Part shown: positions 1 through 64,000 of the stretch, piece after piece
How the letters are laid out: the number at the start of each line of letters is the position of its first letter
Numbering within the stretch: the first letter of the stretch is position 1
DNA from: an uncultured Mucispirillum sp.
GTDB lineage: Bacteria > Chrysiogenota > Deferribacteres > Deferribacterales > Mucispirillaceae
Direction of reading: 5' to 3'
Assembly (NCBI GenBank): GCA_944324465.1
Contig: CALUWI010000005.1
Coordinates: 62,001-126,000, forward strand
DNA length: 64,000 bases
Made by a program: the position numbers and the translations under genes
The notes under the pieces: model-generated
Database searches by the model: none
Seen by the model: only the letters and a program-made list of their open reading frames with translations
Told to the model about the DNA's origin: nothing

Positions 1-1
1 A

Positions 2-196
2 ACAAAAGGGCAGGGACAGTATTTGCTTAATATGAAAAAACTTGCATCTAATGCTTTAATTTATAATGGCTTAAGTATTGATAGTATTGAAATAAGCAAA
101 TATTCTTCATGCTGCAGTAAAGGTTTTTATTCATATAGATTAGAAAATGGAAAAACAGGCCGCATGGTTACAACTATACAAAGAGCAGTAAGATAA
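2..196 (+). CDS. YfiH/PgeF-family (laccase-domain) protein, C-terminal part
   Basis: The frame is open from the window edge and ends with TAA, whose last base is the first base of the next gene's ATG (1-nt overlap). The visible 64 residues carry the hallmark end of the YfiH family: a Cys pair (YSSCCS), then FYSYRLENGKTGRM, which matches the family's FxSYRR...TGR tail. Family members are purine nucleoside phosphorylase/deaminase-type enzymes, formerly called polyphenol oxidases, with a Zn-type site. The rest of the gene, including most metal ligands, lies outside the window, so activity cannot be judged. Coupling to the YggS gene suggests co-transcription. Confidence 0.75.
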   Translation, partial: TKGQGQYLLNMKKLASNALIYNGLSIDSIEISKYSSCCSKGFYSYRLENGKTGRMVTTIQRAVR

Positions 197-867
197 TGAG
201 TGTTATTGAAAATTATAATGAAATATTAAAAGAAGTACATGAAGTATCAAAAAAAGTAAATCATCATGTAGATTTACTTGCAGTATCTAAAACCCAGAGT
301 GTAGAAAAAATTGACGAACTTGCACTAAATGGTGTTAAAATGTTTGGTGAAAGCAAAGTGCAGGAAGCTGTTCCTAAAATTGAATATTTATCCAGTAAAT
401 ACAATAACTTAGAGTTTCATTTTATAGGTAAAGTGCAGACTAATAAACTGAAAAAAATAGTAGAATATTTTTCATTAATACATTCTGTAGACAGGCTTGA
501 TGTGCTGCCATTAATAGATAAATATGCTTATGAACTAAATAAAAAGCAAAACATCTTAATACAAATAAATATAGCTCATGAAGCTCAGAAAAATGGTATT
601 GACCCAGTTTTGCTTGATGAAATAGTAAAAAGTGCATTAAGCTGTAAAAATATTATACTAAAAGGCTTAATGTTTATGCCGCCTTATGAAGAAGATGTTA
701 CAAAAAATATACCTTACTTTAATCAGGCTGCAGAATTATTTAATAAGTATAAAAATGATACTTTCAATATATTATCTATGGGTATGAGCCATGATTTTAA
801 AGAAGCGGTTATGTGCGGGGCTACACTTGTAAGAGTAGGAACAAGCATTTTTGGAGAAAGAGTTTAA
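196..867 (+). CDS. YggS/PLPBP-family pyridoxal-phosphate homeostasis protein
   Basis: The 223-residue single-domain alanine-racemase-like TIM barrel has the usual length for this family. The PLP lysine is Lys32 in AVSKTQ. Later family signatures are FGESKVQEA, HFIGKVQTNK and the C-terminal SMGMSHDFKEAV with VRVGTSIFG, which forms the phosphate-binding end. YggS proteins bind PLP and balance B6 vitamers and amino-acid pools in the cytoplasm; no catalytic reaction is established. Translation is coupled to the preceding YfiH-type gene and followed by a YggT gene, the classic yggS-yggT neighbourhood. Confidence 0.9.
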   Translation: MSVIENYNEILKEVHEVSKKVNHHVDLLAVSKTQSVEKIDELALNGVKMFGESKVQEAVPKIEYLSSKYNNLEFHFIGKVQTNKLKKIVEYFSLIHSVDRLDVLPLIDKYAYELNKKQNILIQINIAHEAQKNGIDPVLLDEIVKSALSCKNIILKGLMFMPPYEEDVTKNIPYFNQAAELFNKYKNDTFNILSMGMSHDFKEAVMCGATLVRVGTSIFGERV

Positions 868-941
868 AAATAACTTAAATATATTGAATTTTTTTTATTT
901 TTAGTTCATTATAAATTGCAATTAATTATGTGGAGAGATAA

Positions 942-1742
942 ATGTCTTTTGTTGTTTTTTTAGCAAAGTGTTATATAGTTATTCTTTTATTTAGATTTGT
1001 TACCACAAAGCAGGAATTAGTTTTTAATCCTTTAGGAAAAATTATTGCAAAAGCAACTAATCCTGTACTTCCAAAAAATAATGAGAAATTTATTCCATTA
1101 TTAATTACAGCTGTAATCGTTGTAACATCTTTATTATATTCTATTTCAACTACTGCTGTAGAGTTTCAAATTAAATTACTGTCAATTTTAATTAATTATG
1201 CACACTTCTTTATGCTTTTTTACATAGTTTCTATGATTTTTGGCAGTTTTGGAAACAGACCTATTGGCGGCGGTTTTATTGCCTTATTTTTTAGATTAGG
1301 GCTGCCTTGGGTAAAAATGACAAGGCTTTTTATTCCAATTAACAGTGGTAAAATTATTATTCCAGCTATTATTGTTGTATATCTTTTAACTGTATGCTTA
1401 ACAGCTGTTATCAATACTATTTTTAATCTTATGATATATCAGTCAATTGGCAACACTGCAGGTATTTTTATTTCTGCATTTGCTTTTAGTGCATATAAAA
1501 TATTTGGCCTATTATATTATATGAGTTTTGTGATTGCATTTAGAGCATTAATATCATGGGTAAGTCCAGACCCTAGAAATATTATAGTTCAGCTAGTATA
1601 TACAATCACTGAACCAGTGCTTGAACCATTAAGAAGAATAATACCACCTATTGGTATTATAGATTTTTCAGCACTTATTGCTATGATTGGTTTTTATTTC
1701 GGCGGTATGATACTTCAAAATATTGTGCAGCCTTTTATTTAA
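942..1742 (+). CDS. YggT-family integral membrane protein
   Basis: This 266-residue hydrophobic protein has about six predicted membrane segments, arranged as two YggT repeats. The first is around residues 1-100 and the second around 165-266. The second holds the family signature FRALISWVSPDP, then ITEPVLEPLRRIIP and a terminal hydrophobic helix. YggT proteins are linked to osmotic shock tolerance and, in some bacteria, to septum or cell-shape functions, but the mechanism is unknown. GGAGAG ends about 5 nt before the ATG. It sits in the yggS-yggT context. Confidence 0.88.
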   Translation: MSFVVFLAKCYIVILLFRFVTTKQELVFNPLGKIIAKATNPVLPKNNEKFIPLLITAVIVVTSLLYSISTTAVEFQIKLLSILINYAHFFMLFYIVSMIFGSFGNRPIGGGFIALFFRLGLPWVKMTRLFIPINSGKIIIPAIIVVYLLTVCLTAVINTIFNLMIYQSIGNTAGIFISAFAFSAYKIFGLLYYMSFVIAFRALISWVSPDPRNIIVQLVYTITEPVLEPLRRIIPPIGIIDFSALIAMIGFYFGGMILQNIVQPFI

Positions 1743-1754
1743 TATGAGGTTTTT

Positions 1755-2732
1755 ATGATTTTATTTAGAATAGCTTATTCAATAGCAATTTTCGCAGTAT
1801 TTATTATTTTCAGACAAAGTATGGATATAAGTCTTTATATGGCTCTTCTTTATTCTGGAGTAGCTGTATTATGTATTTTACTTTTAGACTTATTACTAGG
1901 CGGTATTAAAAGCTACCGTATTATTTCTTCACTGCTTATAGGAATAGCATTTTTAGTGCTTGGCTTTTTGCTTATACAGTCCTTTCAGTCAGTATTTCAG
2001 CAGAAAGAAATAAACTTAATAGTTCTTTTCCTTTTCCTGTATGCAGGTATTATTATTGGCAACAAAAATCATAAGTTTTTTGAATCATTAATAACAAATG
2101 TTACTTTAAAACATAACTCTACTAAGATAAAGTTAGGCTCTCAGCCAAAAGTCCTTGATACATCTACATTAATTGACGGCAGAATAGCAAATATAGTAGA
2201 CTGTGGCTTTATAGAAGGCAACCTTGTTATCCCAGGTTTCGTATTAAAAGAGCTTCAAAATATTGCAGATTCCCATGACCATTTAAGAAGGCAGAAAGGC
2301 AGACGCGGTTTAAATGTATTAAAAAGACTGCAGGAACAGACAAATATTAAAGTAGAAATAGATAATACTTCTTTTGATGAAATAGGTACAGTAGATGAAA
2401 AATTACTTGCTTTAAGTATGAAAATTCATGCTGCCATTATTACTACAGATTTTAATTTAATGAAAGTGGCAGAAATACAGAATATAAAAGTTTTAAATTT
2501 AAATAACCTTGCTATTGCTTTAAGACAGACTATTCTCCCTGGTGAAGATTTAGTAATTACTATTGCAAAAGAAGGTAAAGACCCATCTCAAGGTGTTGGA
2601 TATCTTGATGATGGTACAATGGTTGTTGTAGAAAATGGTAAAAAACGCCTCGGCGAAACATTAAAAGTAGAAGCAACCTCATTACTGCAGACAGAATCAG
2701 GCAGAATTATTTTTACTAAGGTAAAAGCGTGA
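1755..2732 (+). CDS. PIN/TRAM-domain membrane protein (YacL type)
   Basis: The protein has 325 residues. The N-terminal ~100 residues form four hydrophobic segments. A PIN nuclease-like domain starts near residue 130 (KVLDTSTLIDGRIANI) with acidic residues typical of the metal site, including the later ITTDFNLMKVAE. A TRAM-type beta-barrel is near residues 260-320. The order membrane-PIN-TRAM is that of Bacillus YacL, which is found next to ispD there, as here. The PIN fold predicts a metal-dependent RNase; the substrate is unknown. The end overlaps ispD by 4 nt. Confidence 0.87.
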   Translation: MILFRIAYSIAIFAVFIIFRQSMDISLYMALLYSGVAVLCILLLDLLLGGIKSYRIISSLLIGIAFLVLGFLLIQSFQSVFQQKEINLIVLFLFLYAGIIIGNKNHKFFESLITNVTLKHNSTKIKLGSQPKVLDTSTLIDGRIANIVDCGFIEGNLVIPGFVLKELQNIADSHDHLRRQKGRRGLNVLKRLQEQTNIKVEIDNTSFDEIGTVDEKLLALSMKIHAAIITTDFNLMKVAEIQNIKVLNLNNLAIALRQTILPGEDLVITIAKEGKDPSQGVGYLDDGTMVVVENGKKRLGETLKVEATSLLQTESGRIIFTKVKA

Positions 2733-3412
2733 GTATATCTTTAATTATACCTGCAGCCGGTGTTGGTAACCGATTTTCTGCAAATATTAAAAAGCAGTTT
2801 ACAGAAATTGACGGCAGACCGCTTATATACTGGACTATAAAAAGGCTTTTAACTGCATATAATTTTGATGAGCTTATTATTGGCTTAAATCAAGATGATA
2901 TTCAGTTTATGGATAGAGTAATATCTGATTTAAAGCTAAATATTCCCAATATATATGCAGAAGGTGGCAAAGAAAGGGCAAATACTGTATTAAACTGCTT
3001 ATTAAAATCAAACTGCAGTTATGCAGCAGTTCATGACAGTGTCCGCCCATTTGTCAGTAATCAGGTAGTTATTAATACAATAGATAAAGCATATCAATCA
3101 AATGCAGCAATATGCGGTATGCCTGTAAGAGATACTGTAAAAAAAGTAAAGGGTAGTATTATAGAAAAGACAGTTCCAAGAGATAATCTTTTTTTAGCAC
3201 ACACTCCACAGGTCTTTAAAAAAGATATTATAGTAAATGCACTGCATGCTGCATTAGAAAATAATATTATAGTAACAGATGAAGCTTCTGCCTGCGAGTA
3301 TGCTGGAATACAAGTAGATACAGTGCTTTCAAACTATGAAAATATAAAAGTAACTTATGCAGAAGATATAAGTTTAATACAATTATTTAAAGAAAAGTTT
3401 TTTGAGGTATAA
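2729..3412 (+). CDS. ispD: 2-C-methyl-D-erythritol 4-phosphate cytidylyltransferase
   Basis: IspD transfers CMP from CTP to MEP, the third step of the MEP isoprenoid pathway. The 227-residue length is normal. Residues 5-20 carry the nucleotide-binding start (IIPAAGVGNRF, then KKQF), and VHDSVRPFV carries the metal and substrate Asp/Arg. TPQVFKKDI and TDEASACEY complete the family pattern. The start is GTG at 2729, overlapping the stop of the PIN/TRAM gene by 4 nt, which implies translational coupling. No ispF follows; the next gene begins directly after the stop. Confidence 0.93.
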   Translation: MSISLIIPAAGVGNRFSANIKKQFTEIDGRPLIYWTIKRLLTAYNFDELIIGLNQDDIQFMDRVISDLKLNIPNIYAEGGKERANTVLNCLLKSNCSYAAVHDSVRPFVSNQVVINTIDKAYQSNAAICGMPVRDTVKKVKGSIIEKTVPRDNLFLAHTPQVFKKDIIVNALHAALENNIIVTDEASACEYAGIQVDTVLSNYENIKVTYAEDISLIQLFKEKFFEV

Positions 3413-4084
3413 ATGTTTGAAAATTTTAATTTTAATGAGTTTATAATAAAAGCCGCATTATCAGTTGTACCATTTATGTTTGCAGTTACAATACATGAAG
3501 TAATGCATGGATATGCAGCATATAAATTAGGTGATAATACTGCTAAAAATGCTGGCAGACTTACATTAAACCCTATTGCTCATATTGACCCGATAGGTCT
3601 TTTAGTACTGCTGCTTACAAGAATAATAGGCTGGGCAAAACCTGTACCTGTTAATTATTATAACCTTCGCCATAAATATGGTGTAGCAATAGTTTCAGCA
3701 GCAGGGCCGCTAGCAAACCTTGTAACAGCTTTTTTATCTGCTGTTATATTAAAAATATTAGGATATGCAGCTATTAATTTTGGTATGCCTGGCTATATTT
3801 TTGAGCCGTTATATCTTATGACATTATACTCTGTTGCTATAAATATTGCTTTATGTATATTTAATCTTCTGCCTATTATGCCAATGGATGGGGCAAGAAT
3901 TATATGGAATTTTTTACCAAGAGATAAAGCTATCAAATATGAGGCAACTGAAAAATATTATTTTTTAATAATACTTGTTTTAATATTTACAAATGTTCTT
4001 CAATATATTATATCTCCAATAAGAATATTTATATTAAAAATATTTGATGCAATATTAAATTTAAATATAATAGGATATATGTAA
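3413..4084 (+). CDS. Site-2 protease family (peptidase M50) membrane metalloprotease
   Basis: This is a 223-residue polytopic membrane protein of the short M50 group. The zinc motif is H28-E29-V-M-H32 in the first membrane segment, and the third ligand is the Asp of NLLPIMPMDGARI near residue 159. GRLTLNPIAHIDPIG between them is typical of the minimal group without PDZ domains. Such enzymes cleave substrates within the membrane; the substrate is unknown. The ATG directly follows the ispD stop, and trpS begins 1 nt after the gene, as is common for this trio. Confidence 0.88.
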   Translation: MFENFNFNEFIIKAALSVVPFMFAVTIHEVMHGYAAYKLGDNTAKNAGRLTLNPIAHIDPIGLLVLLLTRIIGWAKPVPVNYYNLRHKYGVAIVSAAGPLANLVTAFLSAVILKILGYAAINFGMPGYIFEPLYLMTLYSVAINIALCIFNLLPIMPMDGARIIWNFLPRDKAIKYEATEKYYFLIILVLIFTNVLQYIISPIRIFILKIFDAILNLNIIGYM

Positions 4085-4085
4085 T

Positions 4086-5066
4086 ATGAAAAAAAGAGTT
4101 TACAGTGCAATGAGGCCAACTGGGGAACTGCATATTGGCCATTATTTTGGAGCGATTAAAAACTGGGTAAAAATGCAGGAAGAATATGACTGTTTTTTTG
4201 CCGTTGCAGACTGGCATGCATTAACCACAAATTATGATAATCCAGAAAATATTAAAGAAATGAGGCGTCAAATGGTGCTTTCATGGCTTGCTGCAGGGCT
4301 TGATGTGGAAAAAGCACCTATATTTATACAGTCCCACAACTTATATACTGCAGAACTTTATCTGCTTTTAGGTATGGTTACTCCTGTACCTTGGCTTGAA
4401 AGATGCCCAAGTTATAAAGATATGATAAATACTTTAGCTCATAAAGATTTATCTAACTATGGATTTTTAGGCTATCCTGTATTAATGACTGCAGATATTA
4501 TTATGTATCTTGCAAACCTTGTGCCTGTTGGTGTAGACCAGGTACCACATGTGGAGCTTGCAAGAGAAATAGTACGCAGATTTAATAATTTCTATGGTGA
4601 AATATTTGTTGAGCCAGAATCTATGCTTACAAATATGCCAAAACTTCCAGGGCTTGACGGCAGAAAAATGAGTAAAAGTTTAAACAATACTATACTTTTA
4701 ACAGAAGAAGCAGATACCCTTGAAAAGAAAATAAAAACAATGATAACAGATACAAAAAGGCAAAGAAAAACAGATGCTGGTGACCCAAATGTATGTCCAG
4801 TATTTGATTATCATAAAGTATTTTCTACAGATGAAGAAAGGGCAAATATTATAGAAGGCTGCACAAAAGCAGGCATTGGCTGTATAGAGTGTAAAAAAAT
4901 ATTAATCAATAATGTAGAAAACTTTATATGTCCTATTAGAGAGAAAAAAAAAGCATTAGATAAAGAAATACATGATATTGATGAATTTCTTGCACCATCA
5001 CAGAAAAAAGCAAATGATTTTGCAGCAGCATTAATGGAAAAAGTTAGAATAGCAATTAAAATATGA
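4086..5066 (+). CDS. trpS: Tryptophan--tRNA ligase
   Basis: This is a class I aminoacyl-tRNA synthetase of 326 residues, the usual bacterial length. The ATP-binding HIGH motif is residues 16-19 (LHIGHYFGAIKNW) and the second signature is KMSKS at 194-198. The tryptophan pocket region PVLMTADIIMYLANLVPVG is clear. It charges tRNA-Trp in the cytosol. Its last 4 nt overlap the ATG of scpA, so the block ispD-M50-trpS-scpA-scpB looks like one transcript. Confidence 0.96.
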   Translation: MKKRVYSAMRPTGELHIGHYFGAIKNWVKMQEEYDCFFAVADWHALTTNYDNPENIKEMRRQMVLSWLAAGLDVEKAPIFIQSHNLYTAELYLLLGMVTPVPWLERCPSYKDMINTLAHKDLSNYGFLGYPVLMTADIIMYLANLVPVGVDQVPHVELAREIVRRFNNFYGEIFVEPESMLTNMPKLPGLDGRKMSKSLNNTILLTEEADTLEKKIKTMITDTKRQRKTDAGDPNVCPVFDYHKVFSTDEERANIIEGCTKAGIGCIECKKILINNVENFICPIREKKKALDKEIHDIDEFLAPSQKKANDFAAALMEKVRIAIKI

Positions 5067-5797
5067 ATGAACTTCTTGATATTAAAATACTTGATTATGA
5101 AGGGCCTCTTGATTTATTAATACATCTTGTTTATAAAAACGAGATGAATATTTTTAATGTATCTATTTCTGAAATAACAAGCCAGTTTATTGATGAGATT
5201 AGGAAAATGAAAGAAATGGATATAGAAGTGGCAGCAGAATTTATTAATATGGCTTCATATCTTGTATATTTAAAATCAAGAATGCTTCTTCCAAGGGACA
5301 GCAGCAGCGAAGATGATATTGACCCAGAAGAAGCAAAGTTCCGTTTTAATCAGTTATTAATTGAGTATTCTTTTTATAAAGATATGGCTCAAAAGTTAAA
5401 AGCTTTTGAAGTAAATTCCGGTAAATTTCTTGCACGCACAAATTCTATTGTTATTTTAAGGGAAGAACTTTTTACAGAAGATGCTTATAAACTGGCATCA
5501 GCCTTTTTTAATATATCAACTGGTAAAAAAGAAAAGAAAATGGTTGTAAAAAACTCTAAAATAGCAACTGAACAGGTAGCAAAAAGGGTAAAAGAGTTTA
5601 TTTTATCAAGAGAAAGAACTTTATGGAGTGAAATAGAAGAAACTTGTAAAGAAAAAATAGAAAAATGTGTTTCCTTTGGCTCTGTTTTAGAATTAATGAA
5701 AGGTAAAAAAATAAAAGCCTTTCAGGAAGGAAATTTTGAGGAAATACTATTGACACTTATAAAAGGTGCAGAAGAAAATGACACAAAAGCCAAATAA
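5063..5797 (+). CDS. scpA: Segregation and condensation protein A (kleisin)
   Basis: The 244-residue protein starts with the conserved kleisin N-terminus (YEGPLDLLIHLVYKNEMNIF), followed by ITSQFIDEI and AAEFINMASYLVYLKSRMLLP. The C-terminal winged-helix part is around residues 165-240. ScpA bridges the SMC heads and, with ScpB, forms the condensin that organises the chromosome. The start overlaps trpS by 4 nt and the 3' end overlaps the scpB frame. Confidence 0.93.
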   Translation: MNELLDIKILDYEGPLDLLIHLVYKNEMNIFNVSISEITSQFIDEIRKMKEMDIEVAAEFINMASYLVYLKSRMLLPRDSSSEDDIDPEEAKFRFNQLLIEYSFYKDMAQKLKAFEVNSGKFLARTNSIVILREELFTEDAYKLASAFFNISTGKKEKKMVVKNSKIATEQVAKRVKEFILSRERTLWSEIEETCKEKIEKCVSFGSVLELMKGKKIKAFQEGNFEEILLTLIKGAEENDTKAK

Positions 5798-6626
5798 TGA
5801 AAAAAATAAAAAAGAAGATATTACTCCATCACCAGACAGTGATATTCAAGAATTAAGTGATGCTTTTACAAGCTATATGGATGATGTTATAAGTGAAGAA
5901 GAAAATATTATTCAAAATAAGCTTGAAAAAGAAAGCCCTGTAAAAGATATTCTTCCAGATTTTACATCGCCTTATAATGCTGATGCATTAGTAGAAAATG
6001 AAAATCTTGATGAAGAAGAACTTTCAAAACAGTTTGATGAAGGGTACTTTGAAAAAAAAGAAGAACACTCACAAACATTAATAGAAGATGATTATGAAGA
6101 TTTATCAGAAAACAGGGAAAAGCGTATTTTCTATGCTGCTCTTTATTTATCAGGCAAACCAGTGGAGCTTGCAACATTTAGAAAAATGCTTAACCCGTTA
6201 AACCTTGAAAACAGGCTTATAAACTATGCAGAAGAATTTAATAAATTAAGAATAGGTGTGCGTATCCGTATGGTTTCAGGTGGATATCAGCTTGTAGCTG
6301 ATTCTGATGTTACTGGGTTTTTAGAAAAATATTTTGGAGAAAAAACAGAATCATTATCACGAGCATCTTTAGAAACTGCTGCAATTATTGCATACCGCCA
6401 GCCTGTTACAAAGGCAGAAGTGGAAGAAATGCGTGAAGTTAATTCATCAGGTACTATGAAATATCTTCTTGATAAAAACTTAATAAAAGTAGTGGGCAGG
6501 AAACAAGTGCCTGGTAAACCATTATTATATGCTACTACAAAATATTTCTTAGAATATTTTGGCTTAAATGATTTATCAGAACTGCCTACATTTAGAGAAT
6601 GGCAGGAGTTAAAGCAAAATTCATGA
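5766..6626 (+). CDS. scpB: Segregation and condensation protein B with acidic N-terminal extension
   Basis: The ScpB core of two winged helices begins near residue 118 (KRIFYAALYLSGKPVE) and contains the family signature ETAAIIAYRQPVTKAEVEEMR. Ahead of it lie over 100 residues that are strongly acidic and low in complexity, which ordinary ScpB (~190-200 residues) lacks. The first in-frame start is GTG at 5766; the ATG at 5778 is an equally good choice and gives 282 residues. Both lie inside scpA, giving coupling. It dimerises and binds ScpA in the SMC complex. Confidence 0.9.
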   Translation: MQKKMTQKPNNEKNKKEDITPSPDSDIQELSDAFTSYMDDVISEEENIIQNKLEKESPVKDILPDFTSPYNADALVENENLDEEELSKQFDEGYFEKKEEHSQTLIEDDYEDLSENREKRIFYAALYLSGKPVELATFRKMLNPLNLENRLINYAEEFNKLRIGVRIRMVSGGYQLVADSDVTGFLEKYFGEKTESLSRASLETAAIIAYRQPVTKAEVEEMREVNSSGTMKYLLDKNLIKVVGRKQVPGKPLLYATTKYFLEYFGLNDLSELPTFREWQELKQNS

Positions 6627-7351
6627 AAGAATTAACAAGATTAAATAAATATATTGCTTCTATGACTGGTTATTCCAGACGTGAAGCAGATAAATTAATA
6701 GAAGAAGGCAAAGTATCTGTTAACGGGAAACGAGTTAAAGAGCAGGGTGTAAAGATTGATGAAACAGAAGATGTGGTTTTTATCAATAACGAGCCGATAT
6801 ATGAAAGCAAACCAGATGTTTTTAAGTTTTATAAACCAAGGCGTGTATTAACTGCTTACGGGGAAGGCAGAGGTAAAGATACTCTTGAAAAATTTCCTAT
6901 TTTTGCAGGCAGAAAGTTCCCTTATTCTGGCAGGCTTGATTATGAAAGTGAAGGACTTTTAATATTTTCTAATGACGGCGAACTTATCCAAAGGATGCAA
7001 AAACCAGAATATAAAATGGAAAAAGAGTATTTAGTTACCGTTGACAGGCTGTTATCCAGTGTGGAAATGGAAGAATTTGCATCAGGACTTGATACTCAAA
7101 AAGGAAAATATCAGCCATGTAATATAAAATTTGCTGGCAAATATAACTATAAAGTAATTATTAAAGAAGGTAAAAAACGCCAGATAAGAAATATGTTTGG
7201 CTATTTTGGCAGTAAAGTAAAAAGGCTTGAAAGAGTAAGAATTGGACCTATTTTAATAGGTAACTTAAAACCGGGAGAATATGAAATGCTTTCCCGCGAT
7301 GAAATTATAAAACTTTATAAAGCTACAGGCTTAAATTATAATACAAAATAA
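6623..7351 (+). CDS. Pseudouridine synthase of the RsuA/RluB family
   Basis: I start the gene at the ATG at 6623, which overlaps the scpB stop (ATGA) and begins MKELTRLNKYIASMTG, the usual S4-domain start. An upstream in-frame ATG at 6599 would add eight unlikely residues. The S4 RNA-binding domain spans about residues 4-60. The catalytic Asp106 lies in SGRLDYESEGLLIFSNDG, and GKKRQIRNMF is the family end motif. It isomerises a uridine in 23S or 16S rRNA; RluB is the likelier subtype because it follows scpA-scpB, but the target is not proven. Confidence 0.88.
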   Translation: MKELTRLNKYIASMTGYSRREADKLIEEGKVSVNGKRVKEQGVKIDETEDVVFINNEPIYESKPDVFKFYKPRRVLTAYGEGRGKDTLEKFPIFAGRKFPYSGRLDYESEGLLIFSNDGELIQRMQKPEYKMEKEYLVTVDRLLSSVEMEEFASGLDTQKGKYQPCNIKFAGKYNYKVIIKEGKKRQIRNMFGYFGSKVKRLERVRIGPILIGNLKPGEYEMLSRDEIIKLYKATGLNYNTK

Positions 7352-7364
7352 ACGAGGTAAAAAA

Positions 7365-7727
7365 ATGTATAGAGTTAGAATAAAAAGTCATTTTTCATCA
7401 GCACATAATTTAAGAGAATATCAAGGAGCATGTGAAAGACTTCACGGTCATAACTGGAAAGTTGAAGCATACTTAAAATCAGAAACTTTAGACAAACTTG
7501 GTATGGTGGAAGATTTTAAAATGTTTAAAAAACATTTAAATGTTATTATGGATGAATTAGACCATGAATACATTAATGAACTTGAATATTTTAAAACAGT
7601 AAACCCAACAAGTGAAAATATGGCAAAATATATTTTTGATAAACTTGCTGTTCATTATGGGGAAAAAGTAGATAAAGTAATCGTATGGGAAACTGATACT
7701 TCAGCTGCTGAATATTCAAAAGATTAA
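7365..7727 (+). CDS. queD: 6-carboxy-5,6,7,8-tetrahydropterin synthase
   Basis: This 120-residue enzyme belongs to the PTPS/QueD T-fold. The zinc ligands are His14 (SSAHNL) and His27/His29 (LHGHNW), and Cys23 in CERLHGHNW is the catalytic cysteine. EDFKMFKKHL and the late PTSENMAKYIF with VIVWETDTSAAEY match QueD. It makes the carboxy-tetrahydropterin precursor of queuosine. It is single here, with no queC or queE adjacent. The start has AGGAG-like spacing (ACGAGGTAAAAAAATG). Confidence 0.9.
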   Translation: MYRVRIKSHFSSAHNLREYQGACERLHGHNWKVEAYLKSETLDKLGMVEDFKMFKKHLNVIMDELDHEYINELEYFKTVNPTSENMAKYIFDKLAVHYGEKVDKVIVWETDTSAAEYSKD

Positions 7728-7751
7728 GTTTTCTTAAATTAGAGGGAGTTT

Positions 7752-8675
7752 ATGAAAAAACTTATATTTATCTTTACAGCACTACCATTATTTGCATTTG
7801 CTGAAAATTATTCCTGCGATGAATTATTAAATGATATGAATAATTCTTGTAACGGCAGTGGTGCCTGTATAGATACTTTTCATAAATATTTTGAAATTAT
7901 TTCAGATACTTGTACATATAACGAGACAGAACGGTTTGCTTATTATAAGCTGTTAAAACCATTAACTTTAAAAGGAACTTTGAAGTATGTAATAGATTAT
8001 GGTGCAAGCGCCTGCAGCCCTGATGTAATATACACAATATTTACACCAGATGATGAAGATTTTAATTTTTTAACTGGCTCTGAATATAATGGGGCATTAG
8101 TTAAAAAATCTTTTAAAGATATTGAAAATATGCTTCCTAAATGGTTTAAAGAAACTATGCTTGCAGGCAGTGTATCTTTTAATGTGGAATTAACTCTTGA
8201 AAATATTAAAGATGAATTTTATGCACTCTATGAACATAGAAATGTTTATAAAGGTTTAGGGCAGAATATATCAGCTTGTAATTTTGGCGATGAACGAGAA
8301 ATTTTTCCAAAATCTATTAAAGTGTTAGGTAAAAAATCTGAAGAAAAAGCTGGTCTTTCTTCTTATATATATGTTGACATATCAATGATATATTATACCT
8401 TAAATACAGAAGATGATTATGTAAATATAAGAGAGACACCTAATGGTAAAATTTTGTTTAAAATATATAAATCAGATATTGATAAAATAGTGATAGTTGA
8501 TTTAGACCAGGCAAGAAGTAATATATCTGATAAAAAAAGCATTAATGACAAATGGGTTCAGGTTGTTTATTTTCCAGATAAAGAGGATGAATATAATTCC
8601 ATAGCAGGTTATATTCATAAAAGCCAGATTAAGCAGATAGAAGATATATACAAATTTTTAAATAACGGTAAGTAG
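7752..8675 (+). CDS. Exported protein with SH3-like domain, function unknown
   Basis: The 307-residue protein begins with a clear Sec signal peptide (MKKLIFIFTALPLFAFA, cleavage near residue 17). The mature N-terminal half contains several cysteines (YSCDELL, NSCNGSGACI, DTCTYNE, ASACSP), suggesting disulfides in the periplasm. Around residues 222-300, YVNIRETPNGKILFKI and WVQVVYF...GYIHKSQI have the look of a bacterial SH3 (SH3b) domain, often a cell-wall or ligand binder. I do not recognise the N-terminal part. AGAGGGAG lies just before the ATG. Confidence 0.7.
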   Translation: MKKLIFIFTALPLFAFAENYSCDELLNDMNNSCNGSGACIDTFHKYFEIISDTCTYNETERFAYYKLLKPLTLKGTLKYVIDYGASACSPDVIYTIFTPDDEDFNFLTGSEYNGALVKKSFKDIENMLPKWFKETMLAGSVSFNVELTLENIKDEFYALYEHRNVYKGLGQNISACNFGDEREIFPKSIKVLGKKSEEKAGLSSYIYVDISMIYYTLNTEDDYVNIRETPNGKILFKIYKSDIDKIVIVDLDQARSNISDKKSINDKWVQVVYFPDKEDEYNSIAGYIHKSQIKQIEDIYKFLNNGK

Positions 8676-8846
8676 ACACTCCCCTAAGACTATCAAAAAA
8701 GTTATTGATTATTTTAAATTTATAATAAGACATATTATCTATATTAAATAGCCTAATAAAATGCAACAAGCATTATTAGGCTGGCAAAAGACTGGCGAAA
8801 AAATGTATTTTTTCGCTAATCTGCGCGGAGTAGATACTCCCTATAA
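8676..8846. other. Intergenic stretch with two hairpins and a short direct repeat
   Basis: This stretch lies between convergent genes. A near-perfect hairpin spans 8750-8782 (arms AGCCTAATA.../...TATTAGGCT) and a perfect 10-bp stem with a 2-nt centre spans 8795-8816 (GCGAAAAAAT/ATTTTTTCGC). Neither is followed by a long U-tract, so they may be weak bidirectional terminators or structured 3' ends. The motif AGTAGACACTCCC at 8671 recurs with one change at 8829 (AGTAGATACTCCC), bracketing the stretch. Confidence 0.5.
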
Positions 8847-9368
8847 TTATTTTATACCAAGTTTATTATATGTTTCTATAAGGTTCACATATTCTTCTGC
8901 ATTTCTTTTTATATGATTAAAGTCATCTTCTGTTAAATCTCTTACATATTTTGCAGGTGTACCCATAAAAAGAGTGCCGGATTTTACAACTTTTCCCTGT
9001 GGAACAACACTTCCAGCAGCTACTATTGCATTTTCTTCTACTACTGAACCATTAAGAAGAATAGCACCCATACCTATAAGGCAGTTATCATGTACTGTGC
9101 AGCCATGAAGAATTACATTATGGCCAATAGTTACATTTTTACCAACGATTACAGGCTCTTTATAGCCAATATGCACAACAGAGCCATCTTGTATGTTAGA
9201 ATTATCACCAATCTCAATATAGTTTATATCACCGCGGATTGTTACATTATACCAAACACCAACATTATCACCAAGAGTAACATTTCCTAAAACTTTTGCA
9301 GTATCTGCTATAAAAGTATTTTTGCCTTTTGTTACACTTTTTTTTAAATTTTCTTCAACTATGTTCAT
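8847..9368 (-). CDS. Gamma-class carbonic anhydrase-like hexapeptide-repeat protein
   Basis: The 173-residue left-handed beta-helix has the hexapeptide pattern throughout (residues 15-145). The three zinc-type histidines are in the right places: SVVHIG, and GHNVILHG with the two His of the next turn. This fits the YrdA/PaaY/gamma-CA group. It may hydrate CO2 or act as an acyl or thioester hydrolase; many homologues lack measured activity. It is a single gene read against its neighbours. The C-terminal helix is present, so it looks complete. Confidence 0.85.
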   Translation of the reverse strand: MNIVEENLKKSVTKGKNTFIADTAKVLGNVTLGDNVGVWYNVTIRGDINYIEIGDNSNIQDGSVVHIGYKEPVIVGKNVTIGHNVILHGCTVHDNCLIGMGAILLNGSVVEENAIVAAGSVVPQGKVVKSGTLFMGTPAKYVRDLTEDDFNHIKRNAEEYVNLIETYNKLGIK

Positions 9369-9533
9369 ACTTAAATCCTTATGTTTTTCAAATTATTTTT
9401 AAACTGTTTATATAATATAGTAAAAATACCGAAAAAATCTATATTTAATTTTAAAATCTACATTATTTTATGGTTTGCAATTTATAATATAAAGTGCTAT
9501 ATAAGTCTTGAAATGCTGTGGAGGTATTTAATT

Positions 9534-10349
9534 TTGAGCGTACATAAAGAAATAAAGCAGTCTTTAAATATTAATTCTTTTATAAAAATGAAAGAAAATG
9601 ACGATAAAATCACATGTCTTACAGCCTATGATTATACATCAGCTAAAATATTAGATAATGCAGGAATAGATTTAATTTTAACAGGCGATTCTTTAGGTAT
9701 GGTAATGAATGGATATGATTCTACAATACCAGTTACTCTTGATGAAGTAATTTACCATACTAAAGCAGTAAAAAAGGCGGTTACTCGTGCTTTTGTAGTA
9801 GCAGATATGCCTTTTGGTTCTTATCAGATAGATGAAAAAAGTGCAATGGAAAATGCAATCCGCCTTGTAAAAGAAACAGAAGTGCCAGCCATAAAACTAG
9901 AAGGCGGTAAAGAAATTGCACCATTAGTAAAAAAACTTGTAAATGCAGGTATTGGTGTAATGGGACATATTGGCTTAAAACCACAGATGATAAATACTAT
10001 GGGCGGATATAAAATTTTTGGCAAAGATGGAGCAGACAGCTTAATAGAAGATGCAAAGGCATTAGAAGATGCTGGAGTTTTTTCTGTTGTTTTAGAAGGT
10101 GTTTCAAGCCAAAGTGCTGAGAAAATTACAAAAAGTATTAATATTCCAACTATTGGAATAGGTGCAGGGGCAGGCTGCAGTGGTCAGATTTTAGTATATC
10201 ATGATGTTTTTGGTATTTTTACTGATTTTAAACCAAAATTTGTAAAAAGATATGCAAATGTCGCTGAAATAATAGATAAAGCAGCTAAAGAATATATTAA
10301 TGATGTTAAATCAGGTGTTTTTCCTGATGATGCTCATTCATTTAAATAA
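9534..10349 (+). CDS. panB: 3-methyl-2-oxobutanoate hydroxymethyltransferase
   Basis: PanB adds a hydroxymethyl group from methylene-THF to ketoisovalerate, the first step to pantothenate. I start it at TTG 9534, because GGAGGT (9520-9525) sits 8 nt upstream and the protein then begins SVHKEIKQSLN, giving the normal 271 residues. A longer in-frame reading from 9381 would add 51 hydrophobic residues unlike the family. Signatures are CLTAYDYTSAKI, LTGDSLGMVMNG, KLEGG, GHIGLKPQ and the Glu of LEGVSSQ with GIGAGAGCSGQILV. panC follows after 13 nt. Confidence 0.94.
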   Translation: MSVHKEIKQSLNINSFIKMKENDDKITCLTAYDYTSAKILDNAGIDLILTGDSLGMVMNGYDSTIPVTLDEVIYHTKAVKKAVTRAFVVADMPFGSYQIDEKSAMENAIRLVKETEVPAIKLEGGKEIAPLVKKLVNAGIGVMGHIGLKPQMINTMGGYKIFGKDGADSLIEDAKALEDAGVFSVVLEGVSSQSAEKITKSINIPTIGIGAGAGCSGQILVYHDVFGIFTDFKPKFVKRYANVAEIIDKAAKEYINDVKSGVFPDDAHSFK

Positions 10350-10362
10350 AGGATAAAATACG

Positions 10363-11208
10363 ATGAAAATAGTAAAAACTGTTTCAGAAATAAGAGAGAT
10401 TATAAAAGAATGGAGAAAAGCAGGGTATAGCATAGGTTTAGTGCCTACTATGGGATATCTGCATGCAGGTCATGGCTCATTAATAAAGCAGTCTGTAAAA
10501 AATAATGATAAAACTGTTGTAAGTGTTTTTGTAAATCCTACACAGTTTGGTCCAAATGAAGACTTAGAAAAATATCCAAGAGATATTAAAAGAGACAGTG
10601 AACTTGTACAATCATTAGGCGGGGACATAATATTTAATCCAGAGCCGGAAGAAATGTATAAAAAAAATAATGCAACTACAGTTAAAGTAGAAGTGCTTTC
10701 TCAAAAATTATGTGGTGTAACTCGTCCTATCCACTTTGCTGGTGTGTGTCAGGTTGTGTCAAAATTATTTAATATTGTTACTCCAGATAATGCTTATTTT
10801 GGTTTAAAAGACTTTCAGCAGTATGTAATAATTAATAAAATGGTAGAAGATTTGAACTTTCCTGTTAAGATTAACCCTTGTGCAATAGTGCGAGAAGAAA
10901 GCGGGCTTGCATTAAGTTCAAGAAATGTATATCTTACTGATGAAGAAAGAAAATCAGCATTATCTTTAAACCAGAGCTTAAGGTATGCGAAATCTCTTAT
11001 CAGCAGTGGTGAAAAAAGAGCATCTTTTATAATTGATGAAATCACAAAAATTATAAATAATGTGCCTTACAGTAAAATTGATTATGTTAAAATAGTTGAT
11101 ATAGATACACTTGATGATATAGATACAGTGGAAAACAGATATGCAGTTTTATTAGCTGTATACATAGGTAAGACAAGATTAATAGATAATTTTGCCGAAC
11201 TTTCGTAA
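10363..11208 (+). CDS. panC: Pantothenate synthetase
   Basis: PanC condenses pantoate with beta-alanine using ATP. The 281-residue length matches the family. The nucleotidyltransferase HIGH-like motif is in PTMGYLHAGHGSLI (near residues 29-42), and SVFVNPTQFGPNEDLEKYPR, GVCQVVSKLF, FGLKDFQQ and SGLALSSRNVYL are all present. It forms an operon with panB. panD is not adjacent. No terminator is obvious after the stop; the cco promoter follows. Confidence 0.96.
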   Translation: MKIVKTVSEIREIIKEWRKAGYSIGLVPTMGYLHAGHGSLIKQSVKNNDKTVVSVFVNPTQFGPNEDLEKYPRDIKRDSELVQSLGGDIIFNPEPEEMYKKNNATTVKVEVLSQKLCGVTRPIHFAGVCQVVSKLFNIVTPDNAYFGLKDFQQYVIINKMVEDLNFPVKINPCAIVREESGLALSSRNVYLTDEERKSALSLNQSLRYAKSLISSGEKRASFIIDEITKIINNVPYSKIDYVKIVDIDTLDDIDTVENRYAVLLAVYIGKTRLIDNFAELS

Positions 11209-11310
11209 AGAAAAATATAAACTGTTACATTTAATTTTAAATGTAATATATTTATAATAAAAAAGATTGTATAATATTATGTAAATAATTGTAAAAAGAT
11301 ACTTTCTATC

Positions 11311-11339
11311 TTGATTTATATTGGTTTATCTGATATAAT
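11311..11339 (+). promoter_or_regulatory. Sigma-70-like promoter of the cbb3 oxidase operon
   Basis: TTGATT at 11311-11316 and a perfect TATAAT at 11334-11339 are separated by 17 nt and lie 41-69 nt upstream of the ccoN ATG. This layout also argues against starting ccoN at the in-frame TTG at 11311. I see no clear FNR box (TTGAT-N4-ATCAA) overlapping it, although the -35 begins TTGAT. Confidence 0.7.
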
Positions 11340-11379
11340 TCAATATAGCAGTTTAATAAATCTTTATGGGGGATATGCA

Positions 11380-12774
11380 ATGAAAGAAATCTCAGGCGAT
11401 TCTAAAATTGTCATGGGCTATATTTATTCTGCATTATTCTGGGGTGTTATAGGTCTTGTATTAGGTCTTCTCATCTCTGCTCAAATGTGGAGTGTTAGCT
11501 TTAATTTTGGAGAGTATTTTTCATTCGGCCGTCTTAGAACGGTTCACACAAATGTTCTTGCTTACGGGCTAGGTATCACTGCTGAAATGGGTGCATTCTA
11601 TTACATTATAGGACGCCTTACAAAACGCAGCCTTATTTTCCCTAAGCTTGCTGTTTTCCAACTTGTATTCTTTAACATAGTTGTTCTTGTTGGAACACTT
11701 TCACTTTTCGCAGGTTATAACCAAACACTTGAATATGCTGAATTTGAATGGTTTGTTGACCTTGGTGTTGTTGTAGCATGGGTTTTATTTGCTATAAATG
11801 TTTTAGGTACAATTCTTACTAGAAAAGAAAAACATATGTATGTATCTTTATGGTATATTATTGCTACAATAGTAGCTGTTGCTGTATTATATATCGTAAA
11901 CAACTTACACATTGTTGCTTCTCTTGGTAAATCTTACCATTTATTTGCAGGTTTAAACAGTGCCAATGTTGAATGGTGGTATGGTCACAATGCTGTTGGT
12001 TTCTTATTTACTACACCAATTTTAGCAGTATTCTACTATTTCTTACCAAAATCAACTGGTATGCCAATATACAGCCACAGATTATCAATGCTTTCTTTCT
12101 GGTCATTGATTTTCATGTATTTATGGACAGGTGCTCACCACCTTGTTTACACTCCACTTCCAGACTGGCTCCAAACATTAGGTATTGTGTTTACAATTCT
12201 TCTGATTGCACCATCTTGGGGTTCTGTAGTAAACGGTTATTTAACACTTGCTCCAGACTGGTCTAAACTTAGAACTGCATATTTAGCAAAATTCTTTATT
12301 GCAGGTATTACATTCTATGGTTTACAAACATTACAAGGTCCTACACAAGGTCTTCGTGCAGTAAGCTCTCTTGTTCACTACACTGACTGGGTTCCAGGAC
12401 ATGTTCACATGGGTACTATGGGATGGGTTGTTTTAACAGTAACTGCTGCAATTTACTATATTACAACAAGAGTTTATAAAACTGAAATATACAGTGAAAC
12501 ATTAGCTAATACTCACTTCTGGCTTGTTCTTTTAGGTCAAATCGGTTTCTCTATCACTATGTGGATAACAGGTATCCGTCAAGGCCTTATGTGGAAATCT
12601 ACTAATGTTGATGGTACATTAACTTATTCATTTATTGAAACATTAGTTGGTAACTATCCATACTGGATGGCTAGGTCAGTATTCGGTGTTATATTTATTG
12701 TTGGTATGCTTGTTTTCCTTTTCAACTTCATTATGACTATTGTAAAAGGCAAACAAAACTTATCTAATCAATAG
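11380..12774 (+). CDS. ccoN: cbb3-type cytochrome c oxidase subunit I
   Basis: CcoN is the catalytic heme-copper subunit reducing O2 to water in the inner membrane. I start at ATG 11380, 5 nt after GGGGGAT, giving 464 residues. About 12 membrane helices are visible. Heme and CuB ligands are His in HTNVLAYG, HNAVGF, the HH pair of GAHHLVYTPLPDW, and both His of DWVPGHVHMG. The protein is slightly shorter than proteobacterial CcoN. It heads the oxidase operon, with ccoO 11 nt downstream. Confidence 0.96.
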   Translation: MKEISGDSKIVMGYIYSALFWGVIGLVLGLLISAQMWSVSFNFGEYFSFGRLRTVHTNVLAYGLGITAEMGAFYYIIGRLTKRSLIFPKLAVFQLVFFNIVVLVGTLSLFAGYNQTLEYAEFEWFVDLGVVVAWVLFAINVLGTILTRKEKHMYVSLWYIIATIVAVAVLYIVNNLHIVASLGKSYHLFAGLNSANVEWWYGHNAVGFLFTTPILAVFYYFLPKSTGMPIYSHRLSMLSFWSLIFMYLWTGAHHLVYTPLPDWLQTLGIVFTILLIAPSWGSVVNGYLTLAPDWSKLRTAYLAKFFIAGITFYGLQTLQGPTQGLRAVSSLVHYTDWVPGHVHMGTMGWVVLTVTAAIYYITTRVYKTEIYSETLANTHFWLVLLGQIGFSITMWITGIRQGLMWKSTNVDGTLTYSFIETLVGNYPYWMARSVFGVIFIVGMLVFLFNFIMTIVKGKQNLSNQ

Positions 12775-12785
12775 GAGTATAAGAT

Positions 12786-13697
12786 ATGAGTGAAAATAAC
12801 AACAGCATTTACAATAAAGCATTAGTTTTCACAGTTGTTGCATTAGTTGTTATACTTGTTGGAACAATAGTTACAGTTTTTGTACCAATGATGACTACAG
12901 CAATGCATCCAAAGCTTGAAAATGTTACTGAAAATCCATATACTCCACTTCAACTTGCTGGTCGTGATGTTTATCAGAAAGAAGGCTGTATTAACTGCCA
13001 CTCTCAAACAGTTCGTCCATTAAAAGCTGATGTTTTAAGATATGGTGAAATATCTCAACCTGGTGAAAGTGCTTACGAACGCCCATTCTTATGGGGTTCT
13101 AAAAGAACTGGTCCAGATTTAGCAAGAGTAGGTGGCTTATATTCTGATGAGTGGCAAAAAGCTCACTTAATTAATCCACAACACTTTTTCCCAAAATCTA
13201 ATATGCCAAAATATCCTTGGCTTGCTGAAAAACAATTAGACCCTGTGGAAATTGAAAAACATGCTAAAGCATTAGGTTTAAAATATACACAAGAAGATAT
13301 TAATGCACTTAACGGCTTAACAGAACTTGATGCAATTGTTGCATACATGCAGCAGTTAGGTACTTATGTAGAAAATACTCACGCTGTTTTAGCTGATGAA
13401 GCTGCATTTGAACAAGCAACTAACCCTTACCTTAATAATCAAGAAAAAATTGATAGAGGTCAGGAAATATATGACTTATTATGCATAGGCTGCCATGCAG
13501 CTAATGGTAAAGGAAGTGCAGAAGGTTACGATGTTACTAACTTAACTTTTGCAGAAGCTTTACCAGACTACACTGACGGTATGATGTTTACTACTATTGC
13601 AAATGGTATAGAAGGTGCTATGCCTGGCCATTTAAGATTTATGACTAAAGATGATATCTGGTCAGTAGCTGCTTATGTTAGAACATTAGCTAAATAA
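12786..13697 (+). CDS. ccoO: cbb3 oxidase subunit II fused to a second cytochrome c domain (CcoO-CcoP type)
   Basis: The protein has 303 residues. A membrane anchor is near residues 12-36. A CcoO-type heme domain has C68-I-N-C71-H72 and [17 protein letters not shown], with Met140 of SNMPKYPW as likely axial ligand. A linker is followed by a second, class I-like cytochrome c domain (about 212-303) with C233-I-G-C236-H237 and Met279 of GAMPGH. Standard CcoO is mono-heme and ends before this second domain, which resembles a CcoP heme domain. It passes electrons to CcoN on the periplasmic side. No separate heme-bearing CcoP is found in the cluster. Confidence 0.9.
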
Positions 13698-13716
13698 TTT
13701 AAAGGAGGAATAAATT

Positions 13717-13926
13717 ATGTCTAATTTTGATGAACAAGATGATATCCCTAGCTTAAACCGCAAGGATACAGAAAATAATCTTCCTTTAGGATGGGTAATA
13801 TTTTTTGTTGCTTTAATTATATGGGGAATATATTATATGTATGCTTATACTCCAATGTTCAGTAATTGGACTCAAAGTGGAGCATATGAAGAACAACACC
13901 CAATTAGTGGTAAATTACAACCATAA
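13717..13926 (+). CDS. CcoP N-terminal (FixP_N-like) membrane anchor as a stand-alone protein
   Basis: The 69-residue protein has an acidic N-terminus, the motif NNLPLGWVIFF, one membrane helix (about residues 23-45) and then YTPMFSNWTQSGAYEEQ. This is the pattern of the CcoP/FixP N-terminal anchor (DNPLPRWW...YPG...GWTS..Y), but the protein stops where the first CcoP heme domain would begin and has no CxxCH. AAAGGAGG lies before the ATG. Likely role: the CcoP-equivalent membrane part docking on CcoN. Low alternative: a divergent CcoQ. Confidence 0.75.
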   Translation: MSNFDEQDDIPSLNRKDTENNLPLGWVIFFVALIIWGIYYMYAYTPMFSNWTQSGAYEEQHPISGKLQP

Positions 13927-13941
13927 TTAAGGAGCATAAAA

Positions 13942-14157
13942 ATGCAGGATAACGGGAACACTATTGCTGTTACAACAGTTGAAGAAAGCGAGCAGTTACA
14001 GTCTGCTGCTGCAGGATATATTGTTTATGGATTTGAAGTCTTATTAGTATTAATACTTTTAGGAATTGCAATCTATTTATTTTCTTCAAAAAGAAAAAAA
14101 TCAGTCGAATCTCCAAAATATCGTATGATGGAGGATGATGACGATGAAAGCAAATAG
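13942..14157 (+). CDS. Small CcoS/CcoQ-like membrane protein
   Basis: This 71-residue protein has one membrane helix (about residues 28-47), a basic stretch (SSKRKKS) and the tail ESPKYRMMEDDDDESK. The tail closely mirrors that of the CcoS encoded at 15758-15925 (EGPKYRML then a run of Asp). CcoS is needed for heme/copper insertion in cbb3 oxidases; CcoQ is a small stabilising subunit in this operon position. Sequence favours CcoS-like, position favours CcoQ. It overlaps the following ccoG. Confidence 0.65.
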   Translation: MQDNGNTIAVTTVEESEQLQSAAAGYIVYGFEVLLVLILLGIAIYLFSSKRKKSVESPKYRMMEDDDDESK

Positions 14158-15307
14158 TGTTCTCCGTGGTAAAATATACAGGCTGCTACAGTTTATTGTA
14201 GTAGCCTGCGTTTTCCTTATTCCATTTATTAAAACATCAAATGGCAACAGCCTTTTCAGGTTTGATGTTTCTACACTTCAATTATATGCCTTTAATGGTA
14301 TAGTTAATTTTGCAAGTTTCTTTTCAGCTTTTATAGCTATTTTACTTGTTACATTTTTATTTATTTTTACAACTCAGCTTTTAGGCAGAATTTGGTGCGG
14401 CTGGCTTTGTCCACAGTCATTTTTTGCTATTAGAATAGAGTCTTATGCGAAAAAAATTAAAAATAAGACTATGCGTCCTATTGCAGAGATTGTTTTAGCT
14501 GCTTTTTTTGCTTTAATATTAACGGTTATATGGATGATGTATTTTGTATCTCCTTATGAATTTATAGATACACTTAAAAATTCTCATCTTATGTTAGTAA
14601 TAGGGATAGTATTATTTTTATTTATTTTTGTAGATTTTGCATTTGTCCGTTTTAAATGGTGTAAATATGTATGTCCATATTCAAAATTTCAGGTAGTTAT
14701 GACTGATGATGATACTTTATATGTAGGTATGATACCTGGTAAAGAATCACAATGTCTTGACTGTAAAGCATGCTTAAGAGTATGTCCTACACATATTGAC
14801 CCTAGAAAAAATCCGGATGCAGATTGTATTTACTGTGAAACATGTGTTACAGCATGTAATAAAGTGTTTAATAAAAAAGAAAAAACTAATGGTATACTTG
14901 GATATGTATGGGGTAAACAGGATAAATTAAATTTCAAAAGACCTAATTTAATAGTTACTTTTATAATTTCTATTACATTAGTTTTTGTATTAATTTATTC
15001 TATTGTTTCTACAAGTGAACCTGTTATGATACAGACTGCTGGCAGTGTTACATCATTAGGCAATGGTGTTTATACATGCAGTGTAGAAATTAAAAATAAT
15101 CTTGATAAACCAGTAAGAGTTAAATTTGTCAATCCTGATAATTTAGCAGAAATTACTCCAGAAATGGTTAGAGTTTATATTCAGTCAACTAAAAAAGAGA
15201 CTATTACAATTAATACAAAAGGGGATATTCCTAATGGTAAATTAAGTGTAAATGCCTATTATGACAGGAATAAACCACCATTAACTTTTGAATTAAATAT
15301 TAAATAA
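14144..15307 (+). CDS. ccoG: Cytochrome c oxidase accessory protein CcoG (RdxA/FixG ferredoxin)
   Basis: This is a membrane-bound polyferredoxin involved in copper reduction during cbb3 assembly. I take ATG 14144 because GGAGG (14130-14134) lies 9 nt upstream; ATGs at 14135 and 14138 are too close to it. The product has 387 residues. Membrane helices hold CGWLCPQSFF and CKYVCPYSKF. Two ferredoxin-type clusters follow (CLDCKACLRVCP and CIYCETCVTACN), then a helix and a C-terminal Ig-like periplasmic domain. The start lies inside the preceding small gene. Confidence 0.93.
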   Translation: MKANSVLRGKIYRLLQFIVVACVFLIPFIKTSNGNSLFRFDVSTLQLYAFNGIVNFASFFSAFIAILLVTFLFIFTTQLLGRIWCGWLCPQSFFAIRIESYAKKIKNKTMRPIAEIVLAAFFALILTVIWMMYFVSPYEFIDTLKNSHLMLVIGIVLFLFIFVDFAFVRFKWCKYVCPYSKFQVVMTDDDTLYVGMIPGKESQCLDCKACLRVCPTHIDPRKNPDADCIYCETCVTACNKVFNKKEKTNGILGYVWGKQDKLNFKRPNLIVTFIISITLVFVLIYSIVSTSEPVMIQTAGSVTSLGNGVYTCSVEIKNNLDKPVRVKFVNPDNLAEITPEMVRVYIQSTKKETITINTKGDIPNGKLSVNAYYDRNKPPLTFELNIK

Positions 15308-15322
15308 CTTGAGGTATATTAT

Positions 15323-15751
15323 ATGAAACCAATGATTGCTTTAATAGCAACGGGAATAGTTTTATTATTAGTTATGCTTTATTTTGGAAACAAAAGTTTT
15401 GAAGGTACTTTTGAAACAAATGTTTATCAAAACTCAATAAAATATAATAAAACTGCACCAGTTATTAAAGAGTTAGAAAAGAAAATTACTAATGTCAAAT
15501 TAGAAAATATACCAGATGCAGATATAACAAAACTTACTTTTGACAGCAGTTACGATAATTCTAAATATTCTATTGTAAGCATAGATATTACATATCCTAA
15601 TAAACCAGATATTATACCTGTAACTGATATAGACAGCTATAAAGGAATTAAACAGCAATTAACTTCAGGACTTTATATTGTTGTATTTCATTTTTTAATA
15701 AGTGAAAGAAATGATACTGTAAAAGTAATGAAATCAGTTTATGTTGAGTAA
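15323..15751 (+). CDS. FixH/CcoH-like membrane protein
   Basis: The 142-residue protein has one N-terminal membrane helix (residues 4-22) and a periplasmic domain. The segment FEGTFETNVYQNSIKYNK resembles the FixH pattern (TF.G...Y..GL.YN). FixH/CcoH is a small assembly or stability factor of cbb3 oxidases, and the position between ccoG and ccoS/ccoI is that of fixH in fixGHIS. Similarity outside that segment is weak, so the call leans on context. Confidence 0.7.
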   Translation: MKPMIALIATGIVLLLVMLYFGNKSFEGTFETNVYQNSIKYNKTAPVIKELEKKITNVKLENIPDADITKLTFDSSYDNSKYSIVSIDITYPNKPDIIPVTDIDSYKGIKQQLTSGLYIVVFHFLISERNDTVKVMKSVYVE

Positions 15752-15757
15752 AATCAA

Positions 15758-15925
15758 ATGAAATCACTTTTTGTATTAATATTAGTCAGTCTTGTTGTTG
15801 GTATAAGTGCATTTCTTGTATTTTTACTGGCAGGTAAAAAAAATCAGTTTGATGATATTGAAGGACCAAAATATAGAATGCTTAATGATGATGACGATGA
15901 TGATTTAGATAATACAAAAAAGTAA
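15758..15925 (+). CDS. ccoS: cbb3-type oxidase maturation protein CcoS
   Basis: This 55-residue gene starts 6 nt after the FixH-like stop. It has one membrane helix (residues 4-26), then NQFDDIEGPKYRML and six aspartates. QFDDLEGPA.RIL.DDD is the CcoS signature. CcoS is required for insertion of redox cofactors into the cbb3 oxidase. The small size and position match fixS/ccoS of other clusters, although here it precedes ccoI rather than following it. Confidence 0.88.
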   Translation: MKSLFVLILVSLVVGISAFLVFLLAGKKNQFDDIEGPKYRMLNDDDDDDLDNTKK

Positions 15926-15957
15926 AAACAGTATACAATAAGGTTATTTATTGAGAG

Positions 15958-16434
15958 TTGGAGTTTAATATAAATCAGTCTATTCATAATGAAGATAATA
16001 ATGAAAATCAAAAGTTATTATTAAAGGAAATAGATGAATCTATTTTTAGCAGCTCTATCCATAAAAAAAGATTTGGACTTTTAGAGCTGCATATTACTGT
16101 AGAGAAAATATACTCTCATTATGATTTTGAAAAAATATTCAGAGATTTATACTTAAAAACAAGAGGTATAAAATCTATAGAGATAGATGAAAACTATTAT
16201 AAAGCATTTATCATTTTTAATCCTAAAAAAATATCACTTAAAGAAATATTAGAAAATATTATATATTTAGGATATACACCATCGCCAATTAAGTATAAGG
16301 AAAGAAAACGAACCCGTAATTACTATGGCGGTGGACTATTTGATGATATTTATAATGTATTATCATTTTTTGGAAGTATTTTTGTTAGTATTGGTAATGT
16401 AATAGCTGATATTTTATTTATATTTAAAAGATAA
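15958..16434 (+). CDS. HMA-like fold protein without metal-binding cysteines, CcoI-associated
   Basis: The 158-residue product contains, at about residues 43-112, a ferredoxin-like HMA fold. The piece IKSIEIDENYYKAFIIFNPK aligns with IKSFRINYANHKAKVIFNPK of the neighbouring CcoI, and both continue ISxKEhLxxIxxLGYxPxP. The CxxC loop of CcoI is absent, and the whole protein has no cysteine. A C-terminal hydrophobic helix follows (about 131-156). The only workable start is TTG 15958: TGA occurs two codons upstream and there is no ATG nearby. Possible roles: partner or regulator of CcoI, or a degenerate duplicate. Confidence 0.7.
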   Translation: MEFNINQSIHNEDNNENQKLLLKEIDESIFSSSIHKKRFGLLELHITVEKIYSHYDFEKIFRDLYLKTRGIKSIEIDENYYKAFIIFNPKKISLKEILENIIYLGYTPSPIKYKERKRTRNYYGGGLFDDIYNVLSFFGSIFVSIGNVIADILFIFKR

Positions 16435-16454
16435 TAAGAATAGGCAGGTAAATA

Positions 16455-18875
16455 GTGGCGTTAAAAGATACAGAACAGACAAATAAATGTGTTTGTGCTC
16501 ACTGTTCATCAGAAGTTAATCCTAAAACTGGCATAAAAGAAAATGATAAATATTTCTGCTGTGAGGGCTGCCGTTCTGTTTATCACTTAATTAATGATGA
16601 AGGGTTTGGTTCATTTTATACCAAAAGAACAGACTGGGAAGATGCTGCACCTGTTGAACAGGTTGAAGCAGATGAAGAATATTTTGAATCATCGCTGGAA
16701 GTGCTTAATAATGGCGATTATTCTTTATCAATAGTTATAACAGGTATACGCTGTGCTGCATGTATCTGGCTTATAGAATCTTCTGCCTTAAAAGATGAAA
16801 GAATTAAATCCTTCCGCATAAACTATGCAAACCATAAAGCAAAAGTTATATTTAATCCAAAAGATATATCAGTAAAAGAAGTGCTTCAGAAAATTACAAG
16901 GCTAGGTTACTGTCCGCTTCCATCTACAAATATAGAAACAATACATGATAAAGAAAGAAAAGATTATTTTTACAGGTTTGGAGTAGCTGCATTTTTTACA
17001 ATGCAGGTAATGATGTATTCTATTGCAAACTATACAGGGTATTTTAAGGGAATGGATGAAAACTTGTATTTTCTATTTAAGCTGTTATCCTGGGCTTTAG
17101 CAACACCTGTATTAATATATTCTGCATATCCTTTTTTTCAGAAAAGCTTTTCTGCACTGAAACATTTTCATTTTACAATGGATACTCTTGTAGCAATAGG
17201 GGCTGGAACTTCATATTTATACAGTGTTGCAGCAATTTTTCTAGGTTATGAAACATACTTTGATACATCAGTTATGATTATTACTTTAATACTGCTTGGC
17301 AGATTTATAGAAGCTGGTGCAAAACAAAAGGGCGGTAATGCTGTTGCAAAACTTTTATCTTTAAAACCAAAAAATGTTAGAAAGATTATATATGAGCAGA
17401 ATGGAGAAAAATCATATATTACTATACCAATAGACCAGCTTGCAAAAGGTGATTTATTTGAAATTTCTACAGGAAGCAATGTTGCTGCTGATGGTAAAAT
17501 TATTGAAGGTGTATGTGAAATAGATGAATCTATGCTGACAGGAGAGCCTATGCCTGTTAATAAAAAAGAAGGCTCTCAGGTATATGCAGGAACAAAACTT
17601 ATTAATGGAACTTGCACAGTTATGGCTGAAAATGTTGGTGTAGACAGCTTTTTATCAAAAATTGCAGCGTCTGTTGATGATGCACAAAGCTCAAAAGCAC
17701 CAATTCAAGATGTGGCAGATAATTTTATTGGCAAATTTGTACCTTTTGTCTTAATTGTTGCTGTTTTATCATTTATATACTGGTATTTTTTAGCATCAGT
17801 TGGAGCAGAACTTTCTATAATGCGTGCAGTATCTGTTTTAGTAATTGCATGCCCTTGTGCTATGGGACTTGCAACACCACTAGCAGTAATTTCTGCTACT
17901 AATAAATTATCAGAAACTGGTGTAATATTTAAAAATGGTGAAGCTATAGAAAGATATGCTTATGTAAATGACTTTTATTTTGATAAAACAGGTACTATTA
18001 CAACAGGAAATATGACAGTAACTGATTATAAACTGTCTTTTTCATGCAGTTCTGTATTAAATTTAATAACTTCTGCTGCTTTTTATTCAAAACATCCTGC
18101 ATCAAAAGCAATTGCTGCAATAAATGAAGATTTATATGAATATGAAAAGTTTGAAGAAACAGCAGGAAAGGGCATAACTGCTAAAATAAAGAATACACAT
18201 GTTATAATCGGCTCTCAAAAATTTATGCAGGAAAACAGTGTAAAATTTACTGAAGATTATGAAGAATATATTGAAAAATCAATAGAAAAGGGCTGCACAA
18301 TAGTTTGTGCTGCAGTAAACCATATTTTAGTTGGTGTATTTTCTATTTCAGATATTATAAGAGAAGAAGCTGCCGAAACTATATCATTACTGCAGAAAGA
18401 AGGCAATAATGTTTCAATTATAACAGGGGACAGCGAAAAGGCTGCAAATATTATACTTGGAAATGCAGGAATCAAAGCCAATATTTTTGCAGATGTTTCG
18501 CCTTTTGATAAAGGCAATATTCTGCAGAATGCAAAAGATACTAAAAAAACAGTAATGGTAGGCGATGGCATAAATGATGCTATTGCATTAACTGCTGCAA
18601 GTGTTGGTATATCTATGAGAAATTCTACAGATATTTCTATAGAAAGTGCTTCTGCAGTTTTGCTTCGTAACAACTTATCAATTATAGCAAAATCTCATAA
18701 AGTATGCAGAAAAACTTTAAGAATTATTAAGGAAAATTTATTCTGGGCTTTTTCATATAACTTAATTGCTATACCATTAGCATGTACAGGCTTAATTCAT
18801 CCAGTAATGAGTGCAGCTTTTATGAGCTTTAGCTCACTTTTTGTTGTTACAAATTCAATGAGAATAAAAAGATAA
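16455..18875 (+). CDS. ccoI: Copper-translocating P-type ATPase CcoI/FixI
   Basis: The 806-residue P1B ATPase supplies copper for the cbb3 oxidase. The N-terminus has an extra cysteine-rich metal site (C12-V-C14-A-H-C17, then YFCCEGCR), followed by an HMA domain with C100xxC103. Membrane metal motif CPC is residues 466-468, phosphorylation site D510KTGT, HP in SKHPASKA, and GDGIND near the end. The additional N-terminal domain is typical of FixI/CcoI rather than CopA. The GTG start at 16455 follows AGGCAGG. It ends the + strand oxidase operon. Confidence 0.94.
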   Translation: MALKDTEQTNKCVCAHCSSEVNPKTGIKENDKYFCCEGCRSVYHLINDEGFGSFYTKRTDWEDAAPVEQVEADEEYFESSLEVLNNGDYSLSIVITGIRCAACIWLIESSALKDERIKSFRINYANHKAKVIFNPKDISVKEVLQKITRLGYCPLPSTNIETIHDKERKDYFYRFGVAAFFTMQVMMYSIANYTGYFKGMDENLYFLFKLLSWALATPVLIYSAYPFFQKSFSALKHFHFTMDTLVAIGAGTSYLYSVAAIFLGYETYFDTSVMIITLILLGRFIEAGAKQKGGNAVAKLLSLKPKNVRKIIYEQNGEKSYITIPIDQLAKGDLFEISTGSNVAADGKIIEGVCEIDESMLTGEPMPVNKKEGSQVYAGTKLINGTCTVMAENVGVDSFLSKIAASVDDAQSSKAPIQDVADNFIGKFVPFVLIVAVLSFIYWYFLASVGAELSIMRAVSVLVIACPCAMGLATPLAVISATNKLSETGVIFKNGEAIERYAYVNDFYFDKTGTITTGNMTVTDYKLSFSCSSVLNLITSAAFYSKHPASKAIAAINEDLYEYEKFEETAGKGITAKIKNTHVIIGSQKFMQENSVKFTEDYEEYIEKSIEKGCTIVCAAVNHILVGVFSISDIIREEAAETISLLQKEGNNVSIITGDSEKAANIILGNAGIKANIFADVSPFDKGNILQNAKDTKKTVMVGDGINDAIALTAASVGISMRNSTDISIESASAVLLRNNLSIIAKSHKVCRKTLRIIKENLFWAFSYNLIAIPLACTGLIHPVMSAAFMSFSSLFVVTNSMRIKR

Positions 18876-19106
18876 ACTTTAATTATGCTGCTTTTCCAGA
18901 AAAATTATTTATAATAATTATAAATTTATCAGACAGTACATATATTCTAATGGTTGTATTTATATAAAAGTATAATGTATTATATAAACTTTATGTATCA
19001 TTCAGTTACAAGTTTATGTATTTTAGATACACTTATAAAGGCAGCAGCCTGTTATAACAACAAACATAACTGAATGAAATTTATAATTTATTTATATAAG
19101 TTAACT
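18876..19106. other. Convergent intergenic region with long-range inverted repeat
   Basis: No gene is visible. A perfect 10-bp inverted repeat (CATTCAGTTA at 18999-19008, TAACTGAATG at 19067-19076) encloses 58 nt holding a smaller hairpin (AGGC-AGCA-GCCT near 19039) and TGTAT...ATACA near 19017. It could be a folded 3' UTR element for either strand. There is no U-tract and no tRNA features. Confidence 0.45.
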
Positions 19107-19766
19107 TTAATATGAGAATGTAATTCCTTGATAAATAAAATAAATACCCATAATAAAAAGAAGAAGTGCAGTTAAATGTTTAAAATATTTTACATACTGC
19201 ATTATATATGAACCTAACACAGCTAAAATCATTAATGCAACAGATGTGCCTATACCAAATGCTGCCATCATTAAAGCACCAGTATACCATGAACCAGAAG
19301 GAACTGCACCAATTACTGCACCCATAGTTAACCCGCATGGAAGAAAACCAAGAAGCAGACCATAAAAAAATGGGTTATTAGGTTTATATTTTTTTATTTT
19401 ATTCATAATTTTTAATTTAGCAAGAAAATTAAAAGAACTTAAGTTGAAGAAATACATTACAGCAAATAATATTAAAATAATACCGCCAGCGAGAGCTGCA
19501 AACTTTTGAATATTCAAAAAGTTCTGCCCAGCATAAGTTGCAATAGAGCCAAGACCGCCAGCTAATGCACCCATACTGGCATAAGTTATTGTCCTGCCGG
19601 CATTATAAAAAAAGTTAGGTATTAATATTTTATATCCAGCATTACTGTCAGAAAAAGTGCTTGAAATATGCAGAACAAAAGGGTGGCACATTAAAATACA
19701 GTGCCCAAACCCGCCTGCAAAGCCTACTAAAAAATGACCAGTAACTAAAGCCAGAATTTCAGCCAT
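19107..19766 (-). CDS. DsbD_2/TauE-SafE-like membrane protein of oxidase clusters
   Basis: This 219-residue polytopic protein has six hydrophobic segments in two halves. The first half holds GFGHCILMCHPFV and the second GLLLGFLPCGLTMG, the paired Cys/Gly motifs of the UreH-like (DsbD_2) domain. Relatives are often found beside cbb3 oxidase or copper genes and are thought to move reductant or metal across the inner membrane; the precise substrate is not established. The gene downstream of the signal-peptide protein is only 7 nt away, so the two are co-transcribed. Confidence 0.8.
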   Translation of the reverse strand: MAEILALVTGHFLVGFAGGFGHCILMCHPFVLHISSTFSDSNAGYKILIPNFFYNAGRTITYASMGALAGGLGSIATYAGQNFLNIQKFAALAGGIILILFAVMYFFNLSSFNFLAKLKIMNKIKKYKPNNPFFYGLLLGFLPCGLTMGAVIGAVPSGSWYTGALMMAAFGIGTSVALMILAVLGSYIMQYVKYFKHLTALLLFIMGIYFIYQGITFSY

Positions 19767-19773
19767 ATAAAAC

Positions 19774-20187
19774 CTATTTTACATCATAAAATATATAAAA
19801 AGTAGTAGTTTTACCATCCATGTATGTAATATCAGCTTTTGTATACCATTTAGTTCTGCCAGACATACATTTTACTAAAGTCTGGCTAACTGTAAATTCA
19901 GTATCAGAAACTTTTTTGCCTTCATATTCATATTTACCCATATCCATTTCCATATTAGATTTAAATTTAACTGACTTAACTGGTCTGTCAAATTTGTAAG
20001 TCAATGTAAATTCTTTCATCGGTTTCATTGGGCGTGTTGCAGAAACAGATATTCCATAAGTATCATTTTTAAAAACGCCGTCTTTTTCTGTAATATCATA
20101 AGCTGCATTATAATTTACAGGAAATGCTGCAAAACTTAAAAATGGAACTGCCATAATAATTGTTAAAGCTAAAAGGATTTTTCTCAT
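19774..20187 (-). CDS. Exported Met/Cys-containing protein, probably copper-linked
   Basis: I start at the ATG at 20187 because GGAAAG lies 4 nt upstream and the product (137 residues) then opens with a signal peptide (MRKILLALTIIMAVPFLSFA). The mature domain looks like a beta-sandwich of the YtkA/FixH kind. It has RPMKPMKEF, then NMEMDMGKYEYEG and a single LVKCMSGRTKWY. Clustered Met plus one Cys suggest periplasmic Cu(I) binding, fitting the neighbouring DsbD_2 gene and the facing cbb3 cluster. Not proven. Confidence 0.6.
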   Translation of the reverse strand: MRKILLALTIIMAVPFLSFAAFPVNYNAAYDITEKDGVFKNDTYGISVSATRPMKPMKEFTLTYKFDRPVKSVKFKSNMEMDMGKYEYEGKKVSDTEFTVSQTLVKCMSGRTKWYTKADITYMDGKTTTFYIFYDVK

Positions 20188-20498
20188 AAAAACTTTCCAT
20201 ACATATTTATAATAATCAAACCATATCATATATAAAAAGATAATGCAAGTCTTTTAATTAATTATGTCCGATAAGATATATTATGTAAAATAAAAGAAAT
20301 AAAAAGGGGGAGTAAGTTTAAAATTTTGCCCTAGAAACGATTTTGCCATATATTTATACACTGATGATTTAAAATCCCCTTAGAAGTCAAAATTTGAATT
20401 TGTTTAAAATAATAAGTTTGGCAGCAATTATTTATTGATTAAAAATACGCTTTATTATATTATTATAGCTGGTAAATAAAATTTATTGGAGTTACGCT
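20188..20498. other. Intergenic region between divergent genes
   Basis: This 311-nt stretch should hold promoters for the exported protein (-) and for gph (+). I see a run AAAAAGGGGG at 20301 and CCCCTT at 20376, loosely complementary over about 70 nt. Short repeats of ATTTTGCC occur near 20323 and 20340. Neither strand has a credible coding frame. I cannot assign a regulator site. Confidence 0.4.
20488..20491 (+). promoter_or_regulatory. Ribosome binding site that fixes the gph start
   Basis: GGAG (in TTGGAG) lies 7 nt before ATA at 20499. It is the only Shine-Dalgarno-like site upstream of the HAD nucleophile codons that is in register with a possible start. No ATG, GTG or TTG is available between the in-frame TAG at 20466 and the DLDGT motif. 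Confidence 0.6.
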
Positions 20499-21140
20499 AT
20501 AAATACTCAGTTAGTTATTTTTGATTTAGACGGCACATTATGCGATACTTTTGATGATATATATTTGTCATTAAAACATACTCTTGATAATTTTAATGTT
20601 TTTACACCTTCTCTTGATGAAGTTAAATCCTTTATTGGTGATGGTCTTGCTCTGCTTATAGAAAGAACATTAAATGTTACAAACCAGACTCATTTAAAAA
20701 ATGATATTATGGCTTCTTTTATGCAGTATTATAAAGAACACTGCACAGATTCTACATTATTATTTCCCGGAATGGAAAATGTTTTAAAAGAATTATACAG
20801 TAATAATGTAAATATGGCTGTTGTTTCTAACAAAGCTCACCATTTAGTTCATATTATCATAAAAGAGCTTGGCTTATATGATTATTTTAAATTTGTTTAT
20901 GGCGGCGATAGTTTTGATGAAAAGAAACCATCTGCTAAACCATTATTAAATATAGTAAACAGTTTAAATGTAATGCCAGAAAATTCATTTATGGTTGGAG
21001 ACAGCGATAATGATGTACTTGCAGGTATTTCTGCTGGTATGAAAACAATTTACTGTTCTTACGGCTATGCTCCATTAAAAAAATCAAAATCAGATTATGT
21101 TGTTGATAATCCATTAGATATTTTAAATTTTGTAAGGTAA
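20499..21140 (+). CDS. gph: HAD hydrolase, phosphoglycolate phosphatase-like
   Basis: The 214-residue frame holds all HAD motifs. Motif I is VIFDLDGTLCD (catalytic Asp at about residues 9 and 11), motif II is AVVSNKAHH, the Lys is in KKPSAKP, and the acidic motif is MVGDSDNDVLAG. The frame is open from CTG 20469, but the site matching the Shine-Dalgarno is ATA 20499, an unusual initiation codon. A TTG start at 20565 would delete motif I and cannot give an active enzyme. Substrate (2-phosphoglycolate or another small phosphate) is inferred from family. It leads an apparent operon with mtaD and purB. Confidence 0.85.
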   Translation: MNTQLVIFDLDGTLCDTFDDIYLSLKHTLDNFNVFTPSLDEVKSFIGDGLALLIERTLNVTNQTHLKNDIMASFMQYYKEHCTDSTLLFPGMENVLKELYSNNVNMAVVSNKAHHLVHIIIKELGLYDYFKFVYGGDSFDEKKPSAKPLLNIVNSLNVMPENSFMVGDSDNDVLAGISAGMKTIYCSYGYAPLKKSKSDYVVDNPLDILNFVR

Positions 21141-21145
21141 ATAGT

Positions 21146-22402
21146 ATGAGTAAAACTGCTTTTTATGCTGATTATATATATTATAATAATGAAATACATA
21201 GTAATTCATACCTTTTAGTTACAGATAATATTATAGACGGCATTTGTGATGATATTGAAAAATATCCAGATTATAAAGTTAAAAAATTTAATAATTCAGC
21301 TGTTTTTCCAGGTTTAATTAATACTCACAATCATTTAGGTATGGGAATAATGCGTGGTTATGCAGATGATTTGCCGCTTATGACTTGGCTTAATGATTAT
21401 ATATGGCCTGCTGAAAGAAAAATTTTATCAGGTGAATTTGTTTATTATTCCACCCTTTTATCATTAGCTGAATCTATCCGTTCAGGTGTTACCTGTATTA
21501 ATGATATGTATTTCTTTGCTTTTGATGCAAAAAGAGCTTTTGAAAAAGCTGGTATTCGCGGTGTAGTTGGTTTTGGTGTGCTTGAAAATTTCAGCAGAGC
21601 TTTTAAAGCTGCTGATGAATTTGAAGAATCAGAACTTGTGAAGTTATCAATATGCCCGCATGCTTTATATACAGTGCCTTTTGATGTAATGAAACAGTGC
21701 TGTGATTATGCTAAAAAAAGAAATGTTTTACTGCATACTCATTTGGCAGAAACTCTTGATGAAGAAAAACAAATTTTAGAAAAATATAATAAAAGACCTG
21801 TTGAATTAATGTATGAAACAGGTGCTTTTGATACTAACTCTGTATTTGCTCACTGTGTTCATATTAATGATGATGATATGAAAATAATGGCAGATAAAAA
21901 AGTCAATGTATCTCACTGTTTAGAAAGCAATTTAAAACTTGCAAGCGGTTTTTCACCTGTAAAAAAAATGCTGGATGCTGGAATAAATGTTTCCATAGGA
22001 ACAGACGGTGTATGCAGCAATAATGATTTATCTATGATTGGTGAAATGAGCACAGTATCTAAATTTCACAAGGCATTTAATATGGATGCAACTGCCCTTT
22101 CAGCAGATACTGTTTTACAGATGGCTTCATCTTATGGTGCAAAAGCATTGAATTTACAAGGTATCGGCACTTTAAATAAAGGCATAAAAGCTGATTTCTT
22201 TGTATTATCTTTTAATGCTGTTCATTTAACACCTGTATATAATCCTGTATCTCATCTTGTATATGCTGCAAAAGATAATGATATTACAGATGTTTATGTA
22301 AACGGAAGCCCTGTTATGCAGGATAGAAAATTAATTCATTTTGATGAAGAAGAAATAAAAAATTATGCCAGAGAAAAGGCGAAAATATTACTAAAAGGAT
22401 AA
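21146..22402 (+). CDS. mtaD: 5-methylthioadenosine/S-adenosylhomocysteine deaminase
   Basis: This 418-residue amidohydrolase deaminates MTA/SAH (or related adenosyl compounds). Metal ligands are in NTHNHLGMGIMRG, HTHLAET, AHCVHI and GTDGVCSNN. The sequence LMTWLNDYIWPAER after the first motif is characteristic of the MtaD/SAH deaminase group. In futalosine-pathway bacteria a related enzyme deaminates aminofutalosine, and mqnD occurs in this window, so that substrate is possible. The start is 5 nt after gph and 4 nt separate it from purB. Confidence 0.85.
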   Translation: MSKTAFYADYIYYNNEIHSNSYLLVTDNIIDGICDDIEKYPDYKVKKFNNSAVFPGLINTHNHLGMGIMRGYADDLPLMTWLNDYIWPAERKILSGEFVYYSTLLSLAESIRSGVTCINDMYFFAFDAKRAFEKAGIRGVVGFGVLENFSRAFKAADEFEESELVKLSICPHALYTVPFDVMKQCCDYAKKRNVLLHTHLAETLDEEKQILEKYNKRPVELMYETGAFDTNSVFAHCVHINDDDMKIMADKKVNVSHCLESNLKLASGFSPVKKMLDAGINVSIGTDGVCSNNDLSMIGEMSTVSKFHKAFNMDATALSADTVLQMASSYGAKALNLQGIGTLNKGIKADFFVLSFNAVHLTPVYNPVSHLVYAAKDNDITDVYVNGSPVMQDRKLIHFDEEEIKNYAREKAKILLKG

Positions 22403-22406
22403 GAGA

Positions 22407-23843
22407 ATGAACGAATTTGACAGATTTAAGACACCATTTGAAGAAAGATATTCTTCTAAAGAAATGCTTTATTTATTTTCTCCAAACAAAAAATTTACTA
22501 CATGGAGAAAACTTTGGATTGCTCTTGCAGAATCAGAAAAAGAGCTTGGCTTAAATATCACTCAGGAACAAATTGATGAAATGAAAAGCCATATTGAAGA
22601 TATTGATTTTGAATATGCAAAAGAAATGGAAAAGAAATTCAGACACGATGTTATGGCCCATGTTCATACTTTTGGTAAAGTCTGCCCTTCTGCTATGCCT
22701 ATTATCCATTTAGGTGCAACAAGTGCATTTGTTGGTGATAATACTGATATTATTGTTATGAAAGAAGCATTAGAGCTTGTTCGCAGTAAACTTGTAGCAG
22801 TTTTAGAAAACTTAAAGGCTTTTGCTTTAAAATATAAAGATTTACCAGCTTTAGGTTTCACTCATTTTCAGCCTGCTCAGCTTACAACAGTTGGAAAAAG
22901 AGCTACATTATGGATGCAGGATTTTATGCTTGATTTAGAAAACCTTGTATTTGAACTTTCAAATATAAGATTTAGAGGGGTTAAAGGAACTACAGGAACA
23001 CAGGCTTCCTTCCTTCACTTATTTAATAATGACCATGAAAAAGTAAGACAGTTAGATAAATTAGTATCTTCTAAAATGGGCTTTGAAAAAGTTTTTGGAG
23101 TAAGTGGTCAGACTTACACAAGAAAACAGGATTCAAGAATTATTGCTGTTTTAGCAGGTCTTGCAGAATCTGCACATAAATTTGCTACAGATATAAGACT
23201 TTTAGCAAACTTAAAAGAAGTAGAAGAACCATTTGAAAAAAATCAAATCGGTTCAAGTGCTATGGCTTATAAACGCAATCCTATGAGAAGTGAAAGAGTT
23301 TGTGCCCTTTCCCGCTTTATAATTGCAGCATCATCAAATACTTACTACACTCATTCTGTTCAGTGGTTTGAAAGAACATTAGATGATTCAGCAAACAGAA
23401 GACTTTCTATTTCTGAAACATTTTTAGCTGCAGATGCTGTTTTAGAGCTGCTTTTAAATATTACAAGCGGTTTAGTTGTGTATGAAAAAGTTATTGCAAA
23501 ACGCATATCTGAAGAACTTCCATTTATGGCTACAGAAAATATTATTATGGAATCAGTTCAGCGTGGTGCAGACCGTCAGGAAATGCATGAGCAGATTCGT
23601 GTTCACTCTATGGAGGCAGGAAAACGAGTTAAACAGGACGGCCTTGATAATGACTTATTAAAACGAGTTATTGCTGATGATAAAATACCTTTAGATGAAA
23701 AAGATATTGAGCGTATCTTAAACCCTAAAGAATTTATTGGCAGAGCTCCAGAACAGACTGTTGAATTTATTGAAAATGAAATAGACCCGCTTATATCTAA
23801 ATATAAAACAGATAAAAGCTATGAAGGCATAGTTAATGTATAA
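22407..23843 (+). CDS. purB: Adenylosuccinate lyase
   Basis: PurB releases fumarate from SAICAR and adenylosuccinate in purine synthesis. The 478-residue length and the superfamily signature GSSAMAYKRNPMRSE are present, as are MAHVHTFGKVCP and GATSAFVGDN with the active-site His/Thr, and KGTTGTQASF. It resembles the longer eukaryote-like PurB group (C-terminal EFIGRAPEQTVEFIE). It is followed by a strong terminator and shares the nucleoside theme with mtaD. Confidence 0.95.
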   Translation: MNEFDRFKTPFEERYSSKEMLYLFSPNKKFTTWRKLWIALAESEKELGLNITQEQIDEMKSHIEDIDFEYAKEMEKKFRHDVMAHVHTFGKVCPSAMPIIHLGATSAFVGDNTDIIVMKEALELVRSKLVAVLENLKAFALKYKDLPALGFTHFQPAQLTTVGKRATLWMQDFMLDLENLVFELSNIRFRGVKGTTGTQASFLHLFNNDHEKVRQLDKLVSSKMGFEKVFGVSGQTYTRKQDSRIIAVLAGLAESAHKFATDIRLLANLKEVEEPFEKNQIGSSAMAYKRNPMRSERVCALSRFIIAASSNTYYTHSVQWFERTLDDSANRRLSISETFLAADAVLELLLNITSGLVVYEKVIAKRISEELPFMATENIIMESVQRGADRQEMHEQIRVHSMEAGKRVKQDGLDNDLLKRVIADDKIPLDEKDIERILNPKEFIGRAPEQTVEFIENEIDPLISKYKTDKSYEGIVNV

Positions 23844-23867
23844 TAAATAAAATATGTAATATATTTT

Positions 23868-23900
23868 AGGCTTAGGCTTTAAAGGCTTAAGCCTTTTTTT
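23868..23900 (+). terminator. Rho-independent terminator after purB
   Basis: AGGCTTAGGCT pairs with GGCTTAAGCCT (one G-U), followed directly by a run of seven T. Confidence 0.88.
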
Positions 23901-23921
23901 ATGATTTTTTAAATTAATCAT

Positions 23922-23957
23922 AAAAAAGCCTTGTCATGAATATTTTAGACAAGGCTT
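23922..23957 (-). terminator. Rho-independent terminator of the - strand block
   Basis: Read on the - strand, AAGCCTTGTC and GACAAGGCTT form a perfect 10-bp stem with a 12-nt loop, followed by a T-run. It lies just beyond the stop of the CsgG-like lipoprotein gene. Confidence 0.85.
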
Positions 23958-23982
23958 AATGTTAATATTTTTAATATTTAAA

Positions 23983-24984
23983 TTACATCTGCTGTTTTAA
24001 TGTTTTTTGGTTTTCAATACTTTCTTTTGCTCTGTTAATAGCATCAGAAATTACTCTTACAGGTTTTCCTGCATAATCTTCAGCTTTTGAAAAGTAAGAT
24101 AATGCATCATTAAATTTTCCAGCTAATTCTTTGCAAACACCAACATTATAATTTAAGCTGATAGAATATGGAGATTCTTTTAAACCGTTCTGCCAAAGTT
24201 CGCATGCTTTTTCCATTCTGTCATTTTTTGCAAATGATATACCATTTTTTAATAAAAGTTTTGAAGTATCATTTGTACCGTCAGTATTAGACATTAACTC
24301 TATTTGTATAGTCTGTACATACGGAGCAATATCAAGCCTGAAATTATATAAAATATTTCTTAATGCACTTTCATATAACTCACCTTCTGACTGTGGTGTA
24401 AACAGGCTGTCAGAACAGCCGTAAGTAGAATCTTTCCCTTTAAATTCTTTTGCATATACCACCTGCCCTGTAGATATAGATGTAAGTTTAGGTGTTACAT
24501 TTATAAGCATATCTCTAGTTTCGCAAGGCACTGTATATTCTCTGTAATACTGACACTTGCCGTCAACATAGTTCATACATTTAGACCTGGTTTCATAAGA
24601 GCGGCTCACATTATAAGTAGACTGTGCATGACCTGCCCATACAGCTTCTGCACCAACTAACTGTCCAAAATCCACAATGGTATCTGGGTTTGCCATAGTC
24701 ATTTGAAACTGCTGTTCTTTAATAATTTTATCAATATTTGCTCTATCCACAACAGAATATTGTTTTTTATCATTAACTTCTGCTTTAATAACAACAGTTT
24801 CAAGTCTGCTTGAAATATCTCTGCCCTTGTTTCCTGAAAAGTCTAAAAAAGCAACTGTTTTATATCTTGTTACTTCTGTTGCTCCTGCAGGGATAATTTT
24901 TGAAGCATTGATTTTTGTAGCACACCCTGATAATAAAACCATAGAAAATAAAACTAAAATACAATTCTGCAATAAGTGCCGCAT
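23983..24984 (-). CDS. CsgG/LpoB-like lipoprotein with C-terminal TPR-like region
   Basis: The 333-residue protein begins with a signal peptide and lipobox (MVLLSGC, lipidated Cys near residue 21). The domain from about 40 to 225 (TVAFLDFSGNKG, QYSVVDRANIDKIIKEQQ, ADAVW-like GAEAVWAG) is the CsgG/LpoB/TolB-N type fold used by periplasmic envelope factors. About residues 250-320 look like two TPR helical hairpins (GISFAKNDRMEKACELWQNG, YNVGVCKELAGKFNDALSYF). It lies under the outer membrane; its partner is unknown. The start is inside the preceding methyltransferase gene by 31 nt. Confidence 0.75.
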   Translation of the reverse strand: MRHLLQNCILVLFSMVLLSGCATKINASKIIPAGATEVTRYKTVAFLDFSGNKGRDISSRLETVVIKAEVNDKKQYSVVDRANIDKIIKEQQFQMTMANPDTIVDFGQLVGAEAVWAGHAQSTYNVSRSYETRSKCMNYVDGKCQYYREYTVPCETRDMLINVTPKLTSISTGQVVYAKEFKGKDSTYGCSDSLFTPQSEGELYESALRNILYNFRLDIAPYVQTIQIELMSNTDGTNDTSKLLLKNGISFAKNDRMEKACELWQNGLKESPYSISLNYNVGVCKELAGKFNDALSYFSKAEDYAGKPVRVISDAINRAKESIENQKTLKQQM

Positions 24985-25832
24985 GGCATAACCCTCCTGT
25001 TTTTTCTAAATGGTAAACCTATTTCACCACATAGCAGACTGCTGTTTTTATGAAGTAAATCTCCAAAACAGTCCATAGAAATATTATATATAGATAGCGG
25101 TGATAATCCAGAAGTATATGAATTTATTAAAATAAACTTAGGATTATCTGATAATATTTTTTTACATGCAATAAGCAGGTCCCACAAATCTTTTTCTAAC
25201 TTCCATACTTCTCCAGAAGCACCTCTGCCAAAAGATGGCGGGTCCATAACTATGCCGTCATATTTTTTATTTCGTCTTTCTTCTCTTTGAATAAATTTCA
25301 TACAGTCATCAACAATCAGCCTTACTTTTCCATCCGGCACTTTTGAAAGCTGCATATTTTCTTTACACCAGCTTACACTTCCTTTTGATGCATCTACATG
25401 GCATACATTTGCCCCCGCTAATGCAGATGCAACAGTTGCTGCCCCAGTATATCCAAAAAGATTAATAATATTAGATGCTTTTTTTTCTTTTATAATACCT
25501 GCTATCCAGTCCCAGTTTGCTGCCTGTTCTGGAAAAAGTCCAGTATGTTTAAAGCCTGTTGGTCGCACTTTTAATACCATATCATTATAAGTTACATTCC
25601 ATGATTCTGGTATAGACATATTATAAAATTTCCACTGACCGCCGCCGTTTGAGCTTCTTGTATAAACTGCATCAGCTTTAGACCAAAGTTTATCATCACT
25701 TTTTGCCCACACAGCCTGCGGGTCTGGTCTTAAAAGAAGATATTTATTCCATTTTTCTAATTTAACACCATTTCCAGAATCTATTAACTGAAAATCTTTC
25801 CATTTATCTGATATAACTAATTCTGATTTCAA
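24954..25832 (-). CDS. Class I SAM-dependent methyltransferase (RlmI/RlmK-like)
   Basis: This 292-residue Rossmann methyltransferase has motif I in NLFGYTGAATVASALAGA, the acidic motif HVDASKGSVSWCKENM and the catalytic motif IVMDPPSFGRG, as in the 23S rRNA RlmI/RlmK family. The N-terminal ~70 residues resemble the RlmK-like EEHID lead-in but there is no PUA domain. The rRNA target is inferred, not seen. It starts 4 nt inside pyrD, and its 3' end overlaps the lipoprotein gene. Confidence 0.82.
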   Translation of the reverse strand: MKSELVISDKWKDFQLIDSGNGVKLEKWNKYLLLRPDPQAVWAKSDDKLWSKADAVYTRSSNGGGQWKFYNMSIPESWNVTYNDMVLKVRPTGFKHTGLFPEQAANWDWIAGIIKEKKASNIINLFGYTGAATVASALAGANVCHVDASKGSVSWCKENMQLSKVPDGKVRLIVDDCMKFIQREERRNKKYDGIVMDPPSFGRGASGEVWKLEKDLWDLLIACKKILSDNPKFILINSYTSGLSPLSIYNISMDCFGDLLHKNSSLLCGEIGLPFRKNRRVMPCGTYCRIVF

Positions 25833-26746
25833 CAGGATACCGCCCTGCCAACTATTTCTTTAAAGTTAGCTATGTTTTTACGCTCTAAATATTCATTTAA
25901 ACCTTCAGCTGTTTCTTTGCATACATTTGCATTAATAAAATTAGCTGTTCCTATCTGTACAGCAGAAGCACCAGCTAAAATAAATTCAGCTGCATCTTTC
26001 CAGTTGCCTATACCGCCTATTCCTATTACAGGTATTTTAACAGTTTCAAAAACTTCTTTTACCATTCTTAAAGCAACAGGTTTAATTGCAGGGCCGCTTA
26101 ATCCGCCAGTAACATTTGCAAGAACTGGTTTCATTCTTTCTACATCTATTGCCATACCTACAAGAGTATTTATAGCTGATACAGCATCTGCACCACTATC
26201 TTCACATGCTTTTGCAAATGGTTTAATATCTTGAACATTTGGTGAAAGTTTTACTATTAAAGGTTTGTTACTTATAACTTTTTTACATGCTGATACAACC
26301 TGTTCAACAGCTTTTGGACTTGATGAAAAAGATATACCGCCTTCTTTAATATTAGGACATGAAATATTCATTTCAAGCATATCTACTCTTTCTGTGCTGT
26401 CTAATATTTTTGCAACTTCCACATATTCATCAATAGTTTTACCCCAGAAATTTACAATAATGCGAGTATCTAATGGTTTTAATGCTGGAAGTTTTTCTTT
26501 TATAAATTTTTCAACACCCACATTCTGCAGACCAATTGCATTAAGTAAACCTGCGTATGTTTCTACAAGTCTAGGCATTGGATTGCCATAAGTTTCATGT
26601 AAAGATATACCTTTAACAGATATACCGCCTATTTTTTCTATATCTGTAAATCGTTTAAACTCTAAACCGTAACCAAAAGTGCCGCTTGCAGCAATTATTG
26701 GATTTTTAAATTCAACACCGCATATATTTGTTTTTAATCTATCCAT
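25829..26746 (-). CDS. pyrD: Dihydroorotate dehydrogenase B, catalytic subunit
   Basis: This class 1B enzyme (FMN, partner PyrK) oxidises dihydroorotate in pyrimidine synthesis. The start is ATG 26746, where AGGTGA of the pyrK end serves as ribosome site; a GTG at 26755 is also in frame. The length is 305 residues. Catalytic Cys is in MNISCPNIKEGG, substrate Lys in PLIVKLSPNV, and the FMN phosphate site in PVIGIGGIGNWKDAAEF. Together with pyrK and the distant pyrR-pyrB-pyrC it covers most of the pathway. Confidence 0.95.
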   Translation of the reverse strand: MDRLKTNICGVEFKNPIIAASGTFGYGLEFKRFTDIEKIGGISVKGISLHETYGNPMPRLVETYAGLLNAIGLQNVGVEKFIKEKLPALKPLDTRIIVNFWGKTIDEYVEVAKILDSTERVDMLEMNISCPNIKEGGISFSSSPKAVEQVVSACKKVISNKPLIVKLSPNVQDIKPFAKACEDSGADAVSAINTLVGMAIDVERMKPVLANVTGGLSGPAIKPVALRMVKEVFETVKIPVIGIGGIGNWKDAAEFILAGASAVQIGTANFINANVCKETAEGLNEYLERKNIANFKEIVGRAVSC

Positions 26747-26751
26747 AATTA

Positions 26752-27540
26752 TCACCTGATAAGAGAATCCCAGTCTATTTTTGTTCCGTCAAATATAGGC
26801 CCTTCCACGCAGCAGCGTTTCATAACCTTTTCACCATTTTCTATAACTGTAATCATACAGCCAAGGCATGCACCTACACCGCAGCCCATCTGCTCATCAA
26901 GAGAAACATCTATAGGTACATTATTTTCACTGCATAATGTGTTAACAGCCTGCAGCATTCTATTTGGACCGCATGCATATATTTTTTTATATTCTTTTAT
27001 TTTATCTGTTAATGGCACTGTAACATTGCCTTTTATACCTAATGTACCGTCATCAGTTGTAATAATAAGCTCATCGCATATTGTTTGAAGAAAATCATAC
27101 ATTAAAATATCTGTTTTACTTCTACCGCCATAGTAAAGAGTAACTTTGTTACCCATTTCTTTTAATTTTTTAGCAGCATTAATCATAGGAGCAAGCCCTA
27201 TACCACCAGCAATTAATGCAGTATCTGCACCCTTTTCAAACCTGAAAAAGTTTCCAACAGGTCCTGTAACAAGAAAATTATTGCCAGGAAGTGCTTCTGA
27301 TAATACTTTTGTTCCCCTGCCTGTTATCATATAAAGGCATGTAAAAGTATCGCTTGATGTAATATCGCATATTGCAAATGGTCTTTTTAAAAGAGTATCA
27401 GTAAGATACACATTATCACTGTGTGGAGAAATCATAAAAAAACGGCCAGCATTTTTTTCTTTTGCTATTTCTGGGCATTTAAGCTCTAAATAACCAAACT
27501 TATCGCTTAACATAGTGTTTTTTACAACTGTTGCTTTCAT
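26752..27540 (-). CDS. pyrK: Dihydroorotate dehydrogenase B, electron transfer subunit
   Basis: PyrK binds FAD and a [2Fe-2S] cluster and passes electrons from PyrD to NAD+. The 262-residue protein has the FAD-binding RPFAICDI, the NAD-binding IAGGIGLAPMINAAKKL, and the cysteine set CGVGACLGCM...CCVEGPIF for the iron-sulfur cluster. Its stop overlaps the ribosome site of pyrD, giving coupling. The 2Fe-2S requirement links it to the Fe-S operon at 43-46 kb. Confidence 0.95.
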   Translation of the reverse strand: MKATVVKNTMLSDKFGYLELKCPEIAKEKNAGRFFMISPHSDNVYLTDTLLKRPFAICDITSSDTFTCLYMITGRGTKVLSEALPGNNFLVTGPVGNFFRFEKGADTALIAGGIGLAPMINAAKKLKEMGNKVTLYYGGRSKTDILMYDFLQTICDELIITTDDGTLGIKGNVTVPLTDKIKEYKKIYACGPNRMLQAVNTLCSENNVPIDVSLDEQMGCGVGACLGCMITVIENGEKVMKRCCVEGPIFDGTKIDWDSLIR

Positions 27541-27603
27541 ATTCTAACCTTTAATATAAATTTTATCTATAATACTATAAAATTATTTATATTTCTATAT
27601 AAA

Positions 27604-29724
27604 TTATCCTATTCCAAAATATGATGTAGAATCTTTATACATTTCTTTAAGTCTGTTATAAAGAATATTATTTTTTTTCATAGATAAGTCTGCATCTTCT
27701 TCAAGTATTTCTGTAACATCATTTTTTACATGCTGTATTATTTTTATATCTTTTATAATATCAGCAAAATGTAAATCAGGCATACCAGACTGTTTTGTTC
27801 CAAAAAAATCTCCCTGCCCTCTAAGCTCTAAATCAGCTTCTGCAAGTTTAAATCCATCTTTATACTCAAGCATGGCTTTTATACGCTTTTCACCATATTC
27901 ACTGATTTTATCAGATGAAACTAAAAGACAGTATGACTGAATATCATTTCTTCCAACTCTGCCGCGAAGCTGGTGCAGCTGTGAAAGACCAAATCTTTCA
28001 GCATTTTCTATTAATATAACTGTTGCTTCCGGTACATCAACACCTACTTCCACAACAGTAGTAGATACTAATATATCCATATCGCTGTATTTAAAATCAT
28101 GTAAAAGCTGCCTTTTTTCATCCGGCTTCATTTTTCCATGTAAAAGTCCTACTTTTTTACCGCTGAAATATTTTTTTACTTCTTCATAACTTTGTGTTGC
28201 AGCTTTTAATTCCAGTTTATCGCTTTCATCAATTAATGGATATATAAAGTATGCTTTCTTTTTATCATTAAGTATTTTTTCCACAAAATCAAAAGCATTT
28301 GTTAACTGTGATGCTTTATAGGCTTTTGTAATACAAGGTATTCTTCCTGGCGGCAGTTCATCAATTACACTGACATCTAAATCGCCATATAAAGTCATTG
28401 CTAATGTTCTAGGTATTGGTGTTGCAGTCATCAATAAAATATCTGGATTATATCCTTTATCTATTAATATTTTACGCTGATGTACTCCAAAACGGTGCTG
28501 TTCATCTGCTATTATAAATCCCAGTTTTTTAAATTCTACATCTTCTTCTATTAATGCATGTGTGCCTATAATTATATCTATTTCACCTTGTAGTAGTCTG
28601 TCTTTAATAATTTCTTTATTTTTTTTAGTTACAGAGCCAGTTAACAGGCATACATTAATATTTAATTTACTGAAAAACTTTTCAGCATTATTATAATGCT
28701 GCTCAGCAAGAACTTCTGTTGGTGCAAGTATCACTGCCTGATAACCGTTATGAACTGCAACCGCTGCAGAAATAAATGCTATTATAGTCTTACCACTGCC
28801 AACATCGCCTTGAATAAGCCTATTCATCTGCTTATTTTTTACCATATCATTAAAAATATCCAGCAGCACTTTTTTCTGCCCTTTTGTAAGTTTAAAAGGC
28901 ATAATCTGATTAATTTCTTCAAGATATTCTTTATCTATATTAAATTTTATACCAATACCTTTCGTATATGTTTTCCGCTTAAGCTGCATTACAAGCTGTA
29001 AATAAAAAAGTTCTTCATATATAAACCTTACATAAGCAGGATGTTTTCTATTTACTATACTTTCAACATTTTCTTTTGTTTCTGGATAATGGAGTGTTTT
29101 AATGGCATCTTTTATATTAGGAAAGTTATATTTATCTAAAATATATTCTGGAAGAGTATCACTTATATCTTTTAACCCTTTATCTAATGCTTCTTTTAAA
29201 AATTTTCTATATGCTGCAACAGTAACACCAGCAGGTACAGTATATATTGAGCGGATTTTTCCAATATCTTCTTTATTTATTATTTCAGGATGAAATATTG
29301 AAGGCATATTTTCAAACTTTGTAACAGGACCATACATATAATACATTGAATCTGTATGGAGCAGAGATGATGGATAATTAGTATTAAAATTTACCCATAA
29401 ACATGAAAAATAACCATTATGAGCTTTAAAAACAGCTTTATATATAGACTTTCCTCTATGAGTTCTAACAATTCCGCTGTTTATAAAAGTGCCTGCAAGT
29501 ACTGATTTTTCATTATGAACATCTGGAATAAGAACTTCATATCTGTAAGGAAATGAAAATATTATATCTTTGATTGTATAGATTTTAAGACGATTAAACC
29601 CTGCCTGAGATTTTTCCCCTATCCCATGCAGTTTATTAATAGATTCATTAATTAAAGAAAAAGCTGCCTGATTATGCTTAATATCAGGCAACTTGTTATC
29701 TTTACTGCTCAAACAACTAACCAA
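27604..29724 (-). CDS. recG: ATP-dependent DNA helicase RecG
   Basis: RecG regresses stalled forks and branch-migrates Holliday junctions. At 706 residues it is complete: wedge/OB domain in the first ~220, helicase motifs I (GDVGSGKT), II (DEQHRFGVHQR), III (MTATPIPRT) and the late VVEVGVDVPEATVILIENAERFGLSQLHQLRGRVGR. The start is a TTG without a convincing ribosome site, 9 nt after cheW, so the exact N-terminus is uncertain; Met-less alternatives exist further in. Confidence 0.94.
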   Translation of the reverse strand: MVSCLSSKDNKLPDIKHNQAAFSLINESINKLHGIGEKSQAGFNRLKIYTIKDIIFSFPYRYEVLIPDVHNEKSVLAGTFINSGIVRTHRGKSIYKAVFKAHNGYFSCLWVNFNTNYPSSLLHTDSMYYMYGPVTKFENMPSIFHPEIINKEDIGKIRSIYTVPAGVTVAAYRKFLKEALDKGLKDISDTLPEYILDKYNFPNIKDAIKTLHYPETKENVESIVNRKHPAYVRFIYEELFYLQLVMQLKRKTYTKGIGIKFNIDKEYLEEINQIMPFKLTKGQKKVLLDIFNDMVKNKQMNRLIQGDVGSGKTIIAFISAAVAVHNGYQAVILAPTEVLAEQHYNNAEKFFSKLNINVCLLTGSVTKKNKEIIKDRLLQGEIDIIIGTHALIEEDVEFKKLGFIIADEQHRFGVHQRKILIDKGYNPDILLMTATPIPRTLAMTLYGDLDVSVIDELPPGRIPCITKAYKASQLTNAFDFVEKILNDKKKAYFIYPLIDESDKLELKAATQSYEEVKKYFSGKKVGLLHGKMKPDEKRQLLHDFKYSDMDILVSTTVVEVGVDVPEATVILIENAERFGLSQLHQLRGRVGRNDIQSYCLLVSSDKISEYGEKRIKAMLEYKDGFKLAEADLELRGQGDFFGTKQSGMPDLHFADIIKDIKIIQHVKNDVTEILEEDADLSMKKNNILYNRLKEMYKDSTSYFGIG

Positions 29725-29733
29725 ATAAAAATT

Positions 29734-30186
29734 TTATGCTAAGCTGTCTAAAGCCATTTGTTCTTGAATAGAGAATACTTTAAATATATCAAGAATAATA
29801 ACCATACATTTAGATGTTCTTGCAACACCATTGATATAGTTATCAATACTTGGAGAAGTACCTGGTGCTTTATCAATAGCATCTACTTCTATTCTAATAA
29901 CTTCTTCTACTTTATCAACTATTAAACCTATGCGTCTGTTTTGTATGCATACAACAACAATACGAGTAGATTCATTATTTTCACTAACTCTAACATTTAA
30001 TTTTTTGCGTAAATCAACTATTGGAATAACTCTGCCACGCATATTAATAATGCCTTCAACAAATATTGGAGCCCGTGGAACAGGAGTAATGTCAACCATA
30101 CGAATAATTTCTTCAACAGCCATTATGTCTATACCATAGTGCTCTTGTGCAAGCATAAAACCTACGAACTGTCTTAACTCTGCCAT
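29734..30186 (-). CDS. cheW: Chemotaxis coupling protein CheW
   Basis: The 150-residue single CheW domain has LAQEHYGIDIMAVEEIIR near the N-terminus, VEGIINMRGRVIPIVDLR in the middle and GLIVDKVEEVIRI. CheW links chemoreceptors to the CheA kinase at the cell pole. It stands alone here, away from cheA, and about 11 kb from the chemoreceptor at 41.5 kb. Confidence 0.95.
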   Translation of the reverse strand: MAELRQFVGFMLAQEHYGIDIMAVEEIIRMVDITPVPRAPIFVEGIINMRGRVIPIVDLRKKLNVRVSENNESTRIVVVCIQNRRIGLIVDKVEEVIRIEVDAIDKAPGTSPSIDNYINGVARTSKCMVIILDIFKVFSIQEQMALDSLA

Positions 30187-30262
30187 ATAATCCTCTTTTT
30201 AATAATTAATAATTTACTCTATAATATATTTTTAAATATTTCAATAGTATTTATAATATGAT

Positions 30263-31126
30263 TTACAATTTTTTTACAGGTGCAATAAAATTAATTGCAT
30301 TTTCTTTTATCATTATATAAGTAGATTCATTTTGAAGCTCTGTATATTCTCCGTCCAGCTGGCAAAATGAAGCTCCATTTAGTTTAATGTTTTCAGCATT
30401 TATATGTGTACCGCGAAAACCAAGCCAGAAAAATAAAGGTGCAAATGCTTTAAAAAGTGATAATCTGCCACTTTTTTCCACTAAAAAACAGTTTATTTTT
30501 CCTTCCTGTATAATGCCTAGTTTATATGTGCCTGCATAGGATGCTGAAATGGCAAAAACACCATGATAAAAGCCATATCTTTTACCATTTACATATATAT
30601 ACATTCTGCTGTATTTATCAGTAAAAAATGCAGGAACACCATGAATAACATGGTCAAGGGTTTTTAAAAGTTTAAATCTAACACCCTTTTTTTCTACATT
30701 TCTAACAACATGAGCATCAAACCCAACACCTGCCATAAGCAGAAAAATTTTATTATCAATATAACCAACAGGTATCTTTTTTATATTACTTAAATCTAAA
30801 TGTTTTGCTGCAATTAATGGATTTGCAGATATTCCATATTCTTTACAGAAAACATTTTTTGTTCCAAAAGGCAGCACATAAAAAAGCTTATCAGTATTTA
30901 CAACCCCTTTTGCAACCTCATTCACAAGTCCATCACCACCAGCTGCTATAATGATATTTGATGAGCTGTTTTGAGCTAAATATGTTCCATGGCCTCTATA
31001 TTCTGTTAAAGCAAGTTCCACTTTATCTGCTTTTTCTTGTAACAGCACCATTATTTTATGCAGTAAAGGTTTTATGATTTTGTATTTTCCACTGGCAGGA
31101 TTTGCTATAATTAAGATATCAGCCAT
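30263..31126 (-). CDS. Diacylglycerol kinase-family lipid kinase
   Basis: The 287-residue DAGK catalytic fold shows ANPASGKYKIIKPLL at the start, the nucleotide loop AAGGDGLVNEVAKGV and AGVGFDAHVV. This is the DgkB/YegS-type group, cytosolic or membrane-associated, which phosphorylates a lipid or a related alcohol. The substrate is not predictable. It ends a - strand group with mqnD 12 nt upstream. Confidence 0.85.
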   Translation of the reverse strand: MADILIIANPASGKYKIIKPLLHKIMVLLQEKADKVELALTEYRGHGTYLAQNSSSNIIIAAGGDGLVNEVAKGVVNTDKLFYVLPFGTKNVFCKEYGISANPLIAAKHLDLSNIKKIPVGYIDNKIFLLMAGVGFDAHVVRNVEKKGVRFKLLKTLDHVIHGVPAFFTDKYSRMYIYVNGKRYGFYHGVFAISASYAGTYKLGIIQEGKINCFLVEKSGRLSLFKAFAPLFFWLGFRGTHINAENIKLNGASFCQLDGEYTELQNESTYIMIKENAINFIAPVKKL

Positions 31127-31138
31127 TATGCACCTTGA

Positions 31139-31933
31139 TTATACAAACACACTCTTATCAGCACCTATTAATGTAGATACTGCCCTGATAGCTGGAGATA
31201 AATCTTTTGAATATTCATTTACATACAGCTTAATGTGAGAATCCATTACATTATTATCCATATCCTGAGCATATTTTTTACAGAAAGATAATGCTTCATC
31301 TTTATGGTTATATGCATATTCTATACTTCTTTTTATAGTATCATTTATCATATCAGCTAAATGAATATAGTTTTTATGTAAAGCAATAAAACCTAATGGA
31401 ATTGGTAAATTATAATGACTTTCCCACTCAACACCTAAATCTGTTACTTTTGTAAGATTATACTGGTTATAAGTAAATCTGCCTTCATGAATAACAAGTC
31501 CGCCGTCTACTTCACCATTTTTTAATGCAGGCATAATTTTATCAAACCGCATTACTACTGCATTTTCAGCACATTCTGGATAAAATCTTTTTAATACCAT
31601 AAATGCTGTAGTATTTTCTCCAGGAACAGCCATTTTTTTATGTTTTAATTCTTCCATAGTTTTATAATTTTTAGATAATACTAATGGACCGCATCCAAAC
31701 CCTAATGCTCCACCGCATTTTAATATTTTATAATTTTCTTTTATTAAAGGAAATACTCCAAAAGATACTTTTACTATATCCTGTTCTTCTTTTAATGCCA
31801 TATTATTGCAAAGCTGAATATCTTCCATTGTTAAGTCTATTTCAAAAGGTACTTCAATATCTTTACGAATTAATGCACCAAAAATAAATGTATCATTTGG
31901 ACAAGTTGATATAGCTAATTTTAATTTATCCAT
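31139..31933 (-). CDS. mqnD: 1,4-dihydroxy-6-naphthoate synthase
   Basis: MqnD converts cyclic de-hypoxanthine futalosine to the naphthoate of menaquinone in the futalosine pathway. The 264-residue periplasmic-binding-like fold has the family opening ISTCPNDTFIFGALI, VSFGVFPLIKENY, GCGPLVLSK and VDGGLVIHEGRFTY. The enzyme is cytosolic despite the fold. It shows that quinone is made by the futalosine route, consistent with a menaquinol-fed respiratory chain. The other mqn genes are not in this window. Confidence 0.93.
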   Translation of the reverse strand: MDKLKLAISTCPNDTFIFGALIRKDIEVPFEIDLTMEDIQLCNNMALKEEQDIVKVSFGVFPLIKENYKILKCGGALGFGCGPLVLSKNYKTMEELKHKKMAVPGENTTAFMVLKRFYPECAENAVVMRFDKIMPALKNGEVDGGLVIHEGRFTYNQYNLTKVTDLGVEWESHYNLPIPLGFIALHKNYIHLADMINDTIKRSIEYAYNHKDEALSFCKKYAQDMDNNVMDSHIKLYVNEYSKDLSPAIRAVSTLIGADKSVFV

Positions 31934-31950
31934 AACCTTTTCCCCTTAAT

Positions 31951-33675
31951 TTAATATACTAAACTGTCAAAAAATTCATCGCTTTCATTAAGTTTCTTTT
32001 TATCCTGTTTTGTTACATCATTACTTTTATTTTGTTTATTAGAAGTTTCTTCTACTGCTTTATTTTCTTCTTTTACAGTATTATTTTCTTTTGTCTGGCT
32101 TGATTTTGTATTTTTATATTCTTTATATACAGCTTCACTTTCCGGCTCACTTTTATACTCTCTGTATTCTGCTTTTTGAGCTTTAGTTTCTTTTTCCATA
32201 TTATTTGCAAGTCTGCCTAAATCTGACGGCTTAAACCTTATACCAGCACCTACCATATACATTCTGTTTGTATAACCTATAACATCTTCTACACCAGCTT
32301 GAATAAAGATACCTTTATAAAAATGCCACCTAATTAATGCCCTTGTATATACATCTAAACCATTAGAATAAGTATTAAAATCATAAGCTTCTAAAGATAT
32401 AGCTAAATCTTTATTTTTTAACGGGTATATATCTGCTGCTAAACCTAAGGTATTATCAAATATACCAAATCTTAAACCAAAAATGTTATAAAAAATATGG
32501 CTGTACTGTAAAGAAAATGCTAATTCAGAATTTTTTATTTTATTACCATAAATATCATATTCAGGACTGTTTGGATTAATAACGGGTATATTTGATACTC
32601 CTATTAAGTAGAAGTTTTTAGGGTCAGTATAAAATGAAGCCTGAGCATATCCCCTGCCAGTATTAACAGATTTAGCATCAAATAAATAATCAGCACCTAT
32701 TGTTGCATACAGGCTCATTCTGTCTTCATTATCTTCTACTTCATCACCAAAAAATGAAGAAACACCGCTTACTACTTTTTTAATATCATTTTTTGTTTTA
32801 TTGTCATTAATAAGCATGCCTAATGTACCATTGCCTTCATTAATGTCATTAGTGATTTTTTCTATTTCATCCATTGTAGAGTTAACTTTATCAGTTATTT
32901 CTTTTAAGTTTTTTAAGCTGCCGTCTATATTATCATGGTTATTTGCAAGCAGCTTATCTACTGATGCGGTAAACTCTTTTAATGTCTGACTTATTTCTGT
33001 AATATTATTTATAGAAGTATTCAGATTTTTTTCATTTTTTGCAATCAGCTTTTCAATCATATCTGTCATATTTTTGGCATTTGCAATTACATCCTGAATA
33101 TTCTGTTCATTAGATGAAACAATATTTTTAACACTGTCTGTTATATCTTTTAAATTAGATATACTGTCCTGCAGAGCATCTTTAGACTTATCCGTTGTAA
33201 CAACTTCATTAAAAGTTTTTAAAAGTACAGTCATTTCTGCTGCTACATCATTAAGTTTTGCCATTACAGCATCTAAATTTGCATTAGACTGTCTGCCGTC
33301 ATATTCATAATTATTCTGCAGTGGTGCTTGTGATTTTACATTAGGGTCTAATTCCAGTTCTACAAACTTCTGCCCTACAAAACCAGACTGTTTTACATTA
33401 AAACGAACATTATCAGGTATTTCAAATTCATGATAAATATTAACACGAGTTAAGATTTGATTATCTTTCATCATAACATCTTTAACTTCACCTACTTTTA
33501 ACCCTTTATACATAATAGGTGTGCCGCTGCGAATACCTGTTGCGTCATTTAATCTGAAATATACAGTATTTCCTTCTTTTGAATTTAATTCCAAATTACC
33601 AAAAACTGCAGCAGTAACTGCTACCATAAAAAAACCAATTATTACAAAAATACCAACTTTCGTTTCTACATTCAT
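31951..33675 (-). CDS. mlaD: MlaD-like MCE protein with long coiled coil and beta-rich C-terminal domain
   Basis: The 574-residue protein starts with an inner-membrane anchor (residues 7-27) and one MCE domain (about 35-115: FRLNDATGIRSGTPIMYKG, VKQSGFVGQKFVELEL). About residues 135-295 are heptad-rich coiled coil. From about 318 to 485 there are alternating aromatic strands (YLFDAKSVNTGRGYAQASFY, AFSLQYSHIFYNIFGL, MVGAGIRFKPSD) like an outer-membrane barrel or lipocalin-like sheet. The tail is charged. E. coli MlaD is ~180 residues. Phospholipid transport with MlaE/MlaF is the likely role. Confidence 0.85.
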   Translation of the reverse strand: MNVETKVGIFVIIGFFMVAVTAAVFGNLELNSKEGNTVYFRLNDATGIRSGTPIMYKGLKVGEVKDVMMKDNQILTRVNIYHEFEIPDNVRFNVKQSGFVGQKFVELELDPNVKSQAPLQNNYEYDGRQSNANLDAVMAKLNDVAAEMTVLLKTFNEVVTTDKSKDALQDSISNLKDITDSVKNIVSSNEQNIQDVIANAKNMTDMIEKLIAKNEKNLNTSINNITEISQTLKEFTASVDKLLANNHDNIDGSLKNLKEITDKVNSTMDEIEKITNDINEGNGTLGMLINDNKTKNDIKKVVSGVSSFFGDEVEDNEDRMSLYATIGADYLFDAKSVNTGRGYAQASFYTDPKNFYLIGVSNIPVINPNSPEYDIYGNKIKNSELAFSLQYSHIFYNIFGLRFGIFDNTLGLAADIYPLKNKDLAISLEAYDFNTYSNGLDVYTRALIRWHFYKGIFIQAGVEDVIGYTNRMYMVGAGIRFKPSDLGRLANNMEKETKAQKAEYREYKSEPESEAVYKEYKNTKSSQTKENNTVKEENKAVEETSNKQNKSNDVTKQDKKKLNESDEFFDSLVY

Positions 33676-33706
33676 CTAAACATCTCTTCCTAATTTATAA
33701 AAAATA

Positions 33707-34453
33707 TTAATAAACTTTTATTGGCCCATCTTTTGAGCCTGAAAAAAACTGCCTTACATAAGGGTTATCTGTAGTTTTAAAATATTCTGGTGTTCCATAT
33801 TGTATTATTCTGCCATTATAAAGCATACCAATATAATCTGCATTTTTTAAAACACTTGATATATCATGAGAAATAACTACAGATGTAATATTTAACTCTT
33901 TCTGAGTAGTATATATTAAATCATCAACAATATCTGTCATAATAGGGTCTAATCCTGTTGTAGGCTCATCATACATCATAATATCTGGAGAAAGAGCAAT
34001 AGCTCTTGCAAGCCCTACCCGTTTACGCATACCGCCTGATAATTCTGACGGATACTTATGGTTTACACCAGAAAGCCCTACTAATCTTAATTTTTCATTT
34101 ACTATTTCCTGCAGCTCATCATCAGAAAGTTTTCTATGCTCTCTTAATGGAAATGCTACATTATCAAATATTGTAAGAGAATCAAAAAGAGCAGCATTTT
34201 GAAAAAGCATACCAAACTTATACCGCACTTTTAAAAGCTGTTTTTTATTAGCAGTAGTAATATCAAAACCATCTACATATATTTTGCCGCTGTCTGGTTT
34301 AATTAGCCCCATAAGCTGTTTTAAAAGCACACTTTTCCCAGTTCCTGATGGACCTATTATATAAGTAATAGCACCTTTTTTAATCTCTAAATTTATACCA
34401 TTATGTACTTTTGTTGAGCCAAATGACTTACATAAATTTTCAACTTTAATCAT
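33707..34453 (-). CDS. mlaF: Mla-type ABC transporter ATP-binding protein
   Basis: This 248-residue ATPase has Walker A GPSGTGKSVLL, Q-loop FGMLFQNAALFDSLT, signature LSGGMRKRVGLARAI, Walker B IMMYDEPTTGLDP and the switch His in VVISHDISS. The LSGGMRKR form is specific to the MlaF/MCE-system ATPases. It energises lipid movement by MlaE-MlaD. It overlaps mlaE by 4 nt. Confidence 0.94.
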   Translation of the reverse strand: MIKVENLCKSFGSTKVHNGINLEIKKGAITYIIGPSGTGKSVLLKQLMGLIKPDSGKIYVDGFDITTANKKQLLKVRYKFGMLFQNAALFDSLTIFDNVAFPLREHRKLSDDELQEIVNEKLRLVGLSGVNHKYPSELSGGMRKRVGLARAIALSPDIMMYDEPTTGLDPIMTDIVDDLIYTTQKELNITSVVISHDISSVLKNADYIGMLYNGRIIQYGTPEYFKTTDNPYVRQFFSGSKDGPIKVY

Positions 34454-35220
34454 AATATTAATACCGATGTTAAAATATAATCAAACATGCAGACTAAAAC
34501 ACTTGATTCAACAACAGATACATTCGTTGCTTTACCAACACCTTCTGCACCAGTTGATGCATTAAAGCCATTGTAGCAGCTTACTATAACTACAATGATG
34601 CCAAATACAAATGATTTTATAAGGCTGTCAATAATATCATTCATATTTGTATAAAGCACCATATTTTCAAAATAAATACTGCTGCTTACACCCATCATAT
34701 TAACTATAACAATATAGCCGCCTATTATGCCAAATACAATACAGATAGCATTAAGAAGCGGCATAGAAAACATACCTGCAAGCATTCTAGGAACTGCTAA
34801 ATAATGAACTGGGTCTATGGCCATAGCATCAAGAGCATCTATCTGTTCAGTTACTTTCATTGTGCCAAGTTCTGCTGTCATTGCAGAGCCTGCACGGGCT
34901 GCAACCATAATACCTGTTAATACAGGTCCAAGTTCAAGTATCATAGCCATAGCAATAAGACCGCTTGTCATTTCTCCAGAACCAAAGTTATTCAGCCCTT
35001 TATATGACTGCAGACTAAAAACCATACCTGTAAAAATACCTGTTAATATAATAATAGGTATAGACTTGTAACCTATAAACTCTATTTGTTTAATAAAAAG
35101 TCTAAACCTGAAAGGTGGTTTAAAAATTCCTTTTGTTGTTTCATAAAAAAGTATAGACATTTTACCAGCCATATGGATAATGTCTAATACCATTTTACCT
35201 ATAAATTCAAAAAATTTCAA
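34450..35220 (-). CDS. mlaE: Mla-type ABC transporter permease
   Basis: This is the inner-membrane permease of the MCE system. I place the start at TTG 35220, 5 nt after GAAGG, giving 256 residues beginning [13 protein letters not shown]; the first in-frame ATG at 35283 would run 77 nt into alr. Family markers are GYKSIPIIILTGIFTGMVFSLQ, ELGPVLTGIMVAARAGSAMTAELGTM and EQIDALDAMAIDPVHYLAVPR. No mlaB or mlaC is adjacent. Confidence 0.92.
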   Translation of the reverse strand: MKFFEFIGKMVLDIIHMAGKMSILFYETTKGIFKPPFRFRLFIKQIEFIGYKSIPIIILTGIFTGMVFSLQSYKGLNNFGSGEMTSGLIAMAMILELGPVLTGIMVAARAGSAMTAELGTMKVTEQIDALDAMAIDPVHYLAVPRMLAGMFSMPLLNAICIVFGIIGGYIVIVNMMGVSSSIYFENMVLYTNMNDIIDSLIKSFVFGIIVVIVSCYNGFNASTGAEGVGKATNVSVVESSVLVCMFDYILTSVLIL

Positions 35221-36340
35221 AATGACCTTCTTTATATTTATAAACTCTTGGCACTCTGTCTGATATGCCGCATAATATTTCATAATCTATTGTATCTGCC
35301 CACTGGCCTAATGTAGATGCTGTAATATCATCACCCATTATCTGTACTTTCTGACCTATACATTTTTCTCCAAGCTCAGTAACATCTATCATTGTCATAT
35401 CCATACAAACATTACCGATTACCTGGCATTTTTTACTGCCTGCAAGCACATACCCTTTATTAGAAAATGAACGCCTGTAGCCATCAGCATACCCTATTGG
35501 TATAACACCTATTAACATATTTTTTGGTGCAAAAAAAGTTCTGCCGTAGCCAACAGATTCACCTTTTTTAAGAAATTTTACATGAGCTATTTCACTCCAT
35601 AAACTCATAACAGGTTGTAAATCTTTTAGCACATTTGTAGATTCATATCCATATAAAAATAAACCTGGTCGTGTAAAAGTCCACCTGTTTTCAAAATTAG
35701 CTATTCCAGATGAATTTAAAAAGCTAGTAGCAAAAGTATAATCTTTATTAATCTCTAAAAATTTATCAAATCTTTCTGTTTGAATATGAGCATAGCTGTT
35801 ATCACAGTCAGAAGTTGCAAGGTGGCTGATTGCAAAATCCACATGAATATTTTTATACTGCTTTAATAATTCTGAAAGCTGCATTTCGTATGAAAAACCA
35901 AGCCTGCTCATACCTGTATCAATTTCTAGTGCAACATGAGCTTCTATTCCTAACTCATTAGCAGCTTTAGAAATTATTTCTGCATATCTGTAATCAAAAA
36001 CTGGCAGAGTAAGAGATGATTCTAATGCTTCTTTTACAAAAGAATCGCTGACATAGCCAAGCACTACAATTTTTGTATCTTTAGATGATAATACTTTTCT
36101 AAGCTCTATACCTTCAATCATTGTAGCAACAGCAAAATTTTTTACATTCTTTGCTTCATAAGCATATTTGGCTAAAATTTTTGCACCATGACCATAAGCA
36201 TCTGCTTTTACAACTGCAATAATATCTGATTTAGAAAGGTTTCTTGCTATATCTATATTATGTCCAAACCTTTCCATATCAATAACTGCATAAGTTGGGC
36301 GAGGTATAATGCCCATATTGTCTAAACTATTTATTTTCAT
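35207..36340 (-). CDS. alr: Alanine racemase
   Basis: Alr makes D-alanine for peptidoglycan. The 377-residue fold type III PLP enzyme has the PLP Lys45 in [11 protein letters not shown] and the second catalytic Tyr in the region [32 protein letters not shown], with [12 protein letters not shown]. The start overlaps the end of prfB by 14 nt with AGGA 7 nt upstream, and its stop lies within mlaE. So prfB, alr, mlaE, mlaF and mlaD form one tightly coupled unit. Confidence 0.94.
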
Positions 36341-37439
36341 TTTCTATTCCTGCAGCAAAAAGTAAATACTGCCTTATAAACTGTTCTAATTCGCCGTCCA
36401 TAACAGCATCAACATTTCCTGTTTCATATCTTGTGCGTAAATCTTTAACCATTTTATATGGGTGCATAACATAAGAGCGGATTTGATTTCCCCAGCCAAT
36501 ATCTGTTTTGCTGTCTTCCATTTTTTCTTTAGCTTCGCTTCTTTTTTCCATTTCATATTCATAAAGTTTTGATTTTAATATTTTCATAGCTGAAGCTTTA
36601 TTTTTATGCTGGCTTCTTTCATTTTGGCAGGATACAACAATACCTGTTGGTATATGCGTGATTCTGACAGCAGAATCTGTTGTATTAATATGCTGTCCGC
36701 CTGCTCCACCTGCCCTGTATGTATCTATTCTTAAATCAGCTTCATTTACTTCTATTTCTAAATCATCATCAATTTCAGGCAGTACAAATACAGAAGCAAA
36801 TGATGTATGGCGTCTGTTTTGAGAATCAAATGGTGATATGCGCACAAGTCTGTGTACACCGCTTTCACCTTTTAAATAGCCAAAGCTGTATTCACCAATA
36901 ATATTAAATGTAATTGACTTTATTCCTGCTTCATCACCATCAAGCTGGTCTAATATTTCAAGTTTAAAGCCATTTTTTTCTGCCCATCTTGAATACATTC
37001 TAAAAAGCATAGATGCCCAGTCATCTGCTTCTGTGCCGCCAGCACCAGAATGTATTGTTACAATCGCATTATTTATATCATGCTGGTCACTTAAAATGAG
37101 CTTTAATTCAAAATCTACAGTCTGTTTTTTGTACTGAGAAAAAGTATCTATTATATCTTTTTCAACAGAAGTTTCGCCTTCTTTATAAAGCTCTAATAAA
37201 ACATCACAGTCTTCTTTTGTCTGCAAAAGGCTTCTATATGACTCTAAAAACTTTTTAATTGCAGACTGCTCTTTTAAAAGATGCTTCGATTCCTTTTTAG
37301 ACCAGAAGTCTTTATCAGTAATAGACATATTTTCTATTTCATCTACTTTTTTCTGCAGCACATCTTCTTTTACTGCTGGAGCAAAACTTTTAACTTTATT
37401 ATTTAATTCATCTATTTCTTGAAGTATTTCTTCTAACAT
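36327..37439 (-). CDS. prfB: Peptide chain release factor 2
   Basis: RF2 reads UGA and UAA stops and releases the peptide. The 370-residue length is complete. The stop-codon tripeptide SPF is in [13 protein letters not shown] and the catalytic GGQ in [18 protein letters not shown]. Most bacteria regulate prfB by a +1 frameshift near codon 25 (CTTTGAC). Here the N-terminus is one uninterrupted frame, so the autoregulatory site is absent. Confidence 0.94.
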
Positions 37440-37462
37440 ATTGTCCTTTCTATTTTTTTATT

Positions 37463-37912
37463 TTAAATCTCAATAATTACTGCAGTTTCATCACAGTCTG
37501 GATATTTAGGGCATTTTAAGCAGTCTGTCCATATTTTTTTTGGCAGGCTGTCAAGTTCAGTAACTTTAAAACCGCAGCTTTCAAAAAAATCCTGCATATA
37601 TGTAAGTGCAAAAACTTTTGTAAAACCAGTTTCTTTTGCTCGTTTTAAAGAATATTCTACCATTGCCTGCCCTATTTTCTGCCTTTTATACTGCTCAACT
37701 ACTGCTAATGAGCGTATTTCTGCAGTATCACTCCATGTTGGGTGCAGTGCACATACTCCTTTAACGGCTTCATCATCTTCCCATATAATAAATTCATATA
37801 TTTTTTCATATATTTCATTTCTGCTGATTTGAAGCATCTGCCCTTTTTTCGCATACTGGTTTACTATCTGCTGAATAACTGGTGCATCATTAATTTTTGC
37901 TTGTCTAATCAT
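37463..37912 (-). CDS. GNAT acetyltransferase of the short N-acetylglutamate synthase type
   Basis: This 149-residue GNAT domain has AEIRSLAVVEQYKRQKIGQAMVEY, with the acetyl-CoA loop QKIGQA. The C-terminal WTDCLKCPKYPDCDETAV is a Cys-rich tail typical of stand-alone short NAGS (ArgA-like) proteins. The likely reaction is glutamate + acetyl-CoA to N-acetylglutamate, the first arginine step; substrate is inferred. It overlaps the lipoprotein gene upstream by 4 nt. Confidence 0.8.
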   Translation of the reverse strand: MIRQAKINDAPVIQQIVNQYAKKGQMLQISRNEIYEKIYEFIIWEDDEAVKGVCALHPTWSDTAEIRSLAVVEQYKRQKIGQAMVEYSLKRAKETGFTKVFALTYMQDFFESCGFKVTELDSLPKKIWTDCLKCPKYPDCDETAVIIEI

Positions 37913-38313
37913 CTTACATAATTCCTATATTTATCAAGTACTTTTTGTGCAACATCTGCATTAGAAATTAAATATTTTGTAGCTCTTACATTTATATCAA
38001 GCACCCCATCTCTCCGTGTATAAATATAAGCAGTTACTGTATGGTTATCAACAGTACCTTCCACATATCCATCAACAAAGCTCAAGTCATTAATAGTGCC
38101 TTTATTAGCTTCAAAAGCATATATTAACTTTTCTACAGCAAGAGCTTTTTCTGTTTTATCTATATCTGATACTGAACCTGCAGTGAAAACCACTGTAGAA
38201 AAAGCACCAGCTAAAGCTACACCAGCTATCCAGGCACAGCCATTTAAAAACAGTGGAATAGTAAAAACTACAATTAATTTAAATACAAAATGCCTTACTT
38301 TAAAATTAATCAT
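37909..38313 (-). CDS. Small lipoprotein, DUF3568-like
   Basis: The 134-residue protein has an N-terminal signal peptide with lipobox FLNGCAWIAG (lipidated Cys near residue 27). The mature part is a ~100-residue alpha/beta domain with ALAVEKLIYAFEANKG and YVEGTVDNHTVTAYIY, as in small DUF3568 lipoproteins. Location is the inner leaflet of the outer membrane or the periplasmic face. The function is unknown. It is the first gene of the long - strand block and faces the pyrR promoter. Confidence 0.7.
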   Translation of the reverse strand: MINFKVRHFVFKLIVVFTIPLFLNGCAWIAGVALAGAFSTVVFTAGSVSDIDKTEKALAVEKLIYAFEANKGTINDLSFVDGYVEGTVDNHTVTAYIYTRRDGVLDINVRATKYLISNADVAQKVLDKYRNYVR

Positions 38314-38396
38314 TTCGCATATTATAAAATTTAATTACAATAATCAACTTAAATATTATATAAATGGATAGATTATTAATATTTGTTATAAAATGA

Positions 38397-38425
38397 TTGA
38401 CTTATTATTATATAACTTTTACTAT
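38397..38425 (+). promoter_or_regulatory. Putative promoter of pyrR-pyrB-pyrC
   Basis: TTGACT at 38397-38402 and TACTAT at 38420-38425 are 17 nt apart. The leader to the pyrR ATG is short (about 25 nt), with a small hairpin CAAGT-TCAT-ACTTG at 38431-38444 just before GGAGG. I see no PyrR anti-antiterminator consensus. Confidence 0.5.
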
Positions 38426-38456
38426 TTACACAAGTTCATACTTGCGGAGGTTATTT

Positions 38457-39005
38457 ATGGAAAAAGAAAAAATCTTAATTAATAGTGCTGAAATGCATGC
38501 AATCATTGAGCGTATGACCTTTCAAATTATTGAAAAAGTTACAGATTATGATAATACTTATATAGTTGGAATTAGAAGACGCGGCGAATATATTGCAAAC
38601 CGTATTACAGACAGCATAAGCCGACATAATAAAAGACCATTAAAATCTGGTGTTTTAGATATTACATTATATAGAGATGATTTATCAGAAATTTCAAATA
38701 TGCCTGAAGTAAAATCATCAGATATAGGATTTGATGTTAACGGCAAAACTATAATATTAGTTGATGATGTGCTTTTTACAGGCAGAACAATCCGCTCTGC
38801 AATAGATGCTTTGCTTGATTACGGCAGACCTGCAAAAATTATGCTTGCAGTTATTGTAGACAGAGGACATAAAGAACTTCCAATACATGCTGATTTTACA
38901 GGAAAACATATCCCTACAAGAAAAAGCGAAGTTATACATGTTAAAGTAAAAGAAATAGATAATGTAGATGATGACTGCGTTACTATAAGCGATAGAGAGG
39001 CTTAA
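38457..39005 (+). CDS. pyrR: Bifunctional pyrimidine regulator / uracil phosphoribosyltransferase
   Basis: PyrR binds UMP/UTP-dependent pyr mRNA leaders and also makes UMP from uracil. Start ATG 38457 follows GGAGG by 7 nt; the in-frame upstream TTG is part of the promoter. The product is 182 residues. The PRPP loop is [18 protein letters not shown], and [11 protein letters not shown] and [11 protein letters not shown] match PyrR. Without a visible attenuator leader its RNA target may lie elsewhere or the protein may act only as an enzyme. Confidence 0.94.
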
Positions 39006-39006
39006 T

Positions 39007-39927
39007 ATGACTTATGACAAAAAAGATTTTATATCTACTCAGGATTTAACTCGAGAGCAGATAGATTATATCTTAAATCAAGCAATGAGTTTTAGGGAAA
39101 TAAATCAAAGAGAAGTTAAAAAAGTCCCTACATTAAAAGGACGCACTATTGTAAACTTATTTTTTGAAGCATCTACTAGAACAAGGACTTCTTTTGAGAT
39201 AGCCGGTAAAAGATTAGGTGCAGATGTTATTAATATCAGCTCATCTACATCAAGCACTCAAAAAGGCGAAACATTAATGGATACTGTAAAAAATATTGAA
39301 GCAATGGCTTCTGATATTGTTGTTATAAGACACAGCTATTCTGGCTCAGTAAAATTTGTTGCAGATAATGTAGATGCCCACATAGTAAATGCTGGTGATG
39401 GACTTAATGAGCACCCTACTCAATGTATGCTTGACCTTTTAACTATTAAACTGCAAAAAGGCAGGCTTGAAGGCTTAAATGTTACAATTATTGGTGATAT
39501 TGCTCATTCAAGAGTTGCAAGAAGTGATATTTGGGCAATGAAAACTTACGGCATGAATGTAACTCTTTTTGCACCGCCTACTATGCTTCCTGTCGGTGTT
39601 GAAGCCTTTGGTGTAAATATAGCAAAAAATATGGAAGAAGCAGTTAAAGATGCTGATGTTATTATTATGCTTAGAATCCAAAGAGAAAGAATGGCAAAAC
39701 TTCTTATTCCATCAGAAAGAGAATATTCAAAACTTTTTGGACTTACACCTGCTGTTATGCAAAAAGCTAAAAGTGATGTTATGGTTATGCACCCTGGGCC
39801 AATAAATAGAGGTGTGGAACTTTCTTCTGTTGTTGCAGACAGCAGCAATTCTGCAATATTAGACCAGGTAGAAAATGGTGTTGCTGTCAGAATGGCAGTA
39901 TTAAGTTTTCTTGCTATGTCAAAATAA
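39007..39927 (+). CDS. pyrB: Aspartate carbamoyltransferase catalytic subunit
   Basis: PyrB joins carbamoyl phosphate and aspartate. The 306-residue protein has the carbamoyl phosphate site [13 protein letters not shown], the STQKGET loop, DGLNEHPTQ and [11 protein letters not shown]. No regulatory PyrI gene is adjacent; the next gene is pyrC. It begins 1 nt after pyrR, so the three genes are co-transcribed. Confidence 0.96.
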
Positions 39928-39944
39928 ACGATGGTGAAATATAT

Positions 39945-41210
39945 ATGAAAACATTACTTAAAAACTGCAAAATAGTAAATCATGATAAAATAATTGAAGG
40001 TAATATTTTAATAAATGATAATATTATTGAAGATATTACAAATGAAGATATTCAGGCAGATAATGTATATGACTGCTCAGGAAAATATGTTCTTCCTGGT
40101 CTTATAGATATGCACTCTCATATGAGAGAGCCTGGCTTTGAATATAAAGAAGATATTACAAGTGCTGGTCAGGCTGCTGTTGCCGGCGGTATTACTACAG
40201 CATGCTGTATGGCAAACACTAAACCAGTAATAGATAATGCTCCAGTTGCTGCATTTATTATTAATAAATCAAAAAAAGACGGATTTTTTGATGCCCTGCC
40301 TTATGGTGCTGTAACAAAAGGATTAAAAGGCGAAGAACTTACAGAAATGGGCGACTTAATAGAAAATGGTGTATGCGGTTTTTCTGATGATGGATATACT
40401 ATTATGAATGCAGAAGTTATGCGTAGAGCATTAGAATATGTTAGATATTTTGATTCTTTTATTTCTGTCCATGCTATTGACACTAATCTGCAAGGCAATG
40501 GATATATGAATGAAGGCAGAATTTCTGCAATTAATGGCTTAAATGGTATCCCTTCTGAATCAGAATCAGTAATTATTGCAAGAGATATTATGCTGGCACG
40601 CCTTACAAAATCAAGAGTGCATATAAGTCATGTAAGCTCAAAAGAAGCTGTTGATATAATTCGCTGGGGTAAAAATGAAGGTATTAATGTTACTGCAGAA
40701 GCTACTCCACACCATTTTACATTAACAGATGAAAACTGCTTAACTTATGATACAAACTATAAAATGAGCCCGCCTTTAAGAGAGGAAGAAGATATTGAAG
40801 CAATATTACAGGGCTTTAAAGACGGCACTATTGACTGTATTTCTACAGACCATGCACCACATCAGGATGATGAAAAATTTGTAGAATTTGGACTTGCTCC
40901 AGTTGGTATTATTGGATATCAAACAGCTGTTCCATTAACTATAAAAAGAATAGATGAAGGCAGACTTTCATGGACAGATTTTGCAAGACTTATGTCTTAT
41001 AACCCATCTAAAATTCTTAAAAAAGAAAATTTAGGTGTTATTGCAAAAGGCAAACAGGCTGATATTGTAGTTATTGATGCTGATGTTGAATATACTTATA
41101 CAAGAGAAATAAACAAATCTAAATCATATAATACTCCATTTTTAAATAAACAGTTAAAAGGCAGAGCTTTATACACTTTTAAAAATGGCAAATTAGTTTA
41201 TCAAGCATAA
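39945..41210 (+). CDS. pyrC: Dihydroorotase
   Basis: PyrC cyclises carbamoyl aspartate to dihydroorotate. The 421-residue class I amidohydrolase has the metal motif LIDMHSHMREPGFEYKED, then SVHAIDT, VHISHVSSKEAVD, and STDHAPHQDDEK with the catalytic Asp. Ends at a strong bidirectional-type hairpin. The product goes to PyrD/PyrK encoded at 25.8-27.5 kb on the other strand. Confidence 0.96.
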   Translation: MKTLLKNCKIVNHDKIIEGNILINDNIIEDITNEDIQADNVYDCSGKYVLPGLIDMHSHMREPGFEYKEDITSAGQAAVAGGITTACCMANTKPVIDNAPVAAFIINKSKKDGFFDALPYGAVTKGLKGEELTEMGDLIENGVCGFSDDGYTIMNAEVMRRALEYVRYFDSFISVHAIDTNLQGNGYMNEGRISAINGLNGIPSESESVIIARDIMLARLTKSRVHISHVSSKEAVDIIRWGKNEGINVTAEATPHHFTLTDENCLTYDTNYKMSPPLREEEDIEAILQGFKDGTIDCISTDHAPHQDDEKFVEFGLAPVGIIGYQTAVPLTIKRIDEGRLSWTDFARLMSYNPSKILKKENLGVIAKGKQADIVVIDADVEYTYTREINKSKSYNTPFLNKQLKGRALYTFKNGKLVYQA

Positions 41211-41229
41211 AATATATTTAAAAAAAATG

Positions 41230-41260
41230 AAAGGCTATTGGATTTCCAATAGCCTTTTTT
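41230..41260 (+). terminator. Terminator after pyrC, possibly bidirectional
   Basis: AAAGGCTATTGGA and TCCAATAGCCTTT form a 13-bp stem with a 2-nt loop followed by a T-run on +. On - it is followed by CATTTTTTT, so it would also stop transcripts leaving the FMN riboswitch. Confidence 0.9.
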
Positions 41261-41317
41261 GTTACTCATTATAAGTGACTTTATAAAAGTCTAAGATATA
41301 TAATATCTTTTAACATA

Positions 41318-41437
41318 TTATCTTTCATCCGGACTATACCGTCGGCTTTGGAATTTCACCAAATCTGCCAAAAAGGCTCGTGGGCTTGTTATAAAAACTT
41401 ACCACCGGTGGGGAATTGCACCCCGCCCTGAGATATT
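41318..41437 (-). ncRNA. FMN riboswitch (RFN element) with no downstream gene
   Basis: Read on the - strand the element shows every conserved block in order: TCAGGGCGGGGTG, AATTCCCCACCGGTGGTA, AGCCCACGAGCC, GATTTGGTGAAATTCC, and GCCGACGGTATAGTCCGGAT followed by GAAAGA. P1 pairs TATCT (5') with AGATA (3'). FMN riboswitches normally control riboflavin synthesis or transport genes. Here the strand continues for only about 100 nt, with a 7-bp AT hairpin (AAGATAT-TAT-ATATCTT), and then meets the pyrC terminator and antisense pyrC. No riboflavin gene follows. The element looks structurally intact. Confidence 0.95.
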
Positions 41438-41449
41438 CTAAAAATATAC

Positions 41450-41482
41450 AGCCTGCCTAATAAGATACTTATTAAGCAGGCT
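41450..41482 (-). terminator. Terminator of the chemoreceptor gene
   Basis: On the - strand AGCCTGCTTAATAAG pairs with CTTATTAGGCAGGCT (one G-U), followed by GTATATTTTT. It separates the chemoreceptor from the riboswitch, so the riboswitch would need its own promoter or readthrough. Confidence 0.8.
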
Positions 41483-41489
41483 AAAAATA

Positions 41490-43124
41490 TTATTTAACTT
41501 TAAATCTTGTAAGCATCATTTTAAGAGTTTCTACTCTTTCCTGTAAATGCTCAATAGTCTGAGTTACTTCATTTACAGCATTGCTTGATTCTTCAATACC
41601 TGCAGCAATACTTGTTGCTGTTTCATGAACAGTCTGAACAGTAGAGTATTCATTATCCATATCTTCTCTAATAGTGCTCATAACACTATTTATACCATCA
41701 ATACCTGTAAAAATTTTATTAAACACATCTTCTGTTCTTTCAATATTATTAACACCTTCTTTTACTTTTTCTGCTTCCATACCCATTGCAGAAGATGCAG
41801 TTAATGCTTCATTTTGTAATGTAGAAACAATAGTAGTTACTTCACTTGTTGCTTTTTGTGTTCTTTCTGCAAGTTTCCTTACTTCATCAGCAACTACAGC
41901 AAACCCTCTGCCCGCTTCTCCTGCTCTTGCTGCTTCAATAGCGGCATTTAATGCTAAAAGATTAGTCTGGTCTGCAATATCATTAATTACGGTAACAATA
42001 TTACCAATTTCGCTGGAAGAATCTGCAAGATTAGTAATTGTATCAGAAAGAGAATCTGCATCTGTATGAATTTTTTCCATACTTAATTTTAAATCTGTAA
42101 GCTGTTTTTTACCATCATTTGCAGAAACAACTGTATTATCAACTACTTCTTGATTTGATTTTAATGAATCAACAGTTACTTTTACTGTGGAATTAATAGA
42201 ATCTAAACTAATAGCTGTATCACTAACCTGATGAGCCTGCTCTGAAAATGTTGAAGATAATTCTTCCATTGTTGAAGCAAGCTGATTATTACTTGATGCA
42301 ACATCTTCTGTAGCTTCTGTGACATTCAGAAGTATCTCTCTGATACTTGCAAGAGATACATTAATATTTTTAAATGTGGCACATATTTCTGAATTACCTG
42401 CTAACTCTGGAGCTTTTACCGTCATATCTCCATCAGCAATACTTATAAATAATGTATCTAATGTATTTAATGCTCGTTTTAAACTGCTTATGAAAATATA
42501 TAAGAAAATTAAAAATATAACGGCTATACTTGCTATACAAATAAAAGATATTAAAATAATTGTATAAGTTTTTGATGCAGATTTTTTTGCAGCATTAGTT
42601 GAAAACAGTTTTATTTCTTCTTCAAAAGCATTTAATGACTGCGTAATTTTTTCTTTACCTGATTCATATTCTTTGCTGCTCATAAGCTGTGAAGCTTTCT
42701 GTAAATCACCTGCTTCTACAGCTTTAAAAGATGCTTCTTCCAGCTTGATTAATGCATCAGAATCACTTTTTGCTCTTTCTACATATACTAAAATTTCAGA
42801 AGGTACACCTAATTTAACTAGTGATTCTATTGATTTATCTCTAGTTTTAGTTTCATTTACTTCTTTCCAGTATTTATCATAATATTCTCTGTTACCAGTA
42901 GTAGCATAAAGCCTTGCCTGAGTAGTAAGATAATCTGACGCTTTTGAAACCATAAACCCATATGAAACAATATCAAGGCTGTCAAATGTTAATTTTTCAT
43001 TGTCTCTTGTAGCATTATAAATCATTGTCATAAAAATGAGAAAAGAAATAATCATTGCTGCCATTCCAACAACAATAATCCATAAAAAATAACTAAACTT
43101 AAATTTTAAAATCCCCAGTCCCAT
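41490..43124 (-). CDS. Methyl-accepting chemotaxis protein
   Basis: This is a 544-residue membrane chemoreceptor. TM1 is near residues 12-34, followed by a helical periplasmic sensor of ~150 residues, TM2 near 188-213 and HAMP near 212-265. The signalling hairpin centres on [33 protein letters not shown]-type sequence (in pieces: [38 protein letters not shown]). It signals to CheA via CheW. The ligand is unknown. It is monocistronic with its own terminator. Confidence 0.95.
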
Positions 43125-43209
43125 ATAATGCCCCCTGCATAATATTTACACCAAATATAAATACTGATGTATAACAATATTTATACATTTTTTTTTACAT
43201 TTTTTCAAT

Positions 43210-43246
43210 AAAAAAAGCATACATTTATATTATGTATGCCTTTTTA
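43210..43246 (-). terminator. Terminator after nfu
   Basis: On the - strand AGGCATACAT and ATGTATGCTT form a stem around a short AT loop, followed by TTTTTTATT. It closes the Fe-S assembly operon. Confidence 0.82.
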
Positions 43247-43275
43247 TAAAATTGAAAATCTAAATATTGTTTATA

Positions 43276-43500
43276 TTATGCTGAAACTACTTCTTTAATT
43301 TCAGGAACTTCTTCTTTAATACGAGCTTCAATACCTTGTTTTAATGTCATAAGGCTGAAAGGACAGCTGCCGCATGCTCCTCTTAAAGCAACTTTTACAA
43401 CACCATCTTCAATACTGATAAGTTCTACATCACCACCATCAGCCTGTAAGCCTGGGCGAACTTTATCCAATACTTGTTGAACTTTTTCTTTTAATTCCAT
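43276..43500 (-). CDS. NifU C-terminal-like iron-sulfur carrier (Nfu)
   Basis: This 74-residue stand-alone Nfu domain has the conserved RPGLQADGGDVELI and the cluster-binding RGACGSCPFS (Cys43, Cys46). It carries or assembles a [4Fe-4S] cluster bridging a dimer and passes it to client proteins. It follows iscU by 22 nt in the Fe-S operon, and both key cysteines are intact. Confidence 0.93.
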   Translation of the reverse strand: MELKEKVQQVLDKVRPGLQADGGDVELISIEDGVVKVALRGACGSCPFSLMTLKQGIEARIKEEVPEIKEVVSA

Positions 43501-43522
43501 TTTCCTCTCCTAAAAATAATTA

Positions 43523-43960
43523 TTATTCAGCATCTTTTTTTAATTCAGCTTTCATGCTGTCAACAATTGATGCATCTTTACCTTGTTTTGTATAGTAATC
43601 TTTTAATGCAGCTTCTACTGCTTCTTCTGCCATAACTGAGCAGTGGATTTTTGCAGGTGGTAAGCCACCTAATGCATCAACAATAGCTTGGTTTGTAAGT
43701 TTTAATGCATCTTCTACTTTTGCTCCTTTTAACATTTCTGTAGTCATAGAGCTTGATGCAATAGCTGCTCCACAGCCAAAAGTTTTAAAAGTTGAATTTT
43801 CGATAACTCCATCGCTGTTCACTTTTAAATATAATTTCATTACATCACCGCAAGATGGGTTGCCTACTTCGCCAACACCATTTGCATCTTCAATTTCTCC
43901 CATATTTCTTGGGTTTGTGAAGTGATCCATAACTGTATCACTATATGGTCCTGCTGCCAT
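43523..43960 (-). CDS. iscU: Iron-sulfur cluster scaffold IscU/NifU N-terminal type
   Basis: The 145-residue scaffold has the three ligand cysteines: Cys37 in NPSCGD (with Asp39), Cys63 in TFGCGAAIASSS and Cys107 in KIHCSVMAEEA. This is the canonical IscU set. There is a short Lys/Asp-rich C-terminal tail. It builds [2Fe-2S]/[4Fe-4S] clusters using sulfur from a cysteine desulfurase. The partner NifS homologue is encoded 20 nt upstream but is altered at its PLP site. Confidence 0.95.
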   Translation of the reverse strand: MAAGPYSDTVMDHFTNPRNMGEIEDANGVGEVGNPSCGDVMKLYLKVNSDGVIENSTFKTFGCGAAIASSSMTTEMLKGAKVEDALKLTNQAIVDALGGLPPAKIHCSVMAEEAVEAALKDYYTKQGKDASIVDSMKAELKKDAE

Positions 43961-43980
43961 TTTTACACTCCTGTATATAT

Positions 43981-45180
43981 TTATTTTTTTATTTTTGACG
44001 GGTCAAATGCCGGGCTCATTGCACAAAGTTTATCAATAATCTCCGGACTTACTTTTAACACATGGTCAATATCTTCTTCTTCAATATATTTAGAAAGACT
44101 CATAGTTATTGAGCCTGCACAAATATCTGTAGGTACACCAACAGCTGTTAATACATGAGATGCCTGTAAATCATCTTCATCTTCTGCTAATATGTTAGAT
44201 GAACATGCTGAACCACTGGCACAATATACACCTTTTTGAGCATACCACATTAAAAGTGATTCACCTTCAATATACTCTACCCAAAAGCTCACATGATAAG
44301 GAAGTCTGTTTTCTATATCACCAGTAATATGCAGAAAATCATACTGTTCTGTTAAACCTTTAATTAATTTATTTCTTAATTTTGTAAGTTTTACAGTATA
44401 TTCTGCCATTTCATTTTTAGCAATTTCGCATGCTTTTCCAAGTCCAACAATAGCAGGTACATTTTCACTACCACTTCTTATGCCTCTTTCCTGAAAACCA
44501 CCATCAAAAAGTGGAGCAAGTTTTACATCAGGTGCAACATATAAAGCTGCAGCTCCTCTTATACCATAAAAATTTTGTGCTGCAATAGTTAATGTTGATG
44601 CATTTATTTTTTTCACATCAATATCAATAAAACCGCATGATGCAACAGCATCTACATGGAAATGAACACCTTTTTCTTTGCATATTTTACCAATAGCTTC
44701 AATATCCTGAATAACACCAATTTCTGGATTTGCATGAGCAATAGCAACAAGAGCTGTATCATCTTTTATTGCTTTTGCAATACTTTCTGGTGAAACCCTG
44801 CCATTTTTATCAACAGGCAGTTTTGTAAAAGTATAACCATAGTTAGTTAACTTTAATACTGGGTTTTGAATTGAATAGTGCTCTATTTCACTTATAACTA
44901 TATGTTTTTTATTACCACTTAAAGCCATAACACCTTTAACAGCCATATTGTTTGATTCTGTACCGTTAGAAGTGAATATGATACTTTCAGGTTTTTCAGC
45001 CCCGATTAAATCTGCAACTTGTTTTCTTGCTTGATTTAATGCACTGTAACTTTCCCTGCCAAGTGGATAAAAATGAGCTGCTGGGTTGCCATATTTTTCT
45101 GTTAAATAAGGCATAACTGCTTCAACAACTCGTGCATCTGGTTTTGTTCCAGCTATATTATCTAAATAAATTGGATTCAT
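43981..45180 (-). CDS. NifS/IscS cysteine desulfurase homologue lacking the PLP lysine
   Basis: The 399-residue fold-type I aminotransferase aligns with IscS over its length: FTSNGTESNNMAVKG, HANPEIGVIQDIEAIG, FHVDAVAS and ERGIRSGSENVPAIVG. The sulfur-carrying cysteine loop ASGSACSS (Cys326) is intact. However, the segment that in IscS is S-G-H-K-I-Y-G-P-K-G reads A-A-Q202-N203-F-Y-G-I-R-G, so the Schiff-base Lys and its His are gone (codons CAA AAT at 44572-44577). EHK is EHY, and the Arg of SIRFSLG is Thr in SITMSLS. It sits in operon with iscU and nfu. Desulfurase activity by the known mechanism is doubtful; role unknown. Confidence 0.85.
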   Translation of the reverse strand: MNPIYLDNIAGTKPDARVVEAVMPYLTEKYGNPAAHFYPLGRESYSALNQARKQVADLIGAEKPESIIFTSNGTESNNMAVKGVMALSGNKKHIVISEIEHYSIQNPVLKLTNYGYTFTKLPVDKNGRVSPESIAKAIKDDTALVAIAHANPEIGVIQDIEAIGKICKEKGVHFHVDAVASCGFIDIDVKKINASTLTIAAQNFYGIRGAAALYVAPDVKLAPLFDGGFQERGIRSGSENVPAIVGLGKACEIAKNEMAEYTVKLTKLRNKLIKGLTEQYDFLHITGDIENRLPYHVSFWVEYIEGESLLMWYAQKGVYCASGSACSSNILAEDEDDLQASHVLTAVGVPTDICAGSITMSLSKYIEEEDIDHVLKVSPEIIDKLCAMSPAFDPSKIKK

Positions 45181-45980
45181 TAAATTACCTCTTTCATTTG
45201 TTTAATAATATCTTCTATTAAAACTCGAACATAATCTCCAACAAAAGTAAGACCATTTCTTCTTGGAATTACAGTAATATCACTGCGTTCAGAAACATCT
45301 GATGCAGTAAAAAAACTTTCTGTTGGAAAATATCCTTCGTCATCTTTTAACCCAAACATATCTTTTGCAAAAACATCCATTTCAAATACAGTAGATAATG
45401 GAGAAATTCTAATAGATATATCGCCACCTGAAGCAGCAAAATCATCAACAGTTTTACCTACTGGAAGACCTGCTGTAACAGGATTATAATGCTTATTAAA
45501 AGCTATTCTGTTATGAAAAACTAAACTTTCAGCTTCATCAAAAGTAAAAATACTTCTTGTCTGCTGCATTAAATCTTCAACACCCTGCCTGCCGTAAATA
45601 CATACAGGTAAAGACAATACAACAGAAACATCAGCTACAGGCACTGCAATATTTCTTAAAATTTTTCTAACAGGCTCATATACTTTAAATACTTCTGCAT
45701 CTGGAGAAAATTCATAACCAGTAATATCAATAATAGTGCCGTCAAAATTTTTAATAATTTTTTCATCATGCATTGGTTTTGCAAGCATAATTAAAAGTTC
45801 TGCATCTTTTAAAAGTGATAAATCTGTTTCTACATACCCTTCTGCACTATCTTCTAATGATTCTGCAAATTCTTTATCTCCAAATATAGTATATTCTAAA
45901 AGTGGAAATTCTTCTTCTATTTTAGATAGAAAATCCAGTAATAATAAATAATCATTAATAAAAATCGCTGTTTTTAACAT
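45180..45980 (-). CDS. Aspartate-semialdehyde dehydrogenase/Usg-like protein without catalytic residues
   Basis: The 266-residue C-terminal half matches ASADH/Usg: LPVCIYGRQGVEDLMQQT, then NRIAFNKHYNP, and late SDITVIPRRNGLTFVGDYVR followed by a long helix. The N-terminal Rossmann GxxGxxG loop is not recognisable and the catalytic Asn-Cys is missing; the only Cys is in LPVCIYG. The protein is shorter than ASADH (~340). It overlaps the NifS homologue start by 1 nt, so the pair is coupled. Function unknown; a structural or regulatory partner of the Fe-S set is possible. Confidence 0.65.
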   Translation of the reverse strand: MLKTAIFINDYLLLLDFLSKIEEEFPLLEYTIFGDKEFAESLEDSAEGYVETDLSLLKDAELLIMLAKPMHDEKIIKNFDGTIIDITGYEFSPDAEVFKVYEPVRKILRNIAVPVADVSVVLSLPVCIYGRQGVEDLMQQTRSIFTFDEAESLVFHNRIAFNKHYNPVTAGLPVGKTVDDFAASGGDISIRISPLSTVFEMDVFAKDMFGLKDDEGYFPTESFFTASDVSERSDITVIPRRNGLTFVGDYVRVLIEDIIKQMKEVI

Positions 45981-45998
45981 TATATATAAACCTTTAAC

Positions 45999-46943
45999 TT
46001 ATCTTCTAATTAATTCTAGTTTGCCGTCTTGTGCTTCATAATTTAATATACGAACAACATTTCTACTGCCAAAGTTAGAATATTCCTGTCCATTATATTC
46101 CATTGAGACTGCAACAGCATTACCAATTTCTATTCTAAATGTTTTATCAAATTCTATTTCTATTTCTGTGCCCCGTCTTGCATTAACTTCATTTTCTTCA
46201 CCTTTATCTGTGCTGTATTTAAACCAGCAGTTTTCAGAGAATTTTACTTTTACTTTTTCTGGTGATAAAACAACAGGTGTTGGAATAGTTTGTGCAAATA
46301 ATGGGTCAATATATGCTGGCTCTGTAGTATTATCATAAGCATTTGTTGTCATATTATCTGTATTATTATCAGCATAAATTGATGTGCCGTAATAATTAAA
46401 ATATGAATTATTATCGCTTGTATTATCACCTGCAAAAGTAACAGCAGGTTCTGGCTCTACAACTGTAGCAGGCACTGGAGTATCTACTGCAGTATTGCTG
46501 CTGCCGATAGTAATTGTATTATTTAGCATACTGCTGGAATACACATAATAGCCACCATAGCCAATAAGCAGCAGAAATATAATAAGCAGTATTAATGTAA
46601 CTGGTTTTTTACTGCTTTTTTTCTCATTTTCTAAAAAACTTGTTTCGGTAGTAGATGGAGTATATTCTTCCTGAGTAATATCTTTTGGCTGTGCTGGTGC
46701 TCCTTCTTTAGGACATTCTGCAGAAAAAAGCGGCCAAACAACATTTTCATAATCTAAATTTAAAAACTCTGCATATTTTTTTACAAATCCATAAGCATGT
46801 AAATATGATGGTAAATCTTTAAATCTTCCTTCTTCTATTATTTTAATAAAATTTTCTCTGATTCTTGTATCATCAACTACATCTTGTATTGATTTTTTCT
46901 GTTCTTCCCTAGTTGATTTTAAAAGATTTCCTAATTCACTCAT
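45999..46943 (-). CDS. rodZ: RodZ-like cytoskeletal membrane protein
   Basis: Start ATG 46943 follows GGAG by 7 nt, giving 314 residues; longer readings from 47042 lack a ribosome site. The N-terminal HTH (MSELGNLLKSTREEQKKSIQ, residues 1-75), one membrane helix near 113-133 (VTLILLIIFLLLIGYGGYYV), an Asn/Thr-rich linker and a periplasmic DUF4115 domain (KFSENCWFKYS..., about 230-314) match RodZ. It links MreB to the wall elongation machinery. The linker is of low complexity. Confidence 0.85.
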   Translation of the reverse strand: MSELGNLLKSTREEQKKSIQDVVDDTRIRENFIKIIEEGRFKDLPSYLHAYGFVKKYAEFLNLDYENVVWPLFSAECPKEGAPAQPKDITQEEYTPSTTETSFLENEKKSSKKPVTLILLIIFLLLIGYGGYYVYSSSMLNNTITIGSSNTAVDTPVPATVVEPEPAVTFAGDNTSDNNSYFNYYGTSIYADNNTDNMTTNAYDNTTEPAYIDPLFAQTIPTPVVLSPEKVKVKFSENCWFKYSTDKGEENEVNARRGTEIEIEFDKTFRIEIGNAVAVSMEYNGQEYSNFGSRNVVRILNYEAQDGKLELIRR

Positions 46944-47086
46944 TATGCTCTCCATAACTACTTCGTACCATTTCACAGAGTAGTCTACTATTTTTCTATA
47001 TTTTTTCAACATATTTTTTTCATTACATTGAAAAAAATTCATATTTCATACAAAATATTATATATATAACTATGTTTATCAATAAT

Positions 47087-47857
47087 TTATATATTATTAT
47101 AATACAGCATCATAAGCCCGTCTAAAGTAAGGTTTGGCTCATATACTGCTTTAAACTCCATATCATTTGATATATCATTACCTAATCCGCCGGTAATAAT
47201 TACATTTACTTTTTCATCAGCAAATTCTTCCTGCAGCACCCTTCTTAATAGTCCGTTTATCATTTCTAAATATCCAAAATAGATACCAGACTGTATATGG
47301 TGAACAGTATTTTTGCCAATAACAGATGCAGGTTTTTTAATGCTTACTTCTGGCAGCTGGGCAGTATTTGAGCGAAGCATTTTAGATGCAAGCATAATAC
47401 CAGGGCATATTATACCACCTATATATGCTCCATTTTTATTAATAATATCAAAAGTTGTAGCAGTACCAAAATCAATCACTATACATGGCTTGCCGTATTT
47501 TTTTACACCTGCAACAGCATTTGCAATTCTGTCTGCTCCCACTTCTTTTGGATTATCTACCTGCATAGTAATACCTGTTTTTATTTCGCTGTTAACAAGC
47601 AGGGCATTTATTTTTAAATATTTTTTTATCATTCTTGTAAATGTATACTGCAGCTGTGGCACAACACTGCCAATAATTGCACCTTCAATATCAGCAACAG
47701 GTACATTATTTCTTTCAAGTAAAGTCAGCAAAAGGCTTGCATATTCATCAGTAGTTTTATCATGTATAGACTGAATACGGAATTTATATATTAATTTATC
47801 ATTATTATATATACCAAAAACAGTATTTGTATTACCTATATCAACCGTTAAAATCAT
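47087..47857 (-). CDS. coaX: Type III pantothenate kinase
   Basis: CoaX phosphorylates pantothenate, the first step of CoA synthesis, downstream of panB/panC. The 256-residue ASKHA fold has LTVDIGNTNTVFGIY (phosphate loop), NPKEVGADRIANAV, VIDFGTATTFDII and GGIICPGI. Type III enzymes need no feedback by CoA. The ATG is inside the birA 3' end by 17 nt. Confidence 0.95.
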   Translation of the reverse strand: MILTVDIGNTNTVFGIYNNDKLIYKFRIQSIHDKTTDEYASLLLTLLERNNVPVADIEGAIIGSVVPQLQYTFTRMIKKYLKINALLVNSEIKTGITMQVDNPKEVGADRIANAVAGVKKYGKPCIVIDFGTATTFDIINKNGAYIGGIICPGIMLASKMLRSNTAQLPEVSIKKPASVIGKNTVHHIQSGIYFGYLEMINGLLRRVLQEEFADEKVNVIITGGLGNDISNDMEFKAVYEPNLTLDGLMMLYYNNI

Positions 47858-48617
47858 ACCCTATCTCTCCAACATTTATATTTGATATTTGATTTGTATT
47901 AATATCCTGCACAATCAGTTCTCCATTTGGCAGTATTCCTTTTTCTATCATTTCTTTTTTTATGCCGTTTATATGAACAGATATTTTTTTATTATAATTT
48001 GCAGAATATTTCTGCCATAAATCTTCTATTTTTAATGCACCATCTTTATATTTATTAAGCATCTGCTCCATAGTGTTTAAAATCTCAGCTAAAATCAGCT
48101 CTTTTTTTATTTCCTTATTAGTATTTAAATAAACTGATGTTGCTCTATAAGCAATATCTTCAGGAAAATCTTTATTAAATACATTAATACCTGCACCAAA
48201 AACTATTTTAGCAGCATTATTGCCAGTAAAAGATGCTTCAAGCAGCATACCACTTACTTTTTTATCATTTATAACACAGTCATTAGGCCATTTTAATTTT
48301 GTTTCTGCATATAATGAAATACCGTTACATACAGAATAACCTGCAATAATATTAAATGGCATAAGCATTTCAGGGGAAAGTCCAGTTAATAAAATAGAGA
48401 ATATTAATGATGAGCCTGTATCTATCCAGCTTCTGCCGCTTCTGCCGCGGCCTTTTGTCTGTAACGATGTTATTACTACAGAGCCATAAGAAAACTCTCC
48501 ATTAAGTAAAATATCATTTGTAGATGTAACTTTATCATAAATATATAAATTTTTACCAAAACTTAAAGTATTAAGTGAGCTATAAAAAAGAGATTTATCA
48601 AACAATTTTACTACCAT
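47841..48617 (-). CDS. birA: Biotin--[acetyl-CoA-carboxylase] ligase
   Basis: This 258-residue ligase lacks the N-terminal HTH repressor domain. The biotin/ATP loop is TKGRGRSGRSWIDTGSSLIFS, followed by KLKWPNDCVINDKKVSGMLLEAS and FGAGINVF. A short C-terminal SH3-like domain (ISVHINGIKKEM) follows. It biotinylates the acetyl-CoA carboxylase carrier. birA and coaX overlap and form one unit. Unlike E. coli BirA it is not expected to repress transcription. Confidence 0.93.
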   Translation of the reverse strand: MVVKLFDKSLFYSSLNTLSFGKNLYIYDKVTSTNDILLNGEFSYGSVVITSLQTKGRGRSGRSWIDTGSSLIFSILLTGLSPEMLMPFNIIAGYSVCNGISLYAETKLKWPNDCVINDKKVSGMLLEASFTGNNAAKIVFGAGINVFNKDFPEDIAYRATSVYLNTNKEIKKELILAEILNTMEQMLNKYKDGALKIEDLWQKYSANYNKKISVHINGIKKEMIEKGILPNGELIVQDINTNQISNINVGEIGYDFNG

Positions 48618-48733
48618 GCATTTTTTTTAAATTATTTTTTTATCATATATTATTAATAATAACAAGTTAGATTTTAAAAATATACTTCATCAACTTATAA
48701 TATAATCAATAAATATTTTTTTTAAGATAAATA

Positions 48734-48762
48734 TAGACTTTTTTTATTCTTCATACTATAAT
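48734..48762 (+). promoter_or_regulatory. Putative promoter of the phosphofructokinase gene
   Basis: TAGACT (48734-48739) and TATAAT (48757-48762) have 17-nt spacing and lie 38 nt before the start codon, in an otherwise AT-rich gap between divergent genes. Confidence 0.6.
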
Positions 48763-48799
48763 TTGATAAATCAATAAAAAACTAAAATCAGGGGGTTTT

Positions 48800-50014
48800 A
48801 TGGGTAACATTCGTAACATCGGAATTATTACAGCAGGAGGCGACTGCGGCGGCCTTAATGCAGTTGTTAGAGGTGCTGCAAAAATGGCAGAATCAAAAGG
48901 TATTGGTGCATTAGTTATACCTAATGGTTATGCTGGTCTTTATAATTTAGTTGATTTTGAAAGCCTTACAAACTTAAATGGTGCTAGGAGCGAAGATATT
49001 AAATCTATCAGAGCAGGAAGTGAAGCCGGCCACTCTCGTGTTAAAATTTCTAAAATTAAAGACGATAATAAATATAAAAGAATTGTTGACGGCCTTAAAA
49101 AATTCAATATTGATGGTCTTGTAATATCTGGCGGTGATGATACAGGCAGTGTTGTTGTTGACCTTCATGAAAATGGTATTCCTGTTGTTCATGCTCCTAA
49201 AACTATGGATTTAGATTTACAAACATATTCTGTTGGCGGCGATTCTACTATTAATAAAATTGCTACTATACTTGAAGATTTAAAAACTACAGGCAGAACA
49301 CATAACAGAATAATGGTTATGGAAGTTTTTGGCAGATATGCAGGTCACACAGCTTTCCGCGGCGGTATTGCAGCAGATGCTGACTGTATATTAATACCAG
49401 AAGTTCCAGTTGATTTTAATGCAGTTTATGAACACATTAAAAGCACATATATGAGAAGAATTTTATCAAGCGATGTTAGAGCTGGCACATACACTATCGT
49501 TGTTGCAGAAGGTGTTAAAGATGAAAACGGCAACCTTTTCTCAGAAGGCGGTGCTAAAGATGCTTTCGGTCATGTTAAACTTGCAGGTGCTGGTAAATTT
49601 GTAAAAAGCAAAATAGAAGAAATGCTTAAAGCTGACCCAGATGTTAAAAAATTCATGAAAGAATCTGGCATGTATGTAGAAGGACTTCTTGAAATTCCAG
49701 AAGTTAGAGATGTAAACCCTGGTCATATTGTTAGATGCGGTGAAAGCTCTGCTTATGATGCAAACTTCGGTAAAGAAGTTGGTGCTGCTGCAGTTCAGCT
49801 TTTAATTGATAATATTCATGGTGTAACAGTATCTCACATTACTGGTAATGGCGAAATTCGTTATATGGTAACAAAAGATGCTATCGTTCAAAGACATGTT
49901 GATTTAGGTGTACTTGCATTACATGAAAACTTAGGTGTATGTTTCGGTAGAAAACCACAGCCATCTAGTCCTAAATCAGCAAAAATTGACTCATTACCTG
50001 ATAGAATATATTAA
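48800..50014 (+). CDS. 6-phosphofructokinase, likely pyrophosphate-dependent
   Basis: The 404-residue PFK has TAGGDCGGLNAVVRGAAK at the start. The residue pair that separates donors points to PPi: GGDDTGS (111-117; ATP enzymes have GGDGS) and APKTMDLDL (ATP enzymes have PGTIDND). GGDSTINKI, MEVFGRYAGH and IPEVPVDF match the larger group with both types. It would phosphorylate fructose 6-phosphate with reversible PPi use. Start follows CAGGGGG. Monocistronic with promoter and terminator. Confidence 0.9.
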   Translation: MGNIRNIGIITAGGDCGGLNAVVRGAAKMAESKGIGALVIPNGYAGLYNLVDFESLTNLNGARSEDIKSIRAGSEAGHSRVKISKIKDDNKYKRIVDGLKKFNIDGLVISGGDDTGSVVVDLHENGIPVVHAPKTMDLDLQTYSVGGDSTINKIATILEDLKTTGRTHNRIMVMEVFGRYAGHTAFRGGIAADADCILIPEVPVDFNAVYEHIKSTYMRRILSSDVRAGTYTIVVAEGVKDENGNLFSEGGAKDAFGHVKLAGAGKFVKSKIEEMLKADPDVKKFMKESGMYVEGLLEIPEVRDVNPGHIVRCGESSAYDANFGKEVGAAAVQLLIDNIHGVTVSHITGNGEIRYMVTKDAIVQRHVDLGVLALHENLGVCFGRKPQPSSPKSAKIDSLPDRIY

Positions 50015-50031
50015 TAATTATTAAATCTATT

Positions 50032-50064
50032 ACCCTTTCAGTATAAAAACTGAAAGGGTTTTTT
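50032..50064 (+). terminator. Terminator after phosphofructokinase
   Basis: ACCCTTTCAGT and ACTGAAAGGGT form a perfect 11-bp stem around ATAAAA, followed by TTTTT. Confidence 0.92.
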
Positions 50065-50088
50065 ATATTTACAGTTAGAGTTTTAATT

Positions 50089-50715
50089 ATGAAGTTTTCT
50101 TATAATACTGTGGCACTTGTTTTTGATATTATTGATAAAATATTTTTTAGACTTGGCAGAAATAATCCTAGAAAAGCAATTTATAACCTTATTCCAAACA
50201 GCAGCATTAATATTTTAGATGTATGTACTGGTACAGGCTCAAATGTTATAAAAATAGCAAAAGATAAACCAAATGTAAAAATCACTGGTATAGATAATTC
50301 TCAAGGAATGTTAAATGTTGGATTAAAGAAAATATCAAAACATAAACTGAATAATATAAACTTTTTACTGCAGGATGCAGTAGATATGCAGTTTGAAAGT
50401 AAATCTTTTGATTATGCACTAATATCATTAATTCTTCATGAAATGGATAAAAATACATCATATAAAACTCTGCAGAATACATACAATGTATTAAAAGATA
50501 ATGGCAAATTAATTGTATTTGAATTTATCTATCCAGAAAGCAAAAAATTCTTGCCAAATTTAGCCTTTAAACTTGTAAAAAAAGTGGAAGATGATAACCT
50601 TTTCCCAGAATTTTTATCATATAATAAAGAAGAATATTTTAAGAATAATGGGTTTAAAATAGATAAAATACATAAATTTCAATATACAGTAATTTATGAA
50701 CTTGTAAAAATATAA
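50089..50715 (+). CDS. Class I SAM-dependent methyltransferase (UbiE-like)
   Basis: This 208-residue methyltransferase_11 type has motif I INILDVCTGTGSNVIKIAKD, then ITGIDNSQGMLNVG and FDYALISLILHEM, with ENG-like KDNGKLIVFEF near the end. The resemblance to UbiE/MenG is general, and the order of motifs fits a small-molecule or quinone methyltransferase. MenG as a menaquinone C-methyltransferase is a possibility, but nothing around proves it. It follows the pfk terminator by 24 nt. Confidence 0.75.
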   Translation: MKFSYNTVALVFDIIDKIFFRLGRNNPRKAIYNLIPNSSINILDVCTGTGSNVIKIAKDKPNVKITGIDNSQGMLNVGLKKISKHKLNNINFLLQDAVDMQFESKSFDYALISLILHEMDKNTSYKTLQNTYNVLKDNGKLIVFEFIYPESKKFLPNLAFKLVKKVEDDNLFPEFLSYNKEEYFKNNGFKIDKIHKFQYTVIYELVKI

Positions 50716-51114
50716 CTACAATAAACTACTGTCCGGCTGCTGACCGTCATGAGCAGACCATAAACATTCAGTAATATTCATATCTGAAAAAACTGCTTTA
50801 AAAGAAGAATTTTCTGGACTGCATACATATACACCAAAAGATATTGTTTTATCTGCTTTATTTAAATGGCATATTCTCATTTGAGAAAAATCTATTCCAT
50901 TAAATGAATATTCAATCTTAAAATCACTTTCTCTGCGGCTTAATCTATACCAAATATATTTTATATCTGCAGATACACTTATAGTTGCCCAGTCTGAATA
51001 ACCTGCATTTGTAACTACACTTCCTAAATTATGGCACATTTTGTTTTCATATTCTATTGATGCTTTAATCCAGTTTTCGCTGTCTAAATAAATTATAATA
51101 CCGCACTGGTCAAA
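50716..51114 (-). pseudogene. N-terminally truncated DUF1349-family gene
   Basis: The frame from 51114 to the stop at 50716 reads FDQCGIIIYLDSENWIKASI, then EYENKMCHNLGSVVT, NAGYSDWATIS and YRLSRRESDFKIEYSFNG. This matches the middle and end of concanavalin-like DUF1349 proteins (DQAGLL...WLKAGIEY...VVT..YSDWS). The N-terminal ~60 residues of the family are missing, a TGA sits immediately before FDQCG (51115-51117), and no start codon exists ahead of the conserved WIKASIEY. It lies directly after the flagellar gene. I take it as a decaying fragment; a late start at ATG 51039 would remove conserved core. Confidence 0.7.
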
Positions 51115-51135
51115 TCAGTGAATTTCATTTTATAT

Positions 51136-51741
51136 TTATGCTTTAAGATTTATTACAGTTCCAAGCATTTCATCGCTTGTACGAATAGTTACAGCATTAG
51201 CTTCAAAAAACCTTTGGTTTACTATATTATTTACCATTTCATCATCAATATCTATATTAGAAGAAACCATATAGCCTGATAGTATGCTAAAGCCTGTTGG
51301 TTCATATTCCTGCCCTTCTGCTCCTGCTGGTGTTATTGTGCCAAGCAGCTTGCCGTCACTATATAAATTACCTTCATTATCAAGGCGAACATTACCACCA
51401 GCCCCTGTAAAAAGCAGCTCGCCTGAAGGACCTCTAAAATTACCAAAATCATCTACGGCAAATCTGCCTGCAGCATAGCTGTAAGTATTTAATAAGTCTT
51501 CTTCACTGCCACTGCCAAATACTGCAATGTCAGAAGGCACACCTGTAGGTATAAGACTGCCTTGATTATCATTTGGTCTTATAGCATTAAGTTTTACTCC
51601 ACCAGTGCTTAGTTCAGACAAAAATGCACTGTTAGACTTATAACTTGGTGTTTTTACATTTGCAATATTATTGGCTGTTACAGCAGAAACTGCAGCTGCA
51701 GCATTCAGTGCAGTTGCTGCTCCAAACATGGCATTAATCAA
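51136..51741 (-). CDS. Flagellar basal-body rod/hook family protein
   Basis: The 201-residue protein has the N-terminal rod motif AVTANNIANVKTPSYKSNSAF and the C-terminal DEMVNNIVNQRFFEANAVTIRTSDEMLGTVINL. These are both ends shared by FlgB/C/E/F/G family members. The middle is short, so it is smaller than FlgG/FlgF (~250-260) and longer than FlgC (~140). Export is via the flagellar type III system without a signal peptide. It is not in a flagellar operon. Exact subtype is undecided. Confidence 0.8.
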   Translation of the reverse strand: MINAMFGAATALNAAAAVSAVTANNIANVKTPSYKSNSAFLSELSTGGVKLNAIRPNDNQGSLIPTGVPSDIAVFGSGSEEDLLNTYSYAAGRFAVDDFGNFRGPSGELLFTGAGGNVRLDNEGNLYSDGKLLGTITPAGAEGQEYEPTGFSILSGYMVSSNIDIDDEMVNNIVNQRFFEANAVTIRTSDEMLGTVINLKA

Positions 51742-51756
51742 TATATGCTCCCTTTT

Positions 51757-53346
51757 CTATTTAATACCTTCTATTTCCCCTTTAATAACCATCTCTTTTA
51801 ACTTTCTTTTTAAGATTTTACCAATAGTTGTTAATGGCAGTTCATCTGGGAAATATACATATTTAGGTATTTTAAAATTAGCTATATATTTTTTCAAATA
51901 TGCTTTCACATCTTTTTCTGTAATATTAACATCTGGGTCTTTTTTAATATATGCAAGTATAGTTTCATCGCCGTCTTCATCAGGTACACTGATAACTGCA
52001 GCAGCTTCTACACCTTTTATATTATGAATATGTTCTTCTATCTCTCTAGGATAAACATTCATACCTTTAACTAATATTAAATCTTTTTTCCTGTCAACAA
52101 TAGTTATATATCCATCATTATCCATAGTACCTAAATCACCAGTAAAAAACCAGCCGTTTTTTATGGCTTCTGCAGTTTCTTTTGGCATTTTCCAGTATCC
52201 CTGCATAATATTAGGTCCTTTAGCTATAATTTCACCGACTTCGCCTCTTGGCACTTCCATATCATCTTTATCAACAATTTTAACAGATACACCATAAAAT
52301 GCTCTGCCTACTGTGCCTGCTCTAGGGGCTTCAAGAGTATTTCCTGCTACAACTGGCGATGCTTCTGAAAGCCCATATCCTTCAATTAATGGTATACCAA
52401 ATTTTCTTTGAAATTTATTATAAATATCAACAGGCAGACCTGATCCGCTGCATAAGTGTATTTTAATTGGATAAATAAACTTAATAAAAAGTTTTGGCAT
52501 TTTAGCTTTAACAAGTGCAGAATACACTGTTGGCACAGCTGCCATAACTGTAGGCCGTTTAAATATTAATATATCTCTGAATTTTTTAGTTTTTAAATCC
52601 ATTACTGATTCTAAAATAACAATAGATGCACCTAAATATGACGGGAACATAATAGTTACTTCAAAAGAATATATATGAAACATTGGTAAAAACAGTAAAA
52701 ATCTGTCTTTATGTGTCATTTTATAAGATACAGCAGCCATTTCCACCATACTTATTAAATTACCATGGGAAAGCATTGCACCTTTTGGTGCACCTGTTGT
52801 GCCTGATGTATAAATAATAACTGCAGTATCTTCCTGTTTTATATCTATTTCAAGAGGAAGTTCGCTCATATTTTTATCTTTAACTAATACATTTTCAGCA
52901 CCCCAGTTTGCAGCACTGTCATCAAATGAAAAAACAGACTTTAAACATGAGCAGTCTTCTTTAACTTTACTAATTATTCCTTTAAATTTTTCAGAAGTAA
53001 AAATGGCTGTTGCTTCGCAGTTTGAAATTATATAGCTTACTTCTTTATCTTTTAAAAAAGTATTTACTGGCACAACTATACCGCCAGCTTTAGCAATAGC
53101 AAAAGCAGCAAATATAAAATAAGGTGAGTTTTCCATCATTATGGCAACTCTGTCACCTTTACGAATACCTGAAAAAGCAAGCACTCGTGAAATTTTATTA
53201 CATAATTTTTCTGCCTGTTCATAAGTATAAACAATATCTTTAAAAAATATGTATTTTTTACTGCCATTTTTAAATGCCTGATATGTTAATATATCAGCAA
53301 GTGTTTTAGGTTTTGCAACTTCTTCTTTTTTGCGTTTAAATATCAT
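51757..53346 (-). CDS. Long-chain fatty acid--CoA ligase-like AMP-forming enzyme
   Basis: The 529-residue ANL superfamily protein has the P-loop AVIIYTSGTTGAPKGAMLSHG (within residues ~170-190; AMP motif TSGTTGAPKG), EGYGLSEASPVV, the hinge GWFFTGDLGTMDNDGYI, IVDRKKDLI and the catalytic Lys in TTIGKILKRKLKE. It activates a carboxylic acid, probably a fatty acid, as acyl-CoA via acyl-AMP. Substrate is inferred from overall similarity. It lies 3 nt after the upstream unknown gene. Confidence 0.88.
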   Translation of the reverse strand: MIFKRKKEEVAKPKTLADILTYQAFKNGSKKYIFFKDIVYTYEQAEKLCNKISRVLAFSGIRKGDRVAIMMENSPYFIFAAFAIAKAGGIVVPVNTFLKDKEVSYIISNCEATAIFTSEKFKGIISKVKEDCSCLKSVFSFDDSAANWGAENVLVKDKNMSELPLEIDIKQEDTAVIIYTSGTTGAPKGAMLSHGNLISMVEMAAVSYKMTHKDRFLLFLPMFHIYSFEVTIMFPSYLGASIVILESVMDLKTKKFRDILIFKRPTVMAAVPTVYSALVKAKMPKLFIKFIYPIKIHLCSGSGLPVDIYNKFQRKFGIPLIEGYGLSEASPVVAGNTLEAPRAGTVGRAFYGVSVKIVDKDDMEVPRGEVGEIIAKGPNIMQGYWKMPKETAEAIKNGWFFTGDLGTMDNDGYITIVDRKKDLILVKGMNVYPREIEEHIHNIKGVEAAAVISVPDEDGDETILAYIKKDPDVNITEKDVKAYLKKYIANFKIPKYVYFPDELPLTTIGKILKRKLKEMVIKGEIEGIK

Positions 53347-53349
53347 GCC

Positions 53350-54222
53350 TTACTCCGATAAGTGTATTAAATCGTGACTTCTATCATTAAATGCTCTTTT
53401 GAGAATAGGAAGTGCTTCATCTTCCACCATATAACTGCCTGAAATCTCAATCATTTCTTTATATTTTACTTGAGCATTTTTTAAATCAAATTCTTGAATT
53501 TCTTCTCCATCATTATCAGAGCCTTTTAAAACCAGTTTACTGCAGAAATCATTAATAAGCAGTGCTTTTGCAATTTCTTTTGTCTGACTTGCATTTAAAT
53601 TTTGTTTTTGTTTTGGTGCAGAAATTGTAATATCAGCTTTTAAACCACCAAGTTCATCTATAAGCCCTAATAATGTACCTTCTTTTGTAGTCATAAATTC
53701 TGACTGGTATTCATAACTTGGAAAATTAATTGATACTGCTATTTTTTTATAAAAATCCCATGATAATGTAGTTAAATCTATTTTATCTTCAAATAAAGGT
53801 GTCAATTTCACACTGCCGTCTTTTGAAAATTCATTAAGAAATTTTTTAAAAGCACCTACTGGTCCGCCGCCTGCTGCTGCCAGTGATAATATAAAGCGTG
53901 ATTCTGGGTTAACTATTGCATAATAAAGTTCACCAAGAGCACCATCATTTAATGGTATTTCAGCAATACCATCATCTTCTGTAAACCATACAGGCCATGC
54001 ACTTTTTTCTTTTACTACTGAAATAAAATAAGTATCTGTTGCAGCAATATCTACCTTACTGTTTATTTTCCAAAAAAAATGGGACTGCCCTGCATCAAAA
54101 GTGCCAGAACTGTCTTCACTTTTAAGTAATGCATCAAAAGAAAGTTTTAATTCATTAAAGTAATCATCTGTTGCTGCTTCAATAAAATGATATGAAACTA
54201 TAGCTTTTTTACTCCAGCTCAA
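53350..54222 (-). CDS. Unrecognised cytoplasmic protein
   Basis: I set the start at TTG 54222, 6 nt after GGAGGT, giving 290 residues beginning SWSKKAIVSYHFIEAATDDY; the earlier ATG at 54306 lacks a ribosome site. There is no signal peptide or membrane segment. The N-terminal half is beta-rich with LGELYYAIVNPESRFILSLA and a following helix (GAFKKFLNEFS); the C-terminal half is mixed, ending in acidic helices. I do not recognise the family. It precedes the acyl-CoA ligase by 3 nt, so the two are probably co-transcribed. Confidence 0.65.
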   Translation of the reverse strand: MSWSKKAIVSYHFIEAATDDYFNELKLSFDALLKSEDSSGTFDAGQSHFFWKINSKVDIAATDTYFISVVKEKSAWPVWFTEDDGIAEIPLNDGALGELYYAIVNPESRFILSLAAAGGGPVGAFKKFLNEFSKDGSVKLTPLFEDKIDLTTLSWDFYKKIAVSINFPSYEYQSEFMTTKEGTLLGLIDELGGLKADITISAPKQKQNLNASQTKEIAKALLINDFCSKLVLKGSDNDGEEIQEFDLKNAQVKYKEMIEISGSYMVEDEALPILKRAFNDRSHDLIHLSE

Positions 54223-54404
54223 AAGAAATACCTCCAAATTTAGTATATATTTATAATATAACAAAATTAATATGTTTTGTAAACTTTTATATACATATAT
54301 TGTCAAGATATTATATAAAAAAAATGAATAAAGGCTACAAACTGCTTGAAATACACATTATTTGCTGATAATATCATAAAAAAATATATATTAAAGTTGG
54401 TGTT

Positions 54405-55418
54405 ATGAAAAAGAAAATTATTATATCATTAGTATCATTAGTTATTTTAGCTGCTGTATCAGTTGCAGCAACAGCTTTTTATCTTTATTCATCATCTAAA
54501 TCTTTTTTAGAGAATAATAAGGTTTCTACAGAATTATTTATTGAAAAAGGTCACAGTTATTCAAAACTTTACAGCGAAATTTTTAAAAATACAGATACTC
54601 CGGCAGGGCTTGATATATACCTTAGAAAAATAGTCAAACTGCCGCAAAATATGAAATTTGGCTACTATATGGCAGATAATATTTCATACAGTCAGTTTAT
54701 ATCAAACATTATGAATGGTGTTCAGTCTACTGTAAAAGTAACAGTGCCTGAAGGATTTAATTTATTTGATATTGCTAATGCACTTGAAAAAGCAGGCGTT
54801 GCAAAAAAAGATGAATTTTTATCTCTTGTATTTAATAAAGAGTATGTAAAAAAAGTAACAGGAAACGACTACAAAAGTTTAGAAGGTTTTTTATTTCCTG
54901 GAACATATAAATTTCCAAAAAACTTTAAAGTAGAATATGTAGTAGATACAATGTATGCCGATTTTAAAAAATATCTTCCTGCTGATTTTAAAGAAAAAGT
55001 CGCAGCTCAGGGTTTAACTGAGTATGAAGCAATTATTTTAGCATCAATTGTGCAGAAAGAAACATATAATGTTTTTGAAGCACCAATAGTAGCTTCTGTT
55101 TACTATAACAGGCTTAATATTGATATGATTTTACAGGCAGACCCTACTATACTTTATGGTAAATTTTTAAGAGGCGAATATGAAATAAAAATCGGCAAAG
55201 CTGATTTAAGAGATGAAACAAACATATATAACACATATAAACATAAAGGTCTTACCCCTACTCCTATCTGCAACCCTTCATTAATTGCATTAGAAGCTGT
55301 TGCAAACCCTGCAAAAACTAATTATTTATTTTTTGTAGCAAGTAAAGATGGAGAACATTTATTTTCAGAAACTTATGATGTACACAGAAGGTATGTAAAT
55401 GAGCATCAAAAACAATAA
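54405..55418 (+). CDS. mltG: Endolytic murein transglycosylase MltG
   Basis: The 337-residue protein has an N-terminal membrane anchor (residues 5-27), a LysM-like region, then the YceG signature: VPEGFNLFDIANALEKAG, LEGFLFPGTYKF, the catalytic Glu in ILASIVQKET, VYYNRLNIDMILQADPT and TYKHKGLTPTPICNPS. It cuts nascent glycan strands and so ends peptidoglycan chains. It overlaps the next gene by 20 nt. Confidence 0.95.
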   Translation: MKKKIIISLVSLVILAAVSVAATAFYLYSSSKSFLENNKVSTELFIEKGHSYSKLYSEIFKNTDTPAGLDIYLRKIVKLPQNMKFGYYMADNISYSQFISNIMNGVQSTVKVTVPEGFNLFDIANALEKAGVAKKDEFLSLVFNKEYVKKVTGNDYKSLEGFLFPGTYKFPKNFKVEYVVDTMYADFKKYLPADFKEKVAAQGLTEYEAIILASIVQKETYNVFEAPIVASVYYNRLNIDMILQADPTILYGKFLRGEYEIKIGKADLRDETNIYNTYKHKGLTPTPICNPSLIALEAVANPAKTNYLFFVASKDGEHLFSETYDVHRRYVNEHQKQ

Positions 55419-56319
55419 TATTGCAGCAGGTATTGATATAGGCAGTAATTCTATAAGGCTGATTATTGCCGAAGTTGAAAATAATAAAATAAAAAATATT
55501 ATTTATCAGGAAAAAGCTACTACAAGACTTGCTACAAATATTAATAAAACTGGCATTTTAGCTGAAGAACCTTTTAAAAAATCTATAGATGTACTTGCTG
55601 GGTTTAGAAAGGCTCTTGATAAGTATAATGTTGCAAAAATCAAAACTGTTGCAACAAGTGCTGTTCGTGAAGCCCGTAATGGCGAAGAATTTATTAAAGC
55701 TGCTGAAAATGCAGGTATTGAAATATCTATTATCAGTGGAAAAGAAGAAGGTATGCTTGAATATCTTGGTGTATGTTCTGGTTTTGATGCTGGCAGTCAC
55801 CCACTGATTCTTGATGTTGGCGGCGGCTCATCAGAAATTATATATATGCAGGAAAATAATGAACTGCATACAGAAAGCCATAAAATAGGCGTAGTTAAAA
55901 TGGCAGATATGTTTGACTTTCAAAATGGAAATAATGAAACACTTGAAAAATGTAAAGCATATATAAAAGAATTTTTTAAGGATGTTACTATTCCAAACAA
56001 TATCCAGAATTTTATTGCAACAGCAGGCACTGCCACCACTCTTGCTGCAATAGATATGGAAATGACAGAATATGATTTTAATAAAGTTAATGGATATAAA
56101 ATATCAAAAGAAAAAGTAATAAAAATACTTAATAAAGTATATTCTACCCCATACAACAAAAGACTTGAAATTAAAGGTATGGATAAAGGCAGAGAAGATT
56201 TAATAATACCAGGTATTTTAATTATATTAGAAATACTAAATAAAACAAGTATTGATATTATTACTGTTTCAGATTTTGGTTTAAGAGAGGGAGCAGTTGT
56301 TAGAGCAGCCAGTAATTAA
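55399..56319 (+). CDS. Exopolyphosphatase / guanosine pentaphosphatase family protein
   Basis: The 306-residue Ppx/GppA core has the ASKHA phosphate-1 loop AAGIDIGSNSIRLIIAEV, TSAVREARNGEEF, the catalytic Glu of ISGKEEGMLEYLGV and LDVGGGSSEI. It lacks the C-terminal HD-like domain, so it is the short form. It hydrolyses polyphosphate or pppGpp. The start lies in mltG and the end overlaps the DUF445 gene by 23 nt, so the three are coupled. Confidence 0.9.
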   Translation: MSIKNNNIAAGIDIGSNSIRLIIAEVENNKIKNIIYQEKATTRLATNINKTGILAEEPFKKSIDVLAGFRKALDKYNVAKIKTVATSAVREARNGEEFIKAAENAGIEISIISGKEEGMLEYLGVCSGFDAGSHPLILDVGGGSSEIIYMQENNELHTESHKIGVVKMADMFDFQNGNNETLEKCKAYIKEFFKDVTIPNNIQNFIATAGTATTLAAIDMEMTEYDFNKVNGYKISKEKVIKILNKVYSTPYNKRLEIKGMDKGREDLIIPGILIILEILNKTSIDIITVSDFGLREGAVVRAASN

Positions 56320-57730
56320 TCTTATAACTACACCACTTGTAGCTGGTGTAGTTGGTTATATAACAAATAAAATAGCAATAAAAATGCTTTTTAGACCTTA
56401 CGAACCTAAATGGTATACATTAGGATGGCAGGGTATCGTTCCTAAAACAAGGCCAAAATTAGCAGTAAAAATATCAGAAATCGTTGGTCAGAAACTTTTA
56501 GCACATGATGATTTTTTATATGCACTTGAAAATAATGATATAAAAGCAAAAATACACAATATTATTGCAGAAAAACTTAAAAGCCTTAATTCAAAAGATA
56601 TTCATGCACTTATAAGACTTTCAAATTTAGAAGATAAAATTATTGATAATAAAGAAGTTATTAATAATGTTTTAAATAATGCTGCTGTTGCTGTTATAGA
56701 TATTTTTCTTAACAGGAAAATAGATATTAATAGTTTTAGAGAGCCTGTATTTAATCTTGTAAAAAATTTCAATTTAGAAAAAGCAATAGATGAGCAGATA
56801 GAAAACACAATTAATTCATTTTTATCTGAAAATAAAGCATTACAGGATATTATTCCACAGGACATTTTAAATAGAAAAAATGATTTAGTTGAATATTTAA
56901 CAATCACTATTATGGCTAATATTAGAAAGCTTGGTAAAAATGATATGGTAAAAGCTGTTTTAGCTCAAAAAGTAGTGAACTTTAAAGACAGTATGCTTTC
57001 TTCGGCTACTGGTATGGATATATTAAAAGCAGGATTTATTAATCTGTTTTTAAGTAATGAAAAAATAGAACAGATTGTAGAAAATGAACTGCCGCATATT
57101 ACTGAAGATTTATCAACTAACCCAGTTATATATAAAAATATTTATAAAACTATTGAAGAAGAAATAGATAATCTTCTTAAAAAACCAGTAAGTGAGATAA
57201 TTGTTAAGTTAGGGTTTAGTGATAATCATGATATAGTTTTATATATTAAAAATCACTTTGTAACAAATACTAATATTTTAGAAAAAGTTTCTGCTTTAAT
57301 ATTAGATAAGTTATATCAGTACAGCAGCTTAACTGTAAAAGAAATTTTAGTACTTTTAAATATTGATATTTATAAGTTTATTAAAATAGATGTTATGGAC
57401 ATTTTAAATGCAGAAAACTATAAATTAGTAAAAGCAAATATGATAAATAAATTTACAGCATTTATAAGCAGTAATTATAATAAGATAGCTGATGTTATTA
57501 CTGAAATTGCAATTAAGCTCATTAAAAGTAATTTAAAATATGCACTGAATGCTGTAAATATTGAGAAAATAGTAAAAGATAAAATCAATGCCCTTCCGCT
57601 GCCAGAAGTAGAAAATATACTATTTTCCTTTATGAAAGAGCATTTTAAATGGATAAATATTTTAGGCTTTTTTATAGGGTTTGTGATTGGGCTTGCTCAA
57701 GCATTAATGGTATTTTTTACAGGAGCATAA
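56297..57730 (+). CDS. DUF445 family membrane-associated protein
   Basis: The 477-residue protein starts at TTG 56297 with GAGGGAG 4 nt upstream. The N-terminus (TTPLVAGVVGYITNKIAIKM, then LFRPYEPKWYTLGWQGIVPK) is the family signature. The centre consists of amphipathic helices and one hydrophobic helix closes the protein (ILGFFIGFVIGLAQALMVFF). The YheB/YjiN-type DUF445 proteins have no established function. The gene follows ppx in an overlapping unit. Confidence 0.82.
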   Translation: MLEQPVINLITTPLVAGVVGYITNKIAIKMLFRPYEPKWYTLGWQGIVPKTRPKLAVKISEIVGQKLLAHDDFLYALENNDIKAKIHNIIAEKLKSLNSKDIHALIRLSNLEDKIIDNKEVINNVLNNAAVAVIDIFLNRKIDINSFREPVFNLVKNFNLEKAIDEQIENTINSFLSENKALQDIIPQDILNRKNDLVEYLTITIMANIRKLGKNDMVKAVLAQKVVNFKDSMLSSATGMDILKAGFINLFLSNEKIEQIVENELPHITEDLSTNPVIYKNIYKTIEEEIDNLLKKPVSEIIVKLGFSDNHDIVLYIKNHFVTNTNILEKVSALILDKLYQYSSLTVKEILVLLNIDIYKFIKIDVMDILNAENYKLVKANMINKFTAFISSNYNKIADVITEIAIKLIKSNLKYALNAVNIEKIVKDKINALPLPEVENILFSFMKEHFKWINILGFFIGFVIGLAQALMVFFTGA

Positions 57731-57733
57731 AAG

Positions 57734-57952
57734 CTAGTTGATAATATTTTTCATCTGGCTTTTATATTCTTCTTCTTTAATTGCACCACTTTTATAAAGA
57801 TGAACAAGTTCATCATATTTTGTATTAAAAGCCTGCTCTTTCTGCTCTTTAGGCGGCTGTATTTTACTTTCTTTTTTATGACCTTTTGCAAGAAGCACAG
57901 CAGCTGCGAGTAACACAACACATGCTGTAATAAATAATATTATACTTACCAT
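57734..57952 (-). CDS. Small membrane protein with C-terminal SHOCT domain
   Basis: Start ATG 57952 follows AGGACAGGA by 2-8 nt, giving 72 residues: a membrane helix (4-24), a Lys/Gln linker and the SHOCT motif FNTKYDELVHLYKSGAIKEEEY near the end. SHOCT are short oligomerisation-type motifs at C-termini of many unrelated proteins. Function unknown. It is opposite to its neighbours and only 3 nt from the end of the DUF445 gene. Confidence 0.72.
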   Translation of the reverse strand: MVSIILFITACVVLLAAAVLLAKGHKKESKIQPPKEQKEQAFNTKYDELVHLYKSGAIKEEEYKSQMKNIIN

Positions 57953-58077
57953 ATTCCTGTCCTTTTTTAACATTTTAATAAAATCTATAAATAATGTCAA
58001 ATATTATTAAAGATATTTCTTGATAATCAAAATGAAATAAAGTAATATCATAACGAAATAGTATGTAAGGACGGTAT

Positions 58078-60204
58078 ATGGTAGACTTAGACTCTCTTAT
58101 TAAAGAATTTACTTTTCCCAAAAAAAATGTAGAAAATTTAATATCACTTTATCTGGATGGCAACACTGTTCCATTTATTGCAAGATATAGAAAAGAGCAG
58201 ACTGGAGCAATGGATGAAGTACAGATAAGAAATGTACTTGAAAGATACGAGTATCTTGAAAATTTAAATAAACGAAAAGATGAAGTTATAAAGAATATTG
58301 ATGAAAAAGGCAAGCTGACTGATGAATTGAAACTTGCAATATTAAAAGCCACTACTCTTACAGAAGTGGAAGATTTATATGCTCCATATAAATCTAAAAA
58401 GAAAACAAAAGCAGATATTGCAAGAGAAGCTGGAATAGAACCTGTTGCAGAATATATTAAAACTCATACTGATTTATCAGAATTAGAAGATTTTGCAAAA
58501 GACTATATTAGTGATAAAGCTGCTGATATTGATACAGTTCTTTCTATGGCAAGAGATATTATAACTGAAAATATTGGTCATAATATTAATATTAAAAACA
58601 GATTAAGAGAAATTTATAATAAGACTGCCATTATATCATCAGCTGCTGCAGAAGATTTTAAAGAAAGAACTCCTTATGAAGCATATTATGAATTTGAAGA
58701 AAAAATAGAAACACTTCCACCTCACAGAGTTCTGGCAATTTTTAGAGGCGAAAGAGAAAATATATTAAAAGTTAAGCTGAATATTGATGAAGAAACATGC
58801 ATTAATACTGTACTTGCTATTATGTATGAGGAAAGTTACAAACATAATAAAGTTATAGAAAAATGTGCAGGCAGAGCTTTTAAAACAATGCTTTCTTCTT
58901 CTATTGAGTTAGAAATTAGAAGTGAATTAAGGCAGAATGCTGAAGAAAGAGCTATTCATGTTTTTGGTGATAATTTAAAAAGCCTTTTAATGACTCCGCC
59001 AGTAAAAGGCAGGTCTGTTTTAGGGCTTGACCCGGCATATAGAACAGGCTGTAAATATGCAGCAGTTGATGAAACTGGTAAATTATTAACATATGGAGTG
59101 ATATACCCTACTCCACCACAAAGCGATTATGAAGGCAGTAAAAAGAAAGTTATTGAAATTATTAATAAATTTAATATAAATGCAATCTCTATAGGTAATG
59201 GTACAGCAAGCAGAGAAACAGAAGAATTTGTTGCAAAAGTATTAAGTGAAAGCCAGTTAAATGTAGAATATACTATTGTAAATGAAGCTGGTGCCAGTGT
59301 TTATTCTGCAAGCGAAGTGGCTGCAAAAGAGTTTCCAGATTTAGATGTTACTATAAGGGGAGCTATATCTATTGCCCGCAGAGTTATTGACCCACTGGCA
59401 GAGCTTGTAAAAATTGAACCACGCTCTATTGGTGTTGGTATGTATCAGCATGATGTTAATAAGAAAAAACTTGAAAATACATTACAGGCAGTTGTTGAAG
59501 ATGTGGTTAATAATGTAGGTGTAAATTTAAACACTGCAAGCCCTTCCCTTTTACAGTATGTATCAGGTCTTAATTACTCTATTGCTGAGAAAATAGTGAA
59601 ATTTAGAGAAGATAATGGTGTATTCAGCAACAGAAACCAGCTTTTAAAAATAGCAGGTATTGGGGAATCTATCTTTAAACAATGTGCAGGATTTTTAAAA
59701 ATATATGGCGGCGATGAAGTGCTTGACAGTATGTTCATACATCCAGAAACTTATGATGCTGTTCATACATTATTAAATAGATTCAACTTAACTGTTAAAG
59801 AAGTTGGACTTATTAGAAAAGTGGCAAAAACTAATAATTTAAATAAACTTGCAGAAGAAACAGGCCTTGGAACATATACTTTTAATGATATTATAGAAAA
59901 CTTAGAAAAACCAGACAGAGATGTGCGTGACAGTGTAGACCCTGTAATATTTAAGAAAAGTATTGTAAACCTTGATGATTTAAAACCAAGTATGGTAATA
60001 TCCGGCAAAGTAACTAATATTGTAGATTTTGGTGCTTTTGTAGATATTGGTTTAAAAAATGATGGTCTTGTCCATATTTCTGAACTTTCAGAAAGTTATA
60101 CTAAACACCCAAGTGAAGTTGTAAAAGTTGGTCAGAAAGTACAGGTTATGGTTATAGATATTGATAAAGAACGAGGCAGAATAAGCCTTTCTATGAGAAT
60201 ATAA
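58078..60204 (+). CDS. Tex-family RNA-binding transcription accessory protein
   Basis: The 708-residue Tex protein has the N-terminal helical domain (VPFIARYRKEQTGAMDE), the YqgF-like nuclease fold near 320-450 (LGLDPAYRTGCKYAAVDETG), two HhH motifs (LNTASPSLLQYVSGLNYSIA) and a C-terminal S1 domain (about 640-708, VTNIVDFGAFVDIGLKNDG). It binds nucleic acids and is linked to transcription and ribosome rescue functions. The length is slightly short but complete. Confidence 0.92.
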   Translation: MVDLDSLIKEFTFPKKNVENLISLYLDGNTVPFIARYRKEQTGAMDEVQIRNVLERYEYLENLNKRKDEVIKNIDEKGKLTDELKLAILKATTLTEVEDLYAPYKSKKKTKADIAREAGIEPVAEYIKTHTDLSELEDFAKDYISDKAADIDTVLSMARDIITENIGHNINIKNRLREIYNKTAIISSAAAEDFKERTPYEAYYEFEEKIETLPPHRVLAIFRGERENILKVKLNIDEETCINTVLAIMYEESYKHNKVIEKCAGRAFKTMLSSSIELEIRSELRQNAEERAIHVFGDNLKSLLMTPPVKGRSVLGLDPAYRTGCKYAAVDETGKLLTYGVIYPTPPQSDYEGSKKKVIEIINKFNINAISIGNGTASRETEEFVAKVLSESQLNVEYTIVNEAGASVYSASEVAAKEFPDLDVTIRGAISIARRVIDPLAELVKIEPRSIGVGMYQHDVNKKKLENTLQAVVEDVVNNVGVNLNTASPSLLQYVSGLNYSIAEKIVKFREDNGVFSNRNQLLKIAGIGESIFKQCAGFLKIYGGDEVLDSMFIHPETYDAVHTLLNRFNLTVKEVGLIRKVAKTNNLNKLAEETGLGTYTFNDIIENLEKPDRDVRDSVDPVIFKKSIVNLDDLKPSMVISGKVTNIVDFGAFVDIGLKNDGLVHISELSESYTKHPSEVVKVGQKVQVMVIDIDKERGRISLSMRI

Positions 60205-60229
60205 AGTCTGCCTTTAAAAAGGCAGACTT
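60204..60229. terminator. Hairpin after tex
   Basis: AAGTCTGCCTTT and AAAGGCAGACTT form a 12-bp stem with a 2-nt loop directly after the tex stop. There is no U-tract on +, so termination may be weak. Confidence 0.5.
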
Positions 60230-60354
60230 ACCCTTACAATTTAAGCCCTGAATATATAATAATCTAAACTTTAAAATATTACATTTTACTTGCTTAAATT
60301 ATATATATTGTGGTATATGACATAAAAGTTAAAATTATTAATGGTGAGAGATAT

Positions 60355-62910
60355 ATGAAATATAATCCATCTGCATTTGAATCAAAATGGCAAAAACGCT
60401 GGGAAGAAAATAATATTTTTAAAAGAGAAGTAGATAACAGTAAAGAAAAATATTACTGTTTAGAAATGCTTCCATATCCATCTGGTAATATTCATATGGG
60501 ACATGTTCGCAACTATTCTATTGGTGATGTTGTTTCCCGTTTTAAATTTATGCAGGGTTTAAATGTTATTCACCCTATGGGCTGGGATGCTTTTGGACTG
60601 CCTGCAGAAAATGCTGCAAAACAAAATAACAGACACCCTGCTGACTGGACATATTCAAATATTGCCAATATGAAAGAACAGCTTAAAAAGCTTGGTTTTT
60701 CTTATGACTGGACAAGAGAAGTGGCTACTTGTGCTCCAGAATACTATAAATGGGAACAAAAAATATTTATAGAATTATGGAAAAAAGGCTTAGCTTATAA
60801 AAAGAAATCTCTTGTAAACTGGTGTCCTGAATGTGAAACAGTTTTAGCTAATGAACAGGTGGAAGATGGTCACTGCTGGAGATGTTCTTCTATTGTAGAA
60901 ATGAAAGAATTAGAACAGTGGTTTTTAAAAATTACAGAATATGCAGATGAATTATTAGAATATACATATAAATTAAAAGGCTGGCCTGAAAAAGTTTTAA
61001 CTATGCAGAGAAACTGGATAGGTAAATCTATTGGTGCAGAAATTATTTTTAAATTTGCTGACAGTGATAAAACTGTTACTGTTTTTACAACAAGGCCAGA
61101 TACTCTTTATGGTGCAACATTTATGCTTTTAGCACCAGAACACCCTATGGTGAAAGATTTAATTAAAGGCACAGAATATGAACAGGACGGCTTAAAATTT
61201 ATTGCAGATATTGCAAAACAGGATAAAGCTGATAGAACAGATAATAAACAGAAAAAAGGCTTTTTTACAGGCAAATATGTAATCAACCCTGTTAATAATA
61301 CAAAACTTCCTGTATATATTGCTAACTATGTATTAATGGATTATGGAACAGGTGCTGTTATGGCAGTTCCTGCTCATGATACAAGAGATTTTGAATTTGC
61401 AAAAGAATATAACCTTCCTATTAAAATAGTTATTCAACCTGAAGGTGAAGAATTAAATCCAGATAAAATGACAGAAGCATATACTGGTGCTGGAAAACTT
61501 GTAAATTCTGGCGAATTAAACGGTCTTGATTATGACGAAGCTAAAAAGAAAATTATAGAAAATCTTGCAAAAGATAATGCAGCAAAAGCATCTGTTAACT
61601 TCAGATTAAGGGACTGGGGTATTTCAAGACAGCGTTACTGGGGTGCACCTATTCCATTTGTTTACTGTGAAAAATGCGGTATGCAGCCAGTTAAGGAAGA
61701 AGATTTACCTGTTGAACTTCCTAAAAATGTTGATTTTAAATGCCAAGGCAACCCCCTTGATACAGTAGAAGATTTTGTTAACACTACCTGCCCTGTCTGC
61801 TGTGGCAAAGCAAAAAGAGAAACTGATACTATGGACACTTTTATGGAATCATCATGGTATTTCCTGCGTTACTGTTCTCCAAAATGCGATACAAATATCT
61901 TTGATAAAAAAGAAGTAGACTACTGGATGCCTGTAGACCAGTATATAGGCGGTATTGAACATGCTGTTATGCACCTTTTATATGCAAGGTTTTTTACAAA
62001 AGTTTTAAGAGATATGGGATATCTCTCTTTTGATGAGCCATTTACTAACCTTTTAACTCAAGGTATGGTTTGTAAAGAAACATGGAAATGTGAAAAAGAC
62101 GGCTGGCTTTTCCCTAGTGAAGTAAAAGATGGTAAATGCTGTAAATGCGGCAGTGATGCAATAAAAGGCAGAGTAGAAAAAATGTCTAAATCTAAGAAAA
62201 ATGTAGTAGACCCTGGTATATTGAATGACCAGTATGGTGCAGATACTATAAGACTTTTTTCTGTTTTTGCAGCACCACCAGAAAATGAAATAGAATGGTC
62301 TGAAAATGGTGTTGAAGGCTGTTACAGATTTATCAACCGTGTATTCAGGCTTGTTGTATCTAATATGGATATTTTAAAAGCATATAATGATACACCAGAA
62401 TTTGTTGGTAAAACAGCGAAAACTATTATTAGAGCAACTCATGCAGCTGTAAAAAAAGTAACAAATGATATTGCAAGATTTCAATTAAATACTGCAGTAT
62501 CTGCTATTATGGAAATGGTTAATACTCTTTATCTTGCAGCAGAAAAACTTGAAAATGATAATGATAAAGCAGCATTTTCATTCAGCTTAAATACATTAAT
62601 AACTATTTTAGCACCATTTACACCTCATGTGGCAGAAGAACTGCATGAACTTGCTGGCAAAACATCTTTTATTGCAGAAAGCAGATGGCCGGAATATGAT
62701 GAAAAATACACAATATCTGATGAAATAGTTATTGTTGTTCAAATAAACGGTAAAGTAAGAGCAAACTTTACTTTCCCTAGAGATGCAGAAGAAAATACTG
62801 TTTTTGATACTGTTTTAAAAGACAGTAAAGTATTATCTTATCTTGAAGGAAAAGAGCTTGTGAAAAAAATATTTATTAAAAATAAACTTGTAAGCCTTGT
62901 GGTAAAATAA
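60355..62910 (+). CDS. leuS: Leucine--tRNA ligase
   Basis: This class I synthetase has 851 residues when started at ATG 60355, which follows GGTGAGA; the upstream in-frame TTG adds 15 non-conserved residues. The HIGH motif is in HMGHVRNYSIGDV, KMSKS in EKMSKSKKNVVDP, and the editing domain includes TTRPDTLYGATF and AVPAHDTRDFEFA. Two zinc-like Cys sets are in CPECETV...CWRCSS and CEKDGWLF...CCKCGS. The ends overlap lptE by 1 nt. Confidence 0.96.
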   Translation: MKYNPSAFESKWQKRWEENNIFKREVDNSKEKYYCLEMLPYPSGNIHMGHVRNYSIGDVVSRFKFMQGLNVIHPMGWDAFGLPAENAAKQNNRHPADWTYSNIANMKEQLKKLGFSYDWTREVATCAPEYYKWEQKIFIELWKKGLAYKKKSLVNWCPECETVLANEQVEDGHCWRCSSIVEMKELEQWFLKITEYADELLEYTYKLKGWPEKVLTMQRNWIGKSIGAEIIFKFADSDKTVTVFTTRPDTLYGATFMLLAPEHPMVKDLIKGTEYEQDGLKFIADIAKQDKADRTDNKQKKGFFTGKYVINPVNNTKLPVYIANYVLMDYGTGAVMAVPAHDTRDFEFAKEYNLPIKIVIQPEGEELNPDKMTEAYTGAGKLVNSGELNGLDYDEAKKKIIENLAKDNAAKASVNFRLRDWGISRQRYWGAPIPFVYCEKCGMQPVKEEDLPVELPKNVDFKCQGNPLDTVEDFVNTTCPVCCGKAKRETDTMDTFMESSWYFLRYCSPKCDTNIFDKKEVDYWMPVDQYIGGIEHAVMHLLYARFFTKVLRDMGYLSFDEPFTNLLTQGMVCKETWKCEKDGWLFPSEVKDGKCCKCGSDAIKGRVEKMSKSKKNVVDPGILNDQYGADTIRLFSVFAAPPENEIEWSENGVEGCYRFINRVFRLVVSNMDILKAYNDTPEFVGKTAKTIIRATHAAVKKVTNDIARFQLNTAVSAIMEMVNTLYLAAEKLENDNDKAAFSFSLNTLITILAPFTPHVAEELHELAGKTSFIAESRWPEYDEKYTISDEIVIVVQINGKVRANFTFPRDAEENTVFDTVLKDSKVLSYLEGKELVKKIFIKNKLVSLVVK

Positions 62911-63404
62911 TGAAAAAATTTCTGCTTGCTGTATTATTATTACCGATATTAGTATCCTGCGGATATACTATGGCAGGATTAAACAATGAAGTACCTGTTA
63001 AGTATTACATTAATACTGTTCATAATGACACTATTGATTCTACTATCGGTGATATAATACAGTTAGAAGCAGAACGGTTTTTCTTAAAATATAATGAGCT
63101 TGCTTCCTATAAGCAGGCTACATATTTTATGGATATATTTATTACTAATTTAGAATTTAAAGACCCTATATTAACCGCTACAGACCAGGCAACTGCCACA
63201 TATATTTCCTATAATATGACTATTGTTGTAACAGATATTGATGGTAAAGAAATATATACATGGAACACTACAACATCAACAAGCTTTTCTATTACATCAA
63301 ATGTGGCTCGCACGCTGCAGACAAGAGACAGTAAACTAAAAAGTAATATAGAAGATGATTTAACAACTTTTAGATTAAATATAAGCCGTAAGGTTTATAA
63401 ATAG
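62910..63404 (+). CDS. lptE: LPS-assembly lipoprotein LptE
   Basis: The 164-residue lipoprotein has a signal peptide and lipobox (LPILVSCGYTMAG, Cys near residue 17). The pattern CGY...G, Asn-rich middle and ending in SNVARTLQTRDS fits LptE. It plugs the LptD barrel for LPS delivery to the outer leaflet. The order leuS-lptE-holA is conserved in many Gram-negatives and supports the call more than sequence alone. Confidence 0.82.
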   Translation: MKKFLLAVLLLPILVSCGYTMAGLNNEVPVKYYINTVHNDTIDSTIGDIIQLEAERFFLKYNELASYKQATYFMDIFITNLEFKDPILTATDQATATYISYNMTIVVTDIDGKEIYTWNTTTSTSFSITSNVARTLQTRDSKLKSNIEDDLTTFRLNISRKVYK

Positions 63405-63413
63405 CTGGTATCT

Positions 63414-64000
63414 ATGGAAAAGTATTTCATAACTGGTTCAAGTTATTTTATTGATAAAAATATAAAGTTATTTACTCCAAAAAATGAAGATTTAGAAATG
63501 GAAATATTTTTTGGAGATGAACTTAACAAAGAAGACTTTTTAAGTTATATAAACTCTGTAGATTTATTTGGCAGTCCAAAAGCTGCAATAATTAGAAATG
63601 CAGGCAGAATTAAAGATATTGAACAGCTTGCAGAAATAATGTCTAATTGTTCTGAAACTACATTAATAATCACTACCCCTGTTAAAGATAAAATTGACCA
63701 GTCATTAGTAAAAATATTTAAAAATAATAATTTTAAAGTATTTGTAGAAGAACAGAAAAAAGCAAAAGCTACAATTGATGATGTTATAGATATTTTTAAG
63801 GAAAAAAATATTAGATTAAACAAAGACCAGGCAGAAATACTGCTTAGTAAGTGTTTAAATAACTTAAGTATGGTATCTCACGAAGCAGAAAAGCTTGAAA
63901 CATATATATTAGGTCAAAAAGAAAAAGTACCTGTTTCTACCCTTTTAGACCAACTGTCTGGTGAAAAAGAAGAAACTATTTTTGCATTAACAGATGCTTT
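63414..64000 (+). CDS. holA: DNA polymerase III delta subunit, N-terminal part
   Basis: The ATG at 63414 follows AGCTGGTATCT; the frame stays open to the window edge (195 residues visible). Content fits the HolA fold: FFGDELNKEDFLSYINSVDLFG, AAIIRNAGRIKDIEQL, TTLIITTPVKDKID, and a helical part NLSMVSHEAEKLETYILG. It is the delta wrench of the clamp loader. The clamp-loader call rests on these motifs plus the leuS-lptE-holA order. The C-terminus is outside the window. Confidence 0.85.
   Translation, partial: MEKYFITGSSYFIDKNIKLFTPKNEDLEMEIFFGDELNKEDFLSYINSVDLFGSPKAAIIRNAGRIKDIEQLAEIMSNCSETTLIITTPVKDKIDQSLVKIFKNNNFKVFVEEQKKAKATIDDVIDIFKEKNIRLNKDQAEILLSKCLNNLSMVSHEAEKLETYILGQKEKVPVSTLLDQLSGEKEETIFALTDA

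Follow-up and report, generated by a model that had tools for sequence, protein, structure and literature searches.

In Vibrio cholerae and Escherichia coli (sroG), the RFN element (RF00050) precedes a monofunctional ribB. In V. cholerae, the main riboflavin (rib) operon exists beside this RFN-regulated ribB, and the operon itself carries a truncated FMN riboswitch (PMC5312566). Riboswitches of Listeria that act in trans (Loh et al. 2009; DebRoy et al. 2014; Mellin et al. 2014) are cited in PMC7266159. A literature search on riboswitch remnants and orphaned riboswitches under those phrases found none, and the titles and abstracts listed for Mucispirillum and riboflavin contained nothing on the locus described here.

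The window, the whole 64,000-nucleotide stretch of DNA that was analysed, belongs to a 2.42-Mb draft genome of Mucispirillum (Deferribacterota), here called G000; G001–G009 are its congeners, and G003 is a close relative. Between two convergent genes of the window, the following features were found:

39945–41210, plus strand: pyrC (dihydroorotase), the convergent neighbour; open reading frame with orthologues
41230–41257, both strands: bidirectional terminator hairpin, terminator-like on the plus strand (pyrC) and on the minus strand (RFN/ribB side)
41254–41312, minus strand: 59-nt spacer after the aptamer, 59/59 identical in G003
41313–41438, minus strand: FMN riboswitch aptamer (RF00050); cmscan 119.2 bits, full length, model 1–138
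41449–41483, minus strand: terminator hairpin of the chemoreceptor gene, adjoining the aptamer on its upstream side (terminator scan)
41490–43124, minus strand: methyl-accepting chemotaxis protein gene, the upstream neighbour (PF00015, E 1.2e-41)

The preliminary description of this DNA had reported complete RFN blocks on the minus strand at 41318–41437 and had named an Infernal RF00050 score as a check. The score is far above the gathering score of 66.2 bits (E 3.2e-27), the boundaries found by cmscan lie close to those given earlier, and by its sequence the element is an FMN riboswitch aptamer, the sole FMN riboswitch of the draft genome. When 51 invariant positions were set from 15 rib-linked RFN elements, 3 of them from outside the phylum, none of the 51 was altered in G000, and the conserved core and helices P2–P6 were present. 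In P2 of the G001 aptamer (L056), a G-C pair at two positions that are otherwise invariant has become A-U, a compensatory change that also occurs in the half of the G005 element that survives.

The statement of an intact P1 was only partly right. Two derived substitutions in P1 (41314 and 41320), private to G000 when compared with G003 and G008, both break pairs, and the predicted energy of the P1 duplex is −4.0 kcal/mol in G000 vs −10.4 in G003 and −10.5 in G008; a shifted 5-bp pairing is left over according to the duplex prediction. As modelled, the damage resembles early decay and would speak against present function.

An RF00050 match alone is no proof of a regulated riboflavin gene. A riboswitch acting in cis has such a gene downstream on the same strand, and in G000 there is none: on the minus strand 3′ of the aptamer we found no gene, only the spacer with its AT hairpin, the terminator (stem 41257–41230 plus a U tract) and then antisense pyrC, and the chemoreceptor terminator lies upstream. 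The orphan layout described earlier was thus confirmed. The contig is uninterrupted, both neighbours are intact, and the absence of ribB is repeated in G003, whereas in G008 ribB occupies the vacant place and the same terminator is found between ribB and pyrC. Orthologues of pyrC are present in eight congeners (89–98% identity), partially in a ninth, and in four family members (65–69%). On the chemoreceptor side, paired changes set the terminator hairpin of G000 apart from that of G003. G008 retains a similar hairpin (L015, about 1448–1476) and has no chemoreceptor gene between nfu and RFN. Within the chemoreceptor gene, G000 and G003 share an identical stretch of 272 nt (42730–43001) although fourfold divergence nearby is 24%; this suggests recombination or strong constraint.

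The locus was compared in the congeners, which are mostly metagenome-assembled genomes, one per species; G002 and G004 (incomplete genomes, contig ends) were left out. In G008 (CAMEZN010000112) the order at this locus is nfu, RFN, a 260-nt leader and ribB, convergent with pyrC, and the ribB product of 207 aa matches PF00926 (E 1e-71). The RFN of G001 is intact and is followed by a ribB pseudogene with a stop at codon 3, an internal deletion and frameshifts. The same pseudogene occurs in G005; the RFN before it is wrecked in the 3′ half (24/51 invariant positions hit). The element of G006 is decayed but recognisable (22/51 changed) and has about 600 nt of noncoding debris, that of G007 (18/51 changed) lies close to the pyrC terminator, and G009 has neither RFN nor ribB at the compared locus. 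In G000 and G003 the RFN core is intact and ribB is absent. Where order-level relatives carry an RFN (families f1 and f6), the gene directly behind it is a monofunctional ribB, and a family-wide homology search with the locus returned, beyond the locus itself, AT-rich noise only. The synteny comparison proposed in the preliminary description thus places a riboflavin gene, ribB, at this position, intact in G008 and as a pseudogene in G001, and bears out its suggestion that the regulated gene was lost. When G001 and G005 were compared with each other (L056, L057), pyrC was 99.5% identical and the ribB pseudogene about 98%, and the ribB leader and the 3′ half of the RFN differed strongly; this mismatch suggests either that a decayed allele recombined in locally or that an intact one was imported.

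The spacer of G000 and G003 may preserve the scar of the loss. Its start resembles the leader of G008 and G006 (TTAAAAGATATT), its end resembles the 3′ end of G008 ribB and the terminator (TATAAT...TAA.AAAAAAGGCTATTG), and a candidate ribB stop codon lies at 41262–41264. The spacer would then combine the beginning of the old ribB leader with what appear to be the final nucleotides of ribB, an assignment made by alignment of AT-rich sequence, and an internal deletion probably took most of the leader and ribB in both species.

Riboflavin genes elsewhere in the genome were also considered. In G000, ribD, ribE, ribBA and ribH lie in a single operon together with a nusB-like gene, and another RibBA-like protein, 366 aa long, is encoded at L068:2732-3832 (G000:C10, about 56231-57331). 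Its DHBP synthase half is full, and its GTP cyclohydrolase II half has diverged (QEGRGIGL to YKDTSKTGF) and scores 125.8 bits vs 243.0 bits in RibBA; the protein recalls the RibBX variants of Proteobacteria. All congeners have at least one DHBP synthase gene. Thus, since G000 has the full ribD-ribE-ribBA-ribH operon and the second RibBA-like protein, ribB was redundant.

We consider it most probable (about 0.62) that the aptamer is a recently orphaned relic, the 5′ control element of a dead ribB, and its FMN-binding core is most likely still intact. The ancestral order would have been the chemoreceptor gene, the FMN riboswitch and ribB (3,4-dihydroxy-2-butanone-4-phosphate synthase), convergent with pyrC, and high FMN would have throttled ribB, presumably at the level of translation, as the ribosome-binding site of G008 lies in a self-complementary stretch that may form a hairpin (CUAUACUAUAAGGAGUAUAG). 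With RibBA of the ribDE-BA-H operon and the second RibBA-like protein supplying the same activity, ribB would have become dispensable, and its inactivation appears to have happened repeatedly within the genus. In G000 and G003 the deletion would have spared the aptamer along with a short spacer and the terminator shared with pyrC, and the locus, if transcribed, would give a short RNA that ends at this terminator and has no target in cis. The RFN-ribB pairs of G008 and of the order-level relatives, the decay series in G001, G005, G006 and G007, the riboflavin operon and second DHBP synthase of G000 and its pair-breaking P1 substitutions favour this reading. The loss of ribB is established by comparison, and we infer that the present RNA lacks function.

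The possibility exists that the aptamer, the spacer hairpins and the terminator together form a stand-alone FMN-sensing small RNA of ~220 nt, which would be kept by selection and act in trans on another mRNA or a protein, with FMN altering its fold; we regard this as possible but rather improbable. It gains from the comparison of G000 and G003, in which 24.0% of 6147 fourfold sites differ over the part of the window common to both (pyrC 24.8%, chemoreceptor gene 24.9%) and mean intergenic identity is 90.7% (divergence 9.3%). None of the 51 invariant aptamer positions and none of the 59 spacer positions differ, the spacer being part of an identical tract of 71 nt (41243–41313), and the 9 differences within the aptamer are all confined to non-invariant positions (hypergeometric p 0.008). 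For 51 positions to show no change, the probability is about 1e-6 under fourfold divergence and about 0.007 under mean intergenic divergence. The RFN has also decayed in three other congeners, and the full transcripts of G000 and G003 fold better than shuffled sequences (z −3.4 and −4.8), although this would be expected of any aptamer with a terminator. However, 3.5% of the other intergenic windows of 59 nt (45 of 1288) are likewise identical, and therefore spacer identity alone is weak evidence. The switch helix P1 is damaged in G000, the form was found in two species only, and there was no convincing promoter: the promoter scan gave 4 matches vs 2.3 expected, with a single upstream minus-strand match, inside the chemoreceptor gene. 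Pairing of the spacer with six candidate mRNA regions (rib operon, second ribBA, pyr, chemoreceptor) was no better than that of shuffled spacers. Much depends on when the deletion occurred. The identical spacer suggests that it predates the split of G000 and G003, and in that case the conservation of core and spacer hints at continued selection; drift would have been expected of a relic, yet 0/51 invariant positions have changed, and the relic reading then requires a later spread of the deletion by a short recombination tract. If such a spread took place, ribB constrained the aptamer for most of the time and the statistics say little. In the local gene tree, G000, G002, G003 and G006 are grouped with 99% support and the order inside the group has low support (58 and 68%), so that the tree fits either timing of the deletion. 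That the riboswitch has outlived ribB in the two Mucispirillum species as a stand-alone FMN-responsive RNA under purifying selection, ending at the pyrC terminator, seems doubtful to us.

Two further roles put forward in the preliminary description were rejected. In FMN-dependent antisense control of pyrC, FMN would set termination, and read-through into antisense pyrC would occur when FMN is lacking. A terminator does lie between the aptamer and antisense pyrC, and riboswitch-controlled antisense RNAs have a precedent in the B12 riboswitch/AspocR of Listeria. The hairpin is, however, an ordinary bidirectional ribB/pyrC terminator that G008 has too, the predicted folds retain its 11–12 bp in both species, and the sole complementary stretch noticed (CCAAAGCC in the aptamer) is an 8-bp imperfect match that is likely due to chance. 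With no credible antiterminator and a terminator that is ordinary and shared, such control is very unlikely. The suggestion that the riboswitch controls a 15-codon ORF beginning at the 3′ end of the aptamer did not hold, and we give it next to no credence: the frame is uninterrupted in G000 and in G003, but its ATG belongs to the conserved aptamer motif GGAUG, a Shine-Dalgarno site is not evident, both differences between the two species are amino-acid-changing, and G008 reads GGACG there and so lacks the start. As a gene, the ORF is unsupported.

Mucispirillum offers a natural series of the death of a riboswitch-gene pair, with an intact pair, a dead gene with an intact switch, a dead gene with a wrecked switch, a switch alone, a decayed switch alone and nothing as its stages. 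Such a series permits measuring how long an aptamer survives past its gene, and its possible uptake as a free regulatory RNA. As in V. cholerae (PMC5312566), the ancestral RFN-ribB unit would have accompanied a main rib operon that lacks intact RFN control. V. cholerae has no DHBP synthase outside its main operon other than ribB, whereas in Mucispirillum there is also RibBA; and unlike in V. cholerae and E. coli, ribB of G000 is deleted and the riboswitch alone is left. The truncated FMN riboswitch of V. cholerae likewise survives as a remnant alongside further riboflavin genes in the genome, but it is incomplete and lies inside an operon, whereas the aptamer of G000 has a complete core and no downstream gene. 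The trans-acting riboswitches of Listeria (SreA/EutX type) carry a ligand-binding aptamer on a short terminated RNA, and the putative RNA of G000, known here from its sequence, would have the same design.

Follow-up and report, generated by a model that had tools for sequence, protein, structure and literature searches.

In the textbook scheme of iron-sulfur cluster assembly by the ISC system, IscS both frees sulfur and docks the scaffold IscU. The closest described departure from this scheme is IscS2 of Archaeoglobus fulgidus (PDB 4eb5, 4eb7 and 4hvk; D199K variant 4r5f), which possesses the IscS fold and an IscU partner, has Asp, Ala and Leu at the positions of the PLP-binding Lys and the pocket Gln and Arg, and is reported to lack desulfurase activity (PMC7585200). 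Its Cys321 ligates a [2Fe-2S] cluster together with three cysteines of IscU (PMC7585200, PMC9769115), and the structure of the IscS-IscU complex has been drawn with PLP (PMC9769115). IscS1 of Methanosarcina acetivorans, which is encoded in an iscSU cluster, is similarly reported to be devoid of the catalytic Lys (PMC7585200). A further set of PDB entries (9wep, 9wer, 9wew, 9wf8, 9wfb, 9wfe and 9wfy) comprises chains that differ, step by step, at the sites of the Lys, Gln, Arg and Asn and at neighboring sites; judging from these chains, they look like a Lys-less IscS from Aquificaceae along with variants in which canonical residues have been restored. The most native-like entry of this series displays His-Leu in place of His-Lys, and Val, Pro and Arg in place of the Arg, Gln and Asn, respectively. 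A literature search recovered no paper on these entries, nor any on Lys-less IscS proteins in Deferribacterota, Mucispirillum or Aquificota, though a prior mention in Garcia et al. 2022 (MIS/SMS) is possible.

A Lys-less IscS homolog and its gene neighborhood

The window, i.e. the whole 64,000-nucleotide stretch analyzed here, comes from an uncultured Mucispirillum species and encodes such a protein amidst a minus-strand gene array with the order rodZ, a Usg-1/ASADH-like gene, iscS, iscU and nfu:

45999..47042 (-), RodZ-like protein (HTH_25 and RodZ_C, from domain matches)
45180..45980 (-), Usg-1/ASADH-like protein, 266 aa (profile match to the USG-1 homologue 2hjs, E 7e-5)
43981..45180 (-), Lys-less IscS/NifS homolog, 399 aa (reading frame, profile matches and AlphaFold model)
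44572..44577 (-), CAA AAT codons for Gln202-Asn203 at the PLP-lysine site, read from the DNA
44167-44196 (-), acidic insert NILAEDEDDL, residues 329-338, after the loop Cys326
43523..43960 (-), iscU, NifU_N/IscU scaffold, 145 aa, with three Cys, the Asp and LPPxK (TIGR03419 above cut-off)
43276..43500 (-), nfu, NifU C-terminal-domain carrier, 74 aa, with CxxC (PF01106, 8.6e-30)

Retranslation of the window DNA bore out the initial annotation, which had described an intact frame with Gln-Asn replacing the PLP-binding His-Lys: the frame at 43981-45180 is unbroken over 399 codons and, with CAA AAT at 44577-44572 on the complement, reads A-A-Q202-N203-F-Y-G-I-R-G where IscS/NifS proteins read S-x-H-K-x-x-G-P-K-G. 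The other altered motifs that it had listed are equally present, namely EHY at residues 100-102, VDAVAS with Ala180 in the Gln position of the VDAxQS motif, and SITMSLS at residues 357-363, from which the Arg is gone; so is the mobile-loop Cys326 in the motif SGSACSS, which is also invariant in relatives. The protein belongs to the fold type I enzymes, as indicated by its match to the aminotransferase class V profile (PF00266, E 2.8e-67), and scores 419.4 bits against the NifS profile TIGR03402, below the NCBIfam equivalog cut-off of 530.75 bits. Its AlphaFold model (mean pLDDT 90.7) superposes in PDB fold matching on human NFS1 and on IscS from A. fulgidus and E. coli, with TM-scores to IscS/NFS1 of about 0.90-0.93. 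Residues 325-338, which span the Cys loop and the acidic insert, are disordered in the model. An insert of the NILAEDEDDL type is found in all members of the class that were read and is absent from the other IscS proteins read; speculatively, it could assist in iron delivery.

The window IscU retains its three cysteines and Asp (CGD, FGC and HCS) and Nfu retains GACGSCP, in agreement with the initial claim that the scaffold cysteines are intact. The 266-residue protein is encoded upstream of iscS by a gene whose stop codon shares one base with the start of iscS. It was considered as a potential sulfurtransferase and rejected, as the profile search gave a Usg-1/ASADH-like match only; it could represent another enzyme of the operon that has degenerated. 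The RodZ-like upstream neighbor probably lies outside the mechanism.

Pocket residues lost and kept

The Lys-less proteins were compared with 43 Lys-bearing IscS sequences, with numbering and residue roles taken from the E. coli enzyme (PMC9978102). Near-complete shifts in this comparison include Asp79 to Asn, the Ala beside His104 to Ser, Asn155 to Pro, Ser or Gly, Gln183 to Ala, the His-Lys pair to various residues and Arg354 to Thr, Val or Leu, along with a few more columns. In the window protein, Asn203 occupies the Lys206 site, while Ala180, Thr359, Pro152 and Asn77 occupy those of Gln183, Arg354, Asn155 and Asp79, and His205 is likewise lost relative to canonical IscS. In contrast, His101 and Asp177, the equivalents of His104 and Asp180, and Cys326, the invariant equivalent of the loop Cys328, are kept; these three are retained in every complete Lys-less protein that was read and are shared, as is the fold, with canonical IscS from E. 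coli and from the host genome itself. The loss from the pocket is concerted, with the Lys, the PLP-site Gln, Asp79 and the substrate-binding Arg and Asn disappearing together.

In E. coli IscS, mutants at Gln183 or Lys206 have little or no activity left, and the carboxylate of the substrate is bound by Arg354 (PMC9978102). As the residues established by mutagenesis are lost together with Arg354, the window protein is not expected to act as a cysteine desulfurase, and ordinary desulfurase chemistry is, on the strength of its sequence, very probably beyond its capability. Trace activity is possible, given that the E. coli K206A mutant is reported to keep weak residual activity. A slow or unusual cysteine desulfurase in which another base substitutes for the Lys could draw on the very slow turnover reported for that mutant (PMC9978102); however, it appears highly improbable, for the Lys has gone along with Gln183, Arg354, Asn155 and Asp79, the A. 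fulgidus protein, in which the pattern is much alike, has been reported inactive, and the host genome also keeps a canonical IscS.

The residue pattern of A. fulgidus IscS is a close parallel. The two proteins share the loss of the Lys together with the Gln and Arg, an Asn at the Asp79 site, a Ser at the 103 site, the retention of His104, Asp180 and the loop Cys, and a genomic association with an IscU bearing three Cys and the Asp. They differ in that the archaeal protein has Asp rather than Asn at the Lys site, shows about 40% identity and has no acidic insert, so that the loop of the window protein may act differently. The M. acetivorans IscS1 is likened to the window protein by description only: it shares the loss of the Lys and the iscSU context, and differs in being archaeal and in having other IscSU pairs alongside. 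The Aquificaceae protein differs in keeping the His of the His-Lys pair, where the window protein has Gln, and in being encoded without an adjoining iscU in the loci read. Thus, a Lys-less IscS has precedent in the A. fulgidus kind, of which the window protein is a variant and not a new kind.

The surviving residues indicate that part of the PLP pocket persists, and the kept His104 and Asp180 hint that it still holds a useful PLP or some other ligand. The initial proposal of a "non-PLP" protein is accordingly not upheld, in view of these two residues, by which the PLP ring is held, and of the PLP drawn in the A. fulgidus complex. An alternative explanation would have the pocket bind PLP or pyridoxamine phosphate non-covalently, or another ligand, and either catalyze a different reaction or serve as a sensor that gates assembly. 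The presence of His104 and Asp180 in every Lys-less protein read and the PLP in the A. fulgidus structure would fit such a role, and the recurrence of Asp79 to Asn, Ala to Ser at 103 and Gln to Ala in both bacterial and archaeal proteins, with His104 and Asp180 kept, resembles remodeling rather than decay. Yet the Deferribacterota proteins have in part lost the Ser and His of the phosphate site, and the substitute for the Lys differs widely among groups (N, Q, D, L, T, S, P or R), unlike what might be expected of a new catalytic residue. Hence, this explanation is rather unlikely, though less so than a slow desulfurase. For a regulator, another option raised at the outset, no evidence was found.

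Conservation in the class and the source of sulfur

The class was sampled with 48 genomes, 46 from the order and two from another order. A relative with at least 56% identity is present in 44 of these 48, and the wider scan described below gave relatives labelled uncultured Mucispirillum sp. (94% identity) and Deferribacteraceae (67%). The order of rodZ, the Usg-1/ASADH-like gene, iscS, iscU and nfu is conserved class-wide in the genomes compared. The 266-residue protein is fast-evolving and is recognized at its position in most, though not all, class genomes fetched. Asn replaces the Lys in all 34 class genomes, spanning two orders and excluding the window's own, in which the gene was read; the dyad is QN throughout the window's order and TN in the other order. 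Asn203, Cys326, His101 and Asp177 are invariant in a 16-member alignment, the Asn203 codon is AAT or AAC within the genus, and dN/dS relative to the window gene is 0.05-0.09 within the genus. The gene is under purifying selection, and the low dN/dS, the invariance of Asn203, Cys326 and their neighbors and the presence in 44 of 48 genomes show that it is needed by the cell. These data also dispose of a pseudogene or a sequencing or assembly error concealing a His-Lys pair: nothing apart from the odd residues speaks for it, and the identical change in 34 other genomes, the intact frames and the dN/dS of 0.05-0.09 leave it with a negligible probability.

The host genome (2.4 Mb, 97.5% complete) has one copy of canonical IscU, which lies beside the Lys-less iscS, and a search for SufB found it absent. 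Thus a SUF system was rejected as a backup, as was a second IscU, the only other NifU_N match being a weak one to a 239-residue protein that is not a canonical IscU. Across the class, 45 of 48 genomes have a single canonical IscU and 2 of 48 have SufB. As a separate observation, the NifU-like 239-residue protein adjoins a GGGtGRT-type 332-residue gene in the host genome (locus L040, 98-1096 and 1114-1833, minus strand). A second, normal NifS, which the initial annotation had suggested looking for, is indeed found elsewhere in the host genome (locus L001, G000:C1:150686-151837). It is of the HK type (SGHKIY) with all residues kept, and sits in a separate cysE-iscR-iscS cluster without an iscU of its own. 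An 85-residue protein is encoded next to this solo iscS (L001, 1176-1433, minus strand) and occurs near iscS in many relatives (L064-L076).

Of the functions suggested initially, a non-enzymatic partner of IscU that receives sulfur from elsewhere fits best, though A. fulgidus IscS and M. acetivorans IscS1 mean that it is not unprecedented. Specifically, the window protein would be a catalytically dead cysteine desulfurase paralog that the cell retains as an obligate partner for its sole IscU. It would probably form an IscS-type dimer with one IscU docked at each end, from which the disordered Cys326 loop could enter the IscU assembly site; there the Cys326 thiolate and the three IscU cysteines would complete and briefly hold the nascent [2Fe-2S] cluster, as in the A. 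fulgidus crystal structure. Sulfur would be supplied in trans, by the solo canonical IscS of the cysE-iscR-iscS operon or as sulfide, rather than by the window protein acting on cysteine. With regard to sulfide, E. coli without IscS can build IscU clusters from H2S under anaerobic conditions (PMC13015791), and the SMS system uses it as well (PMC12192291). We infer each of the four elements of this scheme, i.e. the catalytic inactivity, complex formation with IscU, the part of Cys326 as a ligand and the source of the sulfur, and their combination appears somewhat more probable than its opposite.

The main rival is a persulfide relay, wherein the solo IscS or another sulfurtransferase would load a persulfide on Cys326 for transfer to IscU, making the Lys-less protein a dedicated adaptor. 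Consistent with a relay, neither Cys326 nor its loop motif varies, the loop is both longer than usual and flexible in the model, and the normal IscS of the same genome has no IscU of its own. However, the A. fulgidus precedent favors donation of a ligand over transfer of sulfur and no thiol donor site was identified; such a relay is thus a minority possibility, unlikely but to be taken seriously.

A natural replacement in genus g11 bears on both these proposals. Two of its genomes (G024 and G035, 88% and 78% complete) carry iscR, an HK-type iscS and iscU (L073 and L194), with the G024 IscS grouping with Ruminococcus in the tree, and searches of both for the Lys-less IscS and the solo IscS gave no match to either. 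Chance is an unlikely cause of both absences in two incomplete genomes. Hence, it appears that g11 has swapped the split system typical of the class for a Clostridia-like canonical iscR/iscS-iscU cluster. The joint absence is as expected if the Lys-less and solo proteins together equal one canonical IscS, and fits their being two halves of one function; it also counts in favor of the relay. Further exceptions are G037, where the native IscU stands without an adjoining Lys-less IscS at a contig end in a genome that is 76% complete, and G014, a fragmented assembly, which has neither.

Lys-less IscS proteins beyond the class

A wider scan, using one genome per species followed by reading of the loci (with phylum names from record titles, and many of the genomes being MAGs), recovered Lys-less IscS genes in at least eight more phyla, mostly adjoining iscU. 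Bacterial representatives occur in Chloroflexota (mainly Dehalococcoidia), Nitrospirota, Acidobacteriota, Planctomycetota, Bacillota, Aquificota, Thermodesulfobacteriota/Myxococcota and Actinomycetota, and archaeal ones in Bathyarchaeota, Methanoperedenaceae and Hydrothermarchaeota. Many of these genomes have a Lys-bearing IscS/NifS alongside. However, searches of the Aquificaceae MAGs G072 and G074 gave no NifS-type match other than the Lys-less gene and no SufB, so that in these two a relay starting from a canonical IscS seems out of the question; the dehalococcoidian G061 too shows a single NifS-type match. As a side observation, at a locus from a Thermoplasmata archaeon (L139), IscU contains an intein-like insert immediately before the first cluster-ligand Cys (NPV-CVLPETN...LHN-CGD).

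Phylogenetic trees usually set A. fulgidus IscS apart from the bacterial Lys-less proteins, including the careful tree; the 9wep-type chains were left out of the careful trees because they are apparently engineered. In the analysis that masked five active-site columns, 27 bacterial Lys-less proteins group together as a clade (support 100/99) apart from the archaeal ones; when the 16 discriminating columns are masked this clade breaks up and three to four changes are needed. Consequently, a single bacterial clade is not claimed. For the Lys-less proteins as a whole, the AU test does not reject one origin (p 0.068).

In general terms, desulfurase-dead IscS proteins might constitute widespread co-scaffolds of IscU in anaerobic bacteria and archaea that arose more than once through the same pocket changes, and which in Deferribacterota partner the sole scaffold, with the role of IscS split between the solo protein as the enzyme and the Lys-less protein as a structural partner; we regard this as a close call that falls just short of even. 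What appears new with respect to the A. fulgidus precedent is the breadth of the phenomenon, the role at a sole scaffold and the natural swap. For many Lys-less genes, the label "cysteine desulfurase" given by automatic annotation is probably mistaken, and those from bacteria offer bacterial systems for the study of the A. fulgidus-type complex. A whole bacterial class, including a genus of mouse-gut commensals, seems to separate the release of sulfur from the docking of IscU, its scaffold being tied to an IscS that should be incapable of forming persulfide from cysteine. This makes testable the old question of whether what IscU essentially needs from IscS is the delivery of sulfur or structural support while the cluster forms.

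Follow-up and report, generated by a model that had tools for sequence, protein, structure and literature searches.

The window analysed here, a stretch of 64,000 nucleotides from an uncultured Mucispirillum sp. (Deferribacterota), carries on its minus strand a gene cluster that reads, in this order, birA-like, coaX-like, RodZ-like, Usg-like, NifS homologue, IscU and Nfu and ends in a terminator-like hairpin; the same order recurs in other families of the order (Table 1). A preliminary description of this DNA had presented the Usg-like gene and the gene for the NifS homologue as fused by overlap. The overlap of 1 nt between the stop codon of the former and the start codon of the latter is there, but "fused" overstates it, as these are two separate genes whose spacing in relatives is mostly between -17 and +17 nt, with overlaps of -4 and -1 nt recurring. 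Two spacings depart from this range, one in G045, where the NifS frame is split into two pieces, and one at L071, where that frame has a late and hence uncertain start.

Table 1. Features of the gene cluster, in window coordinates
Feature	Position	Strand	Remarks
Terminator-like hairpin, then a T run, after nfu	43217..43239	-	The scan lists the + strand; Ts follow on the - strand too
Nfu-type protein (NifU C-terminal-like, CGSCP motif)	43276..43500	-	Same order in relatives
IscU/NifU_N scaffold	43523..43960	-	145 aa; only full-length scaffold of its type in the genome
NifS/MisS homologue	43981..45180	-	399 aa; PLP lysine replaced by Asn203 (AAQNFYG); Cys326 loop GSACSSN kept
TAATG	45178..45182	-	One base, the A at 45180, ends the Usg-like stop codon TAA and begins the ATG of the NifS homologue
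Usg-like protein, putative pseudo-ASADH	45180..45980	-	266 aa; ATG start
Predicted domains of the Usg-like protein			Degenerate Rossmann N-domain, residues ~1-100; ASADH C-domain, ~115-245; C-terminal helix returning to the N-domain
RodZ-like HTH membrane protein	45999..47042	-	Lies upstream; conserved throughout the class
Type III pantothenate kinase (coaX)-like	47087..47857	-	Read from sequence; order shared with L207, L208 and L211
Biotin-protein ligase (birA)-like	47841..48617	-	Read from sequence; order shared with L207, L208 and L211

Within the genus the dN/dS of the Usg-like gene is 0.10-0.16. The gene is therefore not decaying, which rules out a relic; it is a real open reading frame under purifying selection. 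Between families the Usg-like protein retains 26-33% identity as against 58-66% for the NifS homologue, and so evolves about twice as fast.

The Usg-like protein and the ASADH fold

Single-sequence searches with the Usg-like protein give weak matches to ASADH and Usg proteins. Pfam searches find no family for it (a DUF2240 match with an E-value of 0.076, below the cut-off, was discarded as chance), and its score of 17.4 bits against the Usg-1 model of NCBIfam does not reach the cut-off of 284; weak matches to Usg-1 in NCBIfam are found in 22 of the 28 members of the Usg-like family. A profile built from these 28 sequences detects the PDB entry 2hjs, "USG-1 protein homolog", with an E-value of 1.1e-5 and the ASADH 2qz9 with an E-value of 4.9e-4. 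Moreover, in a profile-profile alignment (hhalign) the family matches the ASADH of its own genome over residues 1-254 with 98.4% probability (E=5.8e-15), while NifS, used as a control in the same comparison, scores a probability of 0.1%.

For the window protein AlphaFold2 gives a weak model (mean pLDDT 53.5; good only in the N-domain and the last helix, weak in the C-domain), because it rested on the eight sequences that were admissible. Its structural neighbours, as returned by VIA, are ASADH, ArgC or GAPDH, with 2hjs at the top (Z 10.5 over 218 residues, 4.9 A). A homologue from another family yielded a better model (pLDDT 61.3), which VIA superimposes on ASADH 2r00 with a Z of 15.9 over 239 residues at 3.5 A. 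Both the best PDB profile match and, for the window model, the first VIA row thus go to entry 2hjs, with the ASADH rows tied to it within Z 1. The profiles and models together predict a full-length ASADH superfamily fold, made of a Rossmann N-domain and an ASADH/GAPDH-type C-domain. The preliminary description had placed the ASADH/Usg resemblance in the C-terminal half. The motifs quoted there stand, and the profile match to 2hjs puts them beyond chance, but the resemblance is not restricted to that half, since the N-terminal half corresponds to the ASADH Rossmann domain too; a predicted structure outside the ASADH fold, which would have counted against that description, was not obtained.

The canonical ASADH of the same genome (asd, C5:14409-14951) has an intact Gly loop, GATGAVGQ, and an intact catalytic segment, NPNCTT, neither of which is present in the Usg-like protein. 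In 25 of the 28 family members there is no Gly at residues 7-14, where the dinucleotide loop would lie, and the stretch that holds NPNCTT in ASADH is about 25 residues shorter and has no comparable segment. These losses bear out the absence of an NADP loop and of a catalytic Asn-Cys that had been noted for the window protein. If the profile alignment is followed, on which the placement depends, the position of the catalytic Gln is occupied by an invariant proline (Pro125) and that of the His by hydrophobic residues. No Cys, His or Lys is invariant among the 28 sequences: the best column for Cys reaches 32% and three sequences have no Cys at all, and the best column for Lys reaches 86%, with Arg at this site in the window protein. 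To judge from its residues, the Usg-like protein is a catalytically dead pseudo-ASADH. Dead ASADH paralogues seem to be common. Matches to a DNA pattern (L087-L199) comprise, as full-length ASADH-like proteins, at least about 50 of Acidobacteria type and at least 49, mostly alphaproteobacterial, without the catalytic Cys, mostly with P or A in its place.

A NifS homologue without the PLP lysine

For the NifS homologue we use the position numbers and residue roles of E. coli IscS. Besides the PLP lysine, the window protein has lost other residues of the pocket (N155 to P, Q183 to A, H205 to Q). Of the 50 genomes of the phylum, 44 have an orthologue. Each of the 43 distinct sequences has Asn for the lysine, within a QN motif or, in the deepest family, TN, and the further changes are N155 to P or S, Q183 to A or D, and H205 to Q or T. 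T76, His104, Asp180 and the Cys of the mobile loop are retained throughout. These counts omit L002, whose apparent Ser in the lysine column results from a one-column shift in the alignment of what is another kind of desulfurase-like protein. L002 (G000:C1:207975-209084) is a third NifS-like protein, with GHKSLYG and the loop RSGLQCSP, of a different desulfurase subfamily. A DNA motif for the lysine-less NifS, a pattern that recovers just 29 of the 43 known cases, has no match in 398 Pseudomonadota genomes. With the residues that it has, the NifS homologue would not be expected to produce sulfane sulfur through the usual PLP chemistry.

Linkage of the two genes across the phylum

By profile search the Usg-like gene is present in 34 of the 50 genomes, as a single copy each, and always immediately upstream of the lysine-less NifS; no Usg-like homologue was found away from it among these genomes. 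The juxtaposition of two altered-enzyme paralogues ahead of iscU-nfu, seen at first in the window alone, is thus real, and the pairing is ancient. Ten genomes have the lysine-less NifS without the Usg-like gene, and in the four RodZ-NifS gaps tested in genomes of this kind no remnant of it is detected. G031 and G032 have neither gene; here an ordinary NifS adjoins iscU (its lysine was read directly in G031), as if the whole system had been replaced. The two loci (L213 and L212, respectively), from two drafts of one genus, bring iscR, the ordinary NifS and iscU together. A profile match in G032 (E 0.007) is weak and was not confirmed as a member of the Usg-like family. Since the NifS homologue occurs alone in ten genomes and both genes are missing together in G031 and G032, the dependence runs one way: the Usg-like gene needs the NifS homologue, which does not need it in turn.

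In a DNA-pattern scan of 84,980 species genomes, Usg-like genes beside NifS are found, among the matches listed, only in Deferribacterota. The other matches listed are ASADH/Usg-like genes, mostly from Alphaproteobacteria and Acidobacteria, or chance, with no NifS in the stretch fetched.

Fe-S cluster assembly genes of the phylum

Nearly every one of the 50 genomes has one clear NifU_N/IscU, which adjoins the lysine-less NifS where the latter is present; none was seen in three drafts. The Mucispirillum genomes have a second, marginal and partial NifU_N match of about 22 bits. One such match, found in several of them, is L203 (G000:C6:47730-47873; E 2.8e-4), which lies in a frame of 246 residues. 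The SufBD core is absent from 48 of the 50 genomes, several closed ones included, in a search whose controls were positive in 14 of 14 genomes. A SufBD-core protein is encoded at G048:C110 and G049:C57, the only two such genomes of the phylum sample. With one clear IscU and no SufB in 48 of 50 genomes, the class probably relies on the operon of the lysine-less NifS and IscU as its main Fe-S scaffold.

A canonical, lysine-bearing NifS (HK at the site) is found in every genome sampled (20 plus others). In the genome of the window it belongs to a locus without iscU, cysE-iscR-nifS followed by a gene for a protein of 85 aa (L204:5425-7995, at about 150-153 kb of G000:C1), and the cysE-iscR-nifS arrangement recurs in many relatives.

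Discussion

We propose, giving the idea an even chance, that the Usg-like protein is a catalytically dead accessory subunit of the Usg-1 type, structural or assembly-regulating, in a minimal ISC-like machine that also comprises the lysine-less NifS/MisS homologue, IscU and Nfu. Without the PLP lysine the NifS homologue would release no sulfur from cysteine; by analogy with the IscS of A. fulgidus, it may dimerise, dock IscU and provide its loop cysteine as a ligand to the cluster. Sulfur would come either as free sulfide or from the lysine-bearing NifS encoded separately at cysE-iscR-nifS. With its C-domain, which is of the dimerisation type and retained, the Usg-like protein could bind the core of NifS and IscU, and there stabilise it or gate the assembly or transfer of clusters, possibly taking roughly the place that ISD11, frataxin or IscX have in other systems. 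Because the NifS homologue is an unlikely producer of sulfane sulfur by the usual PLP chemistry, the pair makes better sense as a scaffold component than as a donor of sulfur. Moreover, a protein with no invariant Cys, His or Lys that evolves fast and yet under purifying selection is more readily explained as an accessory subunit, structural or regulatory, than as a catalyst or a sulfur carrier, and its fast evolution suggests a peripheral more than a core role. Against this reading stands the fact that the Usg-like gene is dispensable in the ten genomes where the NifS homologue is found alone, so that not all members of the class can require its product as a subunit.

The Usg-like protein may instead be a mere operon mate, a homodimer with a new ligand or a housekeeping role that makes no contact with NifS, its linkage being inherited gene order. 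The birA, coaX and RodZ-like genes of the cluster are not Fe-S genes, and co-localisation alone could reflect the inheritance of an operon; likewise, NifS and IscU work without the Usg-like gene in the ten genomes that lack it. Nevertheless, the pair was never separated while the Usg-like proteins of families f1-f8 diverged to 26% identity, tight overlaps of -4 and -1 nt recur, and the lineage of G031 and G032 is missing both genes. We regard an operon mate as unlikely, if still to be reckoned with.

The retention of the ASADH dimerisation-domain architecture, and the presence of a canonical ASADH in the genome, could point to a heterodimer of the Usg-like protein with the true ASADH, which would tie aspartate/homocysteine metabolism to sulfur supply. 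The fixed neighbour of the Usg-like gene is, however, the NifS homologue in all genomes searched, whereas in the genome of the window the gene is separated from asd by about 93 kb of the same contig, and the ligand-binding and catalytic positions of the Usg-like protein are lost. Such a heterodimer is thus very improbable. Nor is there support for the sensing of aspartate-family or sulfur metabolism suggested in the preliminary description, as the NADP loop, the catalytic Cys segment and the Gln and His positions are all gone.

Two further roles were rejected on residue conservation. With two defective enzymes encoded side by side, and with His104 and Asp180 of the PLP pocket retained, the NifS homologue might still be an enzyme to which the Usg-like protein lends a residue in trans, such as the PLP lysine; but the Usg-like family has no invariant Lys, N155, Q183 and H205 of the NifS pocket have been lost as well, and the NifS homologue manages alone in ten genomes, all of which makes this role hardly conceivable. 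Sulfur delivery, the other role first suggested, would make the Usg-like protein a carrier of sulfur or persulfide from the sulfur source to IscU, as its place in an Fe-S operon and the thiol nucleophile of the ancestral ASADH might recommend, but the segment with the ancestral catalytic Cys is deleted and no other Cys is conserved, so that we give this role next to no credence.

A bolder reading for the whole class, which we offer tentatively as possible though doubtful, would be that two pseudoenzymes, the PLP-less NifS and the pseudo-ASADH, hold the one scaffold on which its Fe-S clusters are built, and that the sulfur comes from a physically separate canonical desulfurase or directly from sulfide. 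Sulfur release and scaffold docking would then be split between proteins, and a metabolic dehydrogenase would have been recruited as a subunit of the assembly complex. In any event, nearly all of a bacterial class has a lysine-less IscS-type protein as a fixed feature, encoded beside its sole clear IscU and in genomes that almost always lack SufB. Whether a desulfurase homologue can serve purely as a scaffold partner thereby becomes testable in bacteria, including a genus of gut symbionts. In the pseudo-ASADH there is a definite candidate for an Fe-S assembly factor that has so far gone unrecognised, and this would give a possible function to one lineage of Usg-like pseudo-dehydrogenases.

Comparison with known systems

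In the literature searched we found no paper that ties ASADH to NifS or that deals with Fe-S assembly in Deferribacteres. A known protein probably close to the Usg-like protein is Usg-1 (2hjs of Pseudomonas aeruginosa; PRK05671 and PRK08040 of NCBIfam), to which it has its best profile match and, nearly level with ASADH entries, the best fold match of the window model, and with which it shares the motifs GRxGVxEL..QT and AFN. In contrast to Usg-1, which has about 336 residues, it has 266, its score falls far under the NCBIfam cut-off, it has neither the catalytic segment nor the Gly loop, and its gene context is another. With the canonical ASADH of its own genome it shares full-length profile homology and an identical domain order.

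Lysine-less IscS proteins are known from a few archaea: the IscS of A. fulgidus, in which the lysine is Asp, has no desulfurase activity and contributes a Cys ligand to the cluster of IscU, and IscS1 of M. acetivorans likewise has no lysine (PMC7585200). The window NifS homologue, which matches A. fulgidus IscS (4eb5) with 293 bits over residues 5-392 by phmmer, has the features of such a scaffold protein: its lysine is lost, its Cys is kept and its gene adjoins iscU. It therefore resembles the Archaeoglobus fulgidus IscS-IscU complex (4eb5/4eb7) and Methanosarcina acetivorans IscS1 in the absent PLP lysine, the retained loop Cys and the IscU partner; for the archaeal proteins a Cys ligand in place of sulfur has been proposed or shown. 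The Deferribacterota homologue differs from that of A. fulgidus in having Asn where the latter has Asp, and from both archaeal systems in its bacterial hosts, in adjoining the sole clear scaffold with SufB almost always absent, and in the added pseudo-ASADH gene. The MIS system (MisS-MisU) is a minimal Fe-S pair of an IscS-type and an IscU-type protein, in which MisS is described as a sulfur-supplying cysteine desulfurase (PMC10653786, PMC12442378, PMC11559095). The operon described here is like MIS in being a minimal machine with such a pair, in genomes with one clear IscU and, in 48 of 50, no SufB, but it differs in that its NifS homologue has no PLP lysine and in the added Nfu and pseudo-ASADH genes. 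By analogy, the operon is best read as a variant of the A. fulgidus IscS and MIS-like systems to which a pseudo-ASADH has been added.
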